From an uncultured Ignavibacteriota bacterium (GTDB taxonomy: Bacteria > Bacteroidota > Ignavibacteria > UBA10030 > UBA8401), in assembly GCA_903861125.1 (NCBI GenBank), contig CAIOTF010000042.1:62001-126000 (forward strand): a stretch of DNA of 64,000 nt. Direction: 5' to 3'. Positions 1 to 64,000 of this stretch are shown one piece after another (the stretch's first letter is position 1; each line of letters starts with the position of its first letter). The notes beneath the pieces were generated by a model. That model saw only the letters and a list, made by a program, of their open reading frames with translations, ran no database searches and was not told the DNA's origin. A program made the translations under genes and the position numbers.

Positions 1-161
1 TCGATTATGTCAATAACCGTTCCGATGATCGAACCACCCTGTTTTTGCTGTTCACTAGCCGAAATATCCGGTACGTTCGCACTGAAGAATCTATCACTAA
101 CTTGAGAATATGCGAAGTGACTCAAAGAAAAAATTGTTACAGTATAGAAAAGTGTTTTCAT
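1..161 (-). CDS. secreted protein, N-terminal part only (runs off the left edge)
   Basis: Only the first 53 codons lie in the window; the rest is beyond base 1. The frame starts with ATG at 161, just behind a G-rich Shine-Dalgarno stretch (AGGGGG on the minus strand). Residues 1-20 form a signal peptide: Met-Lys start, hydrophobic core and a cleavage site after 'FAYSQ'. The exported part begins VSDRFFSANVPDIS. It lies 11 bases behind the anti-sigma factor gene, so it is probably the third gene of the sigma/anti-sigma operon, possibly a target or an envelope partner of that system. Too little is visible to name a family. Confidence 0.6.
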   Translation of the reverse strand, partial: MKTLFYTVTIFSLSHFAYSQVSDRFFSANVPDISASEQQKQGGSIIGTVIDII

Positions 162-172
162 AGATACGCCCC

Positions 173-613
173 CTAATTATTTTTTATCGTTTGATAGCTG
201 CTTTGAACGACATACGCCGGCATTTCTACTACGTAGACATATTCCGTTTCCGGTTTCGGCGTAACTTCAATTGTTGTTGCCGCAAAATAACTCCCAATCA
301 CCATCAACAGAAGAGCCGCGGCAATTGCAGGAACGGACATTGTGATTTTTTTCGCTGCAAATTTTTTCAACGACGGTCTGTCCGGCAGCAGACGCAACAA
401 TGAATACTTATTCAATGTTTTAATCCGTTCATCCAATGCCGGTGAAACATTCGGCACCGGAATGGAATGTAAGTCTCGCCGAAGCCTCTGCAACGACCGG
501 AAAGTATTCCTCAATCCGCCGTCCTTGCAGAGAACAACGAAAAGATTTTTCATCTCTTCATCATTCACGTCGCCGTCAAAACAACGCTGGAGAAGTTCTT
601 CATTTTGTGTCAT
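173..613 (-). CDS. putative membrane anti-sigma factor
   Basis: A 146-residue protein with a soluble N-terminal part of about 90 residues, one transmembrane helix at about residues 91-112 and a short periplasmic tail. The start MTQNEELLQRCFDGD resembles the first helix of anti-sigma domains that hold an ECF sigma factor at the membrane. It has no clear His-x3-Cys-x2-Cys zinc motif, so it is not a typical zinc-binding anti-sigma protein. Its ATG overlaps the stop of the sigma gene by four bases (610-613), which argues for translational coupling and a matched pair. The assignment rests mainly on this pairing and on topology. Confidence 0.72.
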   Translation of the reverse strand: MTQNEELLQRCFDGDVNDEEMKNLFVVLCKDGGLRNTFRSLQRLRRDLHSIPVPNVSPALDERIKTLNKYSLLRLLPDRPSLKKFAAKKITMSVPAIAAALLLMVIGSYFAATTIEVTPKPETEYVYVVEMPAYVVQSSYQTIKNN

Positions 614-1170
614 AGTGCACTCGCTTTTTGTAAAGGTTCAAGTCTTTCCATCAATGCTTTCCTGGCTTTGAAGAGCCGCGATTTAACGGCGCTGACTGTT
701 GTGCCTGTAACTACCGCGATCTCGTCATACGTCATCGATTCATATTCCCGCAGCATCAATACTTCCTTGTACTGTGGGAGCAGTTGATCCAGCATTTTTT
801 CCAAAATCACCGCGCGCTCACGGGATTCAAATTCGGTCAAAGGCGGATCGGACTGAAAGATGTTCTCATCATTCTCGTTCAGTTCTCTGATCCCTTTTTT
901 CCGGTGCAGCTGCGTAAATGCCTCATTGCGCGCGATAATGTACATCCATGATTTCAATGAACCCGGATTTTTCAGATGAGTCCGTTCAGCGATCATTTTC
1001 ACGAACGTTTCCTGCACAACATCTTCGGCGGCTGCGTGATCCGAAAGCAGCCGAACGCAGAACAAAAACAATCCGCTCTTATAACGTTCGTAGATCAGCG
1101 TGACCGCTTCGGCATCGCCATTTTTGAAACGGATTCCAAGTTGTTCATCGGTGAAAATTGGCTGCTTCAT
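610..1170 (-). CDS. ECF-type RNA polymerase sigma factor
   Basis: A 186-residue sigma-70 family protein of the extracytoplasmic-function class. Region 2 lies at about residues 20-90 (DHAAAEDVVQETFVKM, then SLKSWMYIIARNEA) and region 4 at about 120-180 (LPQYKEVLMLREYE and the recognition helix TTVSAVKSRLFKARKAL). Regions 1 and 3 are absent, as is usual for the class. A GTG lies one codon upstream (1173), but the ATG at 1170 is the better start. It is followed with a four-base overlap by its likely anti-sigma factor. The target regulon cannot be told from the window. A short hairpin (GAGCAA/TTGCTC, 1191-1206) lies in its leader. Confidence 0.92.
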   Translation of the reverse strand: MKQPIFTDEQLGIRFKNGDAEAVTLIYERYKSGLFLFCVRLLSDHAAAEDVVQETFVKMIAERTHLKNPGSLKSWMYIIARNEAFTQLHRKKGIRELNENDENIFQSDPPLTEFESRERAVILEKMLDQLLPQYKEVLMLREYESMTYDEIAVVTGTTVSAVKSRLFKARKALMERLEPLQKASAL

Positions 1171-1301
1171 CACTTATATGATTGGAAAAGGAGCAAAAAG
1201 TTGCTCAAATAATTCACTTTTTCTGAATGGCCGCAGAAATGCAGATAAATATCCTGAATATCAGAATTTATCAATTGCAGCAGGATACGATGATTGTAGA
1301 T

Positions 1302-1772
1302 CTATATTTTTCTATAATCCCGGAACCGGAATCCTTTGTGGTCTTCAGTGCTGAACAACACAAATTTTTTTCTGAGAAGATGTTCGTACTGAGGAAAGAA
1401 TGTATCTCCCGAAGTATCATCGTCTACAATTGTCAGCATAAGTTCATCGGCAAGGTCGATGGTTTGTTGAAAGATTTCGCCGCCGCCGATGACGTAGATT
1501 TTTTCTTCGTTCATCAGTGCGGAAAAAGCGGCGTCAAGGGAAGGGAATGTTACAACGTCGTCCGCGATGAACGGCTGTTTTGTGATCACTACATTTTTCC
1601 TCTGCGGAAGAGGCTTTCCGATGGATTCGAATGTCTTTCGTCCCATCAGAACTGTGTGATGAATCGTCATCTGTTTGAAGCGCTGCAGATCGTCGGAAAT
1701 ATGCCACGGAATTGCACCATTCTTTCCAATGACCCGCTTGCTGTTCATCGCCGCGATGAGAATGATCTTCAT
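1302..1772 (-). CDS. folA: dihydrofolate reductase
   Basis: A 156-residue enzyme that reduces 7,8-dihydrofolate to tetrahydrofolate with NADPH. Visible signatures are the N-terminal strand MKIILIAAMNSKRVIGKNG, the substrate loop IPWHISDDLQRFK with the acidic residue that protonates folate, the NADPH-binding VLMGRKTFESIGKPLP and the C-terminal-half YVIGGGEIFQQ. Length is normal for the family. It starts three bases after the ThyX stop, so the two are co-transcribed. Because ThyX does not oxidise the folate carrier, this enzyme is probably needed mainly for de novo folate synthesis rather than for recycling after dTMP formation. Confidence 0.95.
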   Translation of the reverse strand: MKIILIAAMNSKRVIGKNGAIPWHISDDLQRFKQMTIHHTVLMGRKTFESIGKPLPQRKNVVITKQPFIADDVVTFPSLDAAFSALMNEEKIYVIGGGEIFQQTIDLADELMLTIVDDDTSGDTFFPQYEHLLRKKFVLFSTEDHKGFRFRDYRKI

Positions 1773-1775
1773 CGA

Positions 1776-2696
1776 TCACTTCCAGGGAATAGGGATTCCC
1801 AATTGTTCAAACTTTGATTCAACGTCGCCGCGCTCGCGGTTACTTTTAATTTCCTGGCCCGCTGCGGGCAGCAACCCGAAGGAACGTGCAGCCTCAACGG
1901 CGGCATCTTTTCCGTGGGTGTTCAATGCTTTAATAATCGCAATTTCGATATGTGATAGAGATGACGCATTAATCTTATAATCCTGAAATGCTTCCCATGC
2001 TGTCGGCACCCATCGTTTGACGATCTCGTTTCCGATCACATTTGCATAGGCGCGGATCTCGTACTGCGCATGTGGATCCATCCGCAGCCAGAGAAAATGC
2101 AGCAGATTGTGCAGATCCACTTTCCAATACGCTTCCGTATATGTTGAAAGCGGAAGATCTTTTCTTGCCTGTTCGCGTGCCATCCCTGCATTCACACGCT
2201 CCTCATAGACTGAACGTGCCATATTCTGCAGTTGTTGTTCCTGATCGGAAAATTTTTCCCCGGTTGTTGCATCAAAAAATCCTTCGCTCCCCTGCTTGTT
2301 ATCCTTCGACTGCATTCTCCATTGATCAGCACCGGCCCGCTGTGATGCATCAATGGCCAGAGAATACCGCGTGGAGTATTCGTTCACATTCGCTGTACGA
2401 TGGCGTATCCATTGCCGCCAACAATCCATCGGCACACGCACATGGAATTTTATTTCGCACATTTCAAACGGTGTGGTGTGCTGGTGGCGGAGCAAATATC
2501 GTATCAGTCCGCGGTCCTCGCTGACTTTTTTTGTTCCTTTTCCGTAGGAGACACGCGCTGCCTGCACGATGGATTCATCGCTTCCCATATAATCCACAAC
2601 GCGGATGAATCCGTCGTCAAGAACTTTGAATGGTGTACCTAAGATATCGTCTAACTGTTGAACAATCGGCCGGGTGAGTTTTTCTGCTTGATCCAT
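1776..2696 (-). CDS. thyX: FAD-dependent thymidylate synthase ThyX
   Basis: A 306-residue flavoprotein that methylates dUMP to dTMP using methylene-tetrahydrofolate and FAD/NADPH. The ThyX signature is clear as RHRTANVNEYSTRYS (about residues 110-125), preceded by RHQHTTPFEMCEIKFHV, with the C-terminal substrate-binding VPTAWEAFQDY region. It is longer than the roughly 220-250 residues of many ThyX proteins, mainly because of an insert around residues 140-180. It is the first gene of a two-gene unit with dihydrofolate reductase and has a good Bacteroidota-type promoter upstream (2739-2769). No thyA is seen in the window. Confidence 0.95.
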   Translation of the reverse strand: MDQAEKLTRPIVQQLDDILGTPFKVLDDGFIRVVDYMGSDESIVQAARVSYGKGTKKVSEDRGLIRYLLRHQHTTPFEMCEIKFHVRVPMDCWRQWIRHRTANVNEYSTRYSLAIDASQRAGADQWRMQSKDNKQGSEGFFDATTGEKFSDQEQQLQNMARSVYEERVNAGMAREQARKDLPLSTYTEAYWKVDLHNLLHFLWLRMDPHAQYEIRAYANVIGNEIVKRWVPTAWEAFQDYKINASSLSHIEIAIIKALNTHGKDAAVEAARSFGLLPAAGQEIKSNRERGDVESKFEQLGIPIPWK

Positions 2697-3313
2697 GTCG
2701 TATAGAATTGTTATTGATAATTATTTTTTTTGAATGAACAAACTTACTTTATTTAATGGTGAAAAACAATAAAAGGATGAACAAGATTAGCGACACTATA
2801 TACTTTTTCAAAGATTGGAACAGCGGTTTGCCTCCGCCACATTGCTGCATTTTTTATTGACAAGGCGTCGTATCAATTTGGTAATTTTTTTGGACACCAG
2901 TAAATCATTCCATTTTTTGAGCCTTGATACGAATCTTGTCATTACAATAATTTTCTTGGTTGCATCCGAATTTACTTCCGGTTATGATCGCTCAACCATC
3001 CGTTCCGGTCCGATACCCGCTAATCACACTTCAACCGTATCAATACCAATGTATAAGAATTACAATTTCCCGGAACAAAGTGAGACGATATTTTAGAAAA
3101 ACAAGTCAATATTGTCTTGAATAAATGCAAACATTCAGTTAAGTAATGGATGATTAAAACACTCGTTTAATCAATACAGGGACTGTTTTCCGATGCAACA
3201 ATTCACTTTCTCTTTCTGTGAAATCGACGTATCTTTACGCACAAAATATTTCGAAAGCAAACATCTTTCGAAAAATACACTACTTTTTTCCACTCTTAAA
3301 AAAAGAGTTCCTT
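2697..3313. other. 617-base intergenic region between divergent genes
   Basis: AT-rich gap between thyX (leftward) and the NAD-binding protein gene (rightward). The left end holds the thyX promoter. A 7-bp AT-rich hairpin (GATTAAA/TTTAATC) lies at 3152-3172. A perfect 9-bp hairpin (TTTCGAAAG, 7-base loop, CTTTCGAAA) lies at 3249-3273 in the leader of the rightward gene. A smaller one (ACTCTT/AAGAGT) lies at 3292-3308 over its ribosome-binding region. An open frame at 2815-3096 has no recognisable protein character. I see no tRNA, known riboswitch or conserved RNA. Confidence 0.5.
2739..2769 (-). promoter_or_regulatory. predicted Bacteroidota-type promoter of thyX-folA
   Basis: On the minus strand the sequence reads TTG, 20 bases, then TAAGTTTG. 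This matches the Bacteroidota major-sigma pattern of TTG near -33 and TAnnTTTG near -7. It sits about 43 bases before the thyX start codon, leaving a short AT-rich leader. This is pattern matching only; no transcription start is known. Confidence 0.5.
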
Positions 3314-5008
3314 ATGGTAATAACAAACAAATCCGTGCTCGTACTCGGCGGCTGGGGCCTTGTCGGTTCCGCAATTTGCCGCCAATTAATGGATGAAAAA
3401 CCAAAAAAAATCATCCTCACCTCACTGAAAGAATCAGAAGCAAAAGAAGCCTGCGAAACAATGCGCAGAGAATATCCCAAAGCGGGAAAGAATTTTTTTG
3501 TGCCGTGGTGGGGTAATATTTTCGTCCGGAACGAATTTAAGGACTTAAACCGCGAGGAAATTCTCACAGATGCGCATAAGCGGACAAAATTTCTCGACGA
3601 TGTTATTGAAGAACTTACACCGGAAGTGCTGGAACGATCTGCCCTTTTTCAACTCATCAACAAATATAAACCGGATGTCGTGATCGACTGCATCAATTCT
3701 GCAACGGCCATCGCCTACCAGGATATCTTCCAAAGTTCACGCGATGTTGTGATCGCATTAAAGAACGACGCTGCAAATTTGCGTGAGACTGTCGAACGTC
3801 TTCTTGCAACGCAGTATACACCGCAATTGATCCGTCATGTGCAGATTTTCTATCGCTCAATGAATGTTGCCAAAACAGGAATCTATGTGAAGATCGGTAC
3901 AAGCGGCACCGGCGGAATGGGATTGAACATTCCCTACACGCATAGCGAAGAAAAACCGTCGCGTGTTCTGCTATCCAAATCCGTTGTTGCCGGCGCACAT
4001 ACGATGCTTCTCTTTTTAATGGGAAGAACCCCTGATGCTCCCATCACGAAAGAAATCAAACCGACCGGCGCTATCGCTTGGAAAAAAATCGCATACGGTG
4101 AGATCGCCAAGCGCGGAAAACCAATCGATCTGTACGATTGTCCACCCGACCACGGAATTGAACTGAAAGGAAAATTCAAACTCAAAATGGACGGAAATGT
4201 GAAGGCGACGGGTCAAAGACTTAAATCCGTCTTCATTGATACCGGTGAGAACGGTATTTTTTCCCGCGGAGAATTTGAAGCAATTGCAACACCGGGCCAA
4301 ATGGAATTTGTCACTCCGGAAGAGATCGCCGAATCAGTGTTATATGAGATCCGCGGCGGCAATACCGGACACGATATCATCAACGCGCTGGACAATGCAA
4401 CACTCTCGCCTACCTACCGTGCCGGATTCATGTTCCAGGGGGCGCTGGAGAAGATGAAAAAATTGGAAAAAGAACACAATACCAACAGTGTGGCATTCGA
4501 GATGCTCGGTCCGCCACGTCTTTCAAAACTTTTATACGAAGCACATCTCTTACGGAAAGTGTACGGTACGGTTAATGTTGTTCTGAAAACGCCTGCAAAA
4601 AAGATTTCGGACGACCTCACAAAATATATCACCCATGATGATGCACTGCGTTCGCAGATCGTCTCCATCGGTATCCCGATCCTGCTTCCCGACGGAAAAA
4701 CATTGCTGCGCGGAAACGAAGTGAAGATTCCCGCCTACCGCGGCATAAACGAGCTGAACATTACTCCCTCTTCAATAGAGGAATGGTCACGCGCCGGCTG
4801 GATTGATCTGAGAAGTGCAAACATGGATCAATGGAAATCCCGTCTGCACGAAATCAAAACGGAAGTGGAACATCATATTGCCAATGACACCAGTTCAAGA
4901 AATTTCCGTACGATGGAATACTGGTCCAACTTCAACGATATCGATGCAGGTAAGATCGTCGGTTGGATATTCACCGAAGAGGAAAAAGGGAAACGGATGA
5001 AGTCGTAA
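3314..5008 (+). CDS. Rossmann-fold NAD-binding (epimerase/dehydrogenase-like) protein
   Basis: A 564-residue cytosolic protein. The dinucleotide-binding motif VLVLGGWGLVGSAICRQL is at residues 8-25, followed by an acidic-basic strand (KKIILTSLKE) and a VVIDCINSATA strand, as in extended short-chain dehydrogenases and NAD-dependent epimerases. The C-terminal 300 residues do not match a family I can name. The reading frame is open further upstream, but the ATG at 3314 is preferred because the Rossmann motif should lie near the N-terminus. It is followed after 62 bases by the S46 peptidase gene. The substrate is unknown. Confidence 0.7.
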   Translation: MVITNKSVLVLGGWGLVGSAICRQLMDEKPKKIILTSLKESEAKEACETMRREYPKAGKNFFVPWWGNIFVRNEFKDLNREEILTDAHKRTKFLDDVIEELTPEVLERSALFQLINKYKPDVVIDCINSATAIAYQDIFQSSRDVVIALKNDAANLRETVERLLATQYTPQLIRHVQIFYRSMNVAKTGIYVKIGTSGTGGMGLNIPYTHSEEKPSRVLLSKSVVAGAHTMLLFLMGRTPDAPITKEIKPTGAIAWKKIAYGEIAKRGKPIDLYDCPPDHGIELKGKFKLKMDGNVKATGQRLKSVFIDTGENGIFSRGEFEAIATPGQMEFVTPEEIAESVLYEIRGGNTGHDIINALDNATLSPTYRAGFMFQGALEKMKKLEKEHNTNSVAFEMLGPPRLSKLLYEAHLLRKVYGTVNVVLKTPAKKISDDLTKYITHDDALRSQIVSIGIPILLPDGKTLLRGNEVKIPAYRGINELNITPSSIEEWSRAGWIDLRSANMDQWKSRLHEIKTEVEHHIANDTSSRNFRTMEYWSNFNDIDAGKIVGWIFTEEEKGKRMKS

Positions 5009-5070
5009 TAACAATTTTTTCACTATGCAATACAAACAACCCAACTTTTCAATTTATTTATGAGGAAAAA

Positions 5071-7194
5071 ATGAAATATCTACGCAATACAGGCATTCTT
5101 CTTCTCGTTCTCTTCGGCATTTCCTTGTCCGACGAGGGAATGTGGACATTTGACAATCCGCCAAAAAAACAATTGAAGGATAAATACGGATTCGACGTTA
5201 CGCAGGAATGGCTCGATCATGTGCGCCTTTCTTCCGTCCGCTTCAACGACGGCGGTTCCGGATCGTTCGTTTCTCCCAACGGGCTCGTGATGACAAATCA
5301 TCATGTCGGCGCAGGACAACTGCAGAAGATGTCCACACCGGAAAAAGATTATATCAAAACTGGTTTTTATGCGCGAACTGCAGCTGAAGAGGTGAAATGC
5401 GTCGATCTTGAACTCAACGTATTAACCCAGATGGAAAATGTCACCGACAAAGTGATGGCGGCAATCGCCGGTAAATCGGGCGGAGAAGCTATGATGGCCC
5501 GCCGGGCTGCCCTGGCACAATTGCAAAAAGAGAGTAACGAAAAGACCGGTTTGCGTTCCGATATCGTAACATTATACAACGGAGCAGAATACTGGATCTA
5601 CCGTTACAAAAAATTCACCGATGTTCGTCTGGTGATGGCTCCCGAAAAACAGATCGCTTTCTACGGCGGCGATCCGGATAATTTCACTTTCCCGCGGTAC
5701 GATGTTGATATGTGTTTTTTCCGCGTCTATGAAGATAACAAGCCATATAACACTGCTCATTTCTTAAAATGGAAGACCGCCGGTGCAGCAGACGGAGAAT
5801 TAGTCTTTACATCCGGACATCCCGGTTCAACAAACCGTCAGCAAACGTATGCACAGATCGAATATTCGCGCGATTATCAGTATCCCGCACGATTGGCAAC
5901 AATCAAGCGTACGATCGGTGTCTTGAAACAGTTTTCAACGCTCGGCGAGGAACAGCGCCGCCGTGCAGACGGTATGCTTTTTGGATATGAAAACTCGCAA
6001 AAAGCGATGACCGGTGAATACCAGGGATTACTTGACAAAAATTTAATGGCAAAAAAACAAAGTGATGAAATGGACCTTCTGAACAGAATCAATGCAAATC
6101 CTGAATTGAAAGCAAAATATGCCTGGGCATGGGATTCGATATCAACGGCGATGGAGCGGACGCGGTCACGGTTTAAGGAACTTACATACCGCGGATTGAG
6201 CGGTTCGCTCGGTTCACGCGCATTAACGATAGCCCGTTATGCAAATGAATCAAAAAAACCGAACGGTGAACGGATGCCGCAATTTCAGGATGCAATGGTA
6301 AAATTAACTCTCGAAAATCTTTATTCTCCCGCACCGGTCTACCCTGATATGGAAGAAGTATTGATGGCAGACCGGTTCCAGGAAGCGATCGAAATGCTCG
6401 GAGCAAACGATCCCTGGGTGATGGCTGTTCTCGACGGAAAAACACCGGCTGAAGCCGCTAAGATGTATGTGACCGGCACAAAACTCGCTGATCCTGCATT
6501 CCGCAAAGCATTAATTGAAGCAGGAGAAAAAGAGATTTCCGCATCGACAGATCCGATGATCGTACTTGCACGAAAAATAGTTCCGATCGGCGATGAAATG
6601 CGTACGTGGCAGGATAAGAATATTTCCGGTTTGATCTCCATGTCAAGTGAAGCAACAGGCAAAGCACGCTTTGCGGCATATGGAAAAGAACTTCCTCCGG
6701 ATGCAAATTTCACGCTCCGTCTCTCGTACGGACAAGTAAAAGGTTATCCGATGAACGGTACGATCGCACCAAGCATTACAACTATGTATGGTTTATACGA
6801 CCACGCATACAGTTATGCGAACAATAAAGATTTTGAATTACCGCAGCGATTCAAGGACGGCGTCAATAAACTGACCCTTTCTACACCGATGAATTTAGTT
6901 ACCACCAATGATATCATCGGCGGTAATTCCGGTTCACCGGTCGTAAATGCAAAAGCGGAACTTGTCGGACTGATCTTTGACGGCAATATTGAGAGCCTCC
7001 CCGGCCGCTTCCTGTATTCAGAAGAAAAAAACCGCGCCGTGGCTGTTCATCCAGGAGTGATGATCGAAACGATGCGTAAATTGTACGAAGCGAATGCTCT
7101 GGCCGATGAAATCGAGGGCATTGCAGCAAAACCGGCATCACCGAAAGAAACACCCGTGCCGCCGGCAAAACCTGCACCAAAAAAGAAAAAGTAA
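5071..7194 (+). CDS. S46 family dipeptidyl-peptidase (DPP7/DPP11 family)
   Basis: A 707-residue exported serine peptidase that removes dipeptides from oligopeptides, usually in the periplasm. It has a signal peptide (residues 1-20), the S46 start DEGMWTFDNPP, the catalytic His region VMTNHHVG (about 74-80), the Asp region FPRYDVDM and the catalytic Ser in GGNSGSPVV (Ser about 620). Eighteen residues after the serine stands Gly in LIFDGN. In this family Gly there goes with hydrophobic P1 specificity (DPP7-like) and Arg with acidic P1 (DPP11-like), so DPP7-like activity is inferred. A Pro/Lys-rich tail of about 25 residues is unusual. The start is set by the GAGGA ribosome site at 5062-5066. 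Confidence 0.93.
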   Translation: MKYLRNTGILLLVLFGISLSDEGMWTFDNPPKKQLKDKYGFDVTQEWLDHVRLSSVRFNDGGSGSFVSPNGLVMTNHHVGAGQLQKMSTPEKDYIKTGFYARTAAEEVKCVDLELNVLTQMENVTDKVMAAIAGKSGGEAMMARRAALAQLQKESNEKTGLRSDIVTLYNGAEYWIYRYKKFTDVRLVMAPEKQIAFYGGDPDNFTFPRYDVDMCFFRVYEDNKPYNTAHFLKWKTAGAADGELVFTSGHPGSTNRQQTYAQIEYSRDYQYPARLATIKRTIGVLKQFSTLGEEQRRRADGMLFGYENSQKAMTGEYQGLLDKNLMAKKQSDEMDLLNRINANPELKAKYAWAWDSISTAMERTRSRFKELTYRGLSGSLGSRALTIARYANESKKPNGERMPQFQDAMVKLTLENLYSPAPVYPDMEEVLMADRFQEAIEMLGANDPWVMAVLDGKTPAEAAKMYVTGTKLADPAFRKALIEAGEKEISASTDPMIVLARKIVPIGDEMRTWQDKNISGLISMSSEATGKARFAAYGKELPPDANFTLRLSYGQVKGYPMNGTIAPSITTMYGLYDHAYSYANNKDFELPQRFKDGVNKLTLSTPMNLVTTNDIIGGNSGSPVVNAKAELVGLIFDGNIESLPGRFLYSEEKNRAVAVHPGVMIETMRKLYEANALADEIEGIAAKPASPKETPVPPAKPAPKKKK

Positions 7195-7246
7195 CATCGG
7201 CAAATGGTTCCGGATTCTTTTTGGATTTCGGAAACGGATAGTTGAC

Positions 7247-7280
7247 AAAAGGCATTCTGATTATTCAGAATGCCTTTTTT
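7247..7280 (+). terminator. intrinsic terminator of the S46 peptidase gene
   Basis: A perfect 14-bp stem (AAAAGGCATTCTGA with TCAGAATGCCTTTT) around a four-base loop TTAT, running into a T tract. It begins 53 bases after the stop codon. Confidence 0.92.
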
Positions 7281-7377
7281 GTTGTACGATTTTAATTATA
7301 TTACCATATCATAATTTCAAACGGTTCCAGAGATTCCTGTTACAGCTCTGATCTGCAGGAGATTTTTTGAGGCCCAT

Positions 7378-8496
7378 GTGTCTTTAACGAAAAATATTTT
7401 CACACATCTGTTGCTTGCGGCATTATTCTGCACTCTTCCTTTGTATTCGCAGAACGCGTTCAACATCACTCTCCGGTTGGATTTCTCCTCCGTGGATGCG
7501 TTGCTTGAACTGAGCGAAGGAAAGATCGCCAATGTCAACCGCGTAGCAGAACTGAAAGGAAATCAGATCGCTGCGGCAACAAGCGCACTGCTTGCACGCG
7601 AGCCGTACTCAACGCAAACATTTGCACGCGAGCTTGAACGGTTCCGGAACGGTGCCAGTCTGGCCAACGATATGTTCGGATTAAGTGCAACGGCGGTGTA
7701 TCTTCAGCAAATAAAAATTTTAACGCAGGATTCAAAGCGGCGGAATCTGGATAGACGCGTTCTTGCCACCATCGCACCGTTCTTCCCTCAGCATTCACGC
7801 ATCAACGCATCGATCCCGGTGTATTTTGTTGCTCTGGGAAACGAAAATGCTGCTGCTTTTGTTCGAACAATCGCATGGAGAAATAATGTTCCGTATTTCG
7901 TCGCCGAAGGTGATGGTGAATTGACGATCGTCGTGAACCTGACCCGTTCGGTCCAATATATCCGCGATCCGCAGATTCAATTTGTTGATATGTTAAGCAC
8001 ACTGGCACATGAGACATTCCACGCAGTATTCGGGATGTACCAGCAAACCGCACCGGTCTGGAGAGCGAACGAATACAAACCGGAACCATATTGGACACTT
8101 GCAGAACTCAGCCAGAACGAGGGATTTGCGTATCTTATTTCTCTGCAGCAACGAAACGGCGGAAAATTGCCGGCAGACCGTATCGCTTCAGCACGGCGAT
8201 CCGTTTCCGATTTGAACGATGCACTGAAAGAACTCTCCGCTCCGGACATCTCCCCTGCACGAGCGCGCGAACTGATCATGAATTCCAACCTATCTGGATC
8301 ATACGAAAAAAACTACGGCGCAACGGCAGGTCTGCTGATGGCTTATTCGATAGACGAAAAACTCGGAAGGGATTCCCTTACAGATTGTCTGGAGAATGGC
8401 GTCGGGGATTTCTTTGCAAAGTATCAGCGCTTGGCAGAACAAAACGGCGAACTGCCAAAGTTCGACCAAAATGTGGTCAGCATACTTCAAAAATAA
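7378..8496 (+). CDS. exported HExxH-type putative zinc metallopeptidase (DUF5700-like)
   Basis: A 372-residue protein with a signal peptide (MSLTKNIFTHLLLAALFC..PLYSQ). It contains LAHETFHAVF at about residue 210, an HExxH zinc motif, and a later acidic residue in SQNEGFAYLIS that could be the third zinc ligand, as in gluzincin-type peptidases. The arrangement resembles DUF5700 'putative Zn-dependent protease' proteins of Bacteroidota, but I am not certain of the family. The start is GTG at 7378 behind TTTTGAGG; the ATG two bases earlier is in another frame and stops at once. It follows the S46 peptidase but is separated by a strong terminator, so it has its own promoter. Confidence 0.72.
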   Translation: MSLTKNIFTHLLLAALFCTLPLYSQNAFNITLRLDFSSVDALLELSEGKIANVNRVAELKGNQIAAATSALLAREPYSTQTFARELERFRNGASLANDMFGLSATAVYLQQIKILTQDSKRRNLDRRVLATIAPFFPQHSRINASIPVYFVALGNENAAAFVRTIAWRNNVPYFVAEGDGELTIVVNLTRSVQYIRDPQIQFVDMLSTLAHETFHAVFGMYQQTAPVWRANEYKPEPYWTLAELSQNEGFAYLISLQQRNGGKLPADRIASARRSVSDLNDALKELSAPDISPARARELIMNSNLSGSYEKNYGATAGLLMAYSIDEKLGRDSLTDCLENGVGDFFAKYQRLAEQNGELPKFDQNVVSILQK

Positions 8497-8528
8497 AAAT
8501 GCCCGTTTCCTCATCGGTCGCGGGCATT
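8491..8528 (-). terminator. intrinsic terminator at the end of the export operon
   Basis: An 8-bp stem (AATGCCCG/CGGGCATT) with a 14-base loop. Read leftwards it ends in TTTTTATTTTT, so it mainly serves the leftward permease operon ending at 8548. It may also slow transcription of the converging metallopeptidase gene. Confidence 0.8.
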
Positions 8529-8547
8529 AACGTTCTGCGTACACTTC

Positions 8548-9825
8548 TTATTCAAACCGCAATGCTTCAATCGGGTCGAGATTTGCCGCTTTCCAGGCAG
8601 GATATACTCCAAAAACAATTCCGATGAACGAACAGAAAATCAAAGCTGTGATATTCATCTGTAACGCCGTAAAATCCAGAAATGGTGTCTGTAAGATAGC
8701 AACGGTGTTGTTCCACGGATAGACCGGCGGCGATGAAAGCAATATTGAAACGATGTTCCCCATAATTGAACCGGTTATTATTCCGATGATTCCGCCGATC
8801 TGACTGAAAACGACGGACTCGGTCAGAAATTGTGTAAGCACATTATATTTCGTTGCACCCAAAGCTTTCCGGATGCCGATCTCTTTTGTTCTTTCGGTTA
8901 CGGACACAAGCATAATATTCATGATTCCAATGCCAGCCGCAAGAAGAGCAATACACGCAATTCCGACAGCACCGATCTTAATCATAAAAGTCGTTTCGTT
9001 GAATTGCGCGATAATCGTTTCATTGGAAAAGAACTCGAAATCATCCGGTTCTCCGGGCGGCACGTGGCGGATCGTCCGGAGAACTCCGCGGGATAATTCC
9101 AACACTTCGTTGTACGATTTTTGATCGCGTGTCGTCACCATAATGTTTACGGAATGTTCCTTGCCGTATGTATTCAGGTGTGTCGTAATCGGAATCACCA
9201 CCATGTTCCCCTGGTTCCCGCCCAACATCCCTCCTTTGCTTGCAAGAGTACCAATAACTTTGTACTGACGTCCATTCACCCGGATAAATTCACCGACAGG
9301 ATTTCCGATCGGGAATAATTTTTTAACAACATCGCTTCCCATAACGATTACATTGGCTGCCGACTGTAATTCCTGATTGGTGAACGATCGTCCGATGTCG
9401 ATATTCCAGTTATTGGTCGCCATACCATCAATGGATTCGCCCATCACATTGACACTCGGATTCGTTTTTATGTTTTTATATTCTGCTACTTTTCCCCATT
9501 CCCCCACTTCCAAGCCGACATACTTTGCCAATTTCATTCTTTCATAGAACATCTCTGCCTGATCATAGGAGATATTCTTCCGGTTACGGTATCTCCAGCG
9601 GTTATTGTCGTTGAAATTTACTGCCGGATATTTTTGAATCTGGAACGTATTGGCTCCCAGATCGCTGACACCATTCTCAATGGCATTTTGCAAAACACCC
9701 ATCGCCGTCATCACGCCGATAATGGAAAATACCCCGACTCCAATTCCGAGCAGTGTCAGCACGGAACGTAATTTGTTCACGCGGATTGAATTCATCGCCA
9801 TGCCAATACTCTCTTGGATCTGCAT
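8548..9825 (-). CDS. MacB/FtsX-family ABC transporter permease (third permease of operon)
   Basis: A 425-residue inner-membrane permease: transmembrane helix 1 near residues 20-45 (LRSVLTLLGIGVGVFSIIGVMT), a large periplasmic MacB-PCD domain, then an FtsX domain with three helices at about 275-410, including the coupling segment RTKEIGIRKALGATK and the ending WKAANLDPIEALRFE. It has no ATPase domain of its own and must use the ATPase at 12540-13253. It is a close paralogue of the next permease (9978-11255), differing most in the first part of the periplasmic domain. A 152-base gap separates the two. It is the last gene of the operon before a terminator. Confidence 0.93.
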   Translation of the reverse strand: MQIQESIGMAMNSIRVNKLRSVLTLLGIGVGVFSIIGVMTAMGVLQNAIENGVSDLGANTFQIQKYPAVNFNDNNRWRYRNRKNISYDQAEMFYERMKLAKYVGLEVGEWGKVAEYKNIKTNPSVNVMGESIDGMATNNWNIDIGRSFTNQELQSAANVIVMGSDVVKKLFPIGNPVGEFIRVNGRQYKVIGTLASKGGMLGGNQGNMVVIPITTHLNTYGKEHSVNIMVTTRDQKSYNEVLELSRGVLRTIRHVPPGEPDDFEFFSNETIIAQFNETTFMIKIGAVGIACIALLAAGIGIMNIMLVSVTERTKEIGIRKALGATKYNVLTQFLTESVVFSQIGGIIGIITGSIMGNIVSILLSSPPVYPWNNTVAILQTPFLDFTALQMNITALIFCSFIGIVFGVYPAWKAANLDPIEALRFE

Positions 9826-9977
9826 ACAGTAATTCCCTTATTGGAGCATTTCAACAACAGATTGTTTCAGGTAAAACACACGTAGATAAGAATGGCGTCC
9901 TATTTTTGGACATGCCCGATATCCGCTTCAGCACATTTTTGGTGTACCATCCGTTTTAAATGAATGGACTACATCAT

Positions 9978-11255
9978 TTATTCGAACCGTAGTGCTTCAA
10001 TCGGATCAAGATTTGCCGCTTTCCAAGCAGGATACACGCCGAACACGATTCCGATAAACGAACAGAAGATTAATGCTGTAATATTCATTTGTAATGCAGT
10101 AAAATCCAGGAACGGTGTCTGCAATATCGCTACAGAATTATTCCATGGATACACCGGCGGAGATGTAAGCAGGATTGAAACAATATTTCCCATGAGAGAA
10201 CCAGTAACGATGCCGATCACACCGCCGATCTGACTAAAAACGACGGACTCGGTTAAAAATTGAGAAAGCACATTGTACTTCGTTGCACCCAAAGCTTTTC
10301 TAATTCCGATCTCTTTGGTTCTTTCCGTGACAGACACAAGCATTATATTCATGATACCAATACCTGCTGCAAGCAGCGCGATACACGCGATGCCTACCGC
10401 GCCGATCTTGATCAAGAATGTTGTTTCATTAAATTGAGCAATGACCGTTTCGTTCGAGAATATTTCGAAATCGTCAGGTTCGCCGGGAGGTACTTGGCGG
10501 ATCACCCGAAGCACGCCGCGTGAAAATTCAAGAACATCATTATAGGATTTCTGATCGCGCGTAGTGACCATGATATTAATCGAATGGTCTTTACCGTAAA
10601 TATTCATATGGGTTGTGATCGGAATAATGATCATATTCCCCTGGTTGCCTCCAAGCACTGATCCTTTATTTTCCAACGTACCGATCACTTTATATTGAAC
10701 ACCATCAACGCGGATGTCCTCACCGACAGGATTCCCGAAAGGAAAAAGTTTTTTAACAACATCGCTGCCAATCACCGTAACCCGTGCTGCTGACTGCATC
10801 TCCTGGCTATTGAATGAGCGTCCTTGTTCTACATTCCAATTATTCGTTGCCAAACCGTCAACAGATTCACCGGCAACTCCCACGCTCGGATTTGTTTTGA
10901 TATTCTTATATTCGGCGACCTTGCCACCCGTCCACTTTTCCAATCCGACATTTCTTGCCAGATTCATTCTCTCTATGAATAAAACTGCTTCCTCATAAGA
11001 AATATCTTTTCTATTACGATTTCGGGAACGGTCATGATCCCCGAAGTTGTTCATTGGATATTTTTGTATCTGAAATGTATTCGCACCCAATTGACTCACA
11101 CCGCTTTCGATCGCGTTCTGCAGCACACCCATAGAGGTCATCACTCCGATAATGGAAAACACTCCGACACCAATACCGAGCAATGTTAATACGGACCGCA
11201 ACTTGTTCACGCGGATCGCATTCATCGCCATTCCGATACTTTCCTGCAGCTGCAT
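9978..11255 (-). CDS. MacB/FtsX-family ABC transporter permease (second permease of operon)
   Basis: A 425-residue permease with the same domain order as its downstream paralogue: one N-terminal helix, a MacB periplasmic core domain at about 45-240 and an FtsX domain with three helices. The two share long identical stretches such as the first 20 residues (one conservative change) and almost the whole FtsX domain. They diverge around residues 65-105 (YPMNNFGDHDRSRN here, YPAVNFNDNNRWRY there). The pair probably arose by tandem duplication and could form homo- or heterodimers with the shared ATPase. Its start is 18 bases from the stop of the upstream permease. Confidence 0.93.
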   Translation of the reverse strand: MQLQESIGMAMNAIRVNKLRSVLTLLGIGVGVFSIIGVMTSMGVLQNAIESGVSQLGANTFQIQKYPMNNFGDHDRSRNRNRKDISYEEAVLFIERMNLARNVGLEKWTGGKVAEYKNIKTNPSVGVAGESVDGLATNNWNVEQGRSFNSQEMQSAARVTVIGSDVVKKLFPFGNPVGEDIRVDGVQYKVIGTLENKGSVLGGNQGNMIIIPITTHMNIYGKDHSINIMVTTRDQKSYNDVLEFSRGVLRVIRQVPPGEPDDFEIFSNETVIAQFNETTFLIKIGAVGIACIALLAAGIGIMNIMLVSVTERTKEIGIRKALGATKYNVLSQFLTESVVFSQIGGVIGIVTGSLMGNIVSILLTSPPVYPWNNSVAILQTPFLDFTALQMNITALIFCSFIGIVFGVYPAWKAANLDPIEALRFE

Positions 11256-11273
11256 AATTACTTTCCAATAATT

Positions 11274-12509
11274 TTATTCATGGCGTAATGCTTCAACCGG
11301 ATCCATTTTTGACGCACGATTTGCCGGTAAAAATCCTGAAACAACTCCAACAACCAACGAGATCAGAATAGCTATTGCGACAACGGAAATAGGCATCGAG
11401 GTCGGTAGTACTTGATTGATCAGCAAACTTAAGGGGTACGAAATAATGATTCCGATAATACCACCGATAAGCGATAACGCTGCAGATTCAATTAAGAACT
11501 GCAGTAAGATCGTAGAGCGTTTTGCACCGATCGCCTTCCGGATTCCGATTTCTTTTGTACGTTCGGTAACCGAAACGAACATTATATTCATAATGCCGAT
11601 GGCACCCACAAACAGTGAGAGAGCTGTAATAAACAAACCTATCGCTGCAATCACACCGCCGATCTGATTGAAAGTCTGGATGAACATCTCCTGTTGATTG
11701 ATTGCAAAATCATCTTTTGCACCGGGTTTTACATCGCGTACTTTGCGGAGAATTCCGCGCAATTCTTCTTTGGTATTCTCAAGATCATTAATGTTGGCTG
11801 CTTTAACGCGAATTTCAATTCCGCGGCGATGGTTGCTGTATCGTTGAAGAAAATTCGTGATCGGTATGAGTGCCTGATTATCCATATCCATTCCTAAAAA
11901 ACTTCCCTGCTTAGCGATCACTCCTACAACACGAAATGTATAAGAACCAAGTTTTACATATTTCCCAAGCGGCGTTTCGTTCGGAAAGAGTTTTTCGGCA
12001 ACGGTATATCCAAGAACAACTACAGGACGGGAACCGTTCGATTCTGTCTCTGAAAAGAATCTTCCCATTTCCATATTCAAACCGCCGACCTGCATATACT
12101 GTTCGTTTACGCCAATTAAAAAAATTCTATCTGAACTTAAACTCCGGTATTTGATCGGTACGCCTGTAGCAGTAAATGGTGTTACGGCCGCTATTGTTGA
12201 CCCTTGTTCTCGAACTGCCTTGAATTGTCTCAAATCTAAGTTTTTACGGTTGCGCGACGCTTCGAAATCTTCCTGACTGGAAAACCATGAGAACTTTTGC
12301 ACGAACAGAACGTCAGCACCGATCTTTGAGATCATTTCGTTGAAAGACCGGCTCATTCCTTCAATGGCAGTTCCCATTAGGGTGACCGATACGATACCGA
12401 TCACAATCCCGAGAGTTGTCAATACGGACCGCATTTTATTGCCGCGGATTGCCTGAAACGAGATACCGAGTCCCTCTTTTATCTCATAGCTAAAATCTGT
12501 CAGTCTCAT
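11274..12509 (-). CDS. MacB/FtsX-family ABC transporter permease (first permease of operon)
   Basis: A 411-residue permease, more distant from the other two. It has an N-terminal helix (MRSVLTTLGIVIGIVSVTL, about residues 26-45), a MacB periplasmic domain and a C-terminal FtsX domain with the coupling motif ERTKEIGIRKAIGAKRS and the end SKMDPVEALRHE. It lies directly behind the ATPase gene (30-base gap). In MacAB-TolC systems two permease chains form the dimer that pushes substrate from the periplasm through the adaptor and channel; here three candidates share one ATPase. Confidence 0.92.
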   Translation of the reverse strand: MRLTDFSYEIKEGLGISFQAIRGNKMRSVLTTLGIVIGIVSVTLMGTAIEGMSRSFNEMISKIGADVLFVQKFSWFSSQEDFEASRNRKNLDLRQFKAVREQGSTIAAVTPFTATGVPIKYRSLSSDRIFLIGVNEQYMQVGGLNMEMGRFFSETESNGSRPVVVLGYTVAEKLFPNETPLGKYVKLGSYTFRVVGVIAKQGSFLGMDMDNQALIPITNFLQRYSNHRRGIEIRVKAANINDLENTKEELRGILRKVRDVKPGAKDDFAINQQEMFIQTFNQIGGVIAAIGLFITALSLFVGAIGIMNIMFVSVTERTKEIGIRKAIGAKRSTILLQFLIESAALSLIGGIIGIIISYPLSLLINQVLPTSMPISVVAIAILISLVVGVVSGFLPANRASKMDPVEALRHE

Positions 12510-12539
12510 AATATTACCGTCTGGCGAAAATAAATATTG

Positions 12540-13253
12540 TTATGCATGCGCACCGGGCAGCACTCTGTCTTCTACGATCGTATCGCTTTCTATCAAACCG
12601 TCACGCAGGCGGATGATCCTATGGGCATGACGCGCAATGTCTTCTTCATGTGTGACCAGAATAATGGTGTTTCCTTGAGCATGCAGTTCGTTAAATAAGC
12701 CCATTATCTCCACACCGGTCTTCGAGTCAAGATTTCCTGTTGGTTCATCGGCAAGGATGATCGATGGTTTGGTAACTAGAGCCCTTGCAATAGCTACGCG
12801 CTGCCTCTGACCGCCCGAAAGTTCGTTGGGCTTATGATGCATCCGGTCTTCCAGTTTCACATGAGCCAGCGCTTCGGCGGCAAGAAGTTTTCTATCCGTT
12901 TTTTTCATGCCGGAATAGATAAGCGGAAGTTCTACATTGTGAAGGGCATCCGAACGCGCCAGTAAATTGAATGTTTGAAAAACGAACCCGATCTCTTTGT
13001 TCCTGATTTTGGCAAGTTCATTGTCGTTCATGTCGCTAACATTCACCGTGTTGAACTCGTACAAACCCGAGGTCGGTGTGTCTAAACACCCGATCACATT
13101 CATCAGCGTTGATTTTCCGGAACCGGAAGGTCCCATGATTGCAACATATTCATTTTTTTGTATCTGCACGGAAACGTCGACAAGAGCGTTCACCTCGACA
13201 CTTCCCATCACGTACGTCTTCTTAATGTTTTTGATATTGATAACTGGATGCAT
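12540..13253 (-). CDS. ABC transporter ATP-binding protein (MacB/LolD type)
   Basis: A 237-residue ATPase powering the MacB-like permeases. Walker A is [12 protein letters not shown] (about residues 40-51), the signature is [16 protein letters not shown], Walker B is [13 protein letters not shown] and the switch histidine is in ILVTHE. The sequence [20 protein letters not shown] is typical of the LolD/MacB/FtsE group. Unlike E. coli MacB, the ATPase is a separate chain. It begins seven bases after the TPR gene, behind AAGGA, so it is tightly co-translated with the operon. Confidence 0.96.
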
Positions 13254-13260
13254 AGGGTCC

Positions 13261-14214
13261 TTATAATTCTTTGATTTTTTTTTGGGCTGCGTCCGCTCGG
13301 CGGCCTTGCGGTTCTACGGTTAAAAACCATTGGAACGTTTCTTTAGCTTTTTGTTTCTCACCTTTCAGTTCATAGCATTCGGCCAGAGAATAGATTGATG
13401 CACCGAATGCCTTGTCGATCGACAATGCAAAATGATATTTTTCAATCGCTTGGTCATATTTTTGTTCTTCTTTCAGTACATCTCCGAAGCTGTCATATGA
13501 ATCAGGATTCTTCGGTTCGGTTTCGATGAACTTTTGCATTTGAACCCGGGCTTCATCGAATCGTTTCCAATTCATATAGAGATATCCAAGCTGCTTGTAG
13601 CCGCTCCCTCGTTCCGGTTCGGCTGTTATCGCTTTTTTTAACTGTTTCTCAGCTACAACGGTATCTTTCTTAACTCTGCCGTAATAATTTGCAAGCATCA
13701 GATATCCGCGAAACGGATTCAACTTCACTACTTCATTCGCCTGATCGAATGCCTTTTCAATACTTCCGCCCATGATACCGGGAGCAATGACATAATAATT
13801 ATAGAGCGCCACGCGGGCTTCAACGTTGGCCGGATCAAGTTCCGATGCACGAAGAAACGCATTCTTAATCTTTGGAGCCATTAAACCTTGTGATAACACA
13901 TTGGCCGTCATTGCTTTTTGACCAAGAATTTGTCCCCTCAGCAAATGATACCGTGAAACGTTCTCATTCACGTCGATCGCTTCATCGATTTCGTCCTGAG
14001 CATCATCGTGCTTCTGCTGCAGCATTAATGCAACGGCAAGATAATAATGCGATTCCGCATCATTTTTATTTTTCTTTACTGCCGATTCAAAAAATGATTG
14101 AGCTTCAGAATATTTTTTCTGATTGATCAGTCTGATGCCGGTGCTGTCCATTTGTGCAACACCATACACAACCGCAATAATAAGAAGAATAAGAACTTTA
14201 CGTTTCATTGTCAT
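13261..14214 (-). CDS. exported TPR-repeat protein of the export operon
   Basis: A 317-residue protein with an N-terminal signal/anchor ([16 protein letters not shown]) and about six tetratricopeptide repeats through the rest (for example [49 protein letters not shown]). It sits between the adaptor (12-base gap) and the ATPase (7-base gap). A TPR protein in this place is not part of the standard MacAB-TolC set. It may be a periplasmic scaffold or a substrate-handling partner; this is inferred only from position. Confidence 0.8.
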
Positions 14215-14226
14215 CAGTCGGCCGTA

Positions 14227-15522
14227 TTATTTATTTTCACCCGGTTTGCCCATAGCAAATTTCGCGGCAGAGTTCTCAATTTTTATTACCGTCCCGTCTT
14301 CAAGTTCTCGATTGATGGCTTTATATGTACCGCTTACCACTTCAGCATTTTCGCTGATGCCGGTCAAGATCTCAACATATCCTTCGTCGTTGATGCCTCT
14401 TTTCACAGGAACCATTTTCGCCTTGCCGTTCTCCACTATAAAGATGCACTCGACCGGTTTTTCATTCATCGAAAGACCACCGCCCGGACCCTGCTGGGAT
14501 TCGGTTTTTGGTTTTTCGCCTTCTTTTCCTTTGGGTGCGCGGGTTGTAACGCTTTGGATCGGAACAGACACAACTTTGCTCTTAGTTTCCGTTTCAATAT
14601 CAGCGGTCATAGACATACCGGGACGCAAGGCAATATCCTTATTCAAAACACGGATCTTCACTTCAAAATTCGTCACTTCCTCCTGTGTTCCAAGACCTTT
14701 TGATTTTGCGGTATTCGCGATCTCATACACAGTCCCGACAAATTTTTTATCGGGATACGCATCAATGGTTATTCGTGTCGTATCGCCGATCGATATATTA
14801 ACGATATCATTCTCGCCGACATCCACACGGGCTTCCATCATTGCCAAGTCTGCAACGGTCATAATCTGCGTTCCCTGTGTGAAACTGCTACCGCTGACCC
14901 GCTCTCCAAGTTCGGAAAGCAATTGTGAAACCGTTCCGTTCATTGGAGAATAGATCGTTGTTTTTGCCAAACTCTCCTTTGCGTCTCGCAGCGATGCTTC
15001 GGACTGCCGGACTCCGGCCTGTGCAGATTCAAACTGCGATTTTGCAGCACTGAACGCCGTCTTTAGCGCGATGAATTCCTGATCGGATAGTAATTTTTTC
15101 TCATACAATTCCTGTGCGCGTTTGAATTCCGATTCCGCTTTTTCAAGATTCGATTTCGATAAATTCATATTTGCACGAGCTGATTGCAGACCTGCTTCGG
15201 CACGATCCACCTGCGCCTGATATTGGTCCGGTTTAATGCGGACGAGCAGATCGCCCTTCTTTACTTTGTCCCCCTCTTTCACAGGAAGCGCCGTGATTTC
15301 ACCGCTGACCTCAGCATTGATCTTCACCATCGTTTCTGGCTGAATTTTACCGGAAGCATTCACAACCTGAGTGATAGTGCGGCGAGTGCTTTTTTCGGTC
15401 TGGACCGTAATGATGTTCTCCTTTTTGCTGCCGAGAACGACAACAAGCACCAGTACAATTGCAACAACACCGATGCCGGAGAAGATGAAAATTTTCTTTT
15501 TATTTTTTTTACCGTTTGCCAT
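14227..15522 (-). CDS. MacA/HlyD-type periplasmic adaptor protein
   Basis: A 431-residue membrane-fusion protein. An N-terminal transmembrane anchor (IFIFSGIGVVAIVLVLVVVL, about residues 12-31) is followed by a split lipoyl/barrel-sandwich domain (GEITALPVKEGDKVKKGDLL, and TTIYSPMNGTVSQLL after the hairpin). Between them lies a long alpha-helical hairpin (about 95-190), and after them beta-barrel and membrane-proximal domains. It links the inner-membrane permease to the TolC-like channel. It follows the tolC-like gene by 24 bases with a good AAGGGG ribosome site. A Gly/Gln/Pro-rich segment near residue 350 (ESQQGPGGGLS) is an apparent lineage-specific insert. Confidence 0.93.
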   Translation of the reverse strand: MANGKKNKKKIFIFSGIGVVAIVLVLVVVLGSKKENIITVQTEKSTRRTITQVVNASGKIQPETMVKINAEVSGEITALPVKEGDKVKKGDLLVRIKPDQYQAQVDRAEAGLQSARANMNLSKSNLEKAESEFKRAQELYEKKLLSDQEFIALKTAFSAAKSQFESAQAGVRQSEASLRDAKESLAKTTIYSPMNGTVSQLLSELGERVSGSSFTQGTQIMTVADLAMMEARVDVGENDIVNISIGDTTRITIDAYPDKKFVGTVYEIANTAKSKGLGTQEEVTNFEVKIRVLNKDIALRPGMSMTADIETETKSKVVSVPIQSVTTRAPKGKEGEKPKTESQQGPGGGLSMNEKPVECIFIVENGKAKMVPVKRGINDEGYVEILTGISENAEVVSGTYKAINRELEDGTVIKIENSAAKFAMGKPGENK

Positions 15523-15546
15523 TGTGTACCCCTTGAAATAATATAA

Positions 15547-16857
15547 TTAGTATTTTTCTCTTCCAACCGCGATCCTGAATTGCAGTTTCGCGAAAACAAA
15601 ATCATACGATGATGATACTTTATTGCTTATTGCCTGTGTATAGTTCGCTGTTGCCACAAGCAGGTCGAGCAGCGTGTTTGAACCGAGGTTATACCGTTCT
15701 TCTGCAATGCGCCGGTCTTCTTCGGCTGATTTCATATTCTTCAACGAAACATCATACCGTTTGCGCGCTGTTTCAAGATTCAGCAACGATGACTTCACAT
15801 CTTTTGCAACACTGCGTTTTGCTTGTTCAAGCTGTTGTTCAGCCAATTCATAATTCAACTGACTTGTTTGAACTGCTGTGCTGGTTTGAAAGCCGTTGAA
15901 GATAGGAATGGATAAGGATAATCTCCAATTCCATGATTTCGCATCTTTCATCACTCCGAAATCTTTGCCACCAAGACTGTATCCGGTGCCCAAATTTAAT
16001 GAAGGGTAATGACCGGAACGGGAAATAGTAAGGTCGTTTTCAGATATCTGTTTTGCCAATAAGGACGATTGATAATCGGGTCTGGCTTCCAGTGCTTCCT
16101 GCACAAGTTTGTTGTAGTCGGCGTATTCTTGATGCAATGAATCGGAGATTAACCCTGCTATCTGCTGCAGGACCGATGCATCTTCAAAATTATAATCCAT
16201 GGTCACGTCAAGTGCCAGAAGATACAGCATATCCTGTTTTGAATTATCGTAATTGCTTTGGGCATTGATCAATGCCAGTTCATCATTCGCTGTCTGCACT
16301 TGTTGCCGGTACACGTCCGACTTTGCCAATGCACCAACTTTATTCGATTCTTCAATGCGTGAAAGCTGCTGTTGCGAACGTTTAAGGTTATCCTGACTTA
16401 CAATTAAAAGTTGTTGGTTCCGAAGAACGGTAAGGTAGGATTGTTCAACAGCAAGCACAGTGTTCTGTTTTTGTTTTGCGTAGTTGAATGCCGCTGCATC
16501 AGCGGATGATGTTGCTCTGTTTAATGACGAAGTATTGCGAAAACCGTCGAACAAAGTCACATTTGCACTCACCCCTGCACTTACAGAACCGCTGGCGTTA
16601 ACAAGATCTCTGCCTGATGTTGTTGTGGTCGAACCGCTTCGCCCCATACTTGCAGAAGCGGATAGAGAAGGAATAAAATTGCCGTATGCTACTGTTACGT
16701 TGGCATCAGAAATCTGCATTGTGTTCTTGGAACGGATAACATCAATATTTTTTTCGAGTGCGGTCTGGATTGCTTGCTGCAGCGTCAATTTCTCCTGTGA
16801 AAGGGTTGCTACGGTAAAAAGCAGCGAAATCAGCGCAATTGTGGGGATTTTTTTCAT
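15547..16857 (-). CDS. TolC-family outer-membrane channel protein
   Basis: A 436-residue protein with a signal peptide (MKKIPTIALISLLFTVATLSQ) and the two repeated OEP domains of TolC-like trimers. Long coiled-coil helices are seen in ERYNLGSNTLLDLLVATANY and in the LTLQQAIQTALEKNIDV start, with barrel strands such as LSLSIPIFNGFQ and NVTLFDGFRN. It forms the outer-membrane exit of the tripartite pump encoded by the following genes and is the first gene of that operon, with a GGAGAAAG ribosome site. Confidence 0.95.
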   Translation of the reverse strand: MKKIPTIALISLLFTVATLSQEKLTLQQAIQTALEKNIDVIRSKNTMQISDANVTVAYGNFIPSLSASASMGRSGSTTTTSGRDLVNASGSVSAGVSANVTLFDGFRNTSSLNRATSSADAAAFNYAKQKQNTVLAVEQSYLTVLRNQQLLIVSQDNLKRSQQQLSRIEESNKVGALAKSDVYRQQVQTANDELALINAQSNYDNSKQDMLYLLALDVTMDYNFEDASVLQQIAGLISDSLHQEYADYNKLVQEALEARPDYQSSLLAKQISENDLTISRSGHYPSLNLGTGYSLGGKDFGVMKDAKSWNWRLSLSIPIFNGFQTSTAVQTSQLNYELAEQQLEQAKRSVAKDVKSSLLNLETARKRYDVSLKNMKSAEEDRRIAEERYNLGSNTLLDLLVATANYTQAISNKVSSSYDFVFAKLQFRIAVGREKY

Positions 16858-16876
16858 TTCTTTCTCCGATATTTAA

Positions 16877-16884
16877 CAAAACTA
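16877..16884 (-). promoter_or_regulatory. possible -7 element of the export-operon promoter
   Basis: On the minus strand TAGTTTTG fits the Bacteroidota TAnnTTTG element and lies about 20 bases before the start of the TolC-like gene. The nearest upstream TTTG is 24 bases away, a little further than usual, so this is a weak call. Confidence 0.3.
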
Positions 16885-17018
16885 AATGATTGTAACGATA
16901 TTCTACACCAAAAGTTACAGGGAAATTCATCAATCTTACTCTTTAGACGCTCTCAAGAACTGCTTGTTTAAGATGAATATACGATTATTTTCGAAAATTT
17001 TTTCGAAGAAATCCGGGG

Positions 17019-18434
17019 CTATTCAAGTAACGCGGTTGCGCTGTTTTTGATTACTTCATCCTTAATCTCAAGAAGATACTGCAGTGCCGGATCATGTTCA
17101 TTTGGTATCCGGCCGTCCAAAATTGCCTCTTCGATCTTTGATTTGAGAACACCCACGAGTTTTCCAGCCGGAAGATTGCAAACCTGCATAATCTCATCCC
17201 CACGAACAGGAGGTTGAAATGCGCGAAGATTATCATTTTCTTCGACTTCTTTCATCCTGGCATACACAAGATCATAATTCTCGGAATACTGTTTTACAAG
17301 TTTCGGATTCTTCGATGTGATATCGGCGCGGCAAAGAAGCATCAGATCGTCGATCTCCTCCCCTGCTTCAAATAAAATCCTTCGCACAGCCGAATCCGTT
17401 ACATGCTCGTCCACCAGTTGCATGGGACGCTGATGCAGCCGTACGATCTTTTCAACGTACGGAACATGCTCAAGCGGAAGTTTCAGCCTGCGGAAAATAT
17501 GCTTTACCATCCTGGCACCGATCTCCTCGTGTCCGTGGAATGTCCATCCTATTCCCTCGATGAATTTTTTCGTCTTCGGTTTCCCGATATCATGCAGCAG
17601 GGCAGCCAGGCGCAAATAGATGTTCTCCGTCATCGCGCTTATGTTATCCAGCACCTGACACGTGTGAAGGAACACATCCTTATGGTGATGATCCTGCCGC
17701 TGATCGACGCCGGAAAGTTCTGCCACTTCCGGAAAAACAATGTGCAGTACGCCGGTGTCGAACATCAAGCGTAATCCGACGGACGGCTTCGGACTTGCTA
17801 CGATCTTCATGAATTCCTCGGTAATGCGTTCCTGCGAAATTATCGCAAGCCTCTCTTTCATCTTTGGAATCCCTTCAAGGGACTTCTCGTCGATAGAAAA
17901 TCCAAGTTGCGCAGAAAAACGCACGGCGCGCATGATCCGGAGAGGATCGTCGTCGAATGTCGTCATCGGATCGAGAGGTGTGCGGATGATCTTGTCGCGG
18001 AGATCGATCTGACCATTAAACGGGTCGGTCAGTTCGCCCCATGTCTGCGCATTGATCGAGAGTGCAAGTGCATTGATCGTAAAATCCCGGCGTGAAAGAT
18101 CTTCTTCGAGCGTACCAACTTCAACCAACGGATTTCTCGATTCGCGGTTGTAACTCTCTTTTCGCGCACCAACAAATTCGATCTTCCCCTCTTCGGTCGG
18201 CATCATAGCAGTACCGAATTTTTCATACGTAACGATCTTCCGCTTTTTCAGCGATACGGCAACTGCTTCGGCAAATTCTATTCCGCTGCCGACAACGACA
18301 ATATCTATATCGTTCACTTCCTTCCCCAGCAGTTTATCCCGCACATATCCGCCAACCACATACGCTTCCACGTTGCGTGCATCGGCAACCGCGCCTATTT
18401 TTTTCAGGAAAGTATTTGTGATTTCAATTTTCAT
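17019..18434 (-). CDS. cca: CCA tRNA nucleotidyltransferase with HD domain
   Basis: A 471-residue enzyme that builds or repairs the CCA end of tRNA (or one half of that activity). The nucleotidyltransferase head carries YVVGGYVRDKLLG and the metal-binding DIDIVVVG (about residues 25-47). The neck carries RRDFTINALAL and DDPLRIMRAVRFSAQLGF. A C-terminal HD phosphohydrolase domain follows (RLAALLHDIGKPKTK, about 275). Because class II CCA enzymes and poly(A) polymerases look alike, tRNA maturation is the best but not the only reading. The upstream 96 bases hold a 12-bp perfect palindrome and an 8-bp hairpin. Confidence 0.92.
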   Translation of the reverse strand: MKIEITNTFLKKIGAVADARNVEAYVVGGYVRDKLLGKEVNDIDIVVVGSGIEFAEAVAVSLKKRKIVTYEKFGTAMMPTEEGKIEFVGARKESYNRESRNPLVEVGTLEEDLSRRDFTINALALSINAQTWGELTDPFNGQIDLRDKIIRTPLDPMTTFDDDPLRIMRAVRFSAQLGFSIDEKSLEGIPKMKERLAIISQERITEEFMKIVASPKPSVGLRLMFDTGVLHIVFPEVAELSGVDQRQDHHHKDVFLHTCQVLDNISAMTENIYLRLAALLHDIGKPKTKKFIEGIGWTFHGHEEIGARMVKHIFRRLKLPLEHVPYVEKIVRLHQRPMQLVDEHVTDSAVRRILFEAGEEIDDLMLLCRADITSKNPKLVKQYSENYDLVYARMKEVEENDNLRAFQPPVRGDEIMQVCNLPAGKLVGVLKSKIEEAILDGRIPNEHDPALQYLLEIKDEVIKNSATALLE

Positions 18435-18530
18435 ACGACGATAATTCTGCTGCTGAATTTCCGGTACCGGACACTTACACAGACAGGGTTTGTTCTTTTT
18501 TGTGTAAGAACGTGATCCCCGAGAAGGACG

Positions 18531-19529
18531 CTACACATTAAATTTTTGCACCTGAATTTTATTCATGATTTGCTGTGCTACATCGAGCGCCATTCTTCCG
18601 TCTTCACCGTTGACAATAGGACGCGAATTGGTTTGTATCGCATTGATGAACGATTCCAGTTCATATTTCAATGCATTGATCTTTTTAATTTCCGGCTGCT
18701 CGTAAATAATGCTGCGCTTCTTTTTCCCTTCACCGATCTGTCCGAGCAGCATGGTAGACCAAATGCTCCCTTCGCCTTCATTGCCAAGTCTGAAAACATC
18801 GGCGCTTCCTTGCTGAAAATCGATCGCAATATAGGCATTGCTCTGGAACATCCGCATTTTGCGCATTTTATTACGGGAAATCCGGCTTGAGGTAACATTG
18901 GCAACGCAACCGTTCTCAAACTGCAATCGCGCGTTTGCGATATCCGGAGTATCCGAAACAACGGCAACACCGCTTGCATCAATCTGTTTTACCGGCGAAT
19001 TGACGAGACTGAGAATGATATCTATATCATGGATCATCAGATCGAGCACAACGGCAACATCGGTGCCGCGGGGATTAAACTGCGCGAGTCGGTGTGATTC
19101 AATGAACATCGGTTTTAATTGGTACGATTCAAGGGAAACGATCGCGGGATTGAACCGTTCGATGTGCCCCACCTGGATCAGAACATTCTTTTCTTTCGCA
19201 ATCGCAATCAATTCGTCCGCTTCTGCCAGCGTCGTTGTTATCGGTTTTTCGATCAGTACATGTTTTCCGGCCATTAAGACATGTTTTGCAACAGCATGAT
19301 GCGTCATGGTTACTGTGGCAACGCTTACCGCGTCTACACTCTTCAGCAATTCGTCGATGGATGCAAAAGACCGTACTTTGTATTTTGCTGCAACCTCGTT
19401 CCGTTTCTCCTCGTTCACATCGAACACACCAACAAACTGCGCAGCTTCTATCTCATCATACATTTTTGAATGAAGCGAACCGAGATGGCCGACTCCGATT
19501 ACACCGATATTGATTTTTTTGTTATTCAT
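18531..19529 (-). CDS. Gfo/Idh/MocA-family NAD(P)-dependent oxidoreductase
   Basis: A 332-residue sugar-type dehydrogenase. The Rossmann motif is INIGVIGVGHLGS at residues 6-18, and the family motif EKPITTTLAEADEL with its catalytic Lys is at about 95. It is followed by VQVGHIERFNPAI and MIHDIDIILSL, holding the active-site His and Asp. Members with this 'GHIERFNPA' pattern in related phyla often act on UDP-sugars for envelope glycolipids, but the substrate is not shown here. The ATG at 19529 is chosen because the Rossmann fold starts there; an upstream in-frame extension overlaps the Plug gene. It begins four bases after that gene's stop. Confidence 0.88.
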   Translation of the reverse strand: MNNKKINIGVIGVGHLGSLHSKMYDEIEAAQFVGVFDVNEEKRNEVAAKYKVRSFASIDELLKSVDAVSVATVTMTHHAVAKHVLMAGKHVLIEKPITTTLAEADELIAIAKEKNVLIQVGHIERFNPAIVSLESYQLKPMFIESHRLAQFNPRGTDVAVVLDLMIHDIDIILSLVNSPVKQIDASGVAVVSDTPDIANARLQFENGCVANVTSSRISRNKMRKMRMFQSNAYIAIDFQQGSADVFRLGNEGEGSIWSTMLLGQIGEGKKKRSIIYEQPEIKKINALKYELESFINAIQTNSRPIVNGEDGRMALDVAQQIMNKIQVQKFNV

Positions 19530-19533
19530 ATAC

Positions 19534-20856
19534 TCACTTGCGATCTTGTAATTTGAAAGGAGTTTCCGACGTCTGCGACAGCGGATTTGTAACTGTTGTA
19601 CTTTTATTGTTTTCGCTTGTTCCGGGATTTCTTCCGCGAACATAACCAATCACACGGTCGAATCCGCCGAACCGCTGGTCATGATAATATACTAACGCCG
19701 TGAAGCGGTTAATCGTTCTCCAATCGTTTCCTTCCAGTGCAAACCAGTCTTGATGAATGACTTTCCCGTTTTCGTCAATATCACCAAGTACATATTGATA
19801 ATCGTGAACGCCGCGACGGACCCACAAGCGTAGTTTGAATAACCCCGTCACCGAATCAACTTTCATTTCATACTCGGGAAGAACATTCCATTCCGTAAAA
19901 CCACCTACAAGAAATATTTTTTTCGCCGGCGGATTCGCGAGCCGGAGCCGCATTTCCACTTCAAGATAATCTGAATTTGACCCCGTAAACGCCTTCAATT
20001 TCGATGCACCATTCGCATCCGGTTTAGATTGCCATTGGAAACGAGAGACATCAGGCTGGCCCTTCAATACGACAAGCGCATTATTCGGATAGAACGATGC
20101 GGATGAAATATCCATCCGTCGGTATTCATTGCCGGTCGGAATATCCCGTTTCCAAAATGTTCTATCCGATTGCGTGATACCCTCGACAAAAGTTTGGGAA
20201 TCCCTGTCGTCCATACCGATCCGTGCAGGCTGATCGATGTTCCAATTCCTGATGATGTCTACAGTCCGCACGTCCGGTTGATAGATACTGGTTTCGTCAG
20301 CCGCAGTATATTCCGACGGCAGCGTCACAAAGACAGAAATTGTGTTCATTTGGTTCATCGGCGAAGCATAGTCTGGATGATATTTATTTTCGATCTTCAT
20401 GGTTACCGGAACCGATGTTTCGGCAATGATAAATTTCCCTTCCGCACATACCTTGTCATTCGCATCCCTGTCTATGATGGTATAGAGATAATTCCCCGAA
20501 TACACGAACTCAGCAAAATTTCTGTTATTCGGAAATGAATTTTTATAACGAAATGTGTAGTGATATACACCAGCCGGTGCAGTTGTATACGACAGGTTTT
20601 CCGAACGTGTCTTCGGCTGATAGTTGAGGAATATGTTATTGTCAGCAATCCAATCTTTCGACGCATGTTTGAAAATAATATTCAGATTCGGCGGCAGCGA
20701 TGTTGTCACATCAAATTCGATTGTTATCTGTTCATTCTTTGCAACGACCGGCGGACGGTATTCATCATCGTTCGCATAAGTGCGCAATCCGAAGATGTCG
20801 ACCTGAGCGTTCAACGACAGAACAGCTATGAACAACAAAAAAAATATTTTCTGCAT
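19534..20856 (-). CDS. type IX secretion system Plug protein (DUF5103)
   Basis: A 440-residue exported protein (signal peptide MQKIFFLLFIAVLSLNAQ) that matches the DUF5103 family by its overall layout. An N-terminal beta domain (DIFGLRTYANDDEYRPPVV) is followed by repeated beta-sandwich parts with FLVGGFTEWN and a DYQYVLGD segment near the end. In Flavobacterium this family is the Plug that closes the periplasmic side of the giant SprA translocon of T9SS. It fits the T9SS cargo proteins found elsewhere in the window. Start chosen at 20856 because the signal peptide begins there; the frame is open further upstream. Confidence 0.82.
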   Translation of the reverse strand: MQKIFFLLFIAVLSLNAQVDIFGLRTYANDDEYRPPVVAKNEQITIEFDVTTSLPPNLNIIFKHASKDWIADNNIFLNYQPKTRSENLSYTTAPAGVYHYTFRYKNSFPNNRNFAEFVYSGNYLYTIIDRDANDKVCAEGKFIIAETSVPVTMKIENKYHPDYASPMNQMNTISVFVTLPSEYTAADETSIYQPDVRTVDIIRNWNIDQPARIGMDDRDSQTFVEGITQSDRTFWKRDIPTGNEYRRMDISSASFYPNNALVVLKGQPDVSRFQWQSKPDANGASKLKAFTGSNSDYLEVEMRLRLANPPAKKIFLVGGFTEWNVLPEYEMKVDSVTGLFKLRLWVRRGVHDYQYVLGDIDENGKVIHQDWFALEGNDWRTINRFTALVYYHDQRFGGFDRVIGYVRGRNPGTSENNKSTTVTNPLSQTSETPFKLQDRK

Positions 20857-20891
20857 ACGGCTTCCCGTTAAGAGCAAACTATAGTGTGTAT

Positions 20892-21545
20892 CTATGAATA
20901 GATTTGTTTCAGCCAATCAAAAAAATCCCGGACATCGTGGAAAAAATAATCAGGCGATAATTTCAACACTTCTTCTTTACCGTAGGAATCCCAGAGAACA
21001 GAGGCAATATCGACTCCCGTCTCGCGCGACGCTTTGAAATCTGCTACTGCATCGCCTACCATGAGCACGTTTGCCGGATCGAGCGAGAACCGGTCAAGAA
21101 TCTTCCGTATCCCGTTACCGGACGGCTTGAACTCGTCCACATCGTCGCCGGTGATTGTAATGTCAAAGTACGAAGTAATTGCGAATTGTTCGAGTGTTAT
21201 ATCGGTCGTGCGTCTTCCTTTGCCCGTGAACAATCCGATGATGACATTCTTCGACTTCAGATACTCCAGCACATCGCTGGTACCGGGATAGACAGCTGCA
21301 AGACTGTTATGATGCGCCGCATAAAAATTGTAATAATCATCCATGGCAGCGTCAAGATGCTTCGGACCGATCATGTTCTCTATGCATTTTATTTCCGGAG
21401 GTCCAAAGAGATTATGGATCTCGGTTTCCGTTAATTTCTTTTGAATATATTTTCCGGCAACATGATTGAATGAATCATAGATCAGCTGATTCGTCTGCGT
21501 CAATGTTCCGTCCATATCGAAGATAATGCACGTGTACTGTTTCAT
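20892..21545 (-). CDS. HAD-family hydrolase, phosphoglycolate-phosphatase-like
   Basis: A 217-residue phosphatase of the HAD superfamily. Motif I is IIFDMDGTLTQT (residues 7-18), motif II is IGLFTGKGRRTT, the Lys of motif III lies in EFKPSGNGI, and motif IV is MVGDAVADFKAS. The alpha-helical cap between motifs I and II places it in subfamily I (Gph/PGMB-like). The substrate is unknown. Its ATG directly follows a T-rich terminator tail and has no Shine-Dalgarno sequence, so initiation may be weak or rely on an AT-rich leader. It ends 36 bases before the Plug gene starts, so it probably heads that transcript. Confidence 0.88.
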   Translation of the reverse strand: MKQYTCIIFDMDGTLTQTNQLIYDSFNHVAGKYIQKKLTETEIHNLFGPPEIKCIENMIGPKHLDAAMDDYYNFYAAHHNSLAAVYPGTSDVLEYLKSKNVIIGLFTGKGRRTTDITLEQFAITSYFDITITGDDVDEFKPSGNGIRKILDRFSLDPANVLMVGDAVADFKASRETGVDIASVLWDSYGKEEVLKLSPDYFFHDVRDFFDWLKQIYS

Positions 21546-21590
21546 AAAAATAAAAAAGCGTCACGATGCAAACTGCAGCAGCTGACGCTT
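21546..21590 (-). terminator. terminator-like hairpin abutting the HAD gene start
   Basis: Read leftwards, AAGCGTCA and TGACGCTT form an 8-bp stem with a 19-base loop, followed by TTTTATTTTT that runs directly into the HAD start codon at 21545. It is a second terminator after the aldolase operon, or a leader hairpin controlling the HAD gene. Confidence 0.7.
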
Positions 21591-21625
21591 CGAAATGTAA
21601 TTATATACCAATGAATCGATATGAG

Positions 21626-21658
21626 AAAAAGGCCGGTCGCCCTTTTTGACAACCGGCC
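21626..21658 (-). terminator. intrinsic terminator of the efp-to-aldolase operon
   Basis: Read leftwards, GGCCGGT and ACCGGCC form a GC-rich stem around a loop of about 14 bases, followed by TTTTT. It lies just after the aldolase stop codon at 21666. Confidence 0.82.
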
Positions 21659-21665
21659 GGCTATG

Positions 21666-22733
21666 TTATGCGATAGTGATTTCTTTTGAAAGATATACAT
21701 CCTGTATTGCATTCAAAATTGCAACACCGTCTTTCATCGGTTTTTGGAATGCCTTGCGTCCCGAGATCAGACCCATACCGCCAGCACGTTTGTTGACCAC
21801 TGCCGTTTTTACTGCATCCGCAAGATCGTTCGCTCCGGAAGCACCGCCGGAGTTGATCAGTCCTGCACGTCCCATAAAGCAGTTTGCAACTTGATACCGG
21901 GTAAGGTCGATCGGATGATCGGTCGTCAATTTTTCATACACAAGTTTATCGATTTTACCATAACTCGAACCGCTCATGTTCAGCGCATTGTATCCGCCGT
22001 TGTTCTCCGGCAATTTCTGTTTAATGATGTCTGCTTCAATCGTCACGCCAAGATGGTTCGCCTGACCGGTAAGATCGGCTGAAACGTGATAATCCTTTTC
22101 CTTGGTCTTAAATGCATTGTTGCGCGTGTAGCACCACAGGATCGTTCCCATACCGAGATCGTGTGCCTGCTGGAACATCTGGCTAACTTCCCATATCTGA
22201 CGTCGTGATTCGGCGGAACCAAAATAGATAGTTGCACCAACGGCAACACATCCCATGTCCCAAGCCTGTTTGATGCTGGCAAACAATGTTTCGTCGAACG
22301 TGTTCGGGTATGACATGAATTCATTATGGTTGAATTTCATAATGAACGGTATCTTGTGTGCATATTTCCGTGCAACAGAACCAAGCACACCGAGTGTGGA
22401 CGCAACACCGTTGCATCCGCCTTCGATAGCAAGTTTCACGATATTTTCGCCGTCAAAGTAAATCGGATTTTTTGCAAATGATGCGCCGCCGCTGTGTTCA
22501 ATTCCCTGGTCAACCGGAAGAATGGAAACATAGCCGCTGTTTGCAAGACGTCCGGCACCAAACAACTGCTGCAGGCTTTTCAGAACCGGTGTTGGTCTGT
22601 CCGTCTGCATGAAGATATCGTCAACGAACGACGGCGACGGAAGATGGATCGATTCTTTCGGGATTGTGGTGCATTTGTGATCGAGCAGACTCTTTGCGTC
22701 TGCACCGAGTAGTTCAACGATATTGACTGACAT
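21666..22733 (-). CDS. fbaB: class I fructose-bisphosphate aldolase (FbaB/DhnA type)
   Basis: A 355-residue Schiff-base aldolase of the archaeal/bacterial DhnA type, which splits fructose-1,6-bisphosphate into triose phosphates or condenses them in gluconeogenesis. Supporting motifs are [19 protein letters not shown], the [12 protein letters not shown] strand with the conserved Lys, the [14 protein letters not shown] strand and the phosphate-binding [16 protein letters not shown] near residue 300. A strong AAGGAG ribosome site precedes it. It is the last gene of the run starting at efp. Confidence 0.9.
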
Positions 22734-22744
22734 AGATGGTCTCC

Positions 22745-23125
22745 TTATTTCGCGATCAGTTTTTTGTATGCGTCAACGTCAAGAAGGTTTTTCACTTCGT
22801 CGGCATTGGCCAGCGTTACTTTAATCATCCAACCGCGTTCATATGATTCTTTATTAACTAGTTCAGGTGAATCCTGAATCTCTTTGTTTACTTCTTTCAC
22901 TTCACCGGTTACCGGAGAGTAAAGATCGGACACTGCTTTCACCGCTTCAACGGTACCGAATGCCTGACCGGTTTCGATCTTCTTGCCGATTGAAGGAAGC
23001 TCGATAAATACGATGTCGCCAAGTTCGCCCTGGGCATATTCCGTAATGCCGATCGTTCCGACATTTCCTTCAATGCGTATCCACTCGTGGTCTTTGGTGT
23101 ATTTCAGATTTTCGGGAAAATTCAT
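22745..23125 (-). CDS. gcvH: glycine cleavage system H protein
   Basis: A 126-residue lipoyl carrier. The lipoylated Lys lies in [20 protein letters not shown] (about residues 58-77), and the N-terminus [20 protein letters not shown] is typical. It shuttles the aminomethyl group between the P, T and L proteins of the glycine cleavage system. None of the partner genes is in the window. It lies 124 bases behind accC and 11 bases before the aldolase gene. Confidence 0.97.
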
Positions 23126-23249
23126 GGTATGCTCGCAAAATAAAGTTAAAAAAATTGTTCGGTTTTTAGTTTAGTCGTTGCAGATTCCGATATTCAAACG
23201 TCTTTGAACTTACTGTCATTAATCCTGCCGCCTGCAACATCCACCAGCG

Positions 23250-24590
23250 TTAATCTTTGAACTGAAATGTTTCGATGAACTTCGTATCAAATATGCCGCT
23301 CCGGAATATGTCGCTCTTCATCACTTTTTTGTGGAATGGTATTGTTGTATTGATCCCTTCAATAATCGTTTCGTCGAGTGCCATGATGATCTTATTGATC
23401 GCCTCATCACGTGTATTGCCGTGAACAATCAATTTGCCGATCATCGAATCATAGTACGGCGGGATCTGATAATCCGCATACACGTGTGAATCAATGCGGA
23501 TGCCGTTCCCACCCGGAAAGTGCAGACTGGTGATTCTGCCCGGCGACGGACGGAAATCGTGGTTCGGATCTTCTGCATTCAACCGGCATTCAATAGCGTG
23601 TCCGTTTATTTTTACTTTTTTCACGGAAAGTTTCTTTCCGTTGGCAATATTGATCTGTTCTTTTACCAGATCGATTCCGGTAACCATTTCCGTAACGCAA
23701 TGTTCTACCTGGATACGGGTATTCATTTCCATGAAATAGAAATTCTTGTTCTTGTCCAGTAAAAACTCGATCGTTCCGGCACCGAGATATTTCACACTTT
23801 TTGCACCGCGTACAGCTGCGCTTCCCATCTTTTCGCGCAATTCTTCATCCACGGCCGGTGACGGCGATTCTTCTATCAGTTTCTGATGACGCCGCTGCAC
23901 CGAGCAATCGCGTTCCCCAAGATGGATCACATTACCGAATTTGTCGCCAAGCAGCTGAATCTCGATATGCCGCGGCTCTTCAAGATATTTTTCGATGTAG
24001 CATCCGCCATTGCCGAAAGCAGATTCCGCTTCCGCGCTTGCGGTGTTGAATGATTTTTCCACTTCATCAAAATCACGGACAATCCGCATTCCGCGTCCGC
24101 CACCCCCAGCTGTTGCTTTGATGATAACGGGAAGGCCTATCTCTTTTGCCAGTTTTTTCGCCTCTTCTGCATCCTTGATAATGCCATCACTGCCGGGTAC
24201 AACGGGAACATTGGCTTTGCGCATTGTCTCTTTCGCGTAGGCCTTATCACCCATTGCCATAATCATTTCGGACGTCGGTCCGATGAAGGTGATTCCCGAT
24301 GTGCTGCAGATATCTGCAAAGTTTGCGTTCTCTGCCAGAAATCCATATCCGGGATGGATCGCATCGGCTCCTGTCACTTCTGCTGCCGCAATAATACGGG
24401 GAATCTTCAGATAACTTTCTTTGCTGGGTGCCGGGCCTATGCAGATTGCTTCGTCGGCAAAACGGACATGAAGCGAATATTTATCCGCTTCCGAATAGAC
24501 CGCAACGGTCTTAATCCCCATTTCTTTACAGGCACGAATGATGCGCAGCGCAATTTCGCCGCGGTTTGCTATGAGTATTTTTTTGATCAC
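23250..24590 (-). CDS. accC: acetyl-CoA carboxylase biotin carboxylase subunit
   Basis: A 446-residue ATP-grasp enzyme that carboxylates biotin on AccB, the first step of fatty-acid synthesis. It shows the N-terminal [20 protein letters not shown], the glycine-rich ATP loop GGGGRGMR (about 165) and the catalytic motif [18 protein letters not shown] (about 286-304). Length is normal. It starts with GTG at 24590 behind GGAG (24597-24600). A terminator-like hairpin separates it from accB. Confidence 0.97.
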
Positions 24591-24602
24591 TCAGTTACTC
24601 CA

Positions 24603-24665
24603 AAATAAAAAAACCACATACGTGAGAATTGATCCTGCAATCAGTCAAAATTCTCTCATCTGTGG
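24603..24665 (-). terminator. terminator/attenuator hairpin between accB and accC
   Basis: Read leftwards, a 17-bp stem with three mismatches (outer CCACA/TGTGG, inner GAGAATT/AATTCTC) is followed by TTTTTTTATTTT and then the accC ribosome site. It starts 10 bases after the accB stop. This is a plausible intrinsic terminator inside a gene pair whose products work together. Confidence 0.75.
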
Positions 24666-24674
24666 AATAAAAAT

Positions 24675-25139
24675 TTACGGTTCGACTAAAAAGAGAACTT
24701 GTCCGTACTCAACCGGTTTTCCGCTCTCAACATTGATCTTAACAATCGTTCCGTCAATATCGCTCTCTATTTCATTCATCAATTTCATTGCTTCAACAAT
24801 GCAGAGCACACCGCCTTGTTTCACTTTGGTGCCTACTTCAACGTACGGTGCGGCATCGGGTGATGGCGCGCGGTAGAATGTCCCAACGATCGGTGATTTT
24901 ACTTCGTGATATTTTTTCCCTTCGGCGGCAGGAGCCGGTTTTGGCGCTGCGGCCGGTGCAGGTGTAGCAGCCGATGCCGGTTGGGTCTGCATTGCCATCT
25001 GATATTGCGGTGCAGCCATGACGTTCTGAACAGCAGATTTTGTTATGCGGATTTTGTTCCCCTTCTCCTCCAATTCGATCTCGTTGACGGAACTTTTTTC
25101 TACCATCTCCAGCAACTGCTTAACATATTTTAAGTCCAT
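24675..25139 (-). CDS. accB: acetyl-CoA carboxylase biotin carboxyl carrier protein
   Basis: A 154-residue carrier protein. An N-terminal helical part ([21 protein letters not shown] start) is followed by an Ala/Pro-rich hinge (about residues 50-75). The C-terminal biotinyl domain carries the biotinylated Lys in [15 protein letters not shown] (about 115-130) and the 'thumb' [15 protein letters not shown]. It lies 33 bases after efp, the common efp-accB-accC order. Confidence 0.97.
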
Positions 25140-25172
25140 TGAATCTCCAAAAAAAGATGAATGGTGAGAATG

Positions 25173-25736
25173 TTACTGTTTCACACGTTCCAGATATTGA
25201 CCGGTGCGAACATCGACTCTGATCACATCCCCCTCGTTAATAAACAGCGGAACATTGACCATCGCACCCGATTCTACTTTTGCAGGTTTTGTGGCCCCGG
25301 TTGCCGTATCGCCTTTTACACCCGGACCCGTTTCTACAACTTTGAGATTAACATTGAACGGAAGTTCTGCCGCAACCGGTTGTACTCCGTCAAACATTAT
25401 TTCAACGATCTCCCCTTCCTTTAAATACTTTGCACCCTCGCCGAGAAGTGATTCTTCAACAGGGATCTGTTCAAAGTTTTCCTGGTCCATGAAGTTGAAA
25501 CTTTGACCATCGTGATAAAGATAAGAGAATTTCTTCCGTTCGACACGGACAAGTTCGATTTCTTCGCCGGAGCGGAAACGGTTTTCAACGACACGGCCAT
25601 GCCGCATGTTGCGCATTTTCACTTGATAGAAAGCACGCAAGTTTCCGGGAGTGCGGTGCTGATGTTCTTCTACAATGTGTAATTCATTATTGAAACGAAT
25701 GAAAATACCATTTTTGAGGTCTGCAGTAGTGGCCAT
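25173..25736 (-). CDS. efp: translation elongation factor P
   Basis: A 187-residue three-domain EF-P that rescues ribosomes stalled at polyproline. The KOW-like N-terminal domain, the middle OB domain and the C-terminal signature VVETGPGVKGDTATGATKPA are all present. The domain I tip loop reads HRTPGNLRAF, so the position usually held by the modified Lys (PGK) is Asn, with an Arg two residues later. Classical beta-lysylation is therefore not expected. The start at 25736 is chosen because the conserved N-terminus begins there; an upstream in-frame ATG at 25841 would put the promoter inside the gene. Confidence 0.95.
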   Translation of the reverse strand: MATTADLKNGIFIRFNNELHIVEEHQHRTPGNLRAFYQVKMRNMRHGRVVENRFRSGEEIELVRVERKKFSYLYHDGQSFNFMDQENFEQIPVEESLLGEGAKYLKEGEIVEIMFDGVQPVAAELPFNVNLKVVETGPGVKGDTATGATKPAKVESGAMVNVPLFINEGDVIRVDVRTGQYLERVKQ

Positions 25737-25795
25737 AAATCTGGGAAAATCCTTTACTTTTAGGTAAAATTGAATGATTTTAATACAAAAGTTAA

Positions 25796-25826
25796 CAAAT
25801 ATAGAAAGAATAGGCGCCATAATCAA
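25796..25826 (-). promoter_or_regulatory. predicted Bacteroidota-type promoter of efp-accB
   Basis: On the minus strand TTG, 20 bases, then TATATTTG, an exact fit to the TTG / TAnnTTTG pattern with the usual spacing. It lies about 60 bases before the efp start codon. Confidence 0.55.
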
Positions 25827-25840
25827 GAAAAGAGATTGCA

Positions 25841-26224
25841 ATGAGATTATTAGATTCCGAGATACATCTATCTGAGACTGTAAAACACGAGACAGGAAAA
25901 AACATTCGCAGAATTATTGGGATTTGGATTTTATTATTCGGGATTTCTCTTACAGGATGTATTTCCGTTCCCTCCCGATCGTACAAAAAAGAGTTTGTGA
26001 CCACCTATGCGGAATTGACTCTGCTTTACGAAAAAGAAAAGATGATCAAAAAGCAGACCGATTCAGCGTACCAGATCACTGTTAAAGATTTCTTTGTGAA
26101 AAAAGGATTGAAGCAGGAAGAATTTAAAGCGCAGGCCGAGGAACTTTCGAAAAATTCAGAGGTATGGAAACTTTTTATCCAGGATGTTTCAGCAATAATG
26201 GATAGCTTGAAAAATAAGCAGTAG
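25841..26224 (+). CDS. small lipoprotein, DUF4296-like
   Basis: A 127-residue protein with a hydrophobic segment ending in the lipobox LTGC (Cys at about residue 39), so it is probably lipid-anchored. The rest is helical and charged. The segment FFVKKGLKQEEFKAQAEELSKN followed by VWKLFIQDVSAIMDSLK recalls the DUF4296 family of small Bacteroidota lipoproteins, but the match is by eye only. The N-terminal region before the signal is unusually long (about 25 residues), so translation may begin later. It is divergent from efp and converges on purM. Confidence 0.6.
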   Translation: MRLLDSEIHLSETVKHETGKNIRRIIGIWILLFGISLTGCISVPSRSYKKEFVTTYAELTLLYEKEKMIKKQTDSAYQITVKDFFVKKGLKQEEFKAQAEELSKNSEVWKLFIQDVSAIMDSLKNKQ

Positions 26225-26279
26225 AAGAGTCGTTGAATATAAAACCTTATATACTCAACAATTTGTAGGAGTTGAAAAA

Positions 26280-27275
26280 CTAATACACTTCCCCCATAAC
26301 AAACGGCACTTCTTTTTTACTCTTCAGTAAACGCATAGCGACATCAACATTCTTTTTATCAGCAATAACCACCAATCCAACACCAAGATTGAATGTGCGC
26401 GTCATATCGTATTCCGGCACTTGTCCGGTTGATTGTATCAGGTCGTAGATAAACGGGCGCTGCCACGAGAACCAATCGATCTTCAGTGATAATCCTTTTG
26501 GAATAATGCGCATTGTATTGCCGATGATCCCGCCGCCGGTAATGTGCGACATCCCCTTCACAAGATTTTTATTTGTCAGCGCTTTCACCGGTCCAAGATA
26601 GGAACGGTGAACGGCAAGAAGCGTATCACCTAATGTTCCGTTCAGTTCATCAAATTTTTTCTTCAGAGAGAATTTCGGCAACAAGACATGACGAGCGAGC
26701 GAATAACCGTTTGTGTGGAGGCCTGCCGAAGGAAGACCTATCAGCACATCGCCTTTCTTTATCGTTTTGCCGTTCACTATTTTCGATTTATCAACCACCC
26801 CGACGATTGTTCCGGCAATATCAAATTCACCGGCTGGATAAAATCCCGGCATTTCGGCAGTTTCACCGCCGATGATGGAACAATGATTCTCTTTACACGC
26901 CTTCGCAAATCCGCCGATCACATCAGCGGCAATATGCGGTGAAAGTTTTCCGGTGGCAAAATAATCCATAAAATAAAGTGGTACGGCACCGCATACCGCA
27001 ATATCATTCACACAGTGATTTACAAGATCCTGTCCGACAGTGTCGTAACGCTTTAACGCAAATGCTATCTTCAACTTCGTTCCGACTCCGTCAACACTCG
27101 AAACCAGAACCGGTCGCTTGATGCCCGGGAATTTGGCCTCGTAGAAAGCGCCAAACATGCCGATATCGGTCAGAACGTTCTTCGTAAACGTTGAACGGAC
27201 CGATCTTTTGATCCGGCGAACGACCTCTTCTCCGGCATCGATATTCACGCCGGCTTTTTTATATGTTGATGCCAC
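26280..27275 (-). CDS. purM: phosphoribosylformylglycinamidine cyclo-ligase (AIR synthetase)
   Basis: A 331-residue enzyme of purine synthesis that closes the imidazole ring of FGAM with ATP to give AIR. The N-terminal YKKAGVNIDAGEEVV, the SVDGVGTKLKIAF loop, GGETAEMPGFYPAGEFDIAG, the GLPSAGLHTNGYSLAR strand and HITGGGI are all family signatures. It starts with GTG at 27275 behind GGGAG. It stands alone, converging on the small lipoprotein gene. Confidence 0.97.
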   Translation of the reverse strand: MASTYKKAGVNIDAGEEVVRRIKRSVRSTFTKNVLTDIGMFGAFYEAKFPGIKRPVLVSSVDGVGTKLKIAFALKRYDTVGQDLVNHCVNDIAVCGAVPLYFMDYFATGKLSPHIAADVIGGFAKACKENHCSIIGGETAEMPGFYPAGEFDIAGTIVGVVDKSKIVNGKTIKKGDVLIGLPSAGLHTNGYSLARHVLLPKFSLKKKFDELNGTLGDTLLAVHRSYLGPVKALTNKNLVKGMSHITGGGIIGNTMRIIPKGLSLKIDWFSWQRPFIYDLIQSTGQVPEYDMTRTFNLGVGLVVIADKKNVDVAMRLLKSKKEVPFVMGEVY

Positions 27276-27375
27276 AAAAAATACTCCCGATAAAAACTTA
27301 ATCTGAATTTAATTAAAATTGATAGAGTTTCATAGTTATTTCAATTCTCATCCAGTTTTTTTATATTCTTTCTAT

Positions 27376-28032
27376 ATGAAAACGACAACACTCCTCCCCG
27401 TAAACAAAGAATTTCGCATCAACAATATCTTTTGCGTCGGGAAAAATTATGCCGATCATGCGAAAGAAATGGGAGGCGATATTCCGAAAGAACCGATCAT
27501 TTTTTTGAAGCCGACGTCAGCGGTCATTAAAAGTGGAACTCCGATCATTCTGCCAGCAATGTCGAACAATGTTCACCACGAAGTCGAGTTGACGGTGCTG
27601 ATCGGCAAGCATGGTAAAGATATCCCCCTAACCGAGGCTATGCTGCATGTGGCCGGTTATGGTGTCGGATTGGATATGACGATGCGGGACAAGCAGTCGG
27701 AAGCAAAAAAAGGGGGAAATCCCTGGTCAATTTCTAAAGGATTCGACACATCAGCGCCGCTTTCATCTTTTATGGAAGCCTCGAAGGTTCCCGACCCACA
27801 CAACCTCGAGATTCGTTTGACTGTGAACGGAAAAGAACGCCAGCACTCCAATACGAAGAACATGATCTTTCGAATAGATGTTTTGATTTCATTCCTCTCT
27901 TCCATTTTTACTTTGGAAGAAGGGGACATAATATACACAGGAACCCCGGAGGGAGTTGCACAGGTAACCGCCGGAGATGTTCTGGAAGCGGAGATTCCCG
28001 GTGTTGGAAAGATTCTGCATACTGTACAATGA
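27376..28032 (+). CDS. fumarylacetoacetate hydrolase (FAH) family protein
   Basis: A 218-residue single-domain FAH protein. Typical motifs are IFCVGKNYADHAKEMGG, the metal-binding HHEVELTVLIG (about residues 60-70) and the C-terminal GDIIYTGTPEGV. Such proteins act as acylpyruvases, oxaloacetate decarboxylases or ring-cleavage-product hydrolases; the substrate cannot be told here. The ATG at 27376 is chosen because the conserved part starts there; no Shine-Dalgarno sequence is visible. Its stop overlaps the start of the K+ channel gene by four bases (28029-28032). Confidence 0.9.
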   Translation: MKTTTLLPVNKEFRINNIFCVGKNYADHAKEMGGDIPKEPIIFLKPTSAVIKSGTPIILPAMSNNVHHEVELTVLIGKHGKDIPLTEAMLHVAGYGVGLDMTMRDKQSEAKKGGNPWSISKGFDTSAPLSSFMEASKVPDPHNLEIRLTVNGKERQHSNTKNMIFRIDVLISFLSSIFTLEEGDIIYTGTPEGVAQVTAGDVLEAEIPGVGKILHTVQ

Positions 28033-29180
28033 AAAAAACGGCCACAGCGAAACAAGTGTTGAAGATCCTGCGCGGAAATCAGATCGTGCAGATGACGATT
28101 GCTATTTTCATTGTTATTAATATCACGGCTGCGGTCGTCTATTTTTTTGAACACCGCACCAATGCCGATCAGTATAAAAATTACGGCGATGCTGTATGGT
28201 GGTCAATCGTTACCGTTGCCACTGTCGGCTATGGCGATATTGTGCCGAAATCGGAACTCGGAAGGATCTTTGCCTCGCTGACGATACTCAGCGGCGTTAT
28301 TTTAATATCACTCTTTACCGCAACCATTTCGTCCGTGTTCGTTGCGCGAAAAATTAAGGAGAGCCAAGGTTTGCAAGATATAGACTTTAAACAGCATACA
28401 CTTATATGCGGATGGAATGCGCAGGTAGAGGATGTCCTCCGGATATTCGACCGTTATCACACCAAACAGATGCAGGTTGTACTGGTGAACGAAACGCAGT
28501 CGGAACGGATCGAGACAGTCATTAATGCATTCCAGAATATTGAAATAAAATTTGTGCGTGGTGATTTTTCACGCGAAACAATCCTGAACCGCGCCAATGT
28601 GAAGGCGGCCGCGTATGCCATTGTTGTGCCGGATGCCGGCAACAGCGGTGCGGATGAAAAGACACTCCTGTCCATTCTAACGATGAAATCGCTCAATCCA
28701 AAACTGAAGGTCTGTGCGCATATCATAAACAAAGAGAATCGTCAGCACATTAAAAGGGCCAATGCGGACGAGGTGTTCGTCAGCGATCAGCATACAGCAT
28801 TCTTCCTGGCAAATAATATTTTATATCCCGGTGCGGCTCAGGTTGCAAGCGAAATGCTGGATTACGAACGGGGCAACGACGTGCACAGGATCGGCGTTCC
28901 GGAAAATTTTGTCGGGAAGACATTCGGTGAATTATATATTGACTTCAAGAAAAAGAAGAACTGGACGATCCTCGGCCTGATCAACGAAGAAGAGACCGTG
29001 AACCTCAACGACATCCTTTCGCACGACACATCGGCGATCGATGCCTTCATCGAACGAAAATTTCGTGAGGCCGGAATCAACGTGGCAGAAAAATCTGGAA
29101 CGCGTGTCAACGTTAATCCTCCGTTCGAATACGTACTGCAGAAAAAAGACATTGCCGTTATTCTGGGGACTTTAGAATGA
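28029..29180 (+). CDS. two-TM potassium channel with RCK (TrkA) domains
   Basis: A 383-residue channel: first transmembrane helix at about 20-40, pore helix and selectivity filter TVATVGYGD (about 62-70), second helix at about 85-105. A cytosolic RCK domain starts at HTLICGWNAQVEDVL (about 125), and a TrkA-C-like part follows from about 285. The usual GxGxxG of the RCK Rossmann fold is changed to GWNAQV, so NAD binding is uncertain. It overlaps the FAH gene before it and the cyclic-nucleotide-binding gene after it by four bases each, suggesting one translated unit. Confidence 0.92.
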   Translation: MKKTATAKQVLKILRGNQIVQMTIAIFIVINITAAVVYFFEHRTNADQYKNYGDAVWWSIVTVATVGYGDIVPKSELGRIFASLTILSGVILISLFTATISSVFVARKIKESQGLQDIDFKQHTLICGWNAQVEDVLRIFDRYHTKQMQVVLVNETQSERIETVINAFQNIEIKFVRGDFSRETILNRANVKAAAYAIVVPDAGNSGADEKTLLSILTMKSLNPKLKVCAHIINKENRQHIKRANADEVFVSDQHTAFFLANNILYPGAAQVASEMLDYERGNDVHRIGVPENFVGKTFGELYIDFKKKKNWTILGLINEEETVNLNDILSHDTSAIDAFIERKFREAGINVAEKSGTRVNVNPPFEYVLQKKDIAVILGTLE

Positions 29181-29689
29181 AAACACTCGATATCGAATTC
29201 CTGGAAAAGATACCGCTCTTCACCGGCTTGACAAGAGACAGACTGGAACAGGTACGTTCCATTATGACCATGCGGACGATTGCGGATGGATCGTCCATCA
29301 TCAGAGAGAATGAACAGGGGCATGAGATGTTCATTCTGCTGGACGGCGTAGTCGAAGTCTCGCGCACTCTCCTGCTCAAAATCTCCGGAAGCGGAATGGA
29401 TCAGCGTGATAAGATGCTGAACAAACTGACGGCGGATGATTATGCGTTCTTCGGCGAGATGGGTCTCTTCGATGAAAAAAGCGAGCGTTCCGCAAGCGTG
29501 ATCGCCAAAACGCGGTGTACTGTTGCGGTGCTGGAACGGAATTCCTTCTTTCAACTGGCTGAAAGTGATAAGGAAATAGGGTATGTGATATTGAAAAATA
29601 TTTTACGGATCATCAGTGACAGATTGGATAAAACAACAAAAGATGTTCTCAAACTAACGACTGCGTTAAGTTTAGCGCTCGAACGATAA
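29177..29689 (+). CDS. stand-alone cyclic-nucleotide-binding domain protein
   Basis: A 170-residue protein made almost wholly of one CNBD. It starts with the helix IPLFTGLTRDRLEQV. Beta-roll strands follow, and the phosphate-binding cassette FFGEMGLFDEKSERSASV (about residues 95-112) keeps the Glu and Arg needed to hold a cyclic nucleotide. There is no DNA-binding domain. Its start overlaps the K+ channel stop (29177-29180). The simplest inference is a separate regulatory subunit that brings cAMP, cGMP or a cyclic dinucleotide signal to the channel. Confidence 0.87.
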   Translation: MKTLDIEFLEKIPLFTGLTRDRLEQVRSIMTMRTIADGSSIIRENEQGHEMFILLDGVVEVSRTLLLKISGSGMDQRDKMLNKLTADDYAFFGEMGLFDEKSERSASVIAKTRCTVAVLERNSFFQLAESDKEIGYVILKNILRIISDRLDKTTKDVLKLTTALSLALER

Positions 29690-29724
29690 CACTTTCTTTT
29701 ACCAACACTACAATAGAAACCTGA

Positions 29725-32412
29725 ATGTCTGAACTAGCAAAACAATACAATCCAAAAGAAGTCGAAGAGAAGATCTATCAATGGTGGGAATCTAGCGGAT
29801 TCTTTCATGCCGCGATCAATCCCGACAAAACACCGCATACCATCGTCATTCCCCCGCCGAACATCACCGGCATTCTTCACATGGGGCATATCCTTAACAA
29901 CACGCTGCAGGATGTTTTCACACGATGGAAACGGATGCAGGGATTTGAATCATGCTGGATTCCCGGGACTGATCACGCCGGAATAGCAACGCAGAATGTC
30001 GTGGAAAAAGCCTTGCGCAAAGAAGGAACATCTCTACGGGAGCTCGGCCGTGAAAAATTTATTGACCGCGTGTGGGAATGGAAGACGCAATACGGCGGAA
30101 CGATCAACAAGCAGCTTCGGACACTCGGCGTTTCGTGCGACTGGGAGCGTGAGCGATTCACGATGGACGAAGGACTCTCTAATGCAGTAAAGGAAGTCTT
30201 TGTTCAATTGTATGACAAAGGCCTTATCTACAAAGGAAAATACATCGTCAACTGGTGTCCGCGTGAACAAACCGCATTGAGCGACGATGAAGTAAACAGC
30301 GTTGAGAGCATCGGTCATCTCTGGTACATTAAATATGCAATAGAACATTCGGATGAATTCATCGTTGTTGCCACAACACGACCTGAAACGATGCTCGGTG
30401 ATACAGCTATTGCAGTGAATCCTAAAGATGAACGCTATAAAGATTTCGTGGGAAAAAAAGCAATCGTACCGATCGCCAACCGCATCATCCCGATTGTTGC
30501 GGATGATTTTGTTGATCCGGCCTTCGGTACCGGCGCAGTAAAAGTAACGCCGGCTCACGACGCAAATGATTATCAAACAGGGATACGTCTGAATCTTCCA
30601 CAAATGATCATCATGGACACGTCCGCAACGATGAACGGAAATGTTCCGGCAAAATATCAGGGGTTAGACCGGTATGAATGCCGCCGCGAACTTCTACGTG
30701 ACCTGGAAAAGATGCATCTTCTCATCAAGACCGATGATCATTTCCACAATGTCGGACATTGCTACCGATGTGATACGGTTATTGAACCGTACTTGTCGGA
30801 TCAGTGGTTCGTGAAAATGAAACCGCTTGCGGAACCGGCCTTGAAAGCAGTTCAAGACGGAAAGATAAAATTTTATCCTGAACGGTATATTAAAACATAC
30901 GAGCATTGGATGACGAACATCCGCGATTGGTGCATCTCGCGTCAATTGTGGTGGGGTCACCGGATTCCGGCATATTATCTCCCCGATGGAAGCATCATTG
31001 TTGCGCGGAACATTCAGGAAGCAGGCGAACGGCTGAAGGCTCGCGGTTCACAATATACGGCAAATGATCTGAAGCAGGATAATGATGTTCTCGATACATG
31101 GTTTTCGTCCTGGCTGTGGCCATTTTCCGTTCACGATTGGCCCCATGAAACCGACGATCTGAAATATTTCTATCCTACAGATGTTCTTGTCACAGCACCG
31201 GATATTATTTTCTTCTGGGTTGCACGGATGATCATGGCAGGTTTGGAATTCAAAGGCGAAGTTCCTTTCCGCCACGTCTATTTTACTAGTCTCATCCGCG
31301 ATTCGTCGGGACGAAAGATGAGCAAATCGCTCGGCAATTCTCCCGATCCAATTGATGTCATCGCAACGTACGGCGCAGATGCATTGCGCTTCACCGTACT
31401 GTTCCTGGCTCCCGTCGGACAAGACGTTCTGTACGACAATGATAAATGCGAGATCGGCAGAAATTTTGCAAATAAGATCTGGAACGCCGCTCGGTTTCTG
31501 ATGATGCACCGCGATCAATTACCGGCGGAAAGTGAATTGGTGATTGCCCCCTCTGCTGTTTCGGAGGATATGACCGACCGCTGGATCATTTCGAGATTTA
31601 GCTCTACCGTACGGGATGTTACAATCGCCATGGACAATTTCCGTGTGAACGATGCCGTAAAATTGCTGTACGATTTTCTCTGGAAAGATTTCTGTGACTG
31701 GTATGTCGAATTCGTAAAGAACCGCCTTCAGGAAACCAGCGATGTTCATCTGAAACGGACAATCATTAACCGGGCACTCAAGATCTATGAGGAGACACTG
31801 AAACTTCTTCATCCGTTCATGCCGTTTGTTACGGAAGAAATCTTCCAGCATTTGTCCGAACGTAAAAGCAGCGAAACGATAATGCAAACGATGATGCCGC
31901 AGATGTCAGCCACCGAATCACAGATCGACACGGACGTGGAACGGCAAATGGATTTTCTTCAAAATGTTATTTTGGCTGTCCGGCAGATCCGCAGCGAGAT
32001 GAACATTCCCATGTCCAAAACAATAGAATTCGTTGCCAGCTGTAATGAATTCGAAAAACAGACGATCCTTGAGAACAACCGGAATTCTCTTCAAAAATTA
32101 TTACGGCTTGAGACAATGACCATCGGTATCGCCCTGCCGAAGCCGGGATATGCTGCAAGTTCCGTTGTAAAAGGTCAGGAAATTTTCATTCCGCTGAAAG
32201 GTTTGATCGATACAGGTATCGAGCGGGACCGTTTACAAAAAGAGATAGACCGCCTTGAAGGTCAACTGCGCGGCGTGATGGCAAAATTGAACAACGATAA
32301 TTTTGTCGGCAAAGCAGCACCGGATGTGATCGAAAAAGAGAAGAACAAACAGCAAAACTTCGAACAGACAATACAGAAACTGAAAGTAAATTTGGAGCAG
32401 CTGGTTGGATAA
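29725..32412 (+). CDS. valS: valine--tRNA ligase
   Basis: An 895-residue class I synthetase. It has the HIGH-type motif PPPNITGILHMGHIL (about residues 43-57), an editing domain, the KMSKS motif RKMSKSLGNSPDP (about 530), an anticodon-binding domain and the C-terminal coiled-coil arm (last 60 residues, RDRLQKEIDRLEGQLRG). It lies 35 bases after the cyclic-nucleotide-binding gene. Its stop codon lies within the first codons of the pabB-pabC gene, and its terminator lies inside that gene. Confidence 0.98.
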   Translation: MSELAKQYNPKEVEEKIYQWWESSGFFHAAINPDKTPHTIVIPPPNITGILHMGHILNNTLQDVFTRWKRMQGFESCWIPGTDHAGIATQNVVEKALRKEGTSLRELGREKFIDRVWEWKTQYGGTINKQLRTLGVSCDWERERFTMDEGLSNAVKEVFVQLYDKGLIYKGKYIVNWCPREQTALSDDEVNSVESIGHLWYIKYAIEHSDEFIVVATTRPETMLGDTAIAVNPKDERYKDFVGKKAIVPIANRIIPIVADDFVDPAFGTGAVKVTPAHDANDYQTGIRLNLPQMIIMDTSATMNGNVPAKYQGLDRYECRRELLRDLEKMHLLIKTDDHFHNVGHCYRCDTVIEPYLSDQWFVKMKPLAEPALKAVQDGKIKFYPERYIKTYEHWMTNIRDWCISRQLWWGHRIPAYYLPDGSIIVARNIQEAGERLKARGSQYTANDLKQDNDVLDTWFSSWLWPFSVHDWPHETDDLKYFYPTDVLVTAPDIIFFWVARMIMAGLEFKGEVPFRHVYFTSLIRDSSGRKMSKSLGNSPDPIDVIATYGADALRFTVLFLAPVGQDVLYDNDKCEIGRNFANKIWNAARFLMMHRDQLPAESELVIAPSAVSEDMTDRWIISRFSSTVRDVTIAMDNFRVNDAVKLLYDFLWKDFCDWYVEFVKNRLQETSDVHLKRTIINRALKIYEETLKLLHPFMPFVTEEIFQHLSERKSSETIMQTMMPQMSATESQIDTDVERQMDFLQNVILAVRQIRSEMNIPMSKTIEFVASCNEFEKQTILENNRNSLQKLLRLETMTIGIALPKPGYAASSVVKGQEIFIPLKGLIDTGIERDRLQKEIDRLEGQLRGVMAKLNNDNFVGKAAPDVIEKEKNKQQNFEQTIQKLKVNLEQLVG

Positions 32413-34237
32413 ACAGAAAGAAAATACAAAGCACGGTCGGCCGAACGACCGTGCTTTTTTATTTTCCCTGCTGCAGAAACCAAACTCCGTTCTGTTGGAA
32501 TCATCCCGAACGGACGGACAGAATCAACGCAATCTTCTTTTCCATACACCAGTCAAAATTCTCTCCGCAAACACTCTCGACGATATCCCAAATGTGTTCC
32601 GTGCAATCGATAAATATCTGCTGCAAAAAAAATGGATCGCAGGTTATATCAGCTATGAATGCGGATATCATTTTGAGACGATCGCTCCATCATTCAAGAA
32701 CAACTCTTCTTTTCCCCTCGCTTGGTTCGGCGTGTTTGATGCACCGGTAGAAATAGAAAAAGAACAACTCGTTACGATTTCCAATGGTCAAACAATTGAA
32801 GTACAGAATCCCTCTCTATCCATCTCTGACGTCGACTATCACCGGAAGTTACACCAACTGAAAGAGTATATCGTCAACGGCGATACATATCAGGTGAACT
32901 TCACCGATAAATTTGATTTTGAATTCACCGGAGATGCACGCGATCTCTATTTTGCGCTAAGGCAGAAACAGCATGTACCGTTCGGCGCATTTATCAATAT
33001 GGAAGATTCTCAGGTATTATCATTTTCGCCTGAACTCTTCTTCCGTAGAAAAGGGAACTCTATCATAACAAAACCGATGAAGGGAACTTGCAAACGGGGC
33101 CGGACCATGATAGAGGATGAGCAGTTGTCCGAGTGGCTGCAAAATGACGAAAAAAACCGGAGTGAAAATCTGATGATCGTCGATCTGTTAAGAAATGACA
33201 TCGGTAGGATCTGTGAAAACGGTACGGTAAGCGTCAACAATATGTATGCAATCGAAAAATATGATACCGTTCTGCAAATGACCTCTACGGTCTCCGGAAT
33301 ATTGAATAATGGAATCAATTACTACGATATCTTCAAATCCCTCTTCCCCTGTGGTTCGGTCACCGGTGCTCCGAAAATCCGCACAATGCAGATCATACGC
33401 GAATTGGAACTGCATCAGCGGGGAGTCTATTGCGGTGCGATCGGATTCATTTCGCCGGACGATGAAGCGGTCTTCAATGTGGCGATCAGAACTCTTGAAT
33501 TGAAGAACGGCAAAGGAAAAATGGGTGTCGGCAGCGGCATTGTGTACGACTCAGATGCAGTCCAGGAACTTGAAGAATGCAGATTAAAAGCAGCATTTCT
33601 CCTGAATGAACAACCGGAGTTCCGACTACTGGAAACTATACTGTGGAATGATGGATTTACTTTTTTAGAACAACATCTCGAACGGTTGAAAAACTCCGCA
33701 GTATATTTTTATTTCCCTTTCCATCAAGAACATATTTCTGATGCGCTAACAATCGCAGAACGTTCTTTTCGTCCTCACACCGAATACCGCGTTCGATTGC
33801 TCCTTTCCCGCAGCGGTTCACCGGTAGTGGAAGCGGCAGAGACATCACTTCAACGGATTCCATCAGTGATCAAGATCGCGCCGGTGAGAATGAACTCATC
33901 GGATCCATTTTTGTTCCATAAAACTACTTCGCGAGTGTTGTACGATCACTATTCACAAAAAGCGCGGGAAGAAAGTATCGCTGATTATATCTTCCTCAAC
34001 GAGAAGGATGAAATTACCGAAGGTTCAATCTCAAACATTTTCATAGAAAAGAACGATACATTATTTACTCCGCCGGTGCAATGCGGTTTGCTCACCGGAA
34101 TTTACCGCAACGAGGTTTTACGCACAAACCCAAATGCCGTTGAAAAGATCATCACTCTTGATGACCTGCGCTCATCCGATGCGGTTTTCCTGTGCAATTC
34201 CATCCGCGGGTGGAGCAAAGTAACGCTTTCCCTATAG
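32405..34237 (+). CDS. pabB: aminodeoxychorismate synthase component I fused to a PabC-like lyase
   Basis: A 610-residue fusion for p-aminobenzoate synthesis in the folate pathway. Residues 1 to about 400 are the chorismate-binding enzyme, with KPMKGTCKRG (the PIKGT-type Lys of PabB rather than the PIAGT of TrpE), GSVTGAPKIR and GVGSGIVYDS. The rest is a class IV aminotransferase-fold lyase (PabC) with the likely PLP lysine in FHKTTSR and the signature EITEGSISNIF. The only plausible start is TTG at 32405, seven bases after GGAG (32394-32397) and overlapping the valS end by eight bases. No other in-frame start precedes the conserved region. Confidence 0.9.
   Translation: MDKQKENTKHGRPNDRAFLFSLLQKPNSVLLESSRTDGQNQRNLLFHTPVKILSANTLDDIPNVFRAIDKYLLQKKWIAGYISYECGYHFETIAPSFKNNSSFPLAWFGVFDAPVEIEKEQLVTISNGQTIEVQNPSLSISDVDYHRKLHQLKEYIVNGDTYQVNFTDKFDFEFTGDARDLYFALRQKQHVPFGAFINMEDSQVLSFSPELFFRRKGNSIITKPMKGTCKRGRTMIEDEQLSEWLQNDEKNRSENLMIVDLLRNDIGRICENGTVSVNNMYAIEKYDTVLQMTSTVSGILNNGINYYDIFKSLFPCGSVTGAPKIRTMQIIRELELHQRGVYCGAIGFISPDDEAVFNVAIRTLELKNGKGKMGVGSGIVYDSDAVQELEECRLKAAFLLNEQPEFRLLETILWNDGFTFLEQHLERLKNSAVYFYFPFHQEHISDALTIAERSFRPHTEYRVRLLLSRSGSPVVEAAETSLQRIPSVIKIAPVRMNSSDPFLFHKTTSRVLYDHYSQKAREESIADYIFLNEKDEITEGSISNIFIEKNDTLFTPPVQCGLLTGIYRNEVLRTNPNAVEKIITLDDLRSSDAVFLCNSIRGWSKVTLSL
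32428..32464 (+). terminator. intrinsic terminator inside the 5' end of the pabB-pabC gene
   Basis: A perfect 12-bp stem (AAAGCACGGTCG with CGACCGTGCTTT), loop GCCGAA, followed by TTTTTTATTTT. It begins 16 bases after the valS stop and covers codons 9-17 of pabB-pabC, so ribosomes starting at the TTG would run through it. Confidence 0.88.
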
Positions 34238-34391
34238 CATTTTTTTCCTTACTTTAAAAGCGTGCTATTCGTTGTTTAATCAGCCTTTCAGGCCTTATCT
34301 TCTACAGGATGAGAATGGTGCATACAAAAATCTCTTTGTACAAAAACCACCGATTGCAATTCAACGATTAATTATTTGATTGCCCCCATTA

Positions 34392-36743
34392 ATGAAAAAT
34401 ATTTCACTCCTGTTTTTTCTCTCTTCCATACTTTTTGCTCAAGAACGATACAGCCAGGTTCAGATCCCCGTTCCGACAATCGCCGAATATCAACGCATCG
34501 CTGATCTTGGAATCGCCGTCGACCACTTTAACGGTAAGATCGGCACGTCGATCTCTGTGTTTTTGAGTAAAAAAGAATTACTGAAACTGAAAAGTGCAGG
34601 GATCAATTATTCTGTCCAGATCGATGACTGGCAGAAATACTATTTGGAACAGCAAGCGCAGGATCATCCTTACGAACAACAACTGGCACAAGATGTTCCG
34701 AAATATTTTCGGTATGGTTCCATGGGGGGATTTTTGGTCTACTCAGAGCTTTTACAACAACTGGATTCAATGAAACTCCTCTTCCCCAACCTAATTACAA
34801 CAAAAGATTCCATTGGTGCTACGATTGAAGGACGAACGATCTATGCATTAAAGATCTCTGACAATCCGAATATCACCGAACCGGAAGAACCCGAAGTTCT
34901 CTACACGGCACTTCATCATGCACGCGAACCGGAAGGAATGATGACGGTGGTCTATTATATGTGGTGGCTTCTTGAAAATTACGGCAAAGATGCCGAAGCA
35001 ACATATCTGGTGAACAACCGGCAAATGTGGTTCATACCGGTAGTGAATGCAGACGGTTATGTGTATAACCAAACGACAACTCCCGCCGGCGGCGGTGGAT
35101 GGAGAAAGAACAGAAGAAATAACGGTGACGGTACATTCGGTATCGATCTGAACCGAAACTACGGTCTGTTTTACATGTGGAATGCACCGAACAACGGATC
35201 AAGCGATATTACAAGCGACGACACATATCGCGGGAAAAGCCCTTTTTCGGAACCGGAAACGTACACTATTAATAAATTTATCTTTAAGCATACGATAAAA
35301 ACATGCTTCAATTATCACACGTACGGAAATTATTTGATCTATCCTTGGGGATATAGTTCTTCCGAAAGCAACGATTCACTTCTTTTTAGACAGTGGTCGT
35401 ATGATATGTCCATGAACAACAGATATTCAATCGGTACAGATCAGCAGACTGTTGGCTATTCTACGCGCGGTAATTCTGACGACTTTATGTATATCGATTC
35501 TGCAAAAACAAGAACGTATGCATTGACCCCCGAAGTCGGAACAACAGGTTTTTGGCCGGCAAAATCCCTTATTTATCCACTCGCTCAGGAAAATCTGCTG
35601 CAGAATAAATTATTGGCGCATTATGCGGGATCGTATGTTGCAATCAAGTCATTCAGAGCAAAGAATACATTCTCTGCTAATGTAAAGAATTCGATCTCAG
35701 TGCGGTTCATTAATAAGGGATTGGCAGAAGCAAAAGGAATGCCGATATATCTTTCAACATCGAATGGTATAGTCTCCGCGGCTTTTTCTACAACATCACT
35801 CCCCTCGTTTTCGGAATACGAAGGAAGTTTTGATTTTACCGCCGGTAGTCCGGCATCTCCCATAAAAATATACTTAAAAGATTCATCCGGTGCGGTGGTC
35901 AATGACAGCATCACATTTTTTGCCGGAGTGCCGGACGTTCTTCTTAATGACAGTGCAAAATCAACAGCGCTCTGGTCTACCGGAACCGGTTGGGGTGTCA
36001 TCAGCGATGCGGCAGAACAAAATACCTCATTTACCGACAGTCCGAACGGAAATTATGCTGCAAATGCCGAGAATTCCCTCACACTGCTGAATCCTATCGA
36101 CCTTACAAGTTATAAATTTGCCGAACTGAAATTCAGAACAAAGTGGGCGATCGAATCCACATGGGATTTTGGTCTTGTTGAAATATCAACTGATGGCGGC
36201 ACAAGTTGGATATCACTGAAGACTCAATTGTCACGTAAAGGCTCAGGAAGAAGCGGCAGCAAACAACCATCAACATCATACGGCTTTGACGCTTTTACCC
36301 CGGGCCTTACTTGGACGGAATTGTCTGCGGACATCTCGGCATATACCGGCAAGCAGATTAAATTACGGTTCCGTCTTTCTGCGGACGGCGGCGATCAGCG
36401 GGACGGTTGGTATGTTGATGATATTAGAGTGCTTGCATATAACTCACCATCAAATTCTGTGAAAGAAAATACGGCGCCATACGCATATTCACTTTCGCAG
36501 AATTTCCCGAATCCGTTCAATCCTTCTACGACAATACTGTTTTCCGTTGAAAAACAACAGCAGTCATCGCTGCGCATATATAATGCATTGGGACAGGAAG
36601 TTGCTCTCCTAATTGACAAGGAATTACCGGCAGGTAACTACTCGATAAATTTTGATGCCAAACAGTTGTCATCGGGGGTTTATTTTTATAGATTTATGTC
36701 AGGAAATTATTCCTCTATTAAGAAAATGGCTGTAGTGAAATAA
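34392..36743 (+). CDS. M14 zinc carboxypeptidase with T9SS sorting domain
   Basis: A 783-residue secreted peptidase. A signal peptide (MKNISLLFFLSSILFAQ) is followed by a propeptide-like part. The M14 catalytic domain shows zinc ligands in HHAREPEG (about residue 176) and NYHTYGNYLIYPWG, substrate-binding DLNRNYG and the catalytic Glu in LTPEVGTTGFW. A jelly-roll domain with DGGTSWISLK and DGWYVDDIRV comes next. The last 80 residues form a T9SS type A sorting domain (QNFPNPFNPSTT to KKMAVVK). It is thus exported through T9SS to the cell surface or medium. The ATG at 34392 is preferred over an upstream TTG. Its stop overlaps the deoC start. Confidence 0.93.
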   Translation: MKNISLLFFLSSILFAQERYSQVQIPVPTIAEYQRIADLGIAVDHFNGKIGTSISVFLSKKELLKLKSAGINYSVQIDDWQKYYLEQQAQDHPYEQQLAQDVPKYFRYGSMGGFLVYSELLQQLDSMKLLFPNLITTKDSIGATIEGRTIYALKISDNPNITEPEEPEVLYTALHHAREPEGMMTVVYYMWWLLENYGKDAEATYLVNNRQMWFIPVVNADGYVYNQTTTPAGGGGWRKNRRNNGDGTFGIDLNRNYGLFYMWNAPNNGSSDITSDDTYRGKSPFSEPETYTINKFIFKHTIKTCFNYHTYGNYLIYPWGYSSSESNDSLLFRQWSYDMSMNNRYSIGTDQQTVGYSTRGNSDDFMYIDSAKTRTYALTPEVGTTGFWPAKSLIYPLAQENLLQNKLLAHYAGSYVAIKSFRAKNTFSANVKNSISVRFINKGLAEAKGMPIYLSTSNGIVSAAFSTTSLPSFSEYEGSFDFTAGSPASPIKIYLKDSSGAVVNDSITFFAGVPDVLLNDSAKSTALWSTGTGWGVISDAAEQNTSFTDSPNGNYAANAENSLTLLNPIDLTSYKFAELKFRTKWAIESTWDFGLVEISTDGGTSWISLKTQLSRKGSGRSGSKQPSTSYGFDAFTPGLTWTELSADISAYTGKQIKLRFRLSADGGDQRDGWYVDDIRVLAYNSPSNSVKENTAPYAYSLSQNFPNPFNPSTTILFSVEKQQQSSLRIYNALGQEVALLIDKELPAGNYSINFDAKQLSSGVYFYRFMSGNYSSIKKMAVVK

Positions 36744-37651
36744 TGGACAAAACTGATATCCCAAATTTCCGCATGAGTCCGGTGATCGACCAAGTTGGCA
36801 TTGAAGAACGGGTTGCGCGGTTTACCACCCGCAGCATTAAAAAGTCATCAAAATTGCAGGCGCTAAATCTTGCGCTCAGCATGATCGACCTGACGACACT
36901 TGAAGGAAAAGATACGCCGGGAAAAGTAAAACAGATGTGCTACAAAGCCGCTCACATGTGCGATCAACTAGCCAATATTCCCAATGTTGCCGCCGTCTGC
37001 GTTTACCCTAATCATGTCCGAACTGCAAAAGATGCTCTCAAAGGAACGTCAATCAAAGTTGCATCCGTAGCAACGGCTTTCCCGAGTGGAAACACGACTC
37101 GTGTTGCAAAGATATCGGACGTACGATTTGCCATCGGCGAAGGAGCGGATGAGATTGATATGGTAATCTCGCGCGGTCAGTTTTTAGCGGGAAATTATGA
37201 TTTTGTGTTCGACGAAATATCCGCAATCAAAGAAGCCTGCGGATCGGCACGCTTAAAAGTGATCCTTGAAACCGGCGAACTTTCCACACTCGATAACATC
37301 CGGCGTGCAAGCGATATTGCCATACACGCAGGGGCGGATTTCATCAAAACATCCACCGGAAAGATACAGCCGGCCGCCACAATGCCGGTTACGCTTGTTA
37401 TGCTTCAGGCGATAAAAGACCATTATTACAAAACGGGAAAAATGGTCGGCATGAAACCGGCCGGCGGCATTTCTTCGTCAAAATTGGCGATCCATTATCT
37501 TGTGATGCTGCATGAAACGCTCGGCGATCAGTGGATGAACAATGATTGGTTTCGCTTCGGCGCCAGCAGTTTGGCAAACGACATCCTGATGCAGCTTGCC
37601 AAGGAGAAATACGGCACGTATCAAGGGAAAGATTATTTTTCGATAGATTAA
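36743..37651 (+). CDS. deoC: deoxyribose-phosphate aldolase
   Basis: A 302-residue class I aldolase that splits deoxyribose-5-phosphate into acetaldehyde and glyceraldehyde-3-phosphate. Signatures are AVCVYPNHV, VASVATAFPSG, the Schiff-base Lys in DFIKTSTGKI (about residue 210) and MKPAGGISSSK. It is at the long end for the family because of an N-terminal extension of about 40 residues. The start overlaps the carboxypeptidase stop by one base (TAATG). The next genes are an aldehyde dehydrogenase pair, which would oxidise the acetaldehyde made here. Confidence 0.96.
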   Translation: MDKTDIPNFRMSPVIDQVGIEERVARFTTRSIKKSSKLQALNLALSMIDLTTLEGKDTPGKVKQMCYKAAHMCDQLANIPNVAAVCVYPNHVRTAKDALKGTSIKVASVATAFPSGNTTRVAKISDVRFAIGEGADEIDMVISRGQFLAGNYDFVFDEISAIKEACGSARLKVILETGELSTLDNIRRASDIAIHAGADFIKTSTGKIQPAATMPVTLVMLQAIKDHYYKTGKMVGMKPAGGISSSKLAIHYLVMLHETLGDQWMNNDWFRFGASSLANDILMQLAKEKYGTYQGKDYFSID

Positions 37652-37702
37652 TTATCATCGTGAACGGTACGCTTCATGCACACCGTCACTCAGGAAATGA
37701 TT

Positions 37703-39187
37703 ATGAGCAAAGTTAAGAAATCCGAAGCAGAAGGAACACCGTTGAAATTTTTCGGTGATTGGAAATATGCCCCCGCACCGGAAAGCAAAGAACATATCCG
37801 GCTGAAGAAGCAATACGGTCTTTTCATCAACGGCGAGTTCGTTCAGCCAAAGAGTAAAAAATATTTCGATACGATCAATCCCGCCACCGAAGAAAAGATC
37901 GCCGAGATCGCAATCGCAGACGAAAAAGATGTCGACCTTGCTGTGAATGCCGCATCAAAAGCGTATAACAACGTATGGAAGAAAATGCACGCCAAAGAAC
38001 GTGCAAAGTACATCTACCGCATTGCACGAATGATCCAGGAACGTGCCCGCGAACTGGCGGTGATCGAAACAATGAATGGCGGCAAACCGATCCGTGAATC
38101 ACGTGACATCGATGTTCCTCTTGCCGCAAATCATTTCTTCTATTATGCAGGATGGGCCGACAAATTAAATTATGCTTTCCCGAACCGGACTCCCCAATCA
38201 CTCGGTGTAGCCGGACAGATCATTCCGTGGAATTTCCCTCTGCTGATGGCTGCGTGGAAAATCGCGCCGGCATTGGCCGCAGGCAATACGGTCGTTCTTA
38301 AACCGGCAGAGACCACTTCCCTCACCGCGTTGAAACTTGCAGAGATCATCGCTGAAAGCGGTTTGCCCGAAGGTGTCGTCAATATCGTCACCGGATTCGG
38401 GAAAACAGGCGCGGCCATCGTGCAGCATCCAAATGTGAACAAAGTCGCCTTTACCGGCAGTACGGATGTGGGTAAGATTATTCAAAAAGCGATTGCCGGA
38501 ACATCAAAAAGAGTAACGCTGGAACTTGGCGGAAAAGCAGCGAATATCGTGTTCGACGATGCTCCGATCGATCAGGCGGTAGAAGGCATCGTCAACGGCA
38601 TCTTCTTCAATCAGGGACATGTTTGCTGTGCGGGTTCCCGTCTGCTCGTTCAGGAAGGCGTTGCCGATATCGTTATCAGAAAATTGAAAGAGAGAATGGA
38701 AACGCTTATTGTCGGCGATCCCATGGATAAGAATACCGACATTGGTGCGATCAATTCCAAAGAACAGCTGAAAAAGATCCAGCAGTATATCACCATCGGC
38801 ATAAACGAAGGAGCGGAACTGTATCAGAGTTCCTGCACACTTCCGAATAAGGGATTCTTCTGCAAGCCGACTCTGTTCCTGAACACATCACAATCCCACA
38901 GAGTTGTGCAGGAAGAGATCTTCGGACCTGTACTTGCCGTGCAGACATTCCGCACAGTGGAAGAAGCGATCGAAAAGGCAAACAATATTCCATACGGTCT
39001 TTCCGCCGGCATCTGGACGGATAAAGGTTCTAAGATCTTCAATATGACAACAAAATTGCGCGCAGGTGTTGTGTGGGCAAATACCTACAACAAGTTCGAC
39101 CCGACATCGCCGTTCGGCGGATACAAAGAAAGCGGCTTCGGACGCGAAGGGGGCCTGCATGGTCTACTTCCCTATTTACAATTATAA
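37703..39187 (+). CDS. aldehyde dehydrogenase (catalytic member of the pair)
   Basis: A 494-residue NAD(P)-dependent aldehyde dehydrogenase. The N-terminal oligomerisation strand YGLFINGEFVQPKS leads to the Rossmann domain (IIPWNFPLLMAAWKIAPALA, VAFTGSTDVGK), the general-base Glu in TLELGGKAANIVFDD (about 265) and the catalytic Cys in NQGHVCCAGSRLL (about 300). The C-terminal PFGGYKESGFGREGGLHG is intact. It probably oxidises the acetaldehyde made by DeoC. The start at 37703 has the best ribosome site (AGGAAA); an ATG at 37676 is in frame. Confidence 0.94.
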   Translation: MSKVKKSEAEGTPLKFFGDWKYAPAPESKEHIRLKKQYGLFINGEFVQPKSKKYFDTINPATEEKIAEIAIADEKDVDLAVNAASKAYNNVWKKMHAKERAKYIYRIARMIQERARELAVIETMNGGKPIRESRDIDVPLAANHFFYYAGWADKLNYAFPNRTPQSLGVAGQIIPWNFPLLMAAWKIAPALAAGNTVVLKPAETTSLTALKLAEIIAESGLPEGVVNIVTGFGKTGAAIVQHPNVNKVAFTGSTDVGKIIQKAIAGTSKRVTLELGGKAANIVFDDAPIDQAVEGIVNGIFFNQGHVCCAGSRLLVQEGVADIVIRKLKERMETLIVGDPMDKNTDIGAINSKEQLKKIQQYITIGINEGAELYQSSCTLPNKGFFCKPTLFLNTSQSHRVVQEEIFGPVLAVQTFRTVEEAIEKANNIPYGLSAGIWTDKGSKIFNMTTKLRAGVVWANTYNKFDPTSPFGGYKESGFGREGGLHGLLPYLQL

Positions 39188-39204
39188 TTTACCGGATTAC
39201 GACA

Positions 39205-40086
39205 ATGGCACGAGTTGAAATATTAAAGACATACAAGATTTATATCGGCGGACAATTCCCACGGACAGAAAGCGGAAGATATTACCCGCTGACAGACAAG
39301 AAAAAAGAACCGGTCGCAAATGTGTGTCTCTCTTCCCGTAAAGATTTTCGCAATGCGGTCGTTGCGGCCCGATCAGCGTTCGGCGGATGGTCTTCGCGCG
39401 CTGCTTTCAACCGCGGACAGATCCTGTACCGTATTGCCGAGATGTTGGAAGGACGCAAGGACCAGTTCGTGAACGAATTGATCATTCAGGGCAGCACGGC
39501 AAAATCTGCAGCGGCAGAAGTCTCGATGGCGATTGATCGGCTTGTATACTATAGCGGCTGGTGCGACAAATATCAGCAATTGTTCGGGACAGTGAACCCG
39601 GTCGCATCGTCCCATTTTAATTTTTCCGTCCCGGAACCGACCGGCGTGGTTGCGATCATCGCACCGGAAGAAAGTTCACTGCTCGGATTGATCTCCGTAA
39701 TTGCTCCATGCATTGCAGGCGGAAATACATGTGTTGTTCTTGCATCAAACAGCAAACCGCTCTGTTCCATTACATTCGGTGAAGTCCTTGCTACATCCGA
39801 TCTTCCCGGCGGCGTGATCAATATTCTGACAGGCACAAGCAGCGAACTGCACTCGCATTTTTCAAACCATATGGATGTGAACGCAGTCGTTTATTGCAGA
39901 GCGGATGAAGAGGAAAAGAAAACAATTTTTCAAAATTCTTCATTGAATGTTAAACGTTCTTTTGTCTGGAACAACGACTGGTCTAAACCTGAAAGCGAAC
40001 ATCCGTATATGATCCTTGATCTGCAGGAAATAAAGACAACATGGCACCCCATTGAAAATATTGGCATAGCAGGAGCTAAGTATTAA
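39205..40086 (+). CDS. truncated aldehyde-dehydrogenase homologue without catalytic residues
   Basis: A 293-residue protein that aligns by eye with the N-terminal half of aldehyde dehydrogenases: an IYIGGQFPRTESGRYY start, AFGGWSSRAAFNRGQILYRI, the VPEPTGVVAIIAPEES Rossmann strand and LPGGVINILTGT. After about residue 215 the match fades: the catalytic Glu loop and the whole Cys-containing catalytic domain are missing. A short tail ends TTWHPIENIGIAGAKY. The frame is intact and sits 17 bases after the active enzyme, so it is probably a conserved non-catalytic partner rather than a relic. Together the two resemble a bacterial ALDH16 cut in two. Confidence 0.82.
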   Translation: MARVEILKTYKIYIGGQFPRTESGRYYPLTDKKKEPVANVCLSSRKDFRNAVVAARSAFGGWSSRAAFNRGQILYRIAEMLEGRKDQFVNELIIQGSTAKSAAAEVSMAIDRLVYYSGWCDKYQQLFGTVNPVASSHFNFSVPEPTGVVAIIAPEESSLLGLISVIAPCIAGGNTCVVLASNSKPLCSITFGEVLATSDLPGGVINILTGTSSELHSHFSNHMDVNAVVYCRADEEEKKTIFQNSSLNVKRSFVWNNDWSKPESEHPYMILDLQEIKTTWHPIENIGIAGAKY

Positions 40087-40105
40087 ACATTATTATCATA
40101 TCGCA

Positions 40106-40609
40106 TTGAGCGTTTTTCTTGCAGGAATGTGGATTGGGTGTTCTTCGTCGGAGAATGCTGCCGAAGATGAAGTTGTAACCGAAGTTGTTGCAGTTGATAC
40201 AGTGGTTACAGCATCCCCCATGCATATTCCGGAAGTTAAAAAACAGGAGAAGGGAAAATCCGCACCGCAGAGATTTTCCGTACAGGCTGATACGGTAGAC
40301 GTTCAAAGGAAAAAACGTCAGGGTTCTTCGCCGTCATCGATCTCTGTGAAGGCATCTGCACCGAAAAAATTCTACACCATTGAAGTGGGTGCATTCAGAC
40401 TGCAGAGCAATGTTAACCGTCATAAAGAAGAATTGGGAAAACGTTTCAAACTTCCTGTGAGAGTGTTGTTCGACAGTACGCTCAAGTTGACACGTGTGTG
40501 TGTCGGAACATTTTCAACAAAATCTTTTGCGGTCGATTTCATCAATAGCATGCAGCAACAATATCCGAATGAGTATCCCGACCTTTGGGTATCATACTGG
40601 ACAAAATAA
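40106..40609 (+). CDS. SPOR-domain lipoprotein
   Basis: A lipoprotein with lipobox WIGC and a C-terminal SPOR domain of about 70 residues (KFYTIEVGAFRLQSNVNRHKEEL to PDLWVSYWTK), a fold that binds denuded peptidoglycan glycan strands. Between them is a low-complexity Val/Lys/Ser-rich linker. The listed TTG start (40106) gives a signal lacking the usual basic residue. An ATT at 40082, six bases after AGGAG (40071-40075) and overlapping the stop of the upstream gene, would give a proper I/MKHYYHIALSVFLAG signal and may be the true start. Confidence 0.8.
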   Translation: MSVFLAGMWIGCSSSENAAEDEVVTEVVAVDTVVTASPMHIPEVKKQEKGKSAPQRFSVQADTVDVQRKKRQGSSPSSISVKASAPKKFYTIEVGAFRLQSNVNRHKEELGKRFKLPVRVLFDSTLKLTRVCVGTFSTKSFAVDFINSMQQQYPNEYPDLWVSYWTK

Positions 40610-40611
40610 TC

Positions 40612-41142
40612 ATGGCCATTGTTCGATTCTTCGTATATTTCTTCACTGCTTCTTCACTGCTGTTCGGACAAGCATACACCAGTGCCGATTCATTATACCA
40701 GCCGCGGAAAGAACAATTGAGCACCTTCGAACGGTCGTTCAAACCTTCCTTTTATGATTCCGAAGTGTACCTTTATAAGAAAAATGATACCGCCAAGGTT
40801 TCCGGACGGTCGATTGATCAATTGACGTCGGCTCCTCCGGAGACGCTGCAAGGATTCAGGGTTCAACTACTTGCGACAAATAATTACGACGAAGCGAATA
40901 CAACGCGGAATATCATTACGCAGACGTTTCCTGATGTTTGGATCTATCTTGTCTTTGAATCGCCGACGTATAAGATCCGGGTGGGAGATTTTGCGAACCG
41001 TGCTGAAGCGAAAATTCTTCTCGATCAGTTTCTTACAAAGGGATTCAGGAAAGCATGGATCGTTCCTGACCGTATCATCAGAAATCAACTTCCAAAACCG
41101 CCGCTGCCAACTCCAATCGACAGCACTTCTCTACTCCGATAG
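40612..41142 (+). CDS. exported SPOR-domain protein
   Basis: A 176-residue protein with a signal peptide (MAIVRFFVYFFTASSLLFGQ) and a C-terminal SPOR repeat (LQGFRVQLLATNNYDEANTT, then YLVFESPTYKIRVGDFANRA and GFRKAWIVPD). It lies two bases behind the SPOR lipoprotein gene, so two peptidoglycan-binding proteins are made together. They could act at the division septum or as general wall sensors; no partner enzyme is next to them. Start chosen at 40612, where the signal peptide begins. Confidence 0.85.
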   Translation: MAIVRFFVYFFTASSLLFGQAYTSADSLYQPRKEQLSTFERSFKPSFYDSEVYLYKKNDTAKVSGRSIDQLTSAPPETLQGFRVQLLATNNYDEANTTRNIITQTFPDVWIYLVFESPTYKIRVGDFANRAEAKILLDQFLTKGFRKAWIVPDRIIRNQLPKPPLPTPIDSTSLLR

Positions 41143-41143
41143 G

Positions 41144-42820
41144 TTATTGCGCTTTCATCATGACACCATCAACAGGCCAGCGTGCGCGGACCCGTATGGT
41201 ATCCTGATACAGCGAAAATCGTTCAGCACGTTTGTATGGAAATATTTTCCCGGCATCGTGAATACCATTACCATTTTTATCGTCAAACGCTTTCAAAGCA
41301 TATCGCCCTTCTGGCAACCGGGGTAAGGTGAATTTTCCCGATGCGGTGGTGACAGCACTTATCTCTGTCTGTTTCGCACTGTTGATGTTTTTTGCCTGTA
41401 TAATATTCAACGAACCGCCGAATCCGCCAAAAATTCCCTCAATACTTCCGTAATTCTCCGGATCGTCTATGGTAAAGAGAACATGATCAATGCTATCTTT
41501 CAGATGATTCCCTATCAAATCCCTGATTCCGTTCCATTTGAAGGTCAATGAATAACGCTCGCCGATGTTCAGTTTTGATGTTGGAATAAATGAAAGTGTG
41601 TTCACAGCTCTGCTCAACAATCGGAATTGTACTGATGAACTGTCTTTCTGACGTTTCAGCGTGACGGCTGTATCAGATACCGGCATAAGCAGAGCATCAT
41701 TAAATTGGTATGTGATCTCGTCATCCGGGAAGATCTTGGAGGAAGCTTCTTTCAATGTTGAGTTCGTTATCAACGGTGGAATAGTATCATTGACCGCCGA
41801 TCCGGTAAATTGTTTTGATCGCGCAATTGGATTGATTGAAAATCCAGACCTGTCCTTCACGGAATTTACCTGCAGCAGATAGAGTTGATTAGATTTCTGT
41901 TTTTCCGTTACAATGGTAAAGCTGGTATATTCAAAATTATTAACAAAGAATTGTTTCAAAGGTAAAGTGTTTTGGAATAGCGTATCGGTAACGCTGAAAT
42001 CGCTGATCGCCAACGATAAAGTATCCATCGGTTCGCTGAACTGAACAATGAGGTGCCTGTCATCTGTGGCCGTAACCGATGATAACCTTGGCGGAGTCGT
42101 ATCCTCTTTTGCAATGACGAATTTCATACCTGAGGCAAGCGTATCGGTCAGTGTCAGTGTTACGTCGTCGGACGTGCCGGCCGCATCGGTTTCAGGATCA
42201 TAAAGAAGATTTCTGAACTCGTCGCGTATTGCAAACATTCGATATTTTCCGGGAGCAAGATTGGTCAACAGGAAATCGCCGCTTTTGCCCGTTTGTGTTA
42301 TATAGTCAGGCTTCGTTTTTGCCGGATTGAGTGTATCAGGCATTATCGTGTCTAACCGGTATGAGAAAATCATCACACCGTCCGATTTTTCATCATAAAC
42401 TTTTCCGGCAACCGCTCCCTTGTCAATAGTATTCCCTGTGGAGAATGCAAGAGTGAATGATTTCGCCATCCTGTTTTGGGCGCGGACATCGATCACATCA
42501 GTCCCCACCGTTATTACATACGTTGTATTGCTGCGCAATTGCTCTTTGAATGTGATCTCCAATTCCGTTCCGCTCCAATCGAACTCTTTTTCTTCGATCG
42601 TAGGAGAAATAAAGATCGCCCCTTCAGTTGAACGCCGGTCGACATATTCGCTGAACTCAAGAACAATCTTACTATCAGTATAATTTACTGTATTGGGAGC
42701 CGGGAATACCGAAATAATCTCGGGCGGCACAGAATCCGGAGGACCGCCTTCCGGAGGACGCTGACCGGCACAGCCGAAAAGAAATAACAGGAAAAATATT
42801 GTGATGAATATCTGTTTCAT
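41144..42820 (-). CDS. Ig-like (Big_5/SbsA-type) domain lipoprotein
   Basis: A 558-residue lipoprotein (signal MKQIFITIFFLLFLFGC, lipobox Cys at residue 17). It opens with the AGQRPPEGGPPDSVPPEI stretch seen in many Bacteroidota proteins with Big_5 Ig-like domains. At least two such domains can be seen (SKIVLEFSEYVDRRS, and LIVQFSEPMDTLSLAISDF), with carboxypeptidase-regulatory-like segments (FLLTNLAPGKYRMFAIRD, FTLPRLPEGRYALKAFDD). The role is probably structural or binding at the cell surface. It converges on the SPOR gene with one base between the stops. A second ATG lies three codons upstream. Confidence 0.85.
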   Translation of the reverse strand: MKQIFITIFFLLFLFGCAGQRPPEGGPPDSVPPEIISVFPAPNTVNYTDSKIVLEFSEYVDRRSTEGAIFISPTIEEKEFDWSGTELEITFKEQLRSNTTYVITVGTDVIDVRAQNRMAKSFTLAFSTGNTIDKGAVAGKVYDEKSDGVMIFSYRLDTIMPDTLNPAKTKPDYITQTGKSGDFLLTNLAPGKYRMFAIRDEFRNLLYDPETDAAGTSDDVTLTLTDTLASGMKFVIAKEDTTPPRLSSVTATDDRHLIVQFSEPMDTLSLAISDFSVTDTLFQNTLPLKQFFVNNFEYTSFTIVTEKQKSNQLYLLQVNSVKDRSGFSINPIARSKQFTGSAVNDTIPPLITNSTLKEASSKIFPDDEITYQFNDALLMPVSDTAVTLKRQKDSSSVQFRLLSRAVNTLSFIPTSKLNIGERYSLTFKWNGIRDLIGNHLKDSIDHVLFTIDDPENYGSIEGIFGGFGGSLNIIQAKNINSAKQTEISAVTTASGKFTLPRLPEGRYALKAFDDKNGNGIHDAGKIFPYKRAERFSLYQDTIRVRARWPVDGVMMKAQ

Positions 42821-42984
42821 GTAATTCAATTATATGAATAAATCACGAGAGATAAAAACGTTGAATTTCAATGAAGAGATAATTACATTGATTCAATGAT
42901 TGATTGTTACAGTTGAACCACTATATTTTTATTTCTGATGCACACCTGAACACTGTGCGGCAATCATTGAATGACGGAGGAATA

Positions 42985-43932
42985 ATGAAGAGTACAATCT
43001 TCATTCTTAAAATAACCGCAATTTTTTTATTTTCTGCACTTCTGCATGCGGGCGATCGGCCTGCATACCAATTTCTGCAAAACGACGTCAGCGCACGCGC
43101 TTCATCTATGGCCGGCAGTTACGTTTCGATGCAGAACGATCCAGCGGGAATATTCTACAATCCGGCTACGATTGGTACGTCCCTCGCACCTGTTGCCTCT
43201 CTGGGATATGCAAGTCATGTCTTGGATATTAAAGCCGGTTTTGCTGCTTATACTCAAGAAATTCAGAACATTGGCGTGGTTGGCGTTGGTGTAAATTACA
43301 TCAACTACGGCTCGTTTTCCGGCAGAAACGATCAGGGGATCGAAACAGGATCATTCAGCGCCGGTGATATGGCGCTTTCGGTAAGTTTGGCAAATCTATT
43401 CGAAGAAAATCTCTATTACGGAATTACAGGAAAATATATCTATTCGTCCATTGCCGATGCAAATTCTTCAGCTCTCGCAATGGATCTTGGGCTGATGTAT
43501 CTCATCCCGGGAGATAATCCGATTTCAATAGGTGCTGCGGTTTCAAATATCGGTACGCAAATTGATAAATATGGATCAACAGCCGAAAAGCTGCCTTTTG
43601 AAATAAAATTCGGCGGAACGGTAAAACCAGAGCATCTCCCCCTACAATTGAGTGTTAATTTCCATAAACTCAACGAAGAACGGGATACATTCCTTGATAA
43701 GTTCACGACATTCACCGTGGGTGGAGAATTTATCGTAAGCAAGGCGCTTCGCTTCCGTTTTGGTTATAACAACGAACGGAGAAAAGAGTTGAAGATCGGA
43801 ACATCAGCCGGCATGGCCGGTTTCTCTATGGGTGGCGGGCTTGTCTTGAAGAATATCAGACTTGACTACAGCTTCAATTCATACGGCGAAATAGGCAGTA
43901 TCAGCAGGATCACGCTTGGTCTTGATGTGTAA
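42985..43932 (+). CDS. PorQ/PorV-family T9SS outer-membrane protein
   Basis: A 315-residue outer-membrane beta-barrel. The signal peptide (MKSTIFILKITAIFLFSALLHA) is followed by the family start LQNDVSARASSMAGSYVSMQNDPAGIFYNPA, with alternating hydrophobic strands to the end (ISRITLGLDV). PorQ and PorV are linked to T9SS; PorV shuttles cargo from the translocon to the attachment complex. PorQ is the better fit, by length and by the N-terminal motif, but the two are hard to separate by eye. The start is fixed by GGAGG at 42976-42980. Confidence 0.8.
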   Translation: MKSTIFILKITAIFLFSALLHAGDRPAYQFLQNDVSARASSMAGSYVSMQNDPAGIFYNPATIGTSLAPVASLGYASHVLDIKAGFAAYTQEIQNIGVVGVGVNYINYGSFSGRNDQGIETGSFSAGDMALSVSLANLFEENLYYGITGKYIYSSIADANSSALAMDLGLMYLIPGDNPISIGAAVSNIGTQIDKYGSTAEKLPFEIKFGGTVKPEHLPLQLSVNFHKLNEERDTFLDKFTTFTVGGEFIVSKALRFRFGYNNERRKELKIGTSAGMAGFSMGGGLVLKNIRLDYSFNSYGEIGSISRITLGLDV

Positions 43933-43955
43933 TTGGTACAAACACTTTCACTAAT

Positions 43956-43992
43956 AAAAAAAAATCCCTCGCCGTAAACGAGGGTTTTTTAT
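43956..43992 (+). terminator. bidirectional intrinsic terminator
   Basis: A CCCTCG/CGAGGG stem with a seven-base loop, flanked by an A tract on the left and a T tract on the right. It can end both the PorQ-like transcript and the converging ZIP-transporter operon. Confidence 0.85.
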
Positions 43993-44012
43993 TATACAAA
44001 CCTTTGCGCCGA

Positions 44013-44771
44013 TCAATGTCCGACGAGTCCTTTCAGAAACATTCCGCTTCCATAATACATGACCATACCGACGAACACCACCAGCGATAATATCCGGTTA
44101 TCGGATCGATTGATTTCCGGAATAAGATCGCTTGCGCTTACATATAATGCAGCACCGGCCGAGAAAGCGAATGCATAACCGGTTATTTTCTGATCAAGAT
44201 TCTGCAGAAAGAAAATCATGAATATCCCGATCATTGTACCGCCGGCAATTCCGGCCGTCGCCTTCACCGCGGTCTGTCTCGACTGGTTAGACGCAAGCAT
44301 AATCGATGCGATCGTAAGGCCTTCCGGAAATTTATGAAGCAGAATGGCGATGAAGATTAAAATACCGAGTGGAAGATCATAATACATTCCTGCAGAAATT
44401 GCAAGGCCGTCGAAGAAGGCATGAATAAACAATCCCCAGAACGCGGAGTAACTGGCAACCTTCGATACCATCACGTGGGAATGCGTCTCCTCGCCGAAAT
44501 GGAGATGTTTCACGACCGTGTGTTCCACAAAATGGATCACACTGAAACCAAAGAGCATCCAGATCGGAGCGGAACTGCCGATGTTTTCGATGCTCTCCGG
44601 TAAAAGATCGATCATCACCAGTGCAAGCATAAATCCGGCGCCGAGGGCAATCAAATTTTCCTGGATCTTTTTTGACAGATCTCTTTTCCATGCTACAAAA
44701 GCACCGCCGAGTATTTCCGCTGCCCCCGCAATAAGTCCTGCAAAGATGATATAAATAGTTGTTTCGTTCAT
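44013..44771 (-). CDS. ZIP-family metal transporter
   Basis: A 252-residue inner-membrane protein with about eight helices and the two ZIP metal-site motifs: HAFFDGLAISAG in TM4 and HKFPEGLTIASI in TM5. These carry the His and acidic residues that pass zinc, iron or other divalent ions inward. A His-rich loop (HLHFGEETHSH) precedes TM4. The start overlaps the stop of the TPR gene (ATGA, 44768-44771). It is the last gene of a long overlapping operon before a terminator. Confidence 0.92.
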   Translation of the reverse strand: MNETTIYIIFAGLIAGAAEILGGAFVAWKRDLSKKIQENLIALGAGFMLALVMIDLLPESIENIGSSAPIWMLFGFSVIHFVEHTVVKHLHFGEETHSHVMVSKVASYSAFWGLFIHAFFDGLAISAGMYYDLPLGILIFIAILLHKFPEGLTIASIMLASNQSRQTAVKATAGIAGGTMIGIFMIFFLQNLDQKITGYAFAFSAGAALYVSASDLIPEINRSDNRILSLVVFVGMVMYYGSGMFLKGLVGH

Positions 44772-45919
44772 TGTATATATGGTTTTTTCAAATATTGTTC
44801 CGCCATCTCCAGCGAATTTTCGAATTTCTTAAGGCGTTGAACTTTCTGATACTGCATAATAGCAAAATTCCGTTTCTTTTGCACGTCAAAGATCATTCCT
44901 ATCCGCAAATTTGCCATCGTCATAAACGCCGATGTTTCATTTTTGTCCAACACACGGCTGATCTCGTCGCATTTAAAGAAATACTTCAACGCCTGATCAA
45001 ATGTTCCGGTATTCATTGCAATCATTCCAAGATAATATGCGGCCTCACGCATCGCATAACCGGAATATCCGCGTTGATTGTTCTCGCAGCGTTTGTAGAT
45101 CTCTGCAAATGCAGATTGTGATTCGCCGAATTTAGAGAGAGAAAATGTGCTTCGTCCCACATAGCGATGGAATACAACATTGTTCGGAAATTGTTTCAGT
45201 AACGACGACGACAAGTCGTATGCTTTTTCATACTGATGTTCGTAATTATAGCTGAGTTGCAGAAGAAAATATTTAGCCTCTAGTGAGGCGAATTTTGCCT
45301 TTTCCGAGGCAATGGTAAGCTGCTCAATTCCTTTCTTTTTATCTCCGGTCGGAAAGAACACCATCACCGGTTTTACTATTGGATATTTTTCCGGAATCGT
45401 AGAGGCATAATAATTATAAATTCCGATACCGAGCAGGATATCGTAATTATCGGGAGCAATCTTATATGCTCTTTGCACTATCGGAAGTGCGCGCCTGCCG
45501 TCATTTGCTGCTTTGATCCAACTGCTCCGATTCGCCCTTAGTCTGCCTTGGAATCCCAATGCCCCTCCTTTGAAGAACAAGGCACTGACATCGTTCTCGT
45601 TCACATCCAGCAGACTGTCGCAGAGTTCTATGACATCATCCATTTTTTTTATAAACATGTCGTCATTCGATTCATCGTCGATCGTCATCAGAATCTTCCA
45701 CCAGTCGATCATAGCCAGAAAGAATTTTCCTGCGGGATGGGAAGGATAGTTTTTCGATAAAGAGGAAAATTCTACTTCCGCCTTTTCAAACTCAAGATCG
45801 TATACGGCATTGATGCCGCGCTGCGCCTGCGCATTAAATTCCGGTGAGGTGATCCATTGTGAAAATGATACCGATGAGAAGAGAATAATAAAAAGGAAGG
45901 ATCGGAACACTGTTCTCAC
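44768..45919 (-). CDS. exported TPR-like repeat protein
   Basis: A 383-residue protein with a signal peptide (FRSFLFIILFSSVSFSQ) and helical repeats typical of TPRs (EFEKAEVEFSSLSKNYP, EKAYDLSSSLLKQFP, TFDQALKYFFKCDE). No enzyme motif is seen. It starts with GTG overlapping the stop of the CPBP gene by four bases, and its stop overlaps the ZIP transporter start. The function is unknown. Confidence 0.8.
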   Translation of the reverse strand: MRTVFRSFLFIILFSSVSFSQWITSPEFNAQAQRGINAVYDLEFEKAEVEFSSLSKNYPSHPAGKFFLAMIDWWKILMTIDDESNDDMFIKKMDDVIELCDSLLDVNENDVSALFFKGGALGFQGRLRANRSSWIKAANDGRRALPIVQRAYKIAPDNYDILLGIGIYNYYASTIPEKYPIVKPVMVFFPTGDKKKGIEQLTIASEKAKFASLEAKYFLLQLSYNYEHQYEKAYDLSSSLLKQFPNNVVFHRYVGRSTFSLSKFGESQSAFAEIYKRCENNQRGYSGYAMREAAYYLGMIAMNTGTFDQALKYFFKCDEISRVLDKNETSAFMTMANLRIGMIFDVQKKRNFAIMQYQKVQRLKKFENSLEMAEQYLKKPYIQ

Positions 45920-46875
45920 GGCAGAATGTTGACGGTTTCGGTGGTTTGAGAAAGCAGTTGTTGCTTTCGTTCTTCACGCCATTGTTCGTATCTCCACACC
46001 CCATTAGCGTCAGAAACCCAATTCCATTTAAAGATCAAGAGTGTTCCGATGATCAGCATCATTGTTGCCAATGCTCCCCCTTCGGGTCCGAATGCACCGC
46101 CGGTCAGCCAGACCGGTCCGCTGACAATCGCTGAGCCGATCTGTTCTCGGACAGAAGTCGTTCCACTGACAGGATACGAATAAACAAAACCCTGGAAAAA
46201 ATTCCAGGAGATGTGAAGTCCTATCGGAAGCCATAATGCTCTTGTCTTAAAGTAGGCGATGGAAAGCCAAATTCCTGCCAATCCGACATTGATCAATCCA
46301 AAAACGGAAGCGTTGGGATTTGAACTATGTGCTATGGCAAAAATAAACGCTAAAGTAAGTGTGGCTATGATCCTATTCGTTCCTTCAATGAAGGTTTGAA
46401 AAATATATCCACGGAAAAGAACCTCTTCACCGTATCCAACGATAACGTACAACGCCAAACTGTTGATGAAGATGATGCAACCCTCACGGAAAGTGACATC
46501 ACGAAATTCGATGTGAACCATTCCGGTTACATACTCGATCACAAAGATAGCGGACATCATACCGGAGCCGAACAACAATCCCTGAAACATTTCTTTCCCT
46601 GCATTTGCCTTCAGCGTGAGTCCGACTGCAACAAAAGGACGCTTATCCAAAAATCGCAGCATAATCCATGTTGCAATTGTTGTGGTGATATAAAACAGAT
46701 ATGCGCCGGTAGTTTGCAGCGGAACGCCTGGGATCTGTTTGAGCACCGTCATAAGCGGTGCGGTTATAACGGTATTGCATGCCGTTGCAATCAATAGGAA
46801 AATACCGATCCTCCAACCGGCCCGGAGATAGTCAATCTCTGCATTGATAAAGATATTTTTGACTATCGCTTTCAA
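45916..46875 (-). CDS. CPBP-family intramembrane metalloprotease
   Basis: A 319-residue membrane protein with eight or so helices and the CPBP/Abi catalytic motifs: [13 protein letters not shown] (EExxxR), FAIAHSSNP (second motif His) and [11 protein letters not shown] (His-x3-Asn). The family includes the Rce1 CAAX proteases and proteins of unknown substrate. The likely start is TTG, overlapping the GlyRS stop (TTGA, 46872-46875) with GGAG just upstream. The C-terminal tail is charged and cytosolic. Confidence 0.88.
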
Positions 46876-48293
46876 ATTCTCTCCAGCATATAGTCCCGTA
46901 CTTTATCCATTGCAATACGTTCCTGTTTCATCGAATCGCGTTCGCGGACGGTCACCGTCTGGTCCACCAACGTCTGCGAATCGACCGTAAAGCAGAATGG
47001 CGTGCCGATCTCGTCCTGCCGGCGGTACCGGCGGCCGATTGCACCGCTGTCGTCGTAGAATACTCGGAAATATTTCTGCAAATCCTTCGTCATTGTGCGT
47101 GCGATATCGTCCATTCCGTCCCTGTTCACCAGCGGAAGAATCGCCGCTTTCATCGGAGCAAGTTTCGGGTGCAGGTGCAGAACAGTACGCATTTCCCCCT
47201 CAACCATCTCTTCGTCATAGGAAGCGCAGAGGAACGCCATGAAGGAGCGGCTGGCTCCGACAGATGTTTCAATAACAAACGGGACGAACTTTTCTTTTGT
47301 TTGTTCGTCATAATATTTCAGTGCTTTACCGGAATGCTGTTCGTGCTGCGATAGATCAAAATTCGTACGGCTATGGATCCCTTCTACTTCTCCCCAGCCG
47401 AACGGAAATTTGAACTCAATATCGAATGCCGCTTTGGCATAATGTGCAAGTTTCTCATGCTTGTGCCATTGCAGGTTCTCCGGTTTCATGCCGAGCTCAG
47501 TAAACCATCTCATCCGTTCTTCACGCCAGTATTCAAAGAACTTGTCCTCTTCTCCCGGTTTAACAAAGTACTGCATTTCCATCTGCTCAAATTCACGCGT
47601 CCGGAAAAGAAAATTTTTTGTATTTATCTCATTACGAAATGCCTTCCCGATCTGCGCAATGCCGAACGGAAGTTTCTGCCGTGACGCATTTTGAACATTC
47701 AGGAAATTCACAAAAATACCCTGCGCCGTTTCTGGACGAAGGAATACAACATTGTTCGTGTCTTCCACCGGGCCGACGAAAGTTTTAAACATCAGATTAA
47801 ATTGCCGGGCCTCCGTGAATGTCCCTTTATTGCCGCAATTCGGACATGCGATGGACGGAAGCGATTTGGCAACAGATGCATCGTCCGATATCCTCTTGCC
47901 GAATTCAATGGCGATCTTATCATCCGACTGCTGCCCTTCAAATTCTCCGGGGAACATATCCCTCAGTACATCTTTCTTCTTCTTCGGATTCAATTCATCC
48001 AACAGTACGTCAACACGATATCTGGATTTACACTGCTTGCAATCCACCATAGGATCGGTAAAATTGGCAACGTGACCGGAAGCTTCCCATACCTTCGGAT
48101 GCATCAGAATTGAGGCATCAATACCTTCAACATCGTCACGGAAGGTCATCGACCTCCACCACGCCTGTTTGATGTTGTTCAACAGTTCAACGCCCAATGG
48201 ACCGTAATCCCAGCATCCGTTCAGTCCGCCATAAATTTCGCTTGATTGAAAAACAAATCCGCGCCGTTTTGAAAGCGACACGATTTTTTCCAT
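46872..48293 (-). CDS. glyQS: glycine--tRNA ligase, single-chain (alpha2) type
   Basis: A 473-residue class II synthetase of the dimeric type found in eukaryotes, archaea and many bacteria, not the E. coli alpha2-beta2 form. It has the N-terminal [15 protein letters not shown], motif 2 [13 protein letters not shown] followed by [14 protein letters not shown], the [14 protein letters not shown] region and the anticodon-binding C-terminal domain. A CxxC pair (DCKQCKSRY) and another ([10 protein letters not shown]) suggest a zinc site in the insertion. It is in the middle of a chain of overlapping genes. Confidence 0.97.
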
Positions 48294-48748
48294 TACCGAG
48301 TTTGCTTCTTTGGTACCGATGGTGAAACTCCTTTCTTAGCTGTTGTTGCCGGTTCTTTACTAAAGATAAAACTTTTTATGATCACTTCTCCGTTCTTTAT
48401 TTGAACGATCGAGGTTTTTTCCTTGGCATTCTCGATGGAGATAATCTCTGCCTGTATGTTCTCCAGCGAATCCTTCATTGCACGCACGAAGAAGATAGGA
48501 TCAAACGACAACGGCATCAGTACCCGAATATCATTTCTGTTTTTGATCGGACGGATGTTCTCCTTTTTGATCCCTAATGCACGCAGCGTTGTATCGGCCA
48601 TACGATACACCCTGTCGCCGGACACTTGCTGCTTCGTTGACGACATCAATGAAAATGAACTCGCCGAATTGTTACTGCTTTCGCGCACAATAGTCAGGAT
48701 CACAGCAATAACGGCAAGAGCTACTATAATGTATATTCTTTTATCCAT
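48293..48748 (-). CDS. small single-pass membrane protein of unknown function
   Basis: A 151-residue protein with one N-terminal transmembrane helix ([17 protein letters not shown], residues 5-21), a mixed alpha/beta domain (about 45-125, starting [14 protein letters not shown]) and a Lys/Ser/Thr-rich tail. I do not recognise the family. It overlaps the upstream phosphatase gene and the downstream GlyRS gene by one base each (TAATG), so it is probably translated with them. The soluble domain would face the periplasm. Confidence 0.72.
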
Positions 48749-49545
48749 TAAATATTCACTTCACTTCGTTCTCTTTTAGTAAATACCGATATTTTTCCTC
48801 GTCCGTATTTCTCCACATAGCCCTTCGCAATATCAAAATCACGTCCGACATCGGTCGGAGTATGCGCATCGGAACCAAGAGTTAATGGAATTGCGTATTC
48901 CGACAAAATGCCAAGAATGTGTTCACTCGGATACATTTCCTTCACCGGTTTGCGCAGGCCGGACGTATTGATCTCCACCGCCATCCCGGATGCTTTCACC
49001 ACTTTGAATGTTTCACGAAGGATCTCTTCCATATTCTTGGAAGGCCGATGACCGAATTTTTTAACGAGATCACAGTGACCGACAATGTCAAACAATCCGC
49101 ATTCTGCAGATCCTTTAATATGATCATAATAGTCGGTATAGATCTCATTTACATCTTTAACATCATAATTCGCGACAAAATGCGGATCATCAAAGCCCCA
49201 CGTGTCAAGATAATGTACGGAACCAATGATATAATCAAAATCACTTTTTGCGTTGAATTCCTTCACCCATTGTTCTGTCCCCGGCAGGAAATCTCCTTCA
49301 AGACCAAATTTGATTGTGATTTGATCCTTATATTTTTCCTGCAGCGCAAAAACAACCGGTGCATAATCGTTCCAAAATTGGATTTCCGTCATCCTGACAG
49401 GAAGGTCCCAATTGTCCGGCATCGGAGTATGATCCGCAAGACCGATCTCATTCAGGCCGATCTTGATCGCATGCTGAACGTATTCTTCAAGCGTTCCGTC
49501 TGCGTGTTTACAAAGATAATTATGTGTATGGTAATCAATCAGCAT
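48748..49545 (-). CDS. PHP-domain histidinol-phosphatase (HisK/HisJ type)
   Basis: A 265-residue metal-dependent phosphatase. The PHP motifs DYHTHNYLCKHADG, IGLADHTPMP, the DIVGHCDLV strand and LGSDAHTPTDVG supply the metal-binding His and Asp residues. The EINTSGLRKPVKEMYPS segment is typical of the histidinol-phosphate phosphatases of the Bacillus HisK type. No other his gene is nearby, so a different phosphoester substrate remains possible. It overlaps both neighbours by one base (TAATG). Confidence 0.9.
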   Translation of the reverse strand: MLIDYHTHNYLCKHADGTLEEYVQHAIKIGLNEIGLADHTPMPDNWDLPVRMTEIQFWNDYAPVVFALQEKYKDQITIKFGLEGDFLPGTEQWVKEFNAKSDFDYIIGSVHYLDTWGFDDPHFVANYDVKDVNEIYTDYYDHIKGSAECGLFDIVGHCDLVKKFGHRPSKNMEEILRETFKVVKASGMAVEINTSGLRKPVKEMYPSEHILGILSEYAIPLTLGSDAHTPTDVGRDFDIAKGYVEKYGRGKISVFTKRERSEVNI

Positions 49546-50366
49546 TATTTCTTTCGTTTTGCAAGTTTGGCTGTTTCAATTCCAAGTGTTGAATACAGTC
49601 GGACTAAGTGTTCCATGGTCTTCGATGTTTCCAATTTCTTCAGATGTGCCGCGATGGTCTTGTAATCTCCCCGCACGATCGGTCCGGTTAACGCCTCTGC
49701 CGGAGAAGTAGAGAACACATTCTCCAGCGTTTGCCGGATAAGAGGGCGGAATATATTCCACAAATGTTTTTTCGGGATCCCGATCTCCGTTGCCAACAAC
49801 TCCACAACGGAAAAGAGTGTCACCTGATAGTTCGATGCAAAGACGGCAGCTATATGATATAGCGTCTTATCTTTTTTCGAAACGGAAAAATATTTTGCAC
49901 CTATCAAACCGGCTAACTTTTTGCAGATTGCGACCGCAGTCGGATCCCCTTCAATTGCACACCAGACATTCTTCAATGAAGTACAATCGTTGCTCTTCGA
50001 GAATGTCTGCAGAGGATGGAACGATGCCACCGATGCACCTTTTTTCGCCAATGGCGAAATCTCACTGCTCGTTAATGCACCAGAAGTATGGATGACTGTC
50101 TTTCCGCGAAGGGACCGTGAGCATAAAGAAATGCTCCTCACTACTTCACGGATCTTATCATCCGGGACTGAAATGATAATGAGATCGTCTGATACATCGA
50201 GCTGTTTAATTGAACCAAACCGTTTTGCTTTTATTTTTTTTGCAAGCGCCGCCGCACTCTTCCCATTTTCAGAAAATATTGCTGCAGGTTTTTTCCCACC
50301 GTAAAATAAAGCAAGGGCTATTGAACTACCAACAGCCCCTGCACCGATGATGGAAATGCTTTTCAA
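49545..50366 (-). CDS. DUF2520 Rossmann-fold protein (ProC-like)
   Basis: A 273-residue protein. It has an N-terminal NAD(P)-binding motif ISIIGAGAVGSSIALAL (residues 4-20), the VIHTSGALTSSEISPL and VASFHPLQTFSK segments, and a helical DUF2520 dimerisation domain from about 135 (HIAAVFASNYQVTLF, ALTGPIVRGD). The family resembles pyrroline-5-carboxylate reductase and ketopantoate reductase, but its substrate is not known. The likely start is TTG at 50366 behind AGGTC, and its stop overlaps the phosphatase start. Confidence 0.88.
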   Translation of the reverse strand: MKSISIIGAGAVGSSIALALFYGGKKPAAIFSENGKSAAALAKKIKAKRFGSIKQLDVSDDLIIISVPDDKIREVVRSISLCSRSLRGKTVIHTSGALTSSEISPLAKKGASVASFHPLQTFSKSNDCTSLKNVWCAIEGDPTAVAICKKLAGLIGAKYFSVSKKDKTLYHIAAVFASNYQVTLFSVVELLATEIGIPKKHLWNIFRPLIRQTLENVFSTSPAEALTGPIVRGDYKTIAAHLKKLETSKTMEHLVRLYSTLGIETAKLAKRKK

Positions 50367-50373
50367 TATGGAC

Positions 50374-51024
50374 CTATTTTAATATTGTTAATTTTTTTGT
50401 CGCAATGTTGTTTGCCGATTGTAACCGATAAAAATAGATGCCACTCGCAAGATGCATTGCCGAAAGCTGATAGGAATACGAACCGGCATCCATCGCACGA
50501 TCAACTAGCGTCATTATTTCATTCCCGAGTACGTCATGCAGCGTTAACTTCACAGCACCCGAAACCGGCACCGAATATTGTATTTGCGTCGATGGATTAA
50601 ACGGATTCGGATAATTTTGTCTTAATTCGAAAGCCCTTAAAATAGTTTGATTTGCGGGATCGGATACATTAGTCGGATTTTCCAAAGCACCATCTAATAC
50701 CCATTGGATAATAATGTTGAGATCTGCCGACTCCATAACAGGTCCACCCTGCGGCATCCGAGATCCAAATCCTGCAGTACCTTTTATTTTTTTTATAAGA
50801 ACGCTGTTGGTATCGCCGGCAACTATAACAGGTTTATGCGTACCTGTAATGAAGATTTGATTGTATGTTCCCAATTCAAGACCTCCTCCGCTGCCACCAT
50901 GACATCCAAGACACCCATATGTGTCAAAGATAGGCCTTACGTTGCCGGAATAACTTTTTTTCTGCGCGAAAGAAAATGTTCCTGAGAACATAAGCATCGC
51001 TACGACGATTAGAATTTTATTCAT
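50374..51024 (-). CDS. secreted monoheme cytochrome-c-like protein with T9SS sorting domain
   Basis: A 216-residue protein with a signal peptide (MNKILIVVAMLMFSGTFSFAQ). A domain of about 95 residues carries one heme-binding motif, CLGCH (about residue 38), and a possible axial Met in SRMPQGGP. The last 80 residues form a T9SS sorting domain (RQNYPNPFNPSTQI to TKKLTILK). It would place a heme group on the outside of the cell. Start fixed by AGGGG before the ATG at 51024. It lies seven bases before the DUF2520 gene, so it may head the long operon. Confidence 0.87.
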   Translation of the reverse strand: MNKILIVVAMLMFSGTFSFAQKKSYSGNVRPIFDTYGCLGCHGGSGGGLELGTYNQIFITGTHKPVIVAGDTNSVLIKKIKGTAGFGSRMPQGGPVMESADLNIIIQWVLDGALENPTNVSDPANQTILRAFELRQNYPNPFNPSTQIQYSVPVSGAVKLTLHDVLGNEIMTLVDRAMDAGSYSYQLSAMHLASGIYFYRLQSANNIATKKLTILK

Positions 51025-51232
51025 ACACCCCTGCATGACGGTTAATAGAAATGAAATTATTTGAACTTCTTTTCTCCGTTGCAAGCAGTGCGTATTGGAA
51101 ATCATCGGTATGAACCGAACACAATTTCGCAATAGAATTATCGCAGAATACTACTGAGACTTTCACAACAGAGATTAGAAATGTCATTTCAAATGTAACA
51201 TTTTTTTCGACATTCGGAAAGTCCCTTTAGCA

Positions 51233-51760
51233 CTACTGTTTTTTCGTTCTTTGATACTGTGCATGCCCGTGTTTCACTGATTCAAGCGCAACAACAACAT
51301 TATCCCATCCGAAACTCTCTACGTGCTTACCCTCAAGAAGCTTGTAACTTGTAAAGAAATGCTCGATTTCCACCAGCAAATGCTTTGGAACTTCGTTCAC
51401 ATCATCAATATTACGGTATGTGGGGTCATTTACGGCTACGGACAGTAATTTATCATCCGGACCTTTTTCATCTTTCATTCTGAGAATACCGATTGGTTTT
51501 ACCTCAACAACAACACCGGTAAAGAGAGGCTGATCGATAAAAATAAGAATGTCCAGCGGATCACCGTCATCCCACAGCGTATTGGGTACAAAACCGTATG
51601 CCTCAGGATAATGCATTGACGAATATAAAACACGGTCCAGTTTAAAAACACCAAGCTCCACATCATATTCGTACTTATTCCTGCTCCCTTTCGGTATCTC
51701 AACAACGGCGTTAATAATACGTGGATAATCTTTTCCGATTGGCAGATCCTTGAAGTTCAT
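51233..51760 (-). CDS. ppa: inorganic pyrophosphatase
   Basis: A 175-residue family I soluble pyrophosphatase, which pulls biosynthetic reactions forward by splitting PPi. It shows VVEIPKGSRNKYEYD (about residues 16-30), YGFVPNTLWDDGDPLDILI with the metal-binding Asp cluster (about 54-73) and EHFFTSYKLLEGK. It follows a terminator-like hairpin that ends only a few bases before its GAGAGGAA ribosome site. Confidence 0.97.
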   Translation of the reverse strand: MNFKDLPIGKDYPRIINAVVEIPKGSRNKYEYDVELGVFKLDRVLYSSMHYPEAYGFVPNTLWDDGDPLDILIFIDQPLFTGVVVEVKPIGILRMKDEKGPDDKLLSVAVNDPTYRNIDDVNEVPKHLLVEIEHFFTSYKLLEGKHVESFGWDNVVVALESVKHGHAQYQRTKKQ

Positions 51761-51773
51761 AATTTCCTCTCAC

Positions 51774-51815
51774 ACAAAAAAAAGAATGCCGAAACGATGT
51801 GCATTTCGGCATTCT
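51774..51815 (-). terminator. intrinsic terminator between the lipoprotein gene and ppa
   Basis: Read leftwards, a perfect 12-bp stem (AGAATGCCGAAA with TTTCGGCATTCT) around nine bases, followed by TTTTTTTTG and then the ppa ribosome site. It ends the lipoprotein transcript, or attenuates ppa if transcription starts upstream. A TAATTTTG element at 51830-51837 could be such a start signal. Confidence 0.88.
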
Positions 51816-51834
51816 GGATATTGACAACACAAAA

Positions 51835-52908
51835 TTATTTTAATTTTAATGAAGCAACAACCTTGTCAAATGCAGGCTTGAAATCGTTGGTCAGCGGTTT
51901 GTACCACGTAACCACCACTTGGTAGATCTTATCACCTTTGGTGGTGAAATAAACGCTACGTTCAATATCCTTTGCCGGTGAAACTGCGGCAATAACAACA
52001 GCATTTGCTCCATCGATATTCTGTGTACCAGTTGATTTCGGTTTAAACTTTGCTTTGTTATCTTCAACAAACTTCTCGAACTTCACTTCACCTTTATCCG
52101 TTTTTGTCGGGAACACATCCAGATCGAACGTGCAATCTTTTCTGAGTCCTTCGAGGTGAAGAGTGTGAATCGATCCGCCTTTCTTTTCTTTGGGCATTGT
52201 CACATCATAATTATCCGGGTGCATGAATTCAACGAAATCATTGCTGAACTTCGTCACTTCAGCAGAAGGAAGTGCCGCCGCATTCGGATCTTTATACGAT
52301 ATTTTTGCCTTGGGCAGTTTAATCGATTCTACGATCTTATCGAAGATCGGTTTATAGACCACGAAATAATCATTGAATCCTGAAATGCTTACGGTATAGA
52401 ACGCGCTGTCATGGGCAACAATAATCTTTTCTCCCTGCAGTGTCGTTTCTTTGCCGACTTTCACTTTATATGCAAATTTAAAACCGTTTTCTTTGCCGAT
52501 CGTTGCAGGTTGTTCACCCGCAAGATTTAAAGCCGCATAGTTCTTTAATATTGTCGCTTTATACGCCTCCAGAGTACCGACATTCACCTCTTTAAATTTT
52601 TCCGAACTGATCTCGATCTCAACTCCTCCCTGTTCTGCGTTCACAGTGCCGCTTCCCTGCGAATACACTTCATAAAACTTGTCGGCAACGGTTTGCGAGG
52701 AATACACTTTTGTACGTTTTGGATCTGTGTTCAAAAGCCATCCCTTCGGATATTGAACTTCCAATCCGTTGATGGGATCCTGGAATGTATCCCATTCAGC
52801 GACAACCGGCAGTTCCGCCTGTTTCTTGCAGGAGGAGAACGAACCGGCAAGGGCAACGGCAATCAGCACCGCTGCAATAAACGAAATATGTGAAAATGGA
52901 TGTTTCAT
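51835..52908 (-). CDS. lipoprotein with two PsbP/LpqN-like domains
   Basis: A 357-residue lipoprotein (signal ending in the lipobox FSSC, Cys at about residue 27). Two similar halves of about 150 residues follow: the first with GLEVQYPKGWLLNTD, the second with DFVEFMHPDNYDVTMPKE. Both have the pattern of PsbP/LpqN-type beta-sandwich proteins (strand 'F.YP..W', later IDGANAVVIAAV and a closing VVASLKLK). The function is unknown. It lies 37 bases after the TPR gene, so it may be the last member of the Ton-associated operon. Confidence 0.78.
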   Translation of the reverse strand: MKHPFSHISFIAAVLIAVALAGSFSSCKKQAELPVVAEWDTFQDPINGLEVQYPKGWLLNTDPKRTKVYSSQTVADKFYEVYSQGSGTVNAEQGGVEIEISSEKFKEVNVGTLEAYKATILKNYAALNLAGEQPATIGKENGFKFAYKVKVGKETTLQGEKIIVAHDSAFYTVSISGFNDYFVVYKPIFDKIVESIKLPKAKISYKDPNAAALPSAEVTKFSNDFVEFMHPDNYDVTMPKEKKGGSIHTLHLEGLRKDCTFDLDVFPTKTDKGEVKFEKFVEDNKAKFKPKSTGTQNIDGANAVVIAAVSPAKDIERSVYFTTKGDKIYQVVVTWYKPLTNDFKPAFDKVVASLKLK

Positions 52909-52945
52909 AAATCACCTTTATTAATTGAGTGATGGTAGGGGATAT

Positions 52946-54664
52946 TTATTTTCCGCAATTCATTTGTCCGGACTCTTTCTTTGCCGCCGCATTTTTAGGA
53001 TTTATCTTCAAAACCAGTGCATATTCCTGACATGCCTTTTCTTTTAATTTCCTTGCTTCATCCGCAAGCAGTTCCTTATCGCCGCTTGCCACTGCGTACA
53101 TCTGCGCCAGGAATAAATGTAAGCCTTCATCTTTCTTTTCTTTTTCGTAAACAACGGCTTTTTCCAGCTTTTCATATGACGCTTTGATATTCTTTTCTTT
53201 GTAATCGAACATTGCCAGCGAACGGTAGCCGCCGATGAGCATCTGTGCTTGTTGCACCGACTTGGTCGGATCTGCTTTCATAATACTGTCCGCCAGCGCG
53301 ATCATGGTCACTGCATGGTACCGCCCTAGTTCAAGGGAATCCTGTAAACTATAGATCTGAACCAACGACTGATGGTATTGCGGATTATTCGGTCGGATGG
53401 CAAGGATTTTTTTATAATAGGATTTAGCAATTTCAAACTTATCAAGCACAAAATATGAATAAGCACTCCAGTACAGCGCTGTGATATTCTTTGGATCTTT
53501 TATTAACAGTCTTTCATACTCAACGACCGCTTTGTCATATTTTTTTTGTGTCAGATAAATGGCCGCCAGCGTTCCGATGGCATCCATATTTTCCTGATCC
53601 AGTTTCAGCGTTCTTTCAAGATATTCAATCGCGTTTACTGTGTCTTTCAGCTGATATGATGAAAATCCCATCCGATAGACCTCTTCACCGGAGAGTGAGT
53701 CCGAAGGAAATCCCTTGTACAATGCCAGTGATTTTTGATACTCTTTTGCCAAATAGTACGAATGAGCAAGCATCCGTTTCAATTCATCATTCTTCGGATT
53801 CATTTTGATCGCTTGATCCAGCACGTTGATGGCATCCGTATAGGCTTTCGCGTTATAGGCTGCCGTGGCATATTTTTCCCAAGCTTCAGCATTGTCTTTT
53901 TTTACATCACAATATTTTTTGAAGAACTCGGCTGCTTCGCGCCAATATTTAATCCGGTAGAATATATTGGCCGCATCATATATCGCCTGCACATTGTTTG
54001 GGTCCAATTCGATCGATTTTTTTAAAGCTTCAACTATCTCCTTGATCTGCTCCGAATTCAATCCTCTGTTCTTCATGATCGCTGTGGCAAGTTTATACCA
54101 TAAGACCGGATTCTTCGGATCATACTGAGTCGCAGTGCGAAGGTTATCAACAGCAAGAACGATTACATTTTGCCGCGCATATACTTCGGATAACCCTATG
54201 TAGGCATCAACCGTCTTTACATCGATCTCCTTTGCCTTGGAAAAGAAGATCGAAGCTTTATCCAGAGAATCGCATTCCAGATATGTCTGGCCATAGGCGA
54301 TCGGCGCAAGCGTACTGGTTTTATGATATTTTTCAATCACCTTATATCGTTTTGCCGCCTTATCCCATAATCCCAGTTTCCCATACACACGGATGATAGA
54401 GACCAGTGCCGGTTCAAATTCATCATCAAAATCCAGGGATCGTTCCAACGCCGTTTGTGCGCTTTGAAGATCACCTTTCAGCCGGTACGTCTCACCAACA
54501 TAATAGTTCGCTTCGGCACTGCGGGAATTTGCCAAAAGATATTTTTGGAATAATTGCAGCGCATCATCATACGATTTTTTCGCGAAGGCATCTTTCCCTT
54601 TTGCCAGATCATCCTGTGCAAAACTGAAGGATACAATAAGTAACAGCGAAACAAGTAATTTCAT
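52946..54664 (-). CDS. exported TPR-repeat protein of the Ton operon
   Basis: A 572-residue protein with a signal peptide (MKLLVSLLLIVSFSFAQ) and more than ten tetratricopeptide repeats across its length (SYDDALQLFQKYLLANSRS, LQSAQTALERSLDFD, KYDKAVVEYERLLIKDP and others). It follows the PstS-like lipoprotein gene by 16 bases with an AAGGAAG ribosome site. TPR proteins are common companions of Ton and outer-membrane assembly systems in Bacteroidota; this one probably acts as a periplasmic scaffold. Confidence 0.85.
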   Translation of the reverse strand: MKLLVSLLLIVSFSFAQDDLAKGKDAFAKKSYDDALQLFQKYLLANSRSAEANYYVGETYRLKGDLQSAQTALERSLDFDDEFEPALVSIIRVYGKLGLWDKAAKRYKVIEKYHKTSTLAPIAYGQTYLECDSLDKASIFFSKAKEIDVKTVDAYIGLSEVYARQNVIVLAVDNLRTATQYDPKNPVLWYKLATAIMKNRGLNSEQIKEIVEALKKSIELDPNNVQAIYDAANIFYRIKYWREAAEFFKKYCDVKKDNAEAWEKYATAAYNAKAYTDAINVLDQAIKMNPKNDELKRMLAHSYYLAKEYQKSLALYKGFPSDSLSGEEVYRMGFSSYQLKDTVNAIEYLERTLKLDQENMDAIGTLAAIYLTQKKYDKAVVEYERLLIKDPKNITALYWSAYSYFVLDKFEIAKSYYKKILAIRPNNPQYHQSLVQIYSLQDSLELGRYHAVTMIALADSIMKADPTKSVQQAQMLIGGYRSLAMFDYKEKNIKASYEKLEKAVVYEKEKKDEGLHLFLAQMYAVASGDKELLADEARKLKEKACQEYALVLKINPKNAAAKKESGQMNCGK

Positions 54665-54680
54665 TATTCTTCCTTTTCAA

Positions 54681-55610
54681 TTATGGTGTTTTCAATTGGA
54701 CCAAACGGACGGGCATCGTTGCAGGCACTAACCCGTTGCTGACAATAATTTTCTGTCCGTCAGAACTTGCAGCAAATGATGTGAAGCCTAAACCAACACC
54801 TTTACCTACATTATGAGAATATATATACACGGTCCGCGAAAGCGGATAATATTTCCGGTAGATATTCGCCTGGTGCGGCGTGAAATATTCCATTTCCTTG
54901 GAAGTGCTGTCGCGGCGGAACCGGGGATCGCCCAATTCCAGCACGCGGAGATTCTCCGGCATCTTTGAGAGCCATGAGACACCGACCAAACCTATTGCAT
55001 TCGGACGCTCACTGACGACTGAAAAAACTTCGGTTGTAGTGGTACACGGGAAAAGATTTGCCGAAAATTTTCCATCGGCAGCAAAGCGTGACTTCACAAA
55101 CTTGTGTACGCCGCTGTTCGGGTCGCCCATTGCAACTATCACGGCACTGGAAAGTTTCGAACCGTTCACCTGCGACCAACGGAGTTTTGCACCGGTAAGG
55201 AGGTCTTTCAGTTCATCCGTTGTCAGTTTTGTCAGTTCATTCTTCTGATTGACGATTACGGCAATACCGTCGAATGCTATCTTCGTGGAATCCAGTTCAA
55301 ATTCATTTTTCGCAATAATATTTTTTTCTTCTTCGTTCAACTCACCCGCACAAACAATCAGTTTGATACTGTCATTGAGCATCTGTACGACCGCTTCGCG
55401 CGTTGAGACAGAGATATTTTTAATCTTTACCTCTTCATACATGCGCTGGAAATCGCCCACTTGTATGTTGATGACGGGAAAGACATCTTCCGATGTCATC
55501 ATGGTAAGACTGCCGCTGGTGAGCGTCTCACGTTTTTCGCTGGAACATGAACACAGGATAACTGAGGAAAGTAAAAAGAGAGAGAGGCGCCGGTAATTAC
55601 TCTTCTTCAT
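54681..55610 (-). CDS. PstS-like substrate-binding lipoprotein
   Basis: A 309-residue lipoprotein (signal MKKSNYRRLSLFLLSSVILCSC) with the fold of phosphate-binding PstS proteins: LTTDELKDLLTGAKLRWSQV, VAMGDPNSGVHKFVKSRF, NAIGLVGVSWL and YPLSRTVYIYS. Several of the Ser/Gly/Thr loops that hold phosphate are altered, and no PstC, PstA or PstB gene is nearby. It lies between a small membrane protein and a TPR protein in the Ton operon. A binding or sensing job linked to Ton-driven uptake is more likely than classical phosphate transport. The start at 55610 overlaps the previous gene by 14 bases. Confidence 0.85.
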   Translation of the reverse strand: MKKSNYRRLSLFLLSSVILCSCSSEKRETLTSGSLTMMTSEDVFPVINIQVGDFQRMYEEVKIKNISVSTREAVVQMLNDSIKLIVCAGELNEEEKNIIAKNEFELDSTKIAFDGIAVIVNQKNELTKLTTDELKDLLTGAKLRWSQVNGSKLSSAVIVAMGDPNSGVHKFVKSRFAADGKFSANLFPCTTTTEVFSVVSERPNAIGLVGVSWLSKMPENLRVLELGDPRFRRDSTSKEMEYFTPHQANIYRKYYPLSRTVYIYSHNVGKGVGLGFTSFAASSDGQKIIVSNGLVPATMPVRLVQLKTP

Positions 55611-55806
55611 CTGTTTGCCGTTGTTTGATTCGGAGTGAAATAAATCGATAAAAACCATACAGAAGAAGTACTACGCCAAACATCACCCGAAAATTTTCCG
55701 GCACATGAAGTCCGGCCGGAAAGAGGAACAGAACATACACGCCCAGCACAAAGAACAACCCCGCCATGAAATACCCGAAGTACAAAAATATTTTTGAAGG
55801 ATCCAT
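55597..55806 (-). CDS. small two-helix membrane protein
   Basis: A 69-residue protein with two hydrophobic helices (FLYFGYFMAGLFFVLGVYVL and VMFGVVLLLYGFYRF) and a charged tail (KQRQTDEEE). It sits between tonB (eight bases) and the PstS-like gene (overlap). I do not recognise the family. Its fixed place in the operon suggests that it is a real gene and a possible accessory of the Ton motor. Confidence 0.72.
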   Translation of the reverse strand: MDPSKIFLYFGYFMAGLFFVLGVYVLFLFPAGLHVPENFRVMFGVVLLLYGFYRFISLRIKQRQTDEEE

Positions 55807-55814
55807 TGTGTCCG

Positions 55815-56546
55815 TTACCGCCCGGCGTTCAATCTGAACTTAAATGGTATGGAAACCCATACAGACACCGGACCGTTGTTCATGATGGCCGGCGTGAATT
55901 TCCATCTCATGGCCGCATCAATTGCAGGCTGATTGAACAGTTCCGCATCTGATTTCAATACTTGAGCTTTTTTCGGATTTCCTTCTTTGTCAACCCAGAT
56001 CTTCACCCACACTGTTCCCTCTACTCCCGCGCGTCGTGCTATTTCAGGATAAATCGGTGCAGGATTATTTCCCGGAAGAGGCTGAGGTTGTTTTTCAACC
56101 GGCACGAAATCCGGCGGTGGACCATCTTCTTCAATTTTTATATCCGACTGGATTTCAACGGGACCGCCGCCGTCACCTTCACCGATCGGACCGGTCTGCG
56201 CCATTTCTGCCTGTGTAGCAATAGTCTGTTCAGGGTTGATCTCCGCATCAGGAACCGGAACCGGTGTTCCTACAGTCGGCTTTGCCGTAGGTGCTTCCAC
56301 GGACACAGCCGGAGCCGTTTGTGAATTTGTAATTGACGGCGGAGGGCCAAGGTCGCTGTATTTCATGATACGAACAGAATATACAGGTTCATCCTCTTCC
56401 AGCAATGCCTGCACTCCGTAGTATGCACCCATTCCAATAAAATGAAAACTGCCGGCCATGATAAGTGCGGTAACAGAATACTTCCTCGAGAGAGTCCGCA
56501 TCTCCTGATAACCATAGTTCATTTTTTCGGCTACTAATGTTGCCAT
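55815..56546 (-). CDS. TonB-family energy transducer
   Basis: A 243-residue protein. An N-terminal cytosolic part and one transmembrane helix (about residues 25-48, ALIMAGSFHFIGMGAYYGV) lead into a Pro/acid-rich periplasmic linker (about 65-160). A C-terminal TonB domain (YPEIARRAGVEGTVWVKIWV to PFKFRLNAGR) contacts the TonB box of outer-membrane receptors. It passes proton-motive energy from the ExbB-ExbD motor encoded just upstream. A GGAGAA ribosome site supports the start. Confidence 0.93.
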   Translation of the reverse strand: MATLVAEKMNYGYQEMRTLSRKYSVTALIMAGSFHFIGMGAYYGVQALLEEDEPVYSVRIMKYSDLGPPPSITNSQTAPAVSVEAPTAKPTVGTPVPVPDAEINPEQTIATQAEMAQTGPIGEGDGGGPVEIQSDIKIEEDGPPPDFVPVEKQPQPLPGNNPAPIYPEIARRAGVEGTVWVKIWVDKEGNPKKAQVLKSDAELFNQPAIDAAMRWKFTPAIMNNGPVSVWVSIPFKFRLNAGR

Positions 56547-56571
56547 AATACATTCTCCATTACACGGTTAC

Positions 56572-57081
56572 TTATAATGTGCCAATCTCTTTTTTGTCCT
56601 GATCCAGCATAGGCGCTAAACTGAACCGCGTGATATCATTGATGTTCAGTTCGTCCATAACGTCAACCATATCAATATACTTTGCCTTACCATCAACTTT
56701 AATCAGTGTGATCAATTTGGGATTTGCCCTGTTCCTGTCTTTTAACAGTTTGCCCAAGTTGATCAGCCGATCCTTCTTGGCGGCACCGTCAATTGTTACA
56801 GGCTTCTCAACGCCGATGTTCCAAAATATTTTAAAATCATCGGTGATGCGTAGTGTAAGCAGGTTTGATTCTGCGACATCTGCCTTTGTCTCGGACGGAG
56901 GCAAATTGATCTCCATCGTTTGAGGTTTGCTCATTGATGTCGTAAGCATGAAAAAGGTCAACAGCAGAAAGGCAACGTCAACCATTGGTGTCATATCAAT
57001 GCGGACACCAACACGTTTCTTTTTCTTTCGCCCTTTGTGTTTCTGCTTACCTTTCGATTGCGATAAATCTACATCGGCCAT
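56572..57081 (-). CDS. ExbD-family biopolymer transport protein (second copy)
   Basis: A 169-residue ExbD/TolR protein. It has a Lys-rich N-terminus, one transmembrane helix at about 33-52 with the conserved Asp in MTPMVDVAFLLLTFFML and a periplasmic domain (PKLITLIKVDGKAKYIDMVD). It is larger than the first copy and carries an extra insert around residues 75-100. Two ExbD chains of different type may form a mixed dimer in the ExbB pentamer. It lies 19 bases after the first copy. Confidence 0.93.
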   Translation of the reverse strand: MADVDLSQSKGKQKHKGRKKKKRVGVRIDMTPMVDVAFLLLTFFMLTTSMSKPQTMEINLPPSETKADVAESNLLTLRITDDFKIFWNIGVEKPVTIDGAAKKDRLINLGKLLKDRNRANPKLITLIKVDGKAKYIDMVDVMDELNINDITRFSLAPMLDQDKKEIGTL

Positions 57082-57100
57082 AGGTAGTTACTCCAAAAAA

Positions 57101-57556
57101 TTATTTTTCCATATCCGTGACCAAGTTGAACCTGGTGATGCCTTCTTTTTGAAGAGTCTCCATCACGGTTTGGATCACTTTATACTCTGCATCGCGATCT
57201 GCTTTGATCACGGTACGAAGTTTGGGATTCCTAATACGCGCGTTACGCAGCAATTCCGGCAGTTCAGTCATCGTTACACCGACGCCGGCCTTCAGCATAA
57301 AAGCAGGTCCGAACAACGCTCCGCGAAGGTTCTGATTATCGACACCCAGGAACACCGAACCTTCCTTGTCCACCGTCACCGTCATCACATCGATGTCGGG
57401 AAGTTTGAACGCGGAATGGGAGACCGGAATTGAGACCTCCGCAACATCCTGTGGTTTGAACGTTGTTGATAACATGAAGAATGTCAACAAAAGAAAGCCG
57501 ACATCCACCATCGGAGTCATATCTAATTTGAATCCGACTCGTTTTGTTTTTGACAT
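57101..57556 (-). CDS. ExbD-family biopolymer transport protein (first copy)
   Basis: A 151-residue ExbD/TolR protein with a short cytosolic start, a transmembrane helix at about residues 14-33 with the proton-relay Asp in MTPMVDVGFLLLTFFML, and a periplasmic domain (PKLRTVIKADRDAEYKVIQ). It lies 20 bases after exbB with a GGAG ribosome site. In the Ton motor, ExbD sits in the pore of ExbB and couples proton flow to TonB. Confidence 0.94.
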   Translation of the reverse strand: MSKTKRVGFKLDMTPMVDVGFLLLTFFMLSTTFKPQDVAEVSIPVSHSAFKLPDIDVMTVTVDKEGSVFLGVDNQNLRGALFGPAFMLKAGVGVTMTELPELLRNARIRNPKLRTVIKADRDAEYKVIQTVMETLQKEGITRFNLVTDMEK

Positions 57557-57576
57557 AGCAGCTCCGCTCTCTAAAT

Positions 57577-58299
57577 TTATTCGTGTTTGGACTGCAAGTT
57601 CATCAAGATATCTTTGCTTGCTTCGTCAATCATATAGGTCATTCCATCGATCTTCGTCGTAAAGAAATTATATGCAACGATTGCAAGAATACCAATGGAG
57701 ATACCGCCTGCTGTATTAATCAGCGCTTCCGAAATACCGAGGGAAAGAGCAGCAGCGTCCGTTGCACCGGCTTTTGCCAGTGCAGCAAATGAACGGATCA
57801 TACCAAGCACTGTTCCGAGTAAACCGACCATGGTAGAAATTGATGCGATCGTGGAAAGCGAAATTAAATTCTTCTCAAGAATAGGCATTTCCAGCATGGT
57901 TGCTTCTTCGATTACTCTTTTCACTTCTTCCATCTTCTCTTTGTTGTTCATCTCTTTTTTATGCTGCAGTTCCTGAAAACGTTCCAAACCGGTCTTCACA
58001 ATATTTGCCAGTGAACCGCGCTGCACATCGCAGGTAGCAATTGCGGCGGCAATATCATTGGAATTGAGATTCGCTACAAGGGTCTTTAAGAATTTCGGCA
58101 ATGGACCTTTCCCCCCTGCTTTTTTCAGCGAGAGCAGGCGTTCAAAAATGTATGTTACAACCATGATCGATAACGCAACGAGACCTGCTACAAGATAACC
58201 GCCGTCCTTAATAAATTGCGGAAGCATAAATTCATAAATCAAAAATCCCAGGACAAACGCACCGAAGGTAATGACGAAGTTGAGTGAACCTTGTTTCAT
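57577..58299 (-). CDS. MotA/TolQ/ExbB proton-channel family protein
   Basis: A 240-residue inner-membrane protein with three main transmembrane segments plus an extra N-terminal one. The family region lies at about 150-215 (ISTIASISTMVGLLGTVLGMIRSFAALA, then GISEALINTAGGISIGI). It forms the proton-conducting pentamer around ExbD. A strong AAGGAG ribosome site precedes it. It is 41 bases behind the STAS gene. Confidence 0.94.
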   Translation of the reverse strand: MKQGSLNFVITFGAFVLGFLIYEFMLPQFIKDGGYLVAGLVALSIMVVTYIFERLLSLKKAGGKGPLPKFLKTLVANLNSNDIAAAIATCDVQRGSLANIVKTGLERFQELQHKKEMNNKEKMEEVKRVIEEATMLEMPILEKNLISLSTIASISTMVGLLGTVLGMIRSFAALAKAGATDAAALSLGISEALINTAGGISIGILAIVAYNFFTTKIDGMTYMIDEASKDILMNLQSKHE

Positions 58300-58340
58300 A
58301 GAACGACTCCTTGTAATTGAAAGTTATTAGTTAAAGTTAT

Positions 58341-58688
58341 TTACTTTGCTATCGCGTAGATTGCATCATCGCGTTTTTCTGCAGTTGTAAAAATCGTAGA
58401 AAGTTTTGTTACAACAAAAACATTGGTGATACTTTTATTGACATTGCAGAGAATGAATTTGCCCTGGCGGTTCAAATACGAGGTGTGTGCCGACACGAGT
58501 GCACCAATTGCGGAAGAATTCAAGTACTCTACCTCGCCGAGATCAATGATCAGTTTGCGGTTCCCCTGGTCCAATAATGATGCAACGGTTTTTTTCAGTT
58601 CATCCGTTTCGTCTCCGCCGACCAACGATCCCTTCGGCTCAAGCACAACAACTTTACCACCATCGAGAGAAGAAGATTTTATTTTCAT
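58341..58688 (-). CDS. STAS-domain protein (anti-anti-sigma type)
   Basis: A 115-residue single STAS domain. The phosphorylatable Ser lies in the loop of IDLGEVEYLNSSAIGALVSA (about residues 52-71), and the start VVVLEPKGSLVGGDETDEL is typical of SpoIIAA-like antagonists. No cognate anti-sigma kinase or phosphatase is nearby. It lies just ahead of the Ton motor genes and may be co-transcribed with them, which would be an unusual link between a partner-switching module and the Ton system. ATG at 58688 chosen, behind AGGGG; a TTG lies one codon upstream. Confidence 0.88.
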   Translation of the reverse strand: MKIKSSSLDGGKVVVLEPKGSLVGGDETDELKKTVASLLDQGNRKLIIDLGEVEYLNSSAIGALVSAHTSYLNRQGKFILCNVNKSITNVFVVTKLSTIFTTAEKRDDAIYAIAK

Positions 58689-58737
58689 CAAGAATACCCC
58701 TAACTGTCTGAATAATCACGGTGCAATGACCGCCCTC

Positions 58738-58785
58738 AATACTATTATATAATGAAGATAAAGAGAGAGAAGTCAAGTTGCAATA
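58738..58785 (-). promoter_or_regulatory. possible promoter of the STAS-Ton operon
   Basis: On the minus strand TTGACT is followed 19-21 bases later by TATATAAT. This looks like a classical -35/-10 pair with slightly long spacing rather than the TAnnTTTG form. It lies about 50 bases before the STAS start codon, in a 182-base gap that otherwise shows nothing. Confidence 0.3.
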
Positions 58786-58870
58786 AGAAATTTTCAAGAT
58801 TTTCACGCCATTCCCCTCTCACTTTCTCCGGAAACTGCAAGGCCGAAAATGGACCGAACCCTATATTCTG

Positions 58871-60973
58871 TCAGTTCGATAATTGTCTGCATAATTCCGC
58901 CGGATCGTTCGTCGGCAACATACATGCAAAATTTTTGCACACATACGATGTTGGTTTCCCTTCCTTTTTTCCCATCTCTTTCATGAAGGGTAATTTTGGA
59001 AAAAAGTAGTCGGCGCTGCCATTATTAATGACAATAATATTCATATGCGGATGATATTTGAGTGCGCTTTCAACAATTAACTTATGACCATCTTCCTCCG
59101 AATCTGCTGCGATAACAAGATGTTCCGGCGGTGAAGAATAATATTCGACTGCAGCCATCAGATGAGGCATGATTTGAGGCGATTGCTCCAGCAATGCACA
59201 GAAATGCCGCAATGTTTTTTCACCGTAATCCTTTAATGAATTGTCATTGGTATATCGGTACAACTGCAACAAATTCATCGCTGCAACAGAATTCCCGGTC
59301 GGTTCGGCACCGTCATATGCCTCCTTCGTCCGGACAAGAATCGATGGATCCTTGCCGGATGTATCGTAAAATCCCCCTTCAGCAGAATCCCAAAAAAGAG
59401 TGATGGTCACTCCCATCAATTCCTCCGCCCAGATCAGCCAGCGAAGATCGAATGTGGCCTGATAGAGATCGGTCAGACCGGAGATCAAAAACGAATAGTC
59501 ATCCAAATGGGCATCATTCTTTACTTCGCCGTCACGATAACGGCGGCGCAATATTTTCTTTTCTGCATCGTACATTTTGGAGAGAAGAAACGATGCTGCG
59601 TTCGATGCCGCAACCGCATATCTATTATTGTTCAAAATACGTGAGGCGCGGGCAAACGCCCCGATCATTAATCCGTTCCACGAAGCAAGGATCTTGTCAT
59701 CGCGAAGCGGTCGAGCACGATGCTCCCGTCGTTCGAACATTTTTTTTCTTGCGGAAGCAAGGAGTTGTTTTGCAGCGTCCACATTTAAAGTTAGCTGTTC
59801 TGCTGTCTGTTCGATGGTGAAAGGATTGAACAAGATGTTCTTGCCGACAAATTCCTGATGAGGGTCCGAAAGAACGTTACCGGTTTCTACAACAGAATAG
59901 TAGTGGCAAAAAACGGTTGCTTCGTCCGGTGTCAATACATTATCGATCTCAGATTTTTCCCAAACATAGAATGCACCTTCCTTCATCCCGTCACGGTGAT
60001 CAGGATCAGCACTATCAGCATCTTCCGCTGAATAAAATCCACCCTGCGTCGAGGTCATATTCCGCACAACGTACTCCAGCGTTTCGCGTGCAATAGTCGC
60101 AAAGAATTCATCATGAGTGATCTGATATGCATCGAGGTACGAATTGATGAGCTGAGCCTGATCATACAGCATCTTTTCAAAATGAGGGGTGCGCCATTGT
60201 GCGTCAACGGAATAACGATGGAATCCTCCGCCAAGATGATCATACATACCGCCGCTTGCCATCGCCATCAGTGTTGTCAGCGACATTTTCAGCGCATCCT
60301 GGTTTTTTGTGCGGTGATAATAACGGAATAGAAAATTAAAAATAACCGGACGTGGAAACTTCATTCCGCTTCCGAATCCCGAAAATTTTGGATCATATCC
60401 CGCCGCCAGCTGATGATATGTGCGCGTAAGGATCGTTTCATCTATCACCGTGTTTCTACTGTCAATAAATGAACGATGCTGGAGTTGTTTTGTCAACTCA
60501 TCACCGGAATGGATCACATCCTCCCGTTCCCTTTGCCACACGTCGTTAATTCTCCGCAGCAATGACGGAAATCCGGGCCGACCGTGACCGTCTTCCGGCG
60601 GAAAATATGTGCCGCCATAAAATGGCTTCAGATCCGGCGTAAGGAACACGGAAAGAGGCCATCCCCCTTGTCCCGCCATTGCTTGCACTGCCGACATATA
60701 TACTTTATCAACATCAGGCCGTTCTTCCCTGTCAACTTTTATGTTTACAAAATATTCATTCATTATGGAAGCTGTTGACTCATTTTCAAATGATTCGCGT
60801 TCCATAACATGACACCAATGACAGGTCGAATATCCGATGGAGAGAAAGATCGGTTTTTTTTCTGCTTTCGCTTTTGCAAATGCTTCGTCGCCCCAGGGAA
60901 ACCAATCGACGGGATTTGAGGCGTGTTGTTGGAGATAAGGAGACTTTTCTATGCTGAGTCTGTTATTATTCAC
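58871..60973 (-). CDS. thioredoxin-fold DUF255 protein (YyaL/SPATA20 family)
   Basis: A 700-residue cytosolic protein. The N-terminal thioredoxin-like DUF255 domain has [18 protein letters not shown] and the redox-type motif [16 protein letters not shown] (CxxC with flanking His, about residues 49-64). After it comes an alpha/alpha-barrel of the six-hairpin glycosidase fold ([46 protein letters not shown]). The family is widespread, but its reaction is not settled. It starts with GTG at 60973, chosen because the conserved start follows immediately. Confidence 0.93.
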
Positions 60974-61035
60974 AGTATGGTATTTGAACTATAAAAAGTT
61001 ATAAGGTTGCGAAAACTGACAAATTTAGGGTAATA

Positions 61036-61473
61036 CTAATTTTTATTCTTATTTGAACTTTGAAGGTACTTTATGAAGTTAGCGATTTGCGAGGATATCT
61101 TTATGGAAAGAGCTGATAATTCTACATATTTTTTTTCGTTAATATATTGAAGATCTGATGCTACGATAAGTAAACTTCGGATCTCACCGCATGAGCCCTT
61201 AGAATATTTAAGATATCGTACAAATTCTTTGTTATTGTTGAGTTCAAATCCTTCCGCAATATTTGACGTCACCGATATTGCAGCGCGTTGAACCTGATCT
61301 CTATAACCAAAATCCTTTGATGCACGTCCTTCATTACAAAATTCATATATTCCTTTCGTCAAATCACGTGCATTTTGCCAAGCCTCGATATCTTCGAATT
61401 TGCTGATCGTAATAATTCCTCCGGAAATATTTTTATGGACATAATTTTCAGGTGATAACGTTTCAACTTTCAA
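61036..61473 (-). CDS. four-helix-bundle protein (23S rRNA intervening-sequence type)
   Basis: A protein of up to 145 residues of the S23/'four helix bundle' family. Typical elements are SKFEDIEAWQNARDLTKGIY, QVQRAAISVTSNIAEGFEL and KEFVRYLKYSKGSCGEIRS. Members were first found in insertions of 23S rRNA genes, but many stand alone; the function is unknown. There is no in-frame ATG: the listed start is TTG at 61473. The family match only begins near codon 23, just behind a strong GGAGG (61418-61422) followed by ATT, ATT, ACG and ATC codons. An imperfect GTTGAA-type repeat lies upstream. It sits between lptD and the DUF255 gene. Confidence 0.83.
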   Translation of the reverse strand: MKVETLSPENYVHKNISGGIITISKFEDIEAWQNARDLTKGIYEFCNEGRASKDFGYRDQVQRAAISVTSNIAEGFELNNNKEFVRYLKYSKGSCGEIRSLLIVASDLQYINEKKYVELSALSIKISSQIANFIKYLQSSNKNKN

Positions 61474-61490
61474 ACATTCAACATTCTAAC
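61457..61490 (-). repeat. imperfect 7-8 base repeat tract (GTTGAAT-like)
   Basis: Read leftwards, the tract holds GTTGAAT, GTTTGAAA and GTTGAAA in a row, spanning the TTG start of the four-helix-bundle gene, just after the end of lptD. It may be a mark of how this gene was inserted or copied. Confidence 0.4.
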
Positions 61491-61499
61491 GATTGATCT

Positions 61500-64000
61500 T
61501 TATAACCGATCGTTATTCTGCTTCGTGATCTTGATATCCTGCAGCTGAGGCGCTTTCACTTTAATCTCAAATCGGTATCCGGCATATGGACCGAGAGGAC
61601 TCCATGAGAAGTTCATTAACCAGCAGTGTAGGTCGCGGGAGATATTGATCTGGGGGGCGGCGAATTGTTTGGTAACGATGTCGTAGCTTGACGAGGCAGT
61701 GAACTTCCAGTACTCTGTCAGGTTAAAATCAAGACTGCTGCTGACATTTGCGGAGCGGGACTTAACACTGGGATTCTCCTGGCTCTGGGCGAAATTGAAA
61801 TTAAGTGAGAGACTCCACGGGATACTGAAATCCGGTTCAGTGTTATCGTAAATACCTTTATATCCACTGGCATTTTGATTTTTTGTATTGTCGGCAACAC
61901 GGGCGCTGTCATTGACCTCCTGCTGGGTCTGCGCCTTCTTTTTTTCGCCGCGAAGCGACGTTGAGAGGCTCACGGAAAAATTCGTCAGTTCGGCAATACC
62001 TTTCCCTTTTTCGAAAAGATATTTGCTAGTCCTTCTGCCGTTTACTTTATCATAATCATAGAAACGGTATGAGCTGCTGCCGCTGATACCGAGATACTGT
62101 CCGATATCGGTGCGGTAGCTCATGGAGAGATCGGCCAGCCTGAAACTGTCCGCTGCAAAATTATAACTCGTGCTGAGATTCAGATTCATCAGCTGATACT
62201 TCTGTTCTTTTTCGGACGAATCCTTGGCGGATGTTTTCATTTCGAAGATATTACCGACCGACAGACTGACCGATTGCTGTTCGCCTGCCGATGCACCGCC
62301 GTAAATTTCTTTTTGGAACCGGTTGAATTTTTGTTCCCGGCCCAATCCATCCTTGTATCGTGTGAAATACCCGTATTTCTCTGCAGAAAAATCGGGCTGA
62401 TAATTATAACTGAGTGAAGGAAGAACAGTATGACGGAATCCTGCAACACCGGGAATCGGCGGCTGCAGTATACCGTACAATTTTGTGGATGCTCCAACTC
62501 CCATACTGAATGTCCGGACAGCTTCGAATCCGCTCTTATCGGCAATAATCGGATTTTTAAGAGTATCATATCCAACAATCGCGGAGCTTTTATCATACCA
62601 TTTTTCATTATAACTGAAGTATGGCGAGATTGTGAAATAGCCGGCCTTCGGAGCCGCGTTGAACGAAAGATTATGCGAAACTCCCTGGCGGTTATACGAT
62701 GTAAACGGAATCGTATCGACAGAGCGAGTCTTATTGTCTACCTTCTGGTAGTTTCCTCCGTAGCTCATTCCGATCATTTCGTACCATGAATAGTCGGATT
62801 GCGTTGATGACTTATTGCTGCCGAAGCGGAACGGATACGATTGCGAGTGTGAGAATGATATCGACGGCAGCGTGTTCGTGATAGATCCGTTGATCAGATT
62901 CTGCCGACGATTGATGTTCATGCTCATACTGTTGCTCGTCCCTTCCCAACTTTTGCTCAGCGTTGCGTTAGAAATGATTTCCTGGTTTAGATACTCGGTC
63001 CGTGTTAACGCGCGTTTGAAATTTTCGGAACTGGCAAAGGAAAAATTCACACTCATCTGCGTTGTGGGATTGAACGTTTGATTGTGAACAAGATTGGCAT
63101 AATAATCTGCACGGTCCAAATAATCAAAATCGCGCGATTCGTTCTCGATAGAGCGCTGATAGTATCCGGAGAGCGATCCGGAAAAATCGTATCGCTTTGT
63201 GTAACGGATGTTCGGACTTGCGCGCCAGGTTCCGCTCGTGAGCCAGTCTCCGACGACAGCAGCGTCCATATAATCGCTCAGAGCAAAATAATAACCGAAA
63301 TGTTCAAGGCCGGTTCCCCGCGATCCTTTGTCGACGAATGCCGGTGCAATGATCCCTGAACGTCGTCCCCCCTGACTCGGGAAGACTCCGAAGGGAAGCG
63401 CAAAGATCGGCACATCGGCAATATACAAATAGATCGGCCGTGCGACGATCTTATCACGGACGGTCACACGCATTTCGGGACTGAAAAAATAAAAATGAGG
63501 ATGGCCGTTTTCGCACGTTGAATAATATCCGTCGGAGATAAAGAGCATGTCCTTGTCAACTTTTTTAATCTGCTGACCCTGATAATATCCCTGATCCTCC
63601 GCTGTTTCACCGAGCGTTACTCTACCCTGCTGCGACTTAAAATTATATGAAATCTTCCATCCTTCGTATTTGTCGGCCCCTTCTATCATTACCGGTGTTC
63701 CGGAATACCGTTCTTTCAGCGAGTCTGTCCGCTGCGCTTTAGCAGAATCCAGCACACCGAACGATTCCAATTCATTCGTATTCCAATTCACATTGATCCG
63801 TTCTGATTTCAGACTGAGGTCTTTGAAACGGACATCCCCTTTTCCAAAGATCTTCATCTGCTTGGTTTCAAAGGTGAAGACGATGGAATCGTTGGCGTTG
63901 TATGTTACAACGGAATCGATACCGCCGGATGTTGCTTTAAGCGTATCAGCAGATGCAAGAGTGGAATCGGCAGGAACAGCGAGAGAGTCTATTGTCTGAG
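61500..64000 (-). CDS. lptD: LptD/OstA-family LPS-assembly outer-membrane protein, C-terminal part
   Basis: At least 833 codons in one open frame that continues past the right edge, so the true start is not in the window; the Met at 63857 is internal. The N-terminal visible part is the OstA beta-jellyroll (TYNANDSIVFTFETKQM, KGDVRFKDLSLKSERINVNW). Next come the LptD barrel motifs (IYLYIADVPIFALPFGVFPS, RSGIIAPAFV) and many amphipathic barrel strands ending in a soluble tail (QDIKITKQNNDRL). It inserts lipopolysaccharide into the outer leaflet. The C-terminus has a charged low-complexity insert near 61880-61950 (GEKKKAQTQQEVND). Confidence 0.9.
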   Translation of the reverse strand, partial: QTIDSLAVPADSTLASADTLKATSGGIDSVVTYNANDSIVFTFETKQMKIFGKGDVRFKDLSLKSERINVNWNTNELESFGVLDSAKAQRTDSLKERYSGTPVMIEGADKYEGWKISYNFKSQQGRVTLGETAEDQGYYQGQQIKKVDKDMLFISDGYYSTCENGHPHFYFFSPEMRVTVRDKIVARPIYLYIADVPIFALPFGVFPSQGGRRSGIIAPAFVDKGSRGTGLEHFGYYFALSDYMDAAVVGDWLTSGTWRASPNIRYTKRYDFSGSLSGYYQRSIENESRDFDYLDRADYYANLVHNQTFNPTTQMSVNFSFASSENFKRALTRTEYLNQEIISNATLSKSWEGTSNSMSMNINRRQNLINGSITNTLPSISFSHSQSYPFRFGSNKSSTQSDYSWYEMIGMSYGGNYQKVDNKTRSVDTIPFTSYNRQGVSHNLSFNAAPKAGYFTISPYFSYNEKWYDKSSAIVGYDTLKNPIIADKSGFEAVRTFSMGVGASTKLYGILQPPIPGVAGFRHTVLPSLSYNYQPDFSAEKYGYFTRYKDGLGREQKFNRFQKEIYGGASAGEQQSVSLSVGNIFEMKTSAKDSSEKEQKYQLMNLNLSTSYNFAADSFRLADLSMSYRTDIGQYLGISGSSSYRFYDYDKVNGRRTSKYLFEKGKGIAELTNFSVSLSTSLRGEKKKAQTQQEVNDSARVADNTKNQNASGYKGIYDNTEPDFSIPWSLSLNFNFAQSQENPSVKSRSANVSSSLDFNLTEYWKFTASSSYDIVTKQFAAPQINISRDLHCWLMNFSWSPLGPYAGYRFEIKVKAPQLQDIKITKQNNDRL

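Follow-up and report, generated by a model that had tools for sequence, protein, structure and literature searches.

A two-gene form of ALDH16 beside deoC, with a complete aldehyde dehydrogenase and an inactive partner that probably serves as its structural subunit

The window, i.e., the whole stretch of 64,000 nucleotides that was analyzed, contains three genes in a row, encoding a DeoC aldolase, a catalytic aldehyde dehydrogenase (ALDH) and an inactive ALDH-like partner (Table 1). Re-reading the open reading frames (ORFs) of the window gave the same gene positions and the same 17-base spacing as a preliminary description of this DNA. DeoC scored 182.6 bits against TIGR00126 (cut-off, 117.3). 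For the catalytic gene, an earlier in-frame ATG is possible at position 37676.

Table 1. Features of the deoC-ALDH locus (positions within the window)
Feature	Position	Strand	Basis
deoC, deoxyribose-5-phosphate aldolase, 302 aa, acetaldehyde source	36743..37651	+	TIGR00126, Pfam DeoC
Catalytic subunit, ALDH16-type aldehyde dehydrogenase, P0001, 494 aa	37703..39187	+	Best PDB match 6MVR; ALDH16 clade in trees
Shortened oligomerization hairpin of P0001, 16 residues between W151 and G168	38156..38203	+	Alignment
Codon of catalytic Glu274, P0001	38522..38524	+	Alignment
Codon of catalytic Cys308, P0001	38624..38626	+	Aligns with the residue altered in 6MVU (C295A mutant)
Short C terminus of P0001, 10 residues past GREGG, terminal strand absent	39155..39184	+	Alignment
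Intergenic gap, 17 bases	39188..39204	+	TAA stop of P0001, then P0002 gene in another frame
Inactive partner subunit (stand-alone ALDH16 C-terminal domain), P0002, 293 aa	39205..40086	+	phmmer, AF2, Foldseek
Oligomerization hairpin kept in partner, residues 129-145	39589..39639	+	Model strands E129-132 and E137-145
Terminal strand kept in partner, QEIKTTWHP, residues 274-282	40024..40050	+	Conservation; strand in AF2 model

P0001 covers positions 1 to 457 of the 461 positions of Pfam Aldedh, P0002 only positions 16 to 211. With C308 and E274 both kept, P0001 is indeed the complete ALDH with a catalytic Cys that had been proposed. Its best PDB match by sequence was ALDH16 (6MVR residues 6 to 475; 495 bits for that half and 541 for the whole chain), compared to 445 bits for the next-best protein. 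A scan for the Cys pattern succeeded in 127 of 129 split catalytic proteins; L064 and L120, the two without a match, are genes cut at a contig end, for which the stretch scanned was too short. We then compared the elements through which ordinary ALDHs oligomerize. The hairpin stretch measured 24 to 30 residues in ordinary ALDHs (n = 12), 16 in split catalytic proteins (24 of 25 sampled) and 14 in fused N-terminal halves (31 of 32 rows, that is, all 31 truly fused ones, the 32nd being the mislabelled L265), while partners had 27 (15 of the 16 measured). P0001 itself showed 8-residue gaps relative to yeast ALDH (8RWK) and ALDH1A2. Similarly, 23 of 25 sampled split catalytic chains stop 10 to 13 residues past GREGG, compared to 15 to 45 in ordinary ALDHs. 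Ordinary ALDH1/2-type enzymes (ALDH2, 1CW3; ALDH1A2, 6ALJ) share the fold of both proteins and the catalytic residues of P0001. However, their hairpin and terminal strand belong to the active-site chain, whereas the catalytic subunit described here lacks a hairpin and terminal strand of this kind and both are found on the other subunit.

P0002 lacks the active-site Lys and the entire Cys domain. Among 16 aligned partners, the Lys position was occupied by L or V and the Cys and Glu405 regions were missing in all 16, and the catalytic Glu was lost in 15 and kept in one. At the level of the group, this confirms the proposal of a catalytically dead partner devoid of the Cys domain and of the Glu. 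P0002 had also been regarded as the first two thirds of an ALDH, which turned out not to be the case. Residues 8 to 282 align with the second domain of 6MVR and 6MVU (residues 501 to 764 of 767; phmmer, 157 bits, next family 114), and structural comparison matched P0002 to residues 497 to 765. Because P0002 spans this domain, nothing is missing relative to ALDH16, and the protein is full length for an ALDH16 C-terminal domain. The second domain of 6MVR is equally short and ends in the same closing strand. The AF2 model of P0002 (pLDDT 94.5, pTM 0.90) retrieved ALDH16 as the top three Foldseek matches (TMq 0.87); fold comparison alone placed P0002 level with ordinary ALDHs (Z 36 to 37), without separating the ALDH16 C-terminal domain from them. 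An alignment to this domain, as anticipated in the preliminary description, was thus found by phmmer, and Foldseek found the two to fold alike.

In the partner, the columns of the flap (hairpin plus last strand) were more conserved than the remainder (one-sided Mann-Whitney, P = 0.0006), and the terminal strand had a mean top-residue frequency of 0.87, the highest among five stretches measured. E275, K277, T278, W280 and H281 were invariant across 68 split rows, and fused relatives show EVKxIWxP at this place. The TTWHPIEN tail, previously called distinct, therefore consists mostly of the conserved last strand of the family; only residues 283 to 293, beyond the strand, vary.

To determine how widespread the pair is, we sampled 198 genomes from the phylum to which the window belongs. 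The stand-alone partner was present in 39 of them and the catalytic gene in the identical 39, with matches of at least 744.9 bits (best ordinary ALDH, 461.7). This co-occurrence holds even in three genomes where the genes lie apart. Among 16 genomes with no catalytic gene beside the partner in the examined stretch, 14 carry one, or a fragment, elsewhere; in G203 and G715, no ALDH16-type catalytic gene was found, and the partner-type match of G715 belongs to a cut fused gene. Outside this phylum, the two-gene form was encountered in Actinomycetota, Verrucomicrobiota and Planctomycetota. The order deoC-ALDH-partner, which had been suggested as something to look for in related genomes, recurs across phyla. 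Of 80 named loci, which are the best-ranking ones among at least 591 and lean to split forms, 63 have it, as do 15 of 20 wide loci from the window's own phylum. Elsewhere, the counts are 25 of 27 loci for Actinomycetota, 8 of 9 for Verrucomicrobiota and 6 of 12 for Planctomycetota (5 of these 12 being fused). The two-gene arrangement is common and not peculiar to the window's genome. Furthermore, deoC adjoins split or fused ALDH16 in all five phyla sampled. The distances of the two ALDH proteins correlate moderately beyond deoC (partial rho 0.52, 113 loci).

P0001 and P0002 both have 6MVR as their best PDB match, on complementary halves, in good agreement with the earlier suggestion that the parts of ALDH16 are present here as two proteins. 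ALDH16 is a single polypeptide, whereas the window holds two ORFs in different frames, separated by a stop and 17 bases. Since P0001 and P0002 lie on separate ORFs, they represent a split sister form and not a strict single-chain ALDH16. In trees, the split and fused catalytic halves formed separate sister clades. A careful tree used 53 of 135 rows (26 sampled split forms, 14 sampled fused forms and 13 ordinary ALDHs, four long-branch ordinary ALDHs, L001, L284, L285 and L296, having been dropped) and separated the split and fused catalytic clade from the 13 ordinary ALDHs with a support of 100/99. In the catalytic trees, split and fused forms are sisters under the outgroup, a topology compatible with either order of fusion and fission; the C-domain tree had no outgroup. 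Two rows of the C-domain tree need to be read with care: F_L265 is an artefact (branch length 10) from a 4.3-kb Actinomycetota contig whose catalytic frame is broken and which was labelled fused through a long overlapping ORF (L265 was excluded from the catalytic tree), and S_L243, labelled split, is a cut fused gene. Some titles of metagenome-assembled genomes are doubtful as well, L080, titled Streptomyces, grouping with Bacteroidota-type rows in this tree.

The pair was modelled as one natural read-through chain (L111), read across one stop codon, with 19 of the 25 alignment rows naturally fused. This model (pTM 0.82) fits 6MVS as a single body (731 residues, 2.1 Å) and reaches Z 54, single ALDH chains reaching 52 over the catalytic half alone; the Foldseek overlay on 6MVS gave an rmsd of 7.2 over 782 columns (TMt 0.92). 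Because the chain link holds the halves together and most rows are fused, the read-through model is weak proof of docking.

Taken together, we think it likely that the two proteins form an obligate heteromer in which the dead subunit supplies the oligomerization flap in trans and which oxidizes the acetaldehyde of DeoC. The partner would dock where the second ALDH subunit sits in an ordinary dimer and would lend the catalytic subunit the two-piece beta flap that is missing there. Two catalytic/partner pairs may then form an alpha2-beta2 particle imitating the ALDH tetramer, like the dimer of single-chain ALDH16. As it lends the flap in this putative assembly, the partner would be a structural subunit, and a catalytic subunit deprived of it is expected to be unstable, misassembled or poorly active. 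Since the catalytic subunit lacks oligomerization elements of its own, shaping quaternary structure is the likeliest of the roles suggested in the preliminary description. The substrate is predicted from gene order and pathway presence: the heteromer would use NAD+ to oxidize the acetaldehyde set free when DeoC cleaves deoxyribose 5-phosphate, giving acetate. The same genome encodes a pyrimidine-nucleoside phosphorylase (547 bits, cut-off 409) and a phosphopentomutase (507 bits, cut-off 256). These two enzymes feed DeoC.

The loss of catalytic residues and of a whole domain could also indicate that the partner is a decaying ALDH duplicate, i.e., a pseudogene or truncation kept by chance. However, its dN/dS was 0.04 to 0.20 in 7 of 9 locus pairs (the other 2 being saturated), 24 columns are invariant in the 68 split rows, open frames of similar length exist in Bacteroidota, Actinomycetota, Verrucomicrobiota and Planctomycetota, and the two genes co-occur in 39 of 39 genomes. 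We therefore reject this reading on the grounds of conservation, selection and clade-wide occurrence, and give it practically no credence; the partner frame is clean and maintained, as had been stated. Of 144 partner ORFs, 142 are complete and 2 are cut at contig or locus ends. Where both genes gave a dN/dS value (5 pairs), it was always somewhat higher for the partner than for the catalytic gene. Two genes lying out of frame over a small gap could also result from an assembly error or from a frameshift that recently hit a fused ALDH16 gene, and one fused gene of our set, L243, is indeed cut. Nevertheless, the split state, with a stop, a gap and an own start, is common to whole clades, and the separation of split and fused catalytic halves in the trees likewise refutes this explanation, whose probability we consider negligible.

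The partner might instead be an independent protein, for instance a scaffold that tethers ALDH and DeoC, or else a sensor, with no ALDH16-type interface, the catalytic subunit assembling by itself. The linkage of deoC to split and fused forms alike would be compatible with this, as would the 11 of 123 loci in which the two ALDH genes are 0.56 to 1.85 kb apart and the genomes in which they are unlinked. We nonetheless consider it unlikely, because the catalytic subunit lacks the dimerization elements of ordinary ALDHs and the partner keeps exactly those, because both parts are joined in a single chain in the fused clade, and because both genes share genomes even where linkage to one another and to deoC is absent. 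There is a slightly better, though still small, chance that the heteromer exists as proposed but acts on an aldehyde other than that of DeoC, or in general detoxification. ALDHs are often promiscuous, and the pair lies away from deoC in family f22, where neither ALDH gene is near it, and in certain other genomes; against this stand the proximity of deoC to ALDH16, split or fused, in each of the five phyla sampled and the DeoC-feeding enzymes encoded in the same genome.

The structure of the Loktanella ALDH16 (6MVR, 6MVS and 6MVU) was reportedly published by Liu and Tanner in 2019. Human ALDH16A1 consists of an ALDH domain and an ALDH16 C-terminal domain in a single chain. PMC8160307 describes the Loktanella enzyme and presents human ALDH16A1 as a pseudoenzyme without the catalytic Cys; compared by this description, the human protein differs from P0001, which keeps the Cys. 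The pair resembles Loktanella ALDH16 in the sequence of both halves (P0001, 495 bits; P0002, 157 bits) and in fold, and has in common with it an inactive C-terminal domain and a shortened hairpin in the catalytic half, but is encoded by two genes instead of forming a single 767-residue chain. Fused ALDH16 homologs likewise adjoin deoC. According to excerpts of PMC4207490, SPU microcompartment loci also pair a DeoC-like aldolase with an aldehyde dehydrogenase, acetaldehyde being the proposed link; there, however, the dehydrogenase is proposed to produce acetyl-CoA within the shell, and the SPU text excerpted makes no mention of ALDH16 or of an inactive partner. Inactive homologs that shape the assembly of an active one are described for other enzyme families in PMC10211241. 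They resemble our pair in this respect, but the ALDH example given there is an inactive ALDH2 variant, i.e., an allele rather than a dedicated subunit. Neither a two-gene ALDH16 nor an ALDH16 beside deoC was among the matches listed in full-text literature searches, which reach few subscription papers.

The extra domain of ALDH16 is not known to have a clear function, and in the single-chain form it cannot be omitted without cutting the protein. The partner being a separate gene in several phyla, the role of the inactive half can therefore be tested by omission. The deoC neighborhood, common to split and fused forms, points to a likely bacterial job for ALDH16, namely to oxidize the acetaldehyde of deoxyribose breakdown. 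More tentatively, and with somewhat less than even confidence, we propose that an obligate heteromer with a flap-lending dead subunit is the ancestral ALDH16: a homo-oligomeric ALDH would have undergone tandem duplication, followed by a division of labor between active site and flap and, only later, by the fusion that gave rise to single-chain ALDH16 in Pseudomonadota and, presumably, in animals. If true, the flap-carrying dead subunit would illustrate a path from homo-oligomer via hetero-oligomer to fused chain. In Pseudomonadota, all 22 sampled copies were fused (centre genome left out).

By the tests available, the catalytic subunit P0001 and its inactive partner P0002 together behave like an ALDH16. 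Their genes follow deoC in the order deoC, P0001, P0002, with spacings of 51 and 17 bases, and account for two of the seven Aldedh matches in the window's genome. The top PDB match of P0001 was residues 6 to 475 of 6MVR, a crystallised single-chain bacterial ALDH16 (495 bits for that half and 541 bits for the whole chain), while the second-ranked protein reached 445 bits. Similarly, P0002 best matched residues 501 to 764 of 6MVR (157 bits for that domain), followed by the ALDH1L1 family (114 bits). P0002 lacks no part of the second 6MVR domain, whose own length is about 265 residues. An AlphaFold2 model of P0002 (68 alignment rows; pLDDT 94.5, pTM 0.90) recovered the three ALDH16 entries as the top three Foldseek matches (TMq 0.87) and superimposed on 6MVR residues 497 to 765 at 1.3 Å over 269 residues with VIA-align. 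Ordinary ALDHs and 6MVR nevertheless gave equal Z against this model (36 to 37), so that the fold alone cannot decide the identity of P0002, and it is the sequence that does. Unlike ALDH16, which is a single chain, the pair is encoded by two genes, and we therefore refer to it as the split sister form of the enzyme. None of the matches listed in our full-text literature searches was a two-gene ALDH16.

Features of the window and of other loci discussed in the text
Feature	Coordinates	Strand	Assignment
ORF	window 32405-34237		by eye, fused aminodeoxychorismate synthase component I and lyase (PabB-PabC)
Zinc carboxypeptidase	window 34401-36743		MAM domain and type IX secretion tail
deoC	window 36743-37651	+	above the curated cut-off of TIGR00126
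P0001, aldehyde dehydrogenase, 494 aa	window 37703-39187	+	covers Pfam Aldedh 1-457 of 461
P0002, ALDH-like protein, 293 aa	window 39205-40086	+	covers Pfam Aldedh 16-211 only
Two consecutive ORFs	window 40106-41142		first with Pfam SPOR domain, second alike by eye
RbsD/FucU-family (fucose-binding) gene	L039 6962-7417		downstream of fused ALDH16
RbsD/FucU-family (fucose-binding) gene	L040 6872-7321		downstream of fused ALDH16
Cut fused ALDH16 frame	L243 4995-6236		Verrucomicrobiota
Phosphopentomutase and preceding ORF	L302 1429-4094		window's own genome

The position of Cys308 was a cysteine in all 127 split catalytic proteins for which the pattern was read, and in 32/32 of a fused set that contains one mislabelled row (L265). 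In the partners, the active-site lysine position was occupied by L or V (16/16), the catalytic glutamate was retained in 1 of 16, and the Cys domain was absent. The dN/dS of the partner was 0.04 to 0.20 in seven of nine locus pairs and that of the catalytic gene 0.03 to 0.14 in five of eight, the remaining two and three pairs being saturated and several dS values exceeding 1.3. Where both values were obtained, the partner had the higher one (5/5). Both genes are thus under constraint, which is somewhat weaker for the partner.

The oligomerisation flap of ordinary ALDHs consists of a hairpin together with the last strand. Measured on one alignment, the hairpin stretch spanned 24 to 30 residues in 12 ordinary ALDHs, 16 residues in 24 of the 25 split catalytic subunits sampled from 129, 14 residues in 31/32 rows labelled as fused (the exception is consistent with the mislabelled L265), and 27 residues in 15 of 16 partners. 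A pattern count on all 129 split catalytic subunits returned one hairpin value in 123, and the 8-residue gaps in the PDB alignments were located at the hairpin. Since the shortened hairpin is common to the split and fused forms, it probably arose before they diverged. Furthermore, 23 of the 25 sampled split catalytic subunits ended 10 to 13 residues past GREGG, indicating that they lack the last strand. The partners terminate in this strand (QEIKTTWHP), which showed the highest conservation among five measured stretches. Their flap columns were more conserved than their other columns (one-sided P = 0.0006).

The docking of the two subunits was modeled at locus L111, where the partner is about 62% identical to P0002 and both genes are in frame with one stop between them. 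The read-through chain, modeled from 25 rows (6 split read-through and 19 fused), gave a pLDDT of 83.9 and a pTM of 0.82, with a long, low-confidence linker. Both halves aligned to 6MVS, another entry of the same ALDH16, over 731 residues at 2.1 Å (VIA-align, Z 53.9), and the Foldseek overlay covered 782 columns (TMt 0.92, rmsd 7.2). With the halves tied by read-through and fused rows dominating, the model favors a 6MVS-like docking as support rather than proof. Across 113 loci, pairwise distances of the catalytic and partner proteins correlated with a rho of 0.76; their correlations with deoC were 0.68 and 0.73, and the partial rho given deoC was 0.52.

A search with P0002 at 1e-20 matched 62 of 198 genomes of the window's phylum, the window's own included. 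Classed by reading the match table, 39 of these held a stand-alone partner (at least 46% identity and at least 260 bits), two a fused one (open frames of 1061 and 895), and the remaining 21 ordinary ALDHs only (28 to 31% identity). P0001 matched 39 of the same 198 genomes at 744.9 bits or more, followed by one fused protein (527) and the first ordinary ALDH (462); in a scripted comparison, the two sets of 39 genomes were identical. In the other phyla, a profile search at 1e-50 matched 23/249 genomes in Pseudomonadota, 28/149 in Actinomycetota, 10/115 in Verrucomicrobiota and 13/119 in Planctomycetota, counting in each sample one center genome chosen for its split form. With the centers excluded, the wide loci were fused in 22/22 cases in Pseudomonadota, split in 26/27 in Actinomycetota (the remaining one, L264, lies at a contig edge and was assigned to neither form) and split in 8/9 in Verrucomicrobiota, the ninth (L243) being a cut fused gene. 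In the latter, the cut falls within the catalytic half, leaving about 90 of its residues joined to the C-domain. Planctomycetota had 7/12 split and 5/12 fused loci. Four fused genes (L226 and L236 to L238) carried the script label "ALDH" because their C-domain scored below the cut-off; their frames are 790 to 928 residues long and a profile located the C-domain inside. By record title, some of them doubtful, the named loci (the best 80 of at least 591, which lean to split) span nine NCBI phyla, with Bacteroidota making up 54/80.

In the window's phylum, 15 of the 20 wide loci had the order deoC-ALDH-partner, two had deoC followed by a fused ALDH16, and three, all from family f22, had only the partner. 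The catalytic gene of f22 (L198, L199, L200) sits on a different contig from the partner (L049, L050, L058). Neither gene is close to deoC and yet both are retained, so that this family offers a natural setting in which to test for a role independent of the deo module. In the best 80 of at least 591 named loci, we found deoC-ALDH-partner in 63, ALDH-partner in 5 and the partner alone in the stretch covered in 12, with less than 3.3 kb of upstream sequence in 6 of these 12. In 16 genomes, the partner gene was not adjacent to a catalytic gene. Of these, 14 held a catalytic gene or fragment elsewhere (in G846, a fragment of only 177 residues), and none was found in the other two, G203 and G715. 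In Pseudomonadota, deoC lay upstream of 21/22 fused genes, the 22nd starting at a contig edge, and likewise upstream of the fused gene in Sinorhizobium and Qingshengfaniella. Across 123 loci, the median spacing between the two ALDH genes, taken to the position of the first residue of P0002, was 22 bases, with at most 30 bases in 69 loci and more than 500 in 11. Some Chitinophagaceae-type loci (L041, L072, L074) have about 0.6 kb between the two genes; in L041, this gap encloses a small reading frame (MATVKRFEDLDCWKISLEL...) that by eye resembles a four-helix-bundle/23S intervening-sequence protein.

In a quick tree of the catalytic half, 94 split and 24 fused rows formed sister groups (97 and 100) apart from 17 ordinary ALDHs (99). 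This is in agreement with a careful tree of 53 rows (ALDH16 versus ordinary, 100/99; fused, 100/100; split, 93/98). The fused rows of the C-domain tree formed a single clade on a long branch, this tree containing two bad rows, F_L265 (mislabelled as fused) and S_L243 (the cut fused gene labelled as split). Given the sister groups and the one fused C-domain clade, a single change between split and fused forms, in either direction, explains the data. We think that the split form is the older, as duplication would yield two genes first. The distribution within the phylum is patchy, since the sample holds three genomes of the window's own family and only the window's has the pair, and the partner closest to P0002 among the best 80 of at least 591 named loci was from a Sediminibacterium MAG (77%). 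Together, this suggests that the module was transferred.

The window's genome also encodes a pyrimidine-nucleoside phosphorylase and a phosphopentomutase, each above cut-off, which would convert a deoxynucleoside through deoxyribose 1-phosphate to deoxyribose 5-phosphate. DeoC would then cleave the latter into glyceraldehyde 3-phosphate and acetaldehyde, a step also described in PMC6365646, and the ALDH may finally convert acetaldehyde to acetate, as the gene order leads us to propose. In the microcompartment loci described in PMC4207490, DeoC adjoins an aldehyde dehydrogenase as it does here, but the proposed product differs.

Regarding the surroundings, the two fused loci with an RbsD/FucU-family gene (L039 and L040) also carry a DeoR-type regulator upstream of deoC; neither name was seen among the direct neighbors in the window. 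There, the zinc carboxypeptidase gene, an odd neighbor for a sugar catabolism gene, ends directly upstream of deoC and overlaps it by one base. Elsewhere in the same genome (L302), the phosphopentomutase gene directly follows an ORF that by eye is GAF/GGDEF-like, with one base shared.
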